A DNA stretch of 22,779 nt from a virus. A program made the translations under genes and the position numbers. A model generated the notes under the pieces. It saw only the letters and a program-made list of their open reading frames with translations, was not told the DNA's origin and did no database searches. Of the stretch, positions 1-22,779 are shown piece after piece (positions within the stretch are counted from its first letter, which is position 1; each line of letters begins with the position of its first letter). Location: the IMG/VR virus record IMGVR_UViG_3300009428_000078, positions 1 to 22,779 of that record; one strand, 5' to 3'.

Positions 1-1488
1 GACGAAGGCTTCGGAAAGTGCCACGCTTGTGGACAAGGTTATCCATCCAGTCGAAAGACCTTCGATTGGGCGGATGAGAAGTACCCGACAAAAGGAGATA
101 ACAAGATGACATTCACACCAAAGCTGATCGAGACCCCCAGCGATGGAAAGTATGAAACCATGCGAGGCATCCAGAGCCGCACAATGGAGGACTACGGAGT
201 TCTGACCTACGGGGATCGTCAAGAGTACGTGTACCCCAGCGGGGGAATTAAGGTACGTAACCTCAAGGAGAAAGGCTTCTACGCTAAGGCAGGGTTCAAG
301 GGTGATGAACTGTTCGGTATGAACCTGTTCACCGCTGGTAGCTCTAAAATGGTTACGATCACAGAGGGTGAACTAGACGCTCTCTCAGTGTCTCAGATAC
401 TAAAGAGCAGCTACACTAACCCTGTTGTGTCTCTACCCTCTGCTACGCCCTCTAAGAAGCTCTGGGAGAATTGCTCAGAGTGGCTCAACAGCTTCGATAA
501 GATCATCCTGTCAGTGGACACCGATGAGGCTGGTAATACTCTCGCAGATAAGGTTGCCAAGCTGTTTCCTAACAAGGTCTACCGTGTAAACCACCATCCA
601 TACAAGGACGCTAACGACTTCCTACAGAACGGCAAAGGAAAGGAGTTCAAAGGGGCGTGGTGGTCAGCTAGTAAGTACACACCAGAGAACGTGATGAACA
701 CCACAGAGGACTTCTTGTCGCTGTATCAGGATGCACCAGAGCATGAGTATGTGCCAACAGGTATCCAAGCACTAGACGATAAGATACTGGGGCTGATGCA
801 GGGTCACTTCACGGTTATCAAAGCACCGACAGGCATTGGTAAGACTGAGGTGATGCGTTACCTTGAGTATAACATGATCTCGAAGGGCGTACCAATCGCT
901 GCAATGCACGTAGAAGAAACCAAGCTACGGTCTCTGCTAGGTCTTGTGTCTTACGAATGTAATGACAACCTGACACGCAGGGACTTGATTGAGGAGAAGG
1001 GAGCCAACGCTCAGGTCATTGCAGCTATCCAGAAGCTAACTAAAGATGAGTTGTACTACCAATTCTTCATGGGTGACGGACAGGGTGCAGAAGAGCTATG
1101 CGACCAGATCAGATACTTTAGTCAAGCCTGTGGTTGTAAGTTCGTATTCTTTGAGCCTATCCAAGACGTAGTGGTAGGATCATCTGAGGAAGGTAAAGAA
1201 GCAATGCTTGCTGATCTATCCATCCGTCTGTCTAAGCTGGCAGCAGAGCTTAACGTAGGGATCGTCACTATTGCTCACACGAATGACAATGGCGATCCTA
1301 AGTATTGCAAGATGATTGGACAACGTGCTTCTGTCGTTATTGACCTGTCACGGGAGAAAGATGCAGATAGCTTAGAAGAACGAAACACTACATACATTCG
1401 CGTTGAGAAGAACCGCCCATGCTCAGAAGAAGGTGCAGCGGGTACAATGCGATTTAACTTAGATACGTTTACATTGAGGGAAGTGTAA
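1..1488 (+). CDS. T7 gp4-like primase-helicase, 5' truncated
   Basis: Bifunctional DNA primase and replicative helicase of the T7 gp4 family, which unwinds the fork and lays down primers for the phage polymerase. The frame is open from base 1. Its first residues contain a C-x2-C pair (KCHACG) like the distal half of the gp4 primase zinc ribbon, so the gene begins upstream of the window. Counting from the internal Met at 106, I see a TOPRIM primase core (TEGELDAL about 86-93, DTDEAGN 138-144), a Walker A loop (APTGIGKT 240-247), a Walker B-like strand followed by a helix (VFFEPIQD, 347-354), and the helicase motif ending in AHT (390-392). The C-terminal end resembles the gp4 core, without a clear long acidic tail. 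It overlaps the next start by one base (TAATG). Family assignment is very secure; the exact N-terminus is not visible. Confidence 0.93.
   Translation, partial: DEGFGKCHACGQGYPSSRKTFDWADEKYPTKGDNKMTFTPKLIETPSDGKYETMRGIQSRTMEDYGVLTYGDRQEYVYPSGGIKVRNLKEKGFYAKAGFKGDELFGMNLFTAGSSKMVTITEGELDALSVSQILKSSYTNPVVSLPSATPSKKLWENCSEWLNSFDKIILSVDTDEAGNTLADKVAKLFPNKVYRVNHHPYKDANDFLQNGKGKEFKGAWWSASKYTPENVMNTTEDFLSLYQDAPEHEYVPTGIQALDDKILGLMQGHFTVIKAPTGIGKTEVMRYLEYNMISKGVPIAAMHVEETKLRSLLGLVSYECNDNLTRRDLIEEKGANAQVIAAIQKLTKDELYYQFFMGDGQGAEELCDQIRYFSQACGCKFVFFEPIQDVVVGSSEEGKEAMLADLSIRLSKLAAELNVGIVTIAHTNDNGDPKYCKMIGQRASVVIDLSREKDADSLEERNTTYIRVEKNRPCSEEGAAGTMRFNLDTFTLREV
91..108 (+). promoter_or_regulatory. Internal RBS and start (helicase-only form)
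   Basis: Inside the primase-helicase frame, AAAGGAGA (91-98) precedes the in-frame ATG at 106 by about 8 bases, a near-ideal Shine-Dalgarno arrangement just after the zinc-ribbon region. T7 gp4 makes a full-length primase-helicase (4A) and a shorter helicase lacking the zinc finger (4B) from an internal start at the same relative place. By analogy this site should direct a 460-residue 4B-like protein. The sequence signal is seen directly; the two-product model is inferred. Confidence 0.6.
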
Positions 1489-1754
1489 TGATGGAAGATT
1501 ATGACGAAGATGATTACGTAAGCATTGGGTTTGATGATGAAGATGGATTTATAGCGATACATTCCGAGCAGTTGGATGAAATCGACTATGAAGGTAACCA
1601 ACACCTACACAGTATAGTTTTCTGCATAGACGATAAAGAGTTCTATAAGGTTGGGTGGAAAGTATTTGCCGTAGAAGGGAAAATGTCAGAGGGTAGTTAC
1701 ATGGTGAGAGTAGAACCTGTTAGTAAAACAACCACAGTTTGGGAGGAGAAGTAG
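1488..1754 (+). CDS. Small acidic phage protein, unknown function
   Basis: An 88-residue protein with a strongly acidic N-terminal third (many Asp and Glu in residues 3-21). No motif that I recognise and no membrane segment. The ATG overlaps the primase-helicase stop by one base, and GAGG upstream (about 1475-1479) gives a ribosome binding site. A second Met directly follows, so the start could be one codon later. It sits between helicase and polymerase, which suggests early expression with the replication proteins, but its role cannot be read from the sequence. Small acidic phage proteins are sometimes DNA mimics or inhibitors; nothing here shows that specifically. Confidence 0.75.
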   Translation: MMEDYDEDDYVSIGFDDEDGFIAIHSEQLDEIDYEGNQHLHSIVFCIDDKEFYKVGWKVFAVEGKMSEGSYMVRVEPVSKTTTVWEEK

Positions 1755-1759
1755 GAACA

Positions 1760-3607
1760 ATGACAACAGTATTCGACATTGAAACAGATGGTCTATTAGA
1801 TGTGTTGACCAAAATTCATGTCATGTCTTGGTCTAATGATATGGGTGAAGTAAAGCACACTCATGACTATGACGAGATGCGCTATGTATTGCTCAACAGC
1901 GAAACACTTGTAGGCCACAACATGATCCGCTTTGACGTCCCCGCAGTGGAAAAGCTGCTGGACATCAAGGTAACAGCACGTCTGGTAGATACACTAGCGT
2001 TAAGCTGGTACATCAACCACACACGTATGAAGCATGGCCTTGAGGGCTACGGAGAGGAGTATGGAGTGCCTAAGCCAGTAATTAAGGACTGGAACACCCT
2101 TACGCCTCAAGAGTACGCCCACAGGTGCGATGAGGATGTTAAGATCAACAACCGTCTATGGCGTGATTTAGACCTTAAGCTAAACAAACTATACAAGGAC
2201 GCACCAGAAGACAAAAACCGTCTCATTGATTATCTGTCGTTCAAACTAGACTGCGCCAGAGAGCAAGAGGAGCTACGGTGGAAATTAGACGGACCAAAGG
2301 CACAAGCAGCCTACGACGAAATTAGCCAACTCAAAGAGGAGAAGGTTGAGCAACTCGCAGATGCTATGCCTAAGCGTATCCTAGAACGAATGGCAACAAA
2401 GCCAAAGGTTATGCACAAGAAAGACGGAGAGCTATCATCACACGGTGAGAAGTGGGTGGCTCTCTGCAAGGAGTACAAGCAGTCTGTGACGACGATAGGC
2501 TTTAAGGTGAAGACGGGTGAGGAACGGGGCAACCCTAACTCTAACGATCAGGTTAAGGACTGGCTACGGTCTTTAGGTTGGGAGCCACGTACATTTAAAT
2601 TCGTAAGGGATAAGAAGAGTGGAGACACAAGACAAATTGAGCAAGTACGTAAAGGCTCTGACTTATGTCAAAGCGTTAGGGAGCTTTCTAGTAATGATCC
2701 TGCTGTTGACCTTCTTGATGGTCTCACCGTACTTACTCACAGGGCGGGTATCTTAAAGAGCTTCTTGGAAGGCCAAACAGATGGCTACCTACAAGCTAGT
2801 ATCGCTGGACTAACTAACACATTCCGCTTCAAGCACTTCAAGCCACTGGTAAACCTACCTAGCGTAGACAAGCCGTATGGTGATGTGATCCGAGGATGCC
2901 TGATTGCACCAGAAGGTTACGTGCTGTGTGGTGCTGACATGACATCACTAGAGGATACGACTAAGCGTCACTACATGAAGCCACTTGACCCTGACTATGT
3001 AAACGAGATGAGCCGTGAAGGCTTTGACCCACACTTAGACTTAGCACTACACGCAGGTCTTATTAAGCAGAGTGACATCGACATGCACAACTCAGGTGAG
3101 CGGTCACTAAAGGAGTTACGTAAGAACTACAAGGTTGTTAACTACAGCGCCACGTATGGCATTGGAGCAGCAGCCCTTGCAAGAGGTACTGGCATGAGCA
3201 AGAAGGCTAGTCAGACCCTCTTAGATGCCTTCTGGTCACGTAACTGGGCCATTGAGAAGGTAGCTAGTGGAGCTAAGACAAGGGAAGTGCTGGAAGGCAT
3301 GTGGCTCAAGAACCCAGTGTCAGGCTTTTGGCATAGTTTACGGAGCGATAAGGATCGTTTCAGTACACTTAACCAAAGCACTGGAGTGTTCTGTTTTGAT
3401 ACATGGGTTGCTTTGTGTCGTAAGAACGGAATTAAATGTGTCGGGCAGTTTCACGATGAGGTGATTGCCTTAGTAGAGAGGGGTAAAGAAGGTCATGTAG
3501 AAGAGGTTATGCACGATGCAGCTATCAAGCTAAACGAGAAGGTAAAGCTAAACGTACCTCTGGGAACAGACGTACAATTTGGTAATACATATGCGGATAT
3601 TCACTAA
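1760..3607 (+). CDS. Family A DNA polymerase, T7 gp5-like, with 3'-5' exonuclease
   Basis: The replicative polymerase of the phage. Starting at the ATG at 1760 it is 615 residues; an upstream in-frame TTG at 1739 is a weaker start. The N-terminus carries exonuclease motifs Exo I (DIETD, 6-10), Exo II (HNMIRFD, 53-59) and an Exo III-like RCDEDV (122-127). The polymerase part has motif A (GADMTSLED, 391-399), the O-helix motif B (RKNYKVVNYSATYG, 454-467) and motif C (HDE, 565-567). The residue equivalent to E. coli Pol I Phe762 is Tyr462, as in T7 (Tyr526). The protein is shorter than T7 gp5 (704 aa), so a long thioredoxin-binding insertion is probably absent. The same block carries helicase, ssDNA-binding protein and nucleases, which together form a compact T7-style replisome. 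Confidence 0.95.
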   Translation: MTTVFDIETDGLLDVLTKIHVMSWSNDMGEVKHTHDYDEMRYVLLNSETLVGHNMIRFDVPAVEKLLDIKVTARLVDTLALSWYINHTRMKHGLEGYGEEYGVPKPVIKDWNTLTPQEYAHRCDEDVKINNRLWRDLDLKLNKLYKDAPEDKNRLIDYLSFKLDCAREQEELRWKLDGPKAQAAYDEISQLKEEKVEQLADAMPKRILERMATKPKVMHKKDGELSSHGEKWVALCKEYKQSVTTIGFKVKTGEERGNPNSNDQVKDWLRSLGWEPRTFKFVRDKKSGDTRQIEQVRKGSDLCQSVRELSSNDPAVDLLDGLTVLTHRAGILKSFLEGQTDGYLQASIAGLTNTFRFKHFKPLVNLPSVDKPYGDVIRGCLIAPEGYVLCGADMTSLEDTTKRHYMKPLDPDYVNEMSREGFDPHLDLALHAGLIKQSDIDMHNSGERSLKELRKNYKVVNYSATYGIGAAALARGTGMSKKASQTLLDAFWSRNWAIEKVASGAKTREVLEGMWLKNPVSGFWHSLRSDKDRFSTLNQSTGVFCFDTWVALCRKNGIKCVGQFHDEVIALVERGKEGHVEEVMHDAAIKLNEKVKLNVPLGTDVQFGNTYADIH

Positions 3608-3621
3608 ATTAAAAAGTTTGG

Positions 3622-3651
3622 TTGTTAAAACGCCAAAAAGGTCTATATAGT
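3622..3651 (+). promoter_or_regulatory. Candidate sigma70-type promoter before the SSB gene
   Basis: The 77-base gap after the polymerase gene is AT-rich. It holds TTGTTA (3622-3627) and TATAGT (3646-3651) separated by 18 bases, with a second overlapping TATAGT at 3651-3656. This is the largest gap between plus-strand genes, which fits a separate promoter for the abundantly needed ssDNA-binding protein. Based on match to consensus only. Confidence 0.45.
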
Positions 3652-3684
3652 ATAGTACAAACCCCGACAAAAAGGAAGATGAAA

Positions 3685-4197
3685 ATGGGAAAGAAAGTTT
3701 ACGTAGAGTGTGAACTAGAGTGGACAAAGTTGCGGGAAGAAGACCGTGACATGGGAACGAACCTAGTGGAAGGGTCAGACCAGCGAAATAACATTGAGGC
3801 AAAGCAAGGTCTCTACATTGTTAACTGCGTGGTTGATGATGCTGCAAAGAATAAGATGGTTGCTGATGGCATCCCAAACAAGGGACTACAAGCGCAACTG
3901 TTTAAGGTTAGTAAGGAAGGTAAAGACTTCTACAAGGCTACACGTCCACACCTTAACCCTAAGTTCTTTGACAAGGAAACAGGGGAACAGGGAGTTGTTA
4001 TGGGCGCACCAAAGGTTCTCAAGATGGTTGACGGAGATTACGTTGATTGGGACTGGGAAGAAGATGGCCTCATTGGTAACGGCTCTAAGGCTACAGTGAA
4101 GTTCGATGTGTGGGACGGTAAGATTACAACTATGGAAAAAGTTCTAGTTACCGACCACCTTAAATATGAAGCAGACAGTGACGAAGGTGGGTTCTAA
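3685..4197 (+). CDS. ssDNA-binding protein, T7 gp2.5-like
   Basis: A 170-residue OB-fold type single-stranded DNA-binding protein that would coat unwound template and recruit polymerase and helicase. The mid-region IGNGSKATVKF resembles the IGGGSK-x-KV segment of T7 gp2.5. The protein ends in an acidic tail closed by phenylalanine (SDEGGF), the hallmark tail through which gp2.5-type proteins contact the replisome. It is shorter than T7 gp2.5 (232 aa). I chose the ATG at 3685 because AAGGAAG (3672-3678) sits 6 bases upstream. The ATG two codons earlier is too close to that site. The stop overlaps the next gene (TAATG). Confidence 0.85.
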   Translation: MGKKVYVECELEWTKLREEDRDMGTNLVEGSDQRNNIEAKQGLYIVNCVVDDAAKNKMVADGIPNKGLQAQLFKVSKEGKDFYKATRPHLNPKFFDKETGEQGVVMGAPKVLKMVDGDYVDWDWEEDGLIGNGSKATVKFDVWDGKITTMEKVLVTDHLKYEADSDEGGF

Positions 4198-4397
4198 TGC
4201 AGGTATCTATTACATTCACTTCAGACAATGAAGACGATGGTTTTGATGGTAGCACAACAGTGGTGCGTGGTAACATTGATGACCTATACGGACTAGCACA
4301 AACTTTTGCAGACGCAGCACGGGCGGGAGGTTATACATACGTAGAAGATGTAGCCTTTGAGAAGGACGATGGTCAAATGGTGTTTGGAGGGTTCTAA
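4197..4397 (+). CDS. Small conserved phage protein, unknown function
   Basis: A 66-residue acidic protein, overlapping both neighbours by one base, between the ssDNA-binding protein and the 5' exonuclease. It has a beta-strand-like N-terminus (VSITFTS), a central helix rich in Ala and a C-terminal MVFGGF that resembles the DEGGF end of the preceding protein. Similar small proteins are common beside replication genes in marine phages (recollection, not a search). No function can be given. The shared GGF terminus could mean it contacts the same partner, but that is speculative. Confidence 0.75.
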   Translation: MQVSITFTSDNEDDGFDGSTTVVRGNIDDLYGLAQTFADAARAGGYTYVEDVAFEKDDGQMVFGGF

Positions 4398-5110
4398 TGA
4401 CTAAAGGAAAGGTTCTAGTAGACGGGGACATCCTCGCATACCGAGCAGCCTTTGCCACTCAAGACGATCTCCCCAAGGATGCAGAAGAGAAGGTAGAGAT
4501 ACTACTCGACTTCGTTCTTGAGGAGACGTTAGACTTCGTTACACCAGATCAGTTTGAGGTGTATCTAACTGGGCCTAACAACTTTCGTTTTGAGGTAGCA
4601 AAGAGTTACCCCTACAAGGGAAACAGGAAAGCAACTGAAAAGCCAAAGCATCTACGCCATGTACGTGACTATCTGGTGAAGAAGTTTGACGCTATCGTAA
4701 GTGAAGGAGAAGAAGCAGATGACCTAATAGCAATAGAAGCTACCCGACTGGGGCCAACCACTATCGTCGCATCCATTGATAAGGATATGTTGCAGATACC
4801 TTGTCGTCACTTTAACTTTAACAAGAAAGAGTGGTCAACAGTATCCGAATGGGAAGGCAATAAGTTTTTCTACACTCAGATACTGACAGGAGATGCAGCA
4901 GACAACATCAAAGGTCTCAAGGGAATTGGCCCCGTTAAGGCAACTAAGTTGTTAGCCGAGTGTGATACGGTAGAGAGCCTGTATAAAGCCTGTGTGAAGG
5001 CTTATGACGGTGATGTGGAGCGTATCATTGAGAATGCTAGGCTACTTTGGTTAAGACGTTACGAGGGGGAGTTATGGCAACCACCAGAACTAGACGACAA
5101 CACGCCATAA
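4397..5110 (+). CDS. 5'-3' exonuclease / flap endonuclease (T7 gp6 role)
   Basis: A 237-residue nuclease of the 5'-3' exonuclease superfamily (N-terminal domain of Pol I, T7 gp6, T5 D15). It would remove RNA primers, process flaps and degrade host DNA. Metal-binding acidic motifs are visible: VDGDILAYRA (8-17), GEEADDLIA (104-112), SIDKDMLQI (126-134) and TGDAADNI (164-171). The last is followed by a helix-hairpin-helix (KGLKGIGPVKATKLL, 172-186). YKGNR (73-77) matches the conserved substrate-contacting loop. It starts in a TAATG overlap with the previous gene and overlaps the resolvase gene by 37 bases. Confidence 0.92.
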   Translation: MTKGKVLVDGDILAYRAAFATQDDLPKDAEEKVEILLDFVLEETLDFVTPDQFEVYLTGPNNFRFEVAKSYPYKGNRKATEKPKHLRHVRDYLVKKFDAIVSEGEEADDLIAIEATRLGPTTIVASIDKDMLQIPCRHFNFNKKEWSTVSEWEGNKFFYTQILTGDAADNIKGLKGIGPVKATKLLAECDTVESLYKACVKAYDGDVERIIENARLLWLRRYEGELWQPPELDDNTP

Positions 5111-5469
5111 AAAACGGCTACAGATCAGGTCTTGAAGATGACATCTCTGTTGACTTAAAGGAAAGGGGTGTAACTTTCGAGTATGAGACCTTGAAGATTA
5201 AGTGGGTCTTAAACGAGAATAAGAGTTATACGCCAGACTTCATTTTACCTAACGGTATCATCATTGAGTCCAAAGGACGGTTTGTAGCTGCGGATCGAAA
5301 GAAGCACTTGAAGGTTAAGGAGCAACACCCTAAGTTAGACATACGATTCGTATTTAGTAACTCTCGTGGTAAGATTAACAAGGGTTCTAAGACAACATAC
5401 GGTGACTGGTGCGACAAGCATGGGTTCATCTACTCAGATAAAAGGATTCCAGACCAATGGTTGAAGTAA
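5074..5469 (+). CDS. Endonuclease I, Holliday junction resolvase (T7 gp3-like)
   Basis: A 131-residue homologue of T7 gp3, which resolves branched DNA and helps degrade host DNA. The match is clear along the whole protein: RSGLEDD, FEYE, YTPDFILPNGI, ESKGRF, DRKKHL, EQHPKLDIR, and a YGDWCDKHG segment matching YGEFCEKHG of T7. Catalytic residues fall at E21, D55, E65 and K67, corresponding to T7 E20, D55, E65 and K67. The ATG at 5074 is preferred because a G-rich ribosome binding site (about 5063-5071) precedes it and because T7 gp3 has the same N-terminal length. An upstream alternative start (5047) would add nine residues. Confidence 0.95.
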   Translation: MATTRTRRQHAIKNGYRSGLEDDISVDLKERGVTFEYETLKIKWVLNENKSYTPDFILPNGIIIESKGRFVAADRKKHLKVKEQHPKLDIRFVFSNSRGKINKGSKTTYGDWCDKHGFIYSDKRIPDQWLK

Positions 5470-5573
5470 ACAGTTTGTTAACAAGGTTGCTAAAGCTGAA
5501 TAAAGAGCAGATTGAAGCAATAGAGTTTGAATTAAGGGTACACCTGATGGAAATGGAGTTAGAAGATGGGTAA
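5457..5573 (+). CDS. Possible 38-residue ORF bridging resolvase and phosphoesterase
   Basis: An ATG at 5457, preceded by AAGGA (5442-5446), opens a 38-codon frame. It overlaps the end of the resolvase gene and the start of the phosphoesterase gene (ATGGGTAA). The product would be a Leu- and Glu-rich, probably helical peptide. It fills what would otherwise be a 96-base gap in an operon with almost no gaps, and its overlaps match the style of its neighbours. No homology is recognised, and it could simply be a translational coupling leader. Confidence 0.4.
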   Translation: MVEVNSLLTRLLKLNKEQIEAIEFELRVHLMEMELEDG

Positions 5574-6345
5574 AACGGTAGTAGTTTATAGTTGCGCTCA
5601 CGTTGATCCCTCAGTGGACAACGAGCGGTTCGATTGGTTGGGCGAGTTCTTGTATGACATCAAGCCTGATTATGTCGTTGACTTGGGAGACGGCGCTGAC
5701 ATGCGGTCGTTAAATACATTCGACACTCGCTCCCCAGAAGCAATCGTTAGCCAGAACTACGAGGCTGACATTAACCAGTACAATGACGCACAGGAACGTA
5801 TCCGATGGAAGTTCCGACACCACAAGCGTAAGCGACCAGCTTACTTTGGATTTGAGGGAAACCATGAGAACCGAATTAAAAAAGCTATCAAAACTGATCC
5901 TAGACTCGAAGGAGCCAAGTACGGCATATCTTTCGGGCATCTCCAGACAAAGCATTGGTTTGATGAATACCACGAGTATGAACACTCAGCACCAGCGATT
6001 GCTGATTACGATGGTGTATCTTACGCTCACTTTTTTAGCAGTGGTAACTTCGGTTCTGCTATGTCTGGTATGCACCATGCTAACGGGTTACTTGCTCACA
6101 GGCATCATAGCAGCACTTGTGGGCATAGCCATAAGCGTGATCTTAAGTTTAAAGATGCTTCGCACCCTAACGGAGCTATCGGACTTGTCGCTGGATGTTA
6201 TAAAGGAGCAGCAGAAGGATGGGCTGGACAAGCCAACCGAGAGTGGTGGTCTGGTGTGGTAGTCAAGAGAGAGGTATCTAATGGTATGTATGAGCCTTCT
6301 TTTGTGTCGCAGTCTACATTAAGGAAGATGTATGGGAAAGCGTAG
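5566..6345 (+). CDS. Calcineurin-like metallophosphoesterase
   Basis: A 259-residue protein with the motif order of the metallophosphoesterase fold: SCAH (9-12), DLGD-xx-D (39-45), GNHE (98-101), a histidine near 155, and GHSH (186-189). These normally hold a two-metal centre that cleaves phosphoesters. The usual Asp of the first D-x-H motif is Cys10 here, so metal site 1 may be altered. The substrate is unknown; phage relatives are placed among replication and nucleotide genes. It overlaps the start of the methylase gene by 14 bases, showing translational coupling. Confidence 0.85.
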   Translation: MGKTVVVYSCAHVDPSVDNERFDWLGEFLYDIKPDYVVDLGDGADMRSLNTFDTRSPEAIVSQNYEADINQYNDAQERIRWKFRHHKRKRPAYFGFEGNHENRIKKAIKTDPRLEGAKYGISFGHLQTKHWFDEYHEYEHSAPAIADYDGVSYAHFFSSGNFGSAMSGMHHANGLLAHRHHSSTCGHSHKRDLKFKDASHPNGAIGLVAGCYKGAAEGWAGQANREWWSGVVVKREVSNGMYEPSFVSQSTLRKMYGKA

Positions 6346-6871
6346 TGATTTCAAAAGGGTTGAACGTGATTACTACCCGACACCACTAGCTGCTGTTGAA
6401 CCTCTGATCTCGCACTTGCCTTACACATTTGATTATGTAGAGCCATGTGCGGGAGATGGACGACTGATAAGGCACATCAGTGAACTTACAGACGGACATG
6501 GTGAGTGCTTATATGCTTGTGACATTGAACCAAGACATCCTAACGTGTTTAAGCATGACGGTCTTGAACTTGAGTTAGGTGGTTACGGTGTCACTGACTT
6601 TTGCATTACCAACCCACCTTGGGACAGGAAGTTTCTGCACCCATTCATAGAACATTGGATGCAGAGGTGTCCTACATGGGTGTTGTTCGATGCAGATTGG
6701 GCGCACACTAAACAGTCAGCATTGTACATGAGTTACTGTACTAAGGTGGTGAGCGTAGGTCGTGTTAAGTGGATCGAAGGAAGTAAGAGCGTGGGTAAAG
6801 ACAACTGTGCTTGGTATCTGTTTGATGCCTACAATGAAAAACAAACTGAGTTTTATGGGAGAACGGTGTGA
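6332..6871 (+). CDS. SAM-dependent methyltransferase, probably DNA adenine type
   Basis: A 179-residue Rossmann methyltransferase. YYPTP (14-18) precedes the SAM-binding motif EPCAGDGRL (37-45), an acidic DIEP follows in strand 2, and the catalytic motif IV reads TNPPW. NPPW is the signature of amino-methyltransferases, chiefly N6-adenine DNA methylases. No separate target-recognition domain is present at this length. A late segment (FDADWAHT, VGRVKWI, DNCAWYLF) is highly patterned and looks family-specific. The start follows AAGGAAG closely and overlaps the previous gene. A likely role is protection of phage DNA from restriction; an orphan regulatory methylase is the alternative. Target specificity cannot be read. 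Confidence 0.78.
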   Translation: MGKRSDFKRVERDYYPTPLAAVEPLISHLPYTFDYVEPCAGDGRLIRHISELTDGHGECLYACDIEPRHPNVFKHDGLELELGGYGVTDFCITNPPWDRKFLHPFIEHWMQRCPTWVLFDADWAHTKQSALYMSYCTKVVSVGRVKWIEGSKSVGKDNCAWYLFDAYNEKQTEFYGRTV

Positions 6872-7236
6872 TTAGTCAGGATGATATAGATGCGTTTGCA
6901 GATGGACTGCGAAACCAACCTGTGCAGGGATTAAACGATTATCAAAGGAAGGCAGTGTCTTTTGCTATCTACCCTGCGACGCATAAGGTGCTGTACCCAA
7001 CATTGGGCCTATGTGGAGAGGCTGGTGAGGTAGCAGAGAAGGTCAAGAAGCAAGTTCGAGACGGTGTATTTAATCGCCATGAGGTAGCAAAAGAACTGGG
7101 GGATGTCCTCTGGTATTTAGCTAACATTTCAAATGATATCGGCTATAGTCTTAAAGAGATAGCTAACATGAATGTAGATAAACTAAGGAGTCGTAAAGAA
7201 CGTGACGTTATTAAGGGAAGTGGAGATAACCGATGA
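6868..7236 (+). CDS. MazG-like nucleotide pyrophosphohydrolase
   Basis: A 122-residue all-helical NTP pyrophosphohydrolase of the MazG type. The metal-binding helices are GEAGEVAEK (50-58, E-x2-E-x2-E) and KELGDVLWYLA (75-85, E-x2-D). It probably hydrolyses (d)NTPs, or ppGpp-like alarmones as proposed for phage MazG. The start is GTG at 6868, with GGGAGA (6857-6862) upstream and overlapping the previous TGA; no nearby in-frame ATG fits. The end overlaps the next gene as ATGA. Its position three genes ahead of glutaredoxin and next but one to the reductase suggests nucleotide pool control. Confidence 0.85.
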   Translation: MISQDDIDAFADGLRNQPVQGLNDYQRKAVSFAIYPATHKVLYPTLGLCGEAGEVAEKVKKQVRDGVFNRHEVAKELGDVLWYLANISNDIGYSLKEIANMNVDKLRSRKERDVIKGSGDNR

Positions 7237-7430
7237 AGACTAGGTGGGTAAACAATATCTTTGTGCGGTTTATGAGGTATTGTATTCTGTGGTCAGAACA
7301 TAGATCAGCAATCAAAACTCTTAATAAGCTAACAGATGCAGAGTTAAAAGACATTGGATTAACACGGGGCGACATTGACCGTATGGTCTGGCTAGACGAA
7401 GACAAGAAAGAACGAGGAAAAGACACATGA
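7233..7430 (+). CDS. DUF1127 (YjiS-like) small protein
   Basis: A 65-residue basic protein whose segment LNKLTDAELKDIGLTRGDID (30-49) matches the DUF1127 signature: a helix, then L-x-D-I-G-L-x-R-x-D-I. DUF1127 proteins are abundant in alphaproteobacteria, where some act in RNA turnover and in phosphate and carbon metabolism. The N-terminus is hydrophobic and aromatic (WVNNIFVRFMRYCILW), which could be amphipathic. It begins in an ATGA overlap with the MazG-like gene and overlaps the reductase start, so it is translated with them. This is probably a host-derived gene. A regulatory role on host metabolism or RNA is inferred only. Confidence 0.82.
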   Translation: MKTRWVNNIFVRFMRYCILWSEHRSAIKTLNKLTDAELKDIGLTRGDIDRMVWLDEDKKERGKDT

Positions 7431-9331
7431 ACAATCTACTACCAACAGACTACCAGACCTTCATTGCAACCTCACGTTATGCACGGTGGTTAGACAAAGA
7501 GGGACGCCGAGAGAATTGGACAGAGACCGTGGGACGTTACATGGACAATGTTGTAAAGCCTGTAGCTGGAGATGATACCTACATCAAATCTATTGAGGAA
7601 GCTATCCTTAACCTTGAGGTTATGCCTTCCATGCGAGCTTTGATGACAGCGGGGCCAGCACTCTCCCGTGATAATACTGCTGGCTACAACTGCTCCTATT
7701 TGCCCGTAGATGACCCTAAGTCCTTTGACGAGGCTATGTTCATCTTGTTGTGTGGTACAGGCGTAGGGTTCTCTGTAGAGCGTCAGTACGTGTCCAAGCT
7801 ACCAGAAGTTCCAGAGGAGATGTTCGACAGCGAGACTACAGTGTTTGTTAAAGATAGCAAAGAGGGTTGGGCGAAGTCCCTGCGTCAGGTCATTGCATTG
7901 CTATACAGTGGTGAAATACCTAAGTGGGACGTATCAAGTGTACGACCAGCAGGAGCTAAGTTGAAGACCTTCGGTGGTCGTGCTAGTGGGCCAGCACCTT
8001 TGGTTGACTTGTTTGGTTTTGTTATTCGTACCTTTGCTAATGCTAAAGGTCGTAATCTGTCTTCTATTGAGTGTCACGACATTATGTGTAAGATCGGGGA
8101 GGTCGTAGTTGTAGGTGGTGTACGTCGATCAGCTATGATCTCTTTGAGCAACCTAAGTGATGATCGTATGCGTCATGCTAAGAGTGGTTCGTGGTGGGAA
8201 AACGATCCGCAACGAGCCTTGGCTAACAACTCCGTGTCATACACCGAGAAGCCTGATGCTGTTTCATTCATGCGAGAGTGGATGTCACTGGTAGAGAGTG
8301 GATCGGGTGAGCGTGGCATCTTCAACCGTGAGGCATCTGTACGACAAGCGGCGAAGAATGGTCGTCGTGATGCAAACTATGAGTTCGGTACGAATCCTTG
8401 CAGCGAGATAATTTTACGCCCATACCAATTCTGTAACCTAACAGAGTGCGTAGTACGTGCTACAGACACTTTGGAGACACTTGAAAAGAAGGTTCGTCTG
8501 GCAACTATCCTTGGGACTATCCAGTCGTCTTACACCAAGTTCCCGTACTTGCGTAAGGTATGGCAGAAAAACACAGAAGAGGAACGACTACTAGGCGTAT
8601 CACTGACAGGGATCATGGACAACCCTCTGATGACAACAAGTAACCGTGGTTTGGATAAGACCCTTGCTCACCTTAAAGAAGTTGCTGTAGAGACTAATGC
8701 TGATTGGGCTGAACGCCTTGGAGTTCCTATCTCTGCTGCTATCACTTGCGTCAAGCCTTCGGGGACGGTGTCACAACTGGTTGATAGTGCGTCAGGTATC
8801 CATGCTCGACACTCTCGTTACTACGTCCGTACAGTGCGAGGGGACAACAAAGACCCTCTGACACAGTTTATGAAGGATCAAGGTATCCCTAGTGAGCCTG
8901 ACGTTATGAAGCCTGATCAAACAACAGTGTTCAGTTTTCCTATGCAAGCCCCAAAGGGTGCTGTAACCACAGGGGATATGTCTGCCATTGATCAACTTGA
9001 GATGTGGATGGCGTATCAACGATCATGGTGTGAACATAAGCCCTCCGTGACAATCAACGTCAAGAAGGACGAATGGTTTGAGGTAGGTGCATTCGTGTAC
9101 AAGAACTTTGATGAGATGTCTGGGGTGTCGTTCTTGCCGTACAACGAGCATACGTACCAACAGGCTCCTTATCAAGACGTAGGAAAGTCAGACTACACTA
9201 TGCTGAAGTCAATTATGCCTAAACGTATTGACTGGTCTAAGCTGTCAGATTACGAGCAGGAAGACAACACATCAGGCAGTCAGACACTGGCTTGTTCTGG
9301 TGACAGTTGTGAGATCGTTGACTTAACTTAA
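7427..9331 (+). CDS. nrdJ: Class II ribonucleotide reductase, monomeric (B12-dependent)
   Basis: A 634-residue adenosylcobalamin-dependent ribonucleoside-triphosphate reductase, which makes dNTPs from NTPs without oxygen or a metal radical subunit. Active-site features of the monomeric type (Lactobacillus RTPR) are visible: NCSYLPV with Cys89, the NPCSE loop with Cys325 and Glu327, FCNLTE with Cys336, and a C-terminal C-x4-C pair (Cys623, Cys628) that shuttles electrons to the active site. The length is somewhat below the Lactobacillus enzyme (739 aa), so the allosteric insertion may be reduced. It overlaps the DUF1127 gene by four bases. The nearby glutaredoxin is the likely reductant. The host or environment must supply cobalamin. 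Confidence 0.95.
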   Translation: MNNLLPTDYQTFIATSRYARWLDKEGRRENWTETVGRYMDNVVKPVAGDDTYIKSIEEAILNLEVMPSMRALMTAGPALSRDNTAGYNCSYLPVDDPKSFDEAMFILLCGTGVGFSVERQYVSKLPEVPEEMFDSETTVFVKDSKEGWAKSLRQVIALLYSGEIPKWDVSSVRPAGAKLKTFGGRASGPAPLVDLFGFVIRTFANAKGRNLSSIECHDIMCKIGEVVVVGGVRRSAMISLSNLSDDRMRHAKSGSWWENDPQRALANNSVSYTEKPDAVSFMREWMSLVESGSGERGIFNREASVRQAAKNGRRDANYEFGTNPCSEIILRPYQFCNLTECVVRATDTLETLEKKVRLATILGTIQSSYTKFPYLRKVWQKNTEEERLLGVSLTGIMDNPLMTTSNRGLDKTLAHLKEVAVETNADWAERLGVPISAAITCVKPSGTVSQLVDSASGIHARHSRYYVRTVRGDNKDPLTQFMKDQGIPSEPDVMKPDQTTVFSFPMQAPKGAVTTGDMSAIDQLEMWMAYQRSWCEHKPSVTINVKKDEWFEVGAFVYKNFDEMSGVSFLPYNEHTYQQAPYQDVGKSDYTMLKSIMPKRIDWSKLSDYEQEDNTSGSQTLACSGDSCEIVDLT

Positions 9332-9357
9332 CTCTAGCACCTGAGCATGTGTATAAA
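9328..9357 (+). promoter_or_regulatory. Weak candidate promoter after nrdJ
   Basis: TTAACT (9328-9333) and TATAAA (9352-9357) are 18 bases apart in the 53-base gap after nrdJ. They are followed by a strong Shine-Dalgarno AAAGGAG (about 9373-9379) ahead of the next ATG. This is the second-largest gap in the plus-strand block. The -35 match is poor, so confidence is low. Confidence 0.3.
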
Positions 9358-9384
9358 CTGCTAACTTAAACAAAGGAGACTAAA

Positions 9385-9573
9385 ATGTTTAGTGCTATTG
9401 CTATCGTCTGTTCTTTAAGTGGGTCGGGGGACTGTTTCTCTGTTGCCAACCAGACTATTTTCCCTACCTTAAAAGCCTGTCAAAATAATGCTTACTCTGC
9501 ACAGACTTACGCCGAAGTTAATAACCTTCAGTTAGTAAGACTTGCGTGTTATGACTGGAATGTAGAAACATGA
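9385..9573 (+). CDS. Small four-cysteine protein, unknown function
   Basis: A 62-residue protein with four cysteines (9, 17, 32, 55) and a hydrophobic N-terminus (MFSAIAIVCSL) lacking the positive charge of a normal signal peptide. The cysteine spacing resembles small phage and bacterial proteins that probably form two disulfides (recollection). A strong ribosome binding site 6 bases before the ATG argues that it is well translated. The gene overlaps glutaredoxin by ATGA. Its place between a thiol-dependent reductase and glutaredoxin makes a redox link tempting, but none is shown. Confidence 0.75.
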   Translation: MFSAIAIVCSLSGSGDCFSVANQTIFPTLKACQNNAYSAQTYAEVNNLQLVRLACYDWNVET

Positions 9574-9818
9574 GTTACACTGTAATCACCCGCAATCGAT
9601 GTAACTTCTGTGATACAGCTAAGGCTACCTTGAAAGGGGTTGGACAAAGTTATGTAGAGTTCAACGTAGAATCTGAAAGTTCTAAGTGGGTCTTGTCCTT
9701 GATGAAGCAAGCGGGTCTTAAAACTGTACCTCAAATCTTTTCATCAGACGGTACACACATTGGGGGTTACACTGAGTTAAGAGACTTCTTAGGGAACTTA
9801 GAGGGTTCTAAAATATGA
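9570..9818 (+). CDS. Glutaredoxin
   Basis: An 82-residue thioredoxin-fold protein with the redox site CNFC (11-14), the cis-proline segment TVPQIF (52-57) and GGY (65-67), the classic glutaredoxin layout. It should re-reduce the C-terminal cysteine pair of the class II reductase, as NrdC or NrdH-type proteins do for other reductases. Start and stop overlap both neighbours by four bases. The CxxC middle residues (NF) differ from the CPYC of typical glutaredoxins, and NrdH-like behaviour is possible. Confidence 0.92.
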   Translation: MSYTVITRNRCNFCDTAKATLKGVGQSYVEFNVESESSKWVLSLMKQAGLKTVPQIFSSDGTHIGGYTELRDFLGNLEGSKI

Positions 9819-10525
9819 ATGACTCCGAGCCTCCAAAGAAACAGACACGTACACGTCGAAAGACTAACTATAAAGGCTCTACCAACAAGAAGGCATCTGG
9901 TCTTACCCCAAAGACAGACAAACAGAGAGACCTTATCAAGGCTTTAAAAGAGAGTAGGCAAGTGTTTATCCTCGGCCCTGCTGGAACAGGAAAGACTTAT
10001 GTTACAGCTACCTATGCTGCTGACCAGTATGCTCTCAAAGAGATCGACAAGATCGTCATAACACGCCCCCACGTAGCCGTAGGAAAGGAGCTAGGGTTTC
10101 TGAAGGGAGACTTGACTGAGAAGACTATGCCTTGGGCATTGCCAGTGTTAGACGTACTGGAGAAGCACTTAGGGAAGGGTACGGTGGAAACTGGCATCAA
10201 GAATGGCAACATTGAAATGGCTCCCTTAGCTTTAATGAGGGGTAGGTCATTTGAGAATGCTTTTATTATTGTCGATGAAACGCAGAACATAACTACCCAT
10301 GAACTAAAGATGCTCTTAACTCGTGTAGGGGAAGGTACAACAATCGTTCTAAACGGGGATGTACAACAGTCTGACCTGAAGGAAGCAGATGGGTTGACAA
10401 AGGTTATTCACCTAGCTAAAAAACACATGCTACCTGTACCAATTATTGAGTTTGATGTTGACGATATCATACGAAGTGATATTACAGCAATGTGGGTTAA
10501 GACATTCCTAAAGGAGGGACTATGA
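9815..10525 (+). CDS. phoH: PhoH-like ATPase
   Basis: A 236-residue P-loop ATPase of the PhoH family, related to the RNA helicase superfamily. Motifs are Walker A GPAGTGKT (54-61), TRPHVAVGKELGFLKG (83-98, the PhoH-specific segment), Walker B VDETQN (153-158) and NGDVQQSDL (180-188, sensor-like). The first 30 residues are rich in Lys, Arg and Thr, and probably disordered or nucleic-acid binding. phoH is a very common auxiliary gene in marine phages. Its biochemical role is unsettled: phosphate-stress response and RNA processing have both been suggested. It overlaps glutaredoxin and the DUF3310 gene by four bases each. Confidence 0.93.
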   Translation: MNDSEPPKKQTRTRRKTNYKGSTNKKASGLTPKTDKQRDLIKALKESRQVFILGPAGTGKTYVTATYAADQYALKEIDKIVITRPHVAVGKELGFLKGDLTEKTMPWALPVLDVLEKHLGKGTVETGIKNGNIEMAPLALMRGRSFENAFIIVDETQNITTHELKMLLTRVGEGTTIVLNGDVQQSDLKEADGLTKVIHLAKKHMLPVPIIEFDVDDIIRSDITAMWVKTFLKEGL

Positions 10526-10740
10526 CAGACAACGTAAATAATCCTGCACACTACGGTCAAGGTAAAATCGAGTGCATTGACTACATCGAAGACTTCCTGA
10601 CTGACGAAGAGTACATAGGATACCTACGTGGGAATATAGCCAAGTATCTTCACCGTTGGCGATACAAGAACAAAGAAGAAGACCTAAATAAAGCACAGTG
10701 GTATCTTAACCGTTTGATAAAATTACAACTAGGCGGATAG
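10522..10740 (+). CDS. DUF3310 protein (T7 gp1.7-like domain)
   Basis: A 72-residue protein with the DUF3310 pattern: NPAHYGQGKIECIDYIE at the N-terminus, LRGNIAKYLHRW in the middle and NKAQWYLNRLI near the end. The same domain occurs in T7 gp1.7, a nucleotide kinase that affects dTMP and dideoxythymidine handling. This copy is the domain alone. A nucleotide-related role fits the neighbours, but it is an inference. It is the last gene of the plus-strand block, directly before the convergent terminator. Confidence 0.88.
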   Translation: MTDNVNNPAHYGQGKIECIDYIEDFLTDEEYIGYLRGNIAKYLHRWRYKNKEEDLNKAQWYLNRLIKLQLGG

Positions 10741-10748
10741 AATCAGAA

Positions 10749-10783
10749 AAGCCCAAGGCGTCCGTAAGGGATACCTTGGGCTT
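10749..10783. terminator. Bidirectional terminator between convergent operons
   Basis: AAGCCCAAGG (10749-10758) pairs perfectly with CCTTGGGCTT (10774-10783), a 10-bp GC-rich stem with a 15-base loop. Downstream on the plus strand is CTTTGTGTTT; on the minus strand the stem is followed by TTCTGATT after the paired TT. It lies only 8 bases after the last plus-strand gene and 24 bases after the last minus-strand gene, so it can end both transcripts. Confidence 0.85.
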
Positions 10784-10806
10784 CTTTGTGTTTAACGTGT
10801 GGTTAC

Positions 10807-11196
10807 TTAAGTTAGTCCTTTAGACTTCTCAAGAGTTCTAAGTGACCCTAGACCTAGTAATCCACCTAAGACTGTCAGAAGACTTGCCATATCGAATACT
10901 GGAAGGTCTGGCATAGCAACACCAAAGGCTGCAATACAGAACAACAAGAGGGGTTGTACTACAAAGTGATAAGCGAATGCTACACCACAAGTCCACCCTA
11001 CGAATGGTCGCCATGAAGACTGAAACAGATTACCTTTAGCTTCTTCGACGTTTACTGCTATCTGCGCTAGAGCAATAGAGTGTGCTTGTTTTTCAGCCAG
11101 TGTCCCAATCTCGTGGGCTAACTTAGCTTTCTCATCAGCATCTGGAATGAACTTATCCAGTATGTCTGAGATTGGCCCTATCAGTTTACCTAACAT
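10807..11196 (-). CDS. Holin, GTA 3-TM type
   Basis: A 129-residue membrane protein resembling the 'holin of 3TMs, for gene-transfer release' family. An N-terminal amphipathic region (about 1-60) leads to the family-typical WRPFVGW (62-68). Hydrophobic segments follow at about 65-97 (two passes separated by QP) and about 102-118, with a charged C-terminal tail. It would form the membrane lesion that releases or triggers the endolysin. I chose the ATG at 11196 because GGAGGA lies just upstream. The longer frame (to 11319) begins inside the neighbouring gene without a good site. It is the last gene of the minus-strand arm. Confidence 0.8.
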   Translation of the reverse strand: MLGKLIGPISDILDKFIPDADEKAKLAHEIGTLAEKQAHSIALAQIAVNVEEAKGNLFQSSWRPFVGWTCGVAFAYHFVVQPLLLFCIAAFGVAMPDLPVFDMASLLTVLGGLLGLGSLRTLEKSKGLT

Positions 11197-11197
11197 G

Positions 11198-11461
11198 TCA
11201 TCCTCCGTTTGACCAGTGTTCAGCCATTGCCCGAATAGCCTTAAGGTTCTCATCAATACGGGCCATAGATACTGCCTGATTCTGCACGAGATTTTCAAGC
11301 ATTTCAATACGAGCATCATCTCTAATGAGACGCTCTTTGTTTGCGATTACGGAACTCTGCAATCCTGCAAAGAACCAGATTGCGGTAACTGTATAAGCTC
11401 CTATAGCAATTATTACAGTTATAGGGATATTCTTATTTACCCCCCAAGAATCTTCACTCAT
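11198..11461 (-). CDS. TM plus coiled-coil lysis-cassette protein
   Basis: An 87-residue protein with one membrane segment (about 12-34, NIPITVIIAIGAYTVTAIWF), followed by a charged helix likely to form a coiled coil (about 40-80). This is the architecture of an inner-membrane spanin (Rz-like) or a pinholin/antiholin partner. It sits between endolysin and holin, overlapping the endolysin gene by ATGA and ending one base before the holin start. No outer-membrane lipoprotein partner with a lipobox was seen overlapping it, so the spanin reading is tentative. Confidence 0.6.
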   Translation of the reverse strand: MSEDSWGVNKNIPITVIIAIGAYTVTAIWFFAGLQSSVIANKERLIRDDARIEMLENLVQNQAVSMARIDENLKAIRAMAEHWSNGG

Positions 11462-11832
11462 TTGTATTTCTTTCTTGATAGTTGAAAATGTGGGCCATCA
11501 GGGAAAGACTTCCAGTCACCACCCCACTCTAGGGGTACATCTAACTCTTCAGCAGCGGCCTTCATAGCATCTGCAATAGGGTAGAAGTCTTCCCACTCCC
11601 AAGAGATAGGCCAAGGGGCTAAGTCTACAGCATGGCCTGTGATGTGGCGTGAGTTAAGTGTGGTGGACTTACCAGCCTTGTACAACTCTTTCTGTCGCAC
11701 TGGGCTACGGATACCTTCCAGTACAGTGAAGTCAACTTCAGACTTACTAATGGCTAGTTTAACGACAGAGACCAGATCGGTATGTACCCCTGACAGCTTC
11801 TGCATACTACGATTTCCTAATTTGTATGTCAT
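11458..11832 (-). CDS. Endolysin, M15 L,D-peptidase (T5 Lys-like)
   Basis: A 124-residue zinc peptidase of the M15 family, which cuts peptide bonds in peptidoglycan. SRHITGHAVD (61-70) fits the S-x-H-x2-G-x-A-x-D pattern, giving zinc ligands His63 and Asp70. DGPHF (112-116) supplies the third ligand His115 and a probable catalytic Asp112, as in T5 endolysin (Asp130 and His133). No signal peptide is visible, so release depends on the holin. AAGGAAAA precedes the ATG. It opens the lysis cassette and is separated from the tail genes by the longest minus-strand spacer in this part. Confidence 0.88.
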   Translation of the reverse strand: MTYKLGNRSMQKLSGVHTDLVSVVKLAISKSEVDFTVLEGIRSPVRQKELYKAGKSTTLNSRHITGHAVDLAPWPISWEWEDFYPIADAMKAAAEELDVPLEWGGDWKSFPDGPHFQLSRKKYK

Positions 11833-11845
11833 GTGTTTTCCTTAT

Positions 11846-11875
11846 ATTATGTTTAAGTCTAACTCAGCTTCACAA
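11846..11875 (-). promoter_or_regulatory. Candidate promoter for the lysis cassette
   Basis: On the minus strand, TTGTGA (11875-11870) and CATAAT (11851-11846) are 18 bases apart. They overlap the end of the tail fiber gene and sit immediately upstream of the endolysin ribosome binding site. The spacer between the two genes is AT-rich and otherwise empty. This is a moderate consensus match only. Confidence 0.35.
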
Positions 11876-12575
11876 ATGAAGCAGTAGCCAAGGAGTGATA
11901 TTGACCAGTAGTGCCATCCCACTTGTAGTAATAATCGTCTGGTAACGTAACTGTAATGCTGTTTTGTGCGACTCCATCACACGATCCCGCTGTCAAATAA
12001 GTTACATCGTCAACGGACAAAGAAAAACTCGCAGTCCCTGTGAAAGTACCGCTTGGGTTGGAAGTCGTTGTAGTGACAAGGTTCGCAACAATTTGGATCG
12101 GTCTCCCTGTCTGGTTTCGGTAAACTGTACCTTTTGTTAAAGTCACCGCAGCCCAAGTTTGACCTACACCGATAGGGGTAGCAGGAACGGGAGTTAAGGC
12201 TGCAATAGCAGAAGCGACATTAGCTGGAGACACAAGGCTCTGTAGGGTTCCTGTGCCACCTTCCCAAGTAGCCGTAGCTTGATCTCCGAGTAAACCTGTC
12301 TGAACACCCAAGGTACTAACCGTTTGGATATCATCAAACAGACTGAAAGTATCTGTTGATTGATTAAGATAACCAATGCTAATCCAAGCATCGTTAGCCT
12401 CAGACCTAATTTTAAGTATGTTATTAGAAGTATCATACCAAAGCATATTAGCATAGGTTGTGGGTGGTGCAGTAGAGCCACTGTTGGTACTACCCAACGC
12501 TTGCAATGCGTTGTTAATATCCGCTCTAGTGGCGGGAAAGGTTTGGTTATCAATTACTAAGTCATTCTGTGACAT
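11859..12575 (-). CDS. Short tail fiber protein
   Basis: A 238-residue virion protein. The N-terminus (residues about 1-65) reads like a fiber attachment head with MLWYDTSNNILKIRSEANDAW, a pattern frequent in marine phage fibers. The C-terminal half (about 135-238) starts GVGQTWAAV and includes YRNQTGRPIQI, matching a beta-rich tip domain often found at the ends of tail fibers. It is probably trimeric and involved in receptor contact. The gene begins directly at the stop of the J-like protein gene. Being the last structural gene, it is a likely host-range determinant. Confidence 0.78.
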   Translation of the reverse strand: MSQNDLVIDNQTFPATRADINNALQALGSTNSGSTAPPTTYANMLWYDTSNNILKIRSEANDAWISIGYLNQSTDTFSLFDDIQTVSTLGVQTGLLGDQATATWEGGTGTLQSLVSPANVASAIAALTPVPATPIGVGQTWAAVTLTKGTVYRNQTGRPIQIVANLVTTTTSNPSGTFTGTASFSLSVDDVTYLTAGSCDGVAQNSITVTLPDDYYYKWDGTTGQYHSLATASFVKLS

Positions 12576-15110
12576 TTAGTTATACTCCACATAAGCGGTT
12601 AGGGATGATATAGACGGGGTTATATTGTTTGCAATAGATGTAAGTTTCACCTTAAACCTAAAGGCTCTTGCGCTAAGGTCTGCAACTTTTATTGCAGTGT
12701 AGCTAGACCAAACTGGTGTACCTGATGGATCATCTAAAGTTGTAGAGACAAGTGTTATGATGTTAGTGTCAGGAAACTGACTGTCCCCACCTAAGTCGTC
12801 GAACAAGCTGGGCGCACTGTCAAACAGCGCAGGTTGGTCGTCAAATAGGCCAGCAGTATTATCGTGTCTTGCTGTTACACCACTTACGTAGACACGACAC
12901 CTCTTAACACTAGAATCCGCAGTCTCTATGTAGTTACTGAAGAGATACTCCCCCTCAGAGGGTGCTACAGAGGAGTCTGTTATCCTTAGCTTACTGGTGA
13001 CAACCTCTGCGTTAGTCTTTGTACCAGAGAAAGTTGGACTATCTACTAGCGAGATTGTGTTAGCAAAAGGCTCAATATTAGCAATAGGTACAACCACAGA
13101 GGTGTAGCCCAATGAGTAGATGCCTGATTTATCCACAGCTTTAACCATGTATGTCCCTGCCCTAGCTGGAACGGACACACTAGAAGCTGGACGAGATACC
13201 TTGTCAACGTAGACTAAAGAGTTGGGCCAACTAGCTCCGATTAAATCAGGTGTGTATCGTATAACGTAGTACGACAAATCAAGATCAGGTACAGCTTGCC
13301 AATCAAGAGTTATGACAGCACCATTGACTTCCGCTACAAGCCCTGTGATATCTGAGGGAGGTTCAAGTAATCCAGAAGCGTTAATGTTGGACAGATACTC
13401 AAACTCACCTTTGATGCCAAACGTATTTACTGCTCTTGCTCTGAAGTCATAGTTACCATCTTCAAGGTCAATAGCTTCAAAGTTGCCTAGCTGGCCTGTC
13501 CCAAGTGTGATCCAGTTAACTTCTGAGGATAACTTAAACTCAGACTCAACATAATCAACCCTGTCACTCGCAGCGGAGGTTACATCAAGGGTGATAATGT
13601 TTGTGAGCTTCTCACGTATAACCTGAGTTCTAGCGACTGCGGATAGCCCTACAGGTGGCACTGAGAAGGGGGATAGTAGCTCAGTGTTATCTCTCTCGTA
13701 CACGACACCATCAGATACTTCATCGTAGACAGACTCGGCGGTCTCTCTTAATGTCATCTGTGTCTGTAGGTCAAGACCATCAGTTAAACCAAAGTTCCAA
13801 GCAACAACTTCAAACTCTTTGTTAGTCCACCCGAAGCGGGTGTTAGTTAAGCGAACATTGTCGCCAACTTGAACTTGCAACGTCTTTAGTCCAAAGGAAG
13901 CGTCAACTGTAATCTGTTGTCTGTTACGCTCCAGAGAAATAAGAGCAATACGACGAGCTTCGACAGAGTTGTTAGTAAACGGCAGATCAATATCAGCCAC
14001 TGACTCTTGACCACCATCAGCCGATAAAAAAGCTGCATTGGTTACTTGTGGGTAGTCTGTAGTCTGCCAGTTGCTCTCTTCACCACGGAATGTACCCTTA
14101 ACTGTATTGAAGTTGTTTCTACGAGAATGTCGTGTAGATACACTCAAGCTAGAGCGTAGGTCATCTTCGTTAAGATCAAGGACAGGTGTAGTCCAGTAAG
14201 CTGGTTTCATGCGCCACTTACCCTGAGAGTACCACATACTACCATCCATTGAGGTAAGCATAGAGTTAAGCATGTCATACGGAGTTACAGCTAAGGTAAA
14301 TGCACCATTGCAAGTGTAACGAGTTGTACCTGCGATTGTATTAGTTTGATCACATACGTTAGCAGCAGAAGTAACTAAAGAGTCATCAATGTTAGCGACC
14401 TCTTCCGCAAGTCCATAAGTCGAGGTTAAGTAATCCCTCAAGCACAAGGCTGGATTGTCTGACCATGCTGTTGTTGAAGTACGTGGGTCATAGACCTTCT
14501 TACCACTAACAACTGCTGTAAACTCAGGGATACCGTTAGGAAATGCGTTTGCGTCAAACTTTAAACGAACGTACATGTACGCAATATTACGAAGTCTGTG
14601 TTCAGTATTCCAGTTAAATGACTCAGAGTTAAGGTCAGCGTCTACTGTCTGGTCAGGGGAACCGAGGTGCAACTTAAAGCGGAGTTTACCTGCATACTTG
14701 GTTGGGGTGACTACCTCTCCATCAACATCTAAGGTAACTAATTCGTCGTTAACATAAATCTCATCAAAGGACTGTATCTCGTGTCCAGCAAAAGCAAGGA
14801 TACGGTGAAGGTAAACATTGTTTGTACCTGTAGCTTCGTCGTAGATACGAGCGCCAGCAACGCGCATCTTACCGTAGATAACCTGATGATCTAATGCTGT
14901 ACCGATAGCCGTAGTTTGATAACCACGGTTTTGCCCTGACATAGAAGGCTTGGGAGAAAGCGCCCTCATAGCCGCACCAAGTACAACAGAGGTAAGTAGC
15001 TTCCCTATTACAGTGCCTGTAAGGAACGCACCAAAAGCTGTGGCTGCAAAGCCTGTAGCGCCAGCGGTGACAACAGGAACGAAGAGGGGGAGGGCTAACA
15101 ATTGAGCCAT
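12576..15110 (-). CDS. J-like tail tip / host specificity protein
   Basis: An 844-residue central tail hub protein. The N-terminus has a hydrophobic Gly/Ala-rich stretch (about 10-50), followed by a hub-like domain (TTAIGTALDHQVIYG at 66-80, then YLHRILAFAGHEI). A central beta-rich region runs to about 460. Two fibronectin III-like domains follow (about 483-575 and 583-674; DLSYYVIRYT near 611-620 is typical). A C-terminal part carries a triple LFDD-type heptad repeat. Such proteins close the tail end and bind the receptor or fiber. The ribosome binding site is weak, consistent with coupling to the upstream GNAT gene five bases away. Confidence 0.85.
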   Translation of the reverse strand: MAQLLALPLFVPVVTAGATGFAATAFGAFLTGTVIGKLLTSVVLGAAMRALSPKPSMSGQNRGYQTTAIGTALDHQVIYGKMRVAGARIYDEATGTNNVYLHRILAFAGHEIQSFDEIYVNDELVTLDVDGEVVTPTKYAGKLRFKLHLGSPDQTVDADLNSESFNWNTEHRLRNIAYMYVRLKFDANAFPNGIPEFTAVVSGKKVYDPRTSTTAWSDNPALCLRDYLTSTYGLAEEVANIDDSLVTSAANVCDQTNTIAGTTRYTCNGAFTLAVTPYDMLNSMLTSMDGSMWYSQGKWRMKPAYWTTPVLDLNEDDLRSSLSVSTRHSRRNNFNTVKGTFRGEESNWQTTDYPQVTNAAFLSADGGQESVADIDLPFTNNSVEARRIALISLERNRQQITVDASFGLKTLQVQVGDNVRLTNTRFGWTNKEFEVVAWNFGLTDGLDLQTQMTLRETAESVYDEVSDGVVYERDNTELLSPFSVPPVGLSAVARTQVIREKLTNIITLDVTSAASDRVDYVESEFKLSSEVNWITLGTGQLGNFEAIDLEDGNYDFRARAVNTFGIKGEFEYLSNINASGLLEPPSDITGLVAEVNGAVITLDWQAVPDLDLSYYVIRYTPDLIGASWPNSLVYVDKVSRPASSVSVPARAGTYMVKAVDKSGIYSLGYTSVVVPIANIEPFANTISLVDSPTFSGTKTNAEVVTSKLRITDSSVAPSEGEYLFSNYIETADSSVKRCRVYVSGVTARHDNTAGLFDDQPALFDSAPSLFDDLGGDSQFPDTNIITLVSTTLDDPSGTPVWSSYTAIKVADLSARAFRFKVKLTSIANNITPSISSLTAYVEYN
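12786..12848 (-). repeat. Three-copy 21-bp repeat in the tail tip gene
   Basis: The tail tip protein contains LFDDQPA, LFDSAPS and LFDDLGG in a row, three copies of a 7-residue (21-base) unit. The codons for each LFD differ, so the repeat is older than a recent duplication or is kept by selection. It may be a linear binding motif or a short linker between the FN3 region and the last beta domain. Confidence 0.6.
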
Positions 15111-15115
15111 GTGAG

Positions 15116-15574
15116 TTATTTATCTCCAAGATATTTAGAGTACGAACACTCCGAAGGTTTGAACTTTAACCAAGTAAGTATTTTACGCAGGGGACTACTT
15201 ACCTTAGAGTTAATCACAAGCACTGACACTCCGTCTGACTTAAGGCAACTCTCAGCAAACTTAATTAACTTGATACCTGTTAAACCCTTGCGGCAGTCTT
15301 TATGTAAGTACACAACGTCACACAAAGCAAACAAGTGACTTTTGTGGTGTATGTTATGGTTAACTACAGCTACAAAGTAACCCACAAGTTTACCTTCACC
15401 CCTAGCTGTAAAGACTTTAAGGTTTCCTTGTAGCTCTAAAGCGTAGTAGGTTTCCCAACAAGGGTCTAGCTTAATGTAAGATTGGTAGTCCTCGACCTCT
15501 TCCCAGTGTGCAGCAATCAGGGGTTTAATCTCTTCTTCTACTTGAGAGACAAACTCTTGTTGATACTTAATCAT
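15116..15574 (-). CDS. GNAT-family N-acetyltransferase 1
   Basis: A 152-residue acetyltransferase-fold protein. The segment about 84-110 (LCDVVYLHKDCRKGLTGIKLIKF) matches strand 4 plus the acetyl-CoA pyrophosphate-binding turn R-x2-G-x-G/A, here RKGLTG. LKFKPSECSYSKYLG near the end fits the family's last strands. Similar proteins occur in tail regions of many marine phages (recollection). The target is unknown; phage tail proteins, host receptors or small molecules are possible. It starts in a 4-base ATGA overlap with the out-of-frame end of the neighbouring minor tail gene. Confidence 0.8.
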   Translation of the reverse strand: MIKYQQEFVSQVEEEIKPLIAAHWEEVEDYQSYIKLDPCWETYYALELQGNLKVFTARGEGKLVGYFVAVVNHNIHHKSHLFALCDVVYLHKDCRKGLTGIKLIKFAESCLKSDGVSVLVINSKVSSPLRKILTWLKFKPSECSYSKYLGDK

Positions 15575-15678
15575 TTCTCATCTCTACCCCAAGATATCTT
15601 TTTATCTTGCAAGTCTTCGATAAAGTCTAACCCAAGATCGTTAGGGTAGATTGACTTCTGATAACCAGATGTGTACCT
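15571..15678 (-). other. Out-of-frame C-terminal tail of the minor tail gene
   Basis: Read in the +1 frame relative to the minor tail gene, this stretch encodes RYTSGYQKSIYPNDLGLDFI and then EDLQDKKISWGRDEK, ending in a TGA that overlaps the next ATG (ATGA). It has no ATG start of its own: the frame is closed by a stop at about 15721. Continuous reading from the upstream gene would result if one G of the GGG at 15682-15680 were absent. It looks like the genuine C-terminus of the minor tail protein, separated by a one-base insertion, a sequencing error or, less likely, a programmed +1 frameshift. Confidence 0.7.
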
Positions 15679-16198
15679 GCCCTCTAGCTCTCTCAAGGTC
15701 GATAAGTTTATTCTCGACAGTTAACTCAATAGTAGTTGTCTCAGCACTCTCTTCGATGTTCATCTGATCCATATAACCTGAGAACAATTCGTTTAAGCCC
15801 TTGCTACCGTCTTGCAAGTTAATCTTAGAGCCATCTTGTAGTAGTATGTAGGAGCCACTCTGTTGTTGTAGGCTACCATAGGAAAATGTACCAAAGTAAA
15901 TCTTGGCTACACGTCCCTGATAAGGCTCACTGAGGGCTAAGGATAGTAATTCTGAGGGGATACCACTTAGACTAACTGTAGCACCCTTAACAGCCATCTC
16001 AGAGGTTTCCTCAATAGAGGAAATATTAAGGAGTTGACCAAGACCAAACCACTGAGTGCCATTATCAAGTACAAGCGTACCTTGACCCGTCCACATTCTT
16101 ATAGTCTCACTAGAGAAGTTAAGCTCTGTAGCAAAGAACGGGTAGACTATATCTCCATCAATGTTTTCTATTGTGCTTAGGGATAGTTCTCTGGACAT
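15641..16198 (-). CDS. Minor tail protein, apparently frameshifted near its end
   Basis: A 185-residue beta-rich tail protein located between tape measure and tail tip genes, where lambda gpL or GTA hub proteins (DUF2163-like) are encoded. Features are an N-terminal FFATELNFSSETIRMWTG, a central GIPSELLSLALSEPYQGR and a VENKLIDLERARG segment. After that point the frame reads a few atypical residues and stops, whereas the +1 frame continues with a well-patterned 35-residue tail (see the separate entry). An internal LLQDGSKINLQDGSK near-repeat is visible. A good ribosome binding site (GAGGAT) precedes the ATG. The product would be truncated unless the frame is restored. Confidence 0.78.
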   Translation of the reverse strand: MSRELSLSTIENIDGDIVYPFFATELNFSSETIRMWTGQGTLVLDNGTQWFGLGQLLNISSIEETSEMAVKGATVSLSGIPSELLSLALSEPYQGRVAKIYFGTFSYGSLQQQSGSYILLQDGSKINLQDGSKGLNELFSGYMDQMNIEESAETTTIELTVENKLIDLERARGQVHIWLSEVNLP

Positions 16199-16210
16199 AT
16201 TATCCTCAAT

Positions 16211-16729
16211 CTAGTTGGTCAGGTTGTTAATAGTGTTTTGTAAGGTTCGAAGGCTAATCCTGTATCCGTGATCGTCATCAACGCCTGTATCTATTAGGCT
16301 ACCAATGTATTCGTTATAGTTAAAGATGTCTTCCGTTTCGTAACCCCACGCCATTGCGTATGTGTATCCGTTTGCAACACTTTGTTCACTCATTGCCACG
16401 GTAAGTCTATCTATAATGCCTTGGCCTGAGAAGTTTGAGTCCACAAAAATACCTGCTGGCGTGACACAGTCGGTGTTGCTTATCCCAGAAGACTGAAAAA
16501 AGTCAGCAAGACGAGGTAGAATGGTGTGATCTTCGGGTAACTCAAAGTCTAAGCTAGTCCCAACAACAACGCCTTCATCCAGTGCCACTGCAAAGTGGGC
16601 GTTATTTTCAGCAAAGTATGCCATAAGCTCTGCGTTGTATTGGTCAGGTGTGCTTTTGGGGAGAACGAAGTCAACGATATCTTGATAGAGGGCGTTGTCT
16701 TTTAATAACCCTGTGGTGATAGTAACCAT
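16211..16729 (-). CDS. GNAT-like acetyltransferase 2
   Basis: A 172-residue protein with the GNAT layout: an N-terminal helix pair, then HFAVALDEGVVVGTSLDFEL (strands 2-3), AGIFVDSNFSGQGIIDRL (strand 4 with the S-G-Q-G-I-I acyl-CoA loop) and a later YTYAMAWGY strand. The start at 16729 is chosen because GGAGG lies upstream and because it gives the TAATG overlap typical of this genome. The longer frame to 16801 lies inside the previous gene. It is divergent from GNAT 1. Its substrate is unknown, and its placement amid tail genes points to a virion-related or host-surface role. Confidence 0.68.
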   Translation of the reverse strand: MVTITTGLLKDNALYQDIVDFVLPKSTPDQYNAELMAYFAENNAHFAVALDEGVVVGTSLDFELPEDHTILPRLADFFQSSGISNTDCVTPAGIFVDSNFSGQGIIDRLTVAMSEQSVANGYTYAMAWGYETEDIFNYNEYIGSLIDTGVDDDHGYRISLRTLQNTINNLTN

Positions 16730-17517
16730 TACGAAACCTCCAAATAACCAGAAGTGAATATTGTTCGGTATTGACCTGAGGTGAGAGAGGTACTGGACCA
16801 AGTAACATCTGAAGGTGAAGCGCCCTGTACATAGGAGCCAGCACGAAGGAAAGTGAGTGCCTGATTAACCGTTGGCCCTGCGCCCCACGTGTGGACGGGA
16901 GCGCCTGTAGTTCTACCAGACGCACCAAAGGCAATCGTTGCTACGCTGGATGCAGAACAGTTGATGGTGTTGGAGGATGTAGACGCAACGTCTTGAGCCG
17001 CAACTGTAGTGATTGCGGTGCTTGGTCTGTAAACCTCTACTGACAGCATGTTGTTCGAACCATTACTTGAGCTTGTAATTGAAGTGTCTCCCGCTGCAAG
17101 AACTTTGTAACAAGTCCTCATGCGGTGGTAGTAGTATGTGGTTCCGCCCTTGTTACTGACACTACCGTCAGCAGCCGCAAAACCTATTGAAGTAAACCCC
17201 GCGGGAGTAGTGGGGTAAGCACTGAAATTAGTAGACAGCTTCCAGATAGTCACAAGAGCAATATCACCTGCAGCAAATGAGGGTGTAGTTGCTGTGATTG
17301 ACGTGCCGGAATTGCCAACAATCGTATTGGATTGTGCGGTAAGTGTTAAGAATGCACTAGCCCCGTACCACTCGCTAAACGACATAGACACTCCAGAAGC
17401 CTTACCGATTAAACCACGGATGTCTGCGTCGTTAATACCTGCTTCAGTAGCGGTAGTACCTCCAGCCTCTATGTGTATCTCATTCAGAGATAGCGTCCCA
17501 GACGCAGGAAGCGCCAT
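16729..17517 (-). CDS. Adhesin-like virion protein
   Basis: A 262-residue Ser/Thr/Gly-rich, beta-rich protein. The N-terminal module (ALPASGTLSLNEIHIEAGG, then AGINDADIRGLIGK and MSFSEWYGAS, residues 2-54) is a recurring element in phage structural proteins that precedes variable domains. The remainder looks like a beta-sandwich or lectin-like domain with a few Cys. It is likely a tail-associated fiber or decoration protein that contacts the host surface. Start and stop overlap the neighbours as TAATG. The exact location in the virion is not known. Confidence 0.7.
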   Translation of the reverse strand: MALPASGTLSLNEIHIEAGGTTATEAGINDADIRGLIGKASGVSMSFSEWYGASAFLTLTAQSNTIVGNSGTSITATTPSFAAGDIALVTIWKLSTNFSAYPTTPAGFTSIGFAAADGSVSNKGGTTYYYHRMRTCYKVLAAGDTSITSSSNGSNNMLSVEVYRPSTAITTVAAQDVASTSSNTINCSASSVATIAFGASGRTTGAPVHTWGAGPTVNQALTFLRAGSYVQGASPSDVTWSSTSLTSGQYRTIFTSGYLEVS

Positions 17518-18242
17518 TAGATTGTACCATAGGCTGTGACGTTACCAACAACTGTGAGGTTGCCTGTAGTATCCAGCTTCATCTTGTTAGTACCGCCTGT
17601 TGCAAAGTGTAAAACACCAGAGCTTTCGGTTACTGTCCAGTTACCGAGGTCTACTGTTGTGGCATTGACTGTGCCAAACGTAGGGTTGTCGTTAGGCTGC
17701 ACTGCACTGGCTGCAAGTGTGCCTTGGGCTGCTGTAGCATAGTCTGCGCTATCGAAGGCTTTTACTTGAGCAAGGTTTGTAACCTCACTGTCCATCAAAG
17801 CACCAGCAGAAGTTACATTAGCTGTGTCTGTTACGTCAGCACTAGCTTCGATACCGTCTAGCTTTGTGCCATCAGTGGCTACATCACGACCATCAAAGGT
17901 AGAAGTAGTTGTAATAGCACCAGACATTGCTCCACCCGCTTTAGGCAGTGCAGCATCAGCAGTAGTACCTTGTGCGGCAGTCGCATAGTCAGCAGATGCT
18001 GTAGTAGCAGCAGTACCTAAACCAAGGTTAGTCCTAGCTGTACCTGCGTCAGCAAGGTCTGACAAGTTGTTCGCGGCAAGTAGATCACCTGACCCTCCCC
18101 CGCCCCCTACGGCAGTCTTTAGTTCTCCCAGAGTAAGAGCCATTGTTTCATCAGCGGATATGTCAACAACGACAAACTCATCTGCATCAACTAGGTCAGC
18201 AGCAACTATGTTAGTTAGATCAGTAATCTTCTTATCGGTCAT
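17517..18242 (-). CDS. Tail fiber-like protein with repeats
   Basis: A 241-residue Ala/Thr/Gly-rich fiber protein. The N-terminus KITDLTNIVAADLVDADEFV leads to a poly-glycine hinge (46-50). It is followed by repeat-rich shaft sequence: ANNLSDLADAGTARTNLGLG, two SADYATAAQGT copies (83-93 and 165-175), and VATDGTKLDGIEASADVTDT. The end LTVVGNVTAYGTI is a frequent fiber terminus. These elements recur in phage tail fibers across marine siphoviruses and myoviruses. It has a ribosome binding site (AAGGAT) 8 bases before the ATG and overlaps the adhesin-like gene. Confidence 0.8.
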   Translation of the reverse strand: MTDKKITDLTNIVAADLVDADEFVVVDISADETMALTLGELKTAVGGGGGSGDLLAANNLSDLADAGTARTNLGLGTAATTASADYATAAQGTTADAALPKAGGAMSGAITTTSTFDGRDVATDGTKLDGIEASADVTDTANVTSAGALMDSEVTNLAQVKAFDSADYATAAQGTLAASAVQPNDNPTFGTVNATTVDLGNWTVTESSGVLHFATGGTNKMKLDTTGNLTVVGNVTAYGTI

Positions 18243-18254
18243 TATCAGATATCC

Positions 18255-18842
18255 TTATACCAGAGCTTCAACAGCTTCAAAAGAGATGCCATAGGCTGAC
18301 ACATTGTTAATAGACCAACTGGTCAAGTTATTTGCTAGGCGAAAGACACCTTTTGCTTCGTTAAAGACGACTGTGGCTCCAGTGTATGTTGACCTAAGTG
18401 CTGGCCAAATCTCTAAGCTACCATCACCCGTTTTATCTAACAGCACCTGATGTAGTTTAGCTGAGGATGCTGACCCAAGCTGAATGTAGTCACCAGCCTT
18501 AAGAGTTCCAGTCATAGTAACAGTAACAGTCTCATCACCGACATTACCAGTGAGGGTACAGGAGCTTACATCACCCTGTGGAGTAGCGTAGTCAGGGTCT
18601 CCTAGTAGGAACGTACCTGTCTGTCCCTTCAGGCCAACTAGCATAGCCTTCCAAGGGGCAGCTAGATCACGACGAACCGAGGGAATGGAAACCGAGGCTT
18701 GCCACTTCTGTCCACCGTGGGAAACGATCTGTTGCTTATAAGTAAAGGGGGAACTTGATGTCGCTACAGCATTAACTGCGCTTAACTCAATGCTCTCAAT
18801 ACCTATGCTAGTTGGAGTTGATAGTGGATAGCTCAAAGCCAT
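18255..18842 (-). CDS. Minor tail protein after tape measure
   Basis: A 195-residue beta-rich protein immediately downstream of the tape measure gene, the usual place for a distal tail or tail-completion protein. The pattern SPFTYKQQIVSHGGQKWQ, followed by W-x-A-M-L-x-G-L-K-G-x-x-GTFLLGDP (GDP at about 80-82), is a familiar signature of this marine phage tail family (recollection). The C-terminal half (about 95-190) forms a second beta domain ending in ISFEAVEALV. AGGGAA sits 7 bases before the ATG. It is probably part of the adaptor between tail tube and tip. Confidence 0.75.
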   Translation of the reverse strand: MALSYPLSTPTSIGIESIELSAVNAVATSSSPFTYKQQIVSHGGQKWQASVSIPSVRRDLAAPWKAMLVGLKGQTGTFLLGDPDYATPQGDVSSCTLTGNVGDETVTVTMTGTLKAGDYIQLGSASSAKLHQVLLDKTGDGSLEIWPALRSTYTGATVVFNEAKGVFRLANNLTSWSINNVSAYGISFEAVEALV

Positions 18843-18859
18843 AGTTTATTTCCCTATTA

Positions 18860-21766
18860 TTATCCGAAGACAGCCTTAGTCGCACCGCCTCTACGACGAT
18901 CATTAAGCATAGAAGATTTAGTCATGTTAGCGATCTGAGGTGCAGCCTGTGCAATGAGCTTCTTAACACTTTCGTCGCCATTAGCTTGGAAGTTGAAGTT
19001 CTGGTGGATCACTACGTTGTCACCACCGCCACCTTCCATTTGTACACCTAGCTTACCATTAGCACCCCTCTTGAGTGGCATGATAGCTTCTGGCCCAGCT
19101 TCACCCATGAGACCAGTCTTACCGCCAGCCATAGGGAATGTTGTTGGACTACCAACGACACCACCGTTAGCATAGGCTTGTATCTGAGAGCCACCTTGCC
19201 ATGCGCCACCATCAGCTTGGAGAGTACCAGAAAGTAATCCAGCCAAGCCAGAACCGCCCTTATTGCCTACGCCTACAGAGCCAACCAACTGTTGTACGAC
19301 AAGGACTTCAAACAACTGCTTGATGATTGACCTAGCCATATCCTTAAAGGCATCCTTAACAGACTTAGTGCCATCAACAATAGAGGTAAATGCGTCACCC
19401 ATACTGTTTGCGATACCTTGAGCTAAATCTTTTTGTTGTGCTGTAGCCTCTTCAAGAATACGGTTCTCTTCTAGTTTGGCTGCGATCTTTTTAGCAGAGT
19501 TGTTAAGTTCTGTTTCCGTTAGCTGTACGTCAGCCTTCTCGTTTTCCTTGAGTAGTTCGTAGTAGATTCTTTGAGCCTCGTGCTGCTCACCACTCAGACC
19601 AATTAAGACACGATCTTGTTGAATCTGTAGCTTACGAGCTTCGATGATCTCGTTGATGTCAATTACGTTGCCACCACCGCCTGTAGGTTTCATACCCGCC
19701 AGCTTTGTCTTAGCCGCCGCCAGTGCATCTAATTCACCCATAGCTGCTAGGAAAGCAAGACTTGCTTCAGCCAGAGCTACTATGTCATTTGCTTGGGTAG
19801 CTAAGACTTTAGAGGTTTCGTAAAGGGCGGTAATCTTGGCTCTCTCACCTGCAACGAAAGCAGCAACCTCTCCAACCTTACCTTCTTCCAGAGCTTTAAT
19901 TTGGGCGTTTACTTTAGCAAGTTGCGTTCCGTAAGTTTCACCAAGACCCTCTAGGTCAGATTGAGCTTTCAATGCCTTATCTATAAAGGCTGACATTGAA
20001 GCTGATACATCAACTCCAGCTAAAGCCAGTGCTGTAACTAGAGCCTCCCCATACTTCTCTTTAAGCTGTGCAACTAGTTTTACTTGTTTTTCAGCTTTCT
20101 TTCTAGCTTCATCAGACGCTTCATTTAGGCTATTAACAAATACCTCATTTTGAGCTAGAAGTCTGGTGTAAGTCTCCTCATTTTGAGTTGCAAGTTTGTT
20201 AAGTTCTACTTCCCCCGCTTGCCTTATCTTAAACTGTTCAATCAGAACCATCTTACGTTTGTCAGAGATGTTCAATAAAGAAACTTCTTTAGCAAACTCC
20301 TGTACGGCAAACTCTTTCTTTAGCTTATCTATCGCAACAGAATCTGCCCCATGCTTTATTTCTGTCTGTAATAGCCTTACTTTTTGCTCTGTTGCACGTT
20401 TACTCTCATTTGTATTTAGCAAGTCCTCTTCTGCAAACTTCGCTTGGAGTTGCTTTAGGGGAAGAAGTTTTGCTTCTTCTGCCCCAATTTCACGAGTTTT
20501 CTTTAGCCTATCTTCTTGGTTTTTCTTAATCTGATTCTGAATAGAGAGGGCGACTTGCAAACCATGGTCAACTTTAGTTGATTGGTCGTTTGAATTTCTA
20601 TTCGCAGCCGCTTGAAATCTTTGTCTAGCCACTTGACTCGGAGATAGTGGTTGGAGGTTTTTACCTACGTTAGAGAAAATGTTTCCCTCCGAACCCTCTT
20701 GTAACGGAGTTTGGGCGGTTAGGCCTATGTCCTTAAAGCCCTCTTCGGCTTCCTCTCGTAAAGCGACTAATTCTTCCGTAAGCTCGGTGATCCTACCCTT
20801 AGCCTTAGTAATCCCACCATTTTGCCTAGTTAGGAAGAGTTCATCTAGGGATACACCAGCGTGTGCAGCCTCTTTAGCCAGAGAGAAATCTCTGATAGAT
20901 TTTATTATGGATTCAAATTGGCTCTTTGCCTTTTTGAGTGAACTTGCAGTTTTGTCAGCAGCTTTCTTTGTTCTCATAAAAGCCGCACCGATACCAGAAA
21001 TAACAGGTATAAGAATACCAAGACCAGAGAACAGAGCTATCAGCTTAGTGGTCTTAGCAAACATAGCCATTGTGCCGACAAGCTGTGTAGCCTGTTGACC
21101 AAAGGCCACCAACACGTTCTGACCTGATCCAACTTGAACTGCAAAGTCACCAACCTGATAACCAGTTTGCTGCATCATAACACCAAGCTGATTAGTCCTA
21201 CGAGCCGACTGTCCCATAGAAACGCTATGTTTAGCGAACACACCCGTTCCAGCCTTCATTTGAGCGTTAAGTCTGGACACAGCAGCGGTTTGCTCTAGGG
21301 TTGTAATGATACCCCTTTTACGAGCCACAGCAAGTTCGTTTAACCCCTTAGTATAAATGTTCATGGCGGTGTGACCCGCTACAAACTTATTCTTAAGCCG
21401 CTCTTCTTCCTTAGCTGCTAAGGCGGTTGAGGCAGCAGCTTTCTTTTCCTCGGAAGCAAGCCTCTTAGTCTCGGCAGCAGCTTTCTTTTTCTCGTCGGCA
21501 AGTCTCTTAGTTTCAGCAGCGGCTTTCTTTGTAGCCTTTTCGTCAGCACGGAGAGCCTTACCATGCGCAAGAAGCTCTTTCTTACTCGTGTTGGTAGCCT
21601 TGGCTAAATCACCTACAGCTTTATTATATTTATAATAACTAACCTCAGTTTTGGATAAGCTAGAAGATAACAGCTTAACATTACCTTGAAGAGTTTTAGT
21701 ATTTTTAATGGCCTTAAGAAGTCCACCCTGCTCAACCCCAAACACTAACTTAATGTCATCAGCCAT
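18860..21766 (-). CDS. Tape measure protein
   Basis: A 968-residue protein that sets tail length and is ejected with the DNA. The N-terminal third has a Lys/Ala/Glu-rich coiled coil (about 75-130) built from two 14-residue repeats. A hydrophobic stretch (about 240-263) is likely membrane-inserting. Long coiled-coil helices run through the middle. The C-terminal DAFTSIVDGTKSVKDAFKDM is the lambda-tail-like tape measure signature, followed by a Gly-rich end containing GLMGEAGPEAIMPL. At about 1.5 Angstrom per residue the tail would be roughly 145 nm, so a siphovirus. It overlaps the chaperone extension by 8 bases, with AGGGGAT as its ribosome binding site. Confidence 0.93.
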   Translation of the reverse strand: MADDIKLVFGVEQGGLLKAIKNTKTLQGNVKLLSSSLSKTEVSYYKYNKAVGDLAKATNTSKKELLAHGKALRADEKATKKAAAETKRLADEKKKAAAETKRLASEEKKAAASTALAAKEEERLKNKFVAGHTAMNIYTKGLNELAVARKRGIITTLEQTAAVSRLNAQMKAGTGVFAKHSVSMGQSARRTNQLGVMMQQTGYQVGDFAVQVGSGQNVLVAFGQQATQLVGTMAMFAKTTKLIALFSGLGILIPVISGIGAAFMRTKKAADKTASSLKKAKSQFESIIKSIRDFSLAKEAAHAGVSLDELFLTRQNGGITKAKGRITELTEELVALREEAEEGFKDIGLTAQTPLQEGSEGNIFSNVGKNLQPLSPSQVARQRFQAAANRNSNDQSTKVDHGLQVALSIQNQIKKNQEDRLKKTREIGAEEAKLLPLKQLQAKFAEEDLLNTNESKRATEQKVRLLQTEIKHGADSVAIDKLKKEFAVQEFAKEVSLLNISDKRKMVLIEQFKIRQAGEVELNKLATQNEETYTRLLAQNEVFVNSLNEASDEARKKAEKQVKLVAQLKEKYGEALVTALALAGVDVSASMSAFIDKALKAQSDLEGLGETYGTQLAKVNAQIKALEEGKVGEVAAFVAGERAKITALYETSKVLATQANDIVALAEASLAFLAAMGELDALAAAKTKLAGMKPTGGGGNVIDINEIIEARKLQIQQDRVLIGLSGEQHEAQRIYYELLKENEKADVQLTETELNNSAKKIAAKLEENRILEEATAQQKDLAQGIANSMGDAFTSIVDGTKSVKDAFKDMARSIIKQLFEVLVVQQLVGSVGVGNKGGSGLAGLLSGTLQADGGAWQGGSQIQAYANGGVVGSPTTFPMAGGKTGLMGEAGPEAIMPLKRGANGKLGVQMEGGGGDNVVIHQNFNFQANGDESVKKLIAQAAPQIANMTKSSMLNDRRRGGATKAVFG
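21432..21526 (-). repeat. 42-bp tandem repeat inside the tape measure gene
   Basis: GCAGCAGCTTTC recurs at 21432 and 21474, with a degenerate copy (GCAGCGGCTTTC) at 21516, giving about 2.3 copies of a 42-base unit. It encodes AETKRLADEKKKAA and AETKRLASEEKKAA, 14 residues or two heptads. The length in whole heptads keeps the coiled coil in register, so copy-number change would alter the rod length without breaking it. Confidence 0.85.
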
Positions 21767-22112
21767 TCGCTATCCCCATATAAACTACATCAACACGTTT
21801 TATAGCTTCTATTTCCCAAGAAGATATAGGTGTCTCAGTCAGTTCCTTCCATGCTTTAATTTGTTCGTATGTTATCGGGTTAGGGCCAGAGAATCCAGCA
21901 GTTCTACTGTTGCTCAAAACACAAAAGGCAGACCAGACATGAGACACAAGCTGAGGAAATACTGTCGGGGGTTCCAGTGCTTCAGGTCTACGTCCAATCT
22001 GCCTTTCTACTTGTTCTAAGTGTTCACGTTCTGTAGTGCCATCCTTGTCAGGTTTGTTTAGCTTAAACTGATGCTCAGACCAAACGCACAACTGAGAAGT
22101 TAGGCTTTCGTA
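21759..22112 (-). CDS. Tail assembly chaperone C-terminal part (T-like), frameshift product
   Basis: The open frame after the chaperone G-like gene has no ATG near its beginning; the first start-like codon is a TTG at 22091. It encodes YESLTSQLCVWSEHQF, then a helical domain with GPNPITYEQIKAWKEL and SSWEIEAIKRVD, similar in style to chaperone C-terminal domains. In lambda (gpG/gpGT) and most long-tailed phages this part is made only by a -1 ribosomal frameshift. The position directly before the tape measure gene and the 8-base overlap with it fit. The predicted fusion is about 246 residues. Independent start at TTG is the alternative. Confidence 0.75.
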   Translation of the reverse strand, partial: YESLTSQLCVWSEHQFKLNKPDKDGTTEREHLEQVERQIGRRPEALEPPTVFPQLVSHVWSAFCVLSNSRTAGFSGPNPITYEQIKAWKELTETPISSWEIEAIKRVDVVYMGIANG

Positions 22113-22498
22113 AAATCCAAAGATTCAGCCAGTGCTTCCTCAATCTGATCTTTAATCCAGAACACTTCGCTGTACAACTCTTTTGCCTTAGCGACAGTAA
22201 GTTTAGGTTTCCCACCATCATAAGTGATATTCCAGTCGGAAGTGATCTTAGATAGAAGAGAAAGTGTAGCCTCTTCCATGTCCTGTGCTGTAATATCTTG
22301 CTTCTTGCCTGACTGCATAGACTTCAGACGTTTGTTTGTCTGTTCGTACATTGCATCTTTATGCTCTTTAGAATGACTTGCGTGGACAGTGATAGTCATA
22401 TCAGTCTTGTCGTCATTCTTCAAGGTGTCGCCAGTGTTGGGGTGTACCAGTTTAACTTCTACAGTGTCGCTGGTAGGCTTGAGGTTCATTAAATCCAT
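22100..22498 (-). CDS. Tail assembly chaperone (G-like)
   Basis: A 132-residue acidic, helical protein located between the major tail protein and tape measure genes, the conserved position of lambda gpG. The N-terminal part is beta-like (VEVKLVHPNTGD, then MTITVHASHSKEH) and the C-terminal part helical (KAKELYSEVFWIKDQIEEAL), typical of this chaperone class. It would bind the tape measure protein during tail assembly, and the longer frameshift product recruits tail tube subunits. AAGGAA lies about 9 bases before the ATG at 22498. Confidence 0.78.
   Translation of the reverse strand: MDLMNLKPTSDTVEVKLVHPNTGDTLKNDDKTDMTITVHASHSKEHKDAMYEQTNKRLKSMQSGKKQDITAQDMEEATLSLLSKITSDWNITYDGGKPKLTVAKAKELYSEVFWIKDQIEEALAESLDFTKA
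22112..22118 (-). promoter_or_regulatory. Candidate -1 frameshift site (T-TTT)
   Basis: Near the end of the chaperone gene the minus strand reads GGATTTT, with zero-frame codons GAT TTT. A Phe tRNA on TTT (22114-22112) can slip back one base to TTT (22115-22113) without losing any pairing, moving translation into the T-like frame. The -1 frame is closed by a TGA at 22127-22125 and the zero frame by TAA at 22102-22100, so any shift must occur in these eight codons. It is not a canonical X-XXY-YYZ heptamer. Confidence 0.5.
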
Positions 22499-22541
22499 TG
22501 TCGAGTTTCCTTATCGGGGGTTTATGTCGGGTGATTAAAGT

Positions 22542-22588
22542 GTGGAGACCCCGACCCGACTCAGAGCCTCCACGTACCTACGTAGGTA
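22542..22588. other. Hairpin cluster in tail gene spacer
   Basis: The 95-base spacer between the major tail protein and chaperone genes (22499-22593) holds no gene. GTGGAG (22542-22547) pairs with CTCCAC (22568-22573). TACCTACGTAGGTA (22575-22588) is a perfect 14-base palindrome. GTCGGGT (22527-22533) can pair with ACCCGAC (22554-22560) as a competing stem. There is no convincing U-tract on the minus strand, so it could be a leaky terminator that lowers expression after the abundant tail tube gene, an RNA processing site, or a protein-binding palindrome. Confidence 0.5.
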
Positions 22589-22593
22589 TTAGT

Positions 22594-22779
22594 TTACGCT
22601 GGGCGTGTGATCTTAAGGTTAGTAACTTCTGTGCTATCAAAGAGAGCAACGAAGGACATATTGACCATACGGCTAGTTGGGCCATCGACACCAACATCAG
22701 CAGAGTTAATTTTGACACGAGGGAAGTCAAATGTGTAAGCATTAGCACCTGTAGGATCGTCTACAGATACTTGAATAGC
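22594..22779 (-). CDS. Major tail tube protein, C-terminal fragment
   Basis: The minus-strand frame open at the window edge encodes the last 61 residues of a protein ending in KITRPA. It contains AYTFDFPRVKINSADVGVDG and MVNMSFVALFD, a beta-strand arrangement typical of the C-terminal end of siphovirus tail tube subunits. Its position directly before the tail assembly chaperone pair is the conserved place for the tube gene. The start lies outside the window. Confidence 0.72.
   Translation of the reverse strand, partial: AIQVSVDDPTGANAYTFDFPRVKINSADVGVDGPTSRMVNMSFVALFDSTEVTNLKITRPA

Follow-up and report, generated by a model that had tools for sequence, protein, structure and literature searches.

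Lambda gpL, to which an iron-sulphur cluster has been attributed, and the minor tail protein L of the Roseobacter isolate phage CRP-406 are encoded in tail modules that run through the tape measure, distal tail, L-like, and J-like proteins. A second described system from the tail module is the lambda G-GT −1 frameshift in the tail assembly chaperone (PMC5009743). This shift is conserved across phages, and its site precedes the tape measure gene. Corrective frameshifting of problem indels is likewise known in principle (PMC5009743), and the literature yielded this general frameshifting background and nothing more specific.

Here, we analyzed a marine phage sequence of 22,779 nucleotides (hereinafter, the window) in which the reading frame of a tail-tip gene is broken. 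The gene product resembles lambda gpL, the phrog_2048 family, and CRP-406 minor tail protein L over residues 1-173, and its gene occupies the same place in the tail module. However, the relatives have a single continuous open reading frame (ORF), whereas the window copy breaks after residue 172. Comparison with relatives indicates, with high confidence, that the gene is an ordinary siphophage tail-tip hub gene, normally read in a single frame and here carrying a private, non-programmed net deletion of two bases just after codon 172. The features of the locus are as follows.

12576..15110, minus strand: gene for a gpJ-like central tail fibre/host specificity protein, the following member of the tail module (E below 1e-70 to phrog_5616 and phrog_31; Pfam Phage-tail_3)
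15116..15574, minus strand: GNAT-like acetyltransferase gene, downstream (phrog_1249 acetyltransferase, E 1.7e-7; weak Pfam GNAT matches)
15571..15681, minus strand: conserved C-terminus stranded in the +1 frame (GRYTSGYQK...WGRDEK); its end overlaps the GNAT gene at ATGA
15641..15682, minus strand: out-of-frame ending GQVHIWLSEVNLP plus stop; near-identical letters form an unused frame in the intact relatives L001 and L002
15676..15682, minus strand: lesion site, seven bases (GGGCAGG) against nine in close relatives
15641..16198, minus strand: broken tail-tip (gpL/hub-like) gene, a 185-aa ORF as it stands, with family sequence over residues 1-172

Gene identity and predicted fold

Most of the window protein (residues 1-173) matches positions 174-327 of the 390-position profile of the phrog_2048 tail protein (E 2e-30), and the protein is 44% identical to the CRP-406 'minor tail protein L'. 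The gene lies between those for a distal tail protein (phrog_1302), encoded upstream at a distance of three intervening genes, and the gpJ-like protein (phrog_5616/phrog_31), encoded downstream, and the order of the module matches that in CRP-406 and CRP-6. The family match, the similarity to minor tail protein L, and the gene order together place the gene at the tail tip as a putative gpL-like hub gene. Neither Pfam nor a search of PDB sequences with the profile produced a match for the window tail protein.

The AlphaFold2 model of an intact relative (L001), which is of moderate confidence (pLDDT 66), consists of a β-rich body followed by two C-terminal helices (residues 178-184 and 189-197). 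Its best Foldseek matches are tail-tip and baseplate hub proteins of phages T5, DT57C, Chi, JBD30, and E217, with the best solved structures being 8hqz (E 2.2e-5), 7zhj (5e-5), 8eon (7.7e-5), 8rk3 (5.8e-4), and 8vjh (1.2e-3). At 10-17% identity and TM-scores by query of no more than 0.51, these matches are remote; they support a hub fold for the intact protein. There are no cysteines in the window protein or in its stranded C-terminus, and therefore, an iron-sulphur cluster of the lambda gpL kind is not expected.

The reading frame at the junction

With the 185-aa protein as query, IMG/VR yielded 444 relatives, the best 80 being retained. The similarity, at 66-97% identity, is confined to residues 1-172 of the query; 79 of the best 80 match these residues, and the remaining one (L063) starts at residue 16, where its contig begins. 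None of the best 80 matches the last 13 residues of the query, and hence none shares the ending at 15641. Read through the junction, the locus is a single ORF in all 80 relatives, mostly of 209-213 aa, which passes through LER.R..R(Y/F)(T/S) without a change of frame and includes LERARV(A/G)R(Y/F)TSGYQKS..YP.D.G..F.E..QDK...WG, exactly or with slight variation; the RYTSGYQK-type tail is present throughout this set. A second search, with the query from CRP-406, added 29 more distant viral relatives, and genome contigs contributed one more, from a Rickettsiales metagenome-assembled genome (MAG); all 30 are uninterrupted. The three isolate phages (CRP-406, CRP-6, and CRP-821) each carry the gene as one annotated CDS, in which a form of this C-terminal motif can be recognised. 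Overall, the shift is carried by none of the 113 relatives (110 from public contigs and the three sequenced isolate phages), each of which has one uninterrupted frame, and no other truncated family member was found among the relatives examined. The exact window allele had no match in other viral contigs, in a search that may not have covered the records nearest to the window, and a DNA-level search of annotated phages produced no match.

The window gene follows the family as far as Arg172, after which 13 out-of-frame residues lead to the stop at 15641. The C-terminal end of this 185-aa ORF (16198-15641, minus strand) reads LERARGQVHIWLSEVNLP, followed by the stop (also given as ERARGQVHIWLSEVNLP), and its odd ending, ...VHIWLSEVNLP, is present in L001 and L002 solely as an unused frame. 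The C-terminal segment RYT..YQK..YP.D.G..F.E..QDK...WG, in frame in all relatives, is absent from the frame of the window gene and found only in the +1 frame, where the conserved C-terminus YTSGYQKSIYPNDLGLDFIEDLQDKKISWG is intact. After the break, this frame reads RYTSGYQKSIYPNDLGLDFIEDLQDKKISWGRDEK, holding GRYTSGYQKSIYPNDLGLDFIEDLQDKKISWGRDEK up to 15574, where it meets the GNAT gene, and stops in the ATGA that the two share. Counted from the Tyr codon, 33 of its 34 codons specify the same residue as in L001, so that the smooth +1 continuation noticed initially corresponds to the conserved C-terminus of the family.

The lesion itself is not the one first proposed, namely, one extra G in the GGG at 15682-15680. 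Removal of one G does open the frame, as had been anticipated, but the resulting protein is one residue short (208 aa vs. 209 aa in L001). Between the codon for Arg172 and that for the conserved Tyr/Phe, nine bases (Val/Thr/Ile-Ala/Gly-Arg) are found in all 80 closest relatives and seven in the window, which therefore has a net deficit of two bases. Alignment with the two nearest relatives, L083 (93% DNA identity) and L082, accordingly shows a 2-base gap at 15681, ruling out the extra G. Comparison with L083 and L002/L082 places the gap at the same position, with one synonymous and one non-synonymous codon difference downstream, and one codon difference of each kind is also found downstream of the lesion with respect to L001. 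Because the C-terminus in the +1 frame is undecayed, the event is either recent or artefactual.

Across the ~11.5 kb that align with L083, the lesion is the sole uncompensated frame-breaking indel within a gene; all other coding indels either are multiples of three or cancel inside a short diverged stretch. Generally low sequence quality can be dismissed, given that no further uncompensated indel occurs in the L083-aligned stretch. A chimera of two strains joined at the break was also rejected: identity to L083 is high on both sides, and no breakpoint signal was seen.

Origin of the two-base deficit

A real indel or a sequence error had been offered as the source of the break, which is supported in kind, with the amendments that two bases were lost rather than one gained and that no homopolymer at the site is longer than three. 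The more probable of these accounts is an error of assembly or sequencing (a chimeric consensus drawn from strains living together would be one form), with the gene of the real phage intact. None of the 113 relatives has a break, the other frame keeps the C-terminus whole, the lesion is the only one of its kind seen, and the conservation of the C-terminus makes a dominant truncated allele unlikely. Nevertheless, loss of two bases is uncommon as a random short-read error, the site lacks a long homopolymer, and no second broken gene was seen in the window, so a simple sequencing error should not be assumed by default. Less probable, although a serious contender, is that the sampled phage recently underwent a true 2-base deletion, which either left its genome defective or removed the last ~37 residues in a truncation that the phage tolerates. 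The sequence on either side is clean and typical in other respects, a lone indel of this sort in the window is compatible with one mutation, and no predicted strand extends past the break, which might still allow formation of the hub core (residues 1-163). The lost segment, however, carries R175, Q181, D188, Q198, W204, and G205, which are invariant in 53 sequences, and the lack of any further truncated member among the relatives also weighs against a genuine deletion. If the deletion is true, ribosomes would make a 185-aa protein without the conserved C-terminal segment and its pair of predicted helices, and the GNAT gene would no longer be translationally coupled via the ATGA overlap. Such a protein would probably be impaired, given the loss of the helices and of family-invariant residues. 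A harmful allele would not be expected to predominate in a population, so we lean somewhat towards an artefact over a recent real mutation, which the lack of a homopolymer at the site nevertheless keeps tenable.

Programmed or corrective +1 ribosomal frameshifting that yields a short as well as a long tail protein is very unlikely, and the programmed shift initially suggested is contradicted by the comparative sequence data. The +1 frame does continue without loss, and the rescue of problem indels has a precedent in principle (PMC5009743), but the two-frame layout recurs in none of the 113 relatives, contigs and isolate phages alike. The nine-base junction varies freely, with 22 different 9-mers among 68 distinct sequences; the AGA GGG CAG G site contains neither a stop nor a rare-codon stall, AGA, GGG, and CAG all being in ordinary use in the window; and the 201-nt RNA around the site folds no better than shuffled sequences (z = −0.64). 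It is similarly improbable that one phage lineage lives with a truncated hub or that low-level +1 shifting at AGA-GGG-C rescues the protein, thereby adjusting how much hub is made or in which form. With 113 relatives showing the indel to be private, two forms of a tail protein should not be called from a single metagenomic contig.

The conserved tail-chaperone overlap in the same window illustrates the appearance of a shift that is likely functional. The G ORF (tail chaperone, 132 aa) overlaps a −1-frame T ORF, which has no ATG start near its beginning (window 21759-22498, minus strand; overlap at ~22100-22125). The overlap, TTGGATTTTACGAAAGCCTAA, is strongly conserved at the DNA level, with the GAT and TTT codons identical in all 55 distinct sequences, window included, and in the relatives examined, the −1 continuation stays open past the stop of G. 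This overlap resembles the described lambda G-GT type (PMC5009743) and is likely a programmed −1 shift of that type, with a candidate slippery site, TTTT, that is not the usual XXXYYYZ heptamer. The lambda shift and the break at 15680 both involve tail-module genes with an open continuation in another frame; however, the former is conserved across phages, whereas the latter is private to one sequence and affects a different gene. Within this genome, too, the likely programmed G-T shift is conserved in relatives but the 15680 break is not, which further argues against a programmed +1 shift at the latter.

Neighbouring genes

Two GNAT-like acetyltransferase genes, at 15116-15574 and 16211-16729 (both on the minus strand), flank the L-like gene, the second being weakly matched. 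In CRP-406 and CRP-821, a DUF6950 protein is encoded between the L-like and J-like genes instead. The gpJ-like protein of the window (844 aa) is without ~50 residues found in that of the nearest relative, L083 (893 aa); the gap falls at 14318-14347 (minus strand), where the window and L083 genomes fail to align.
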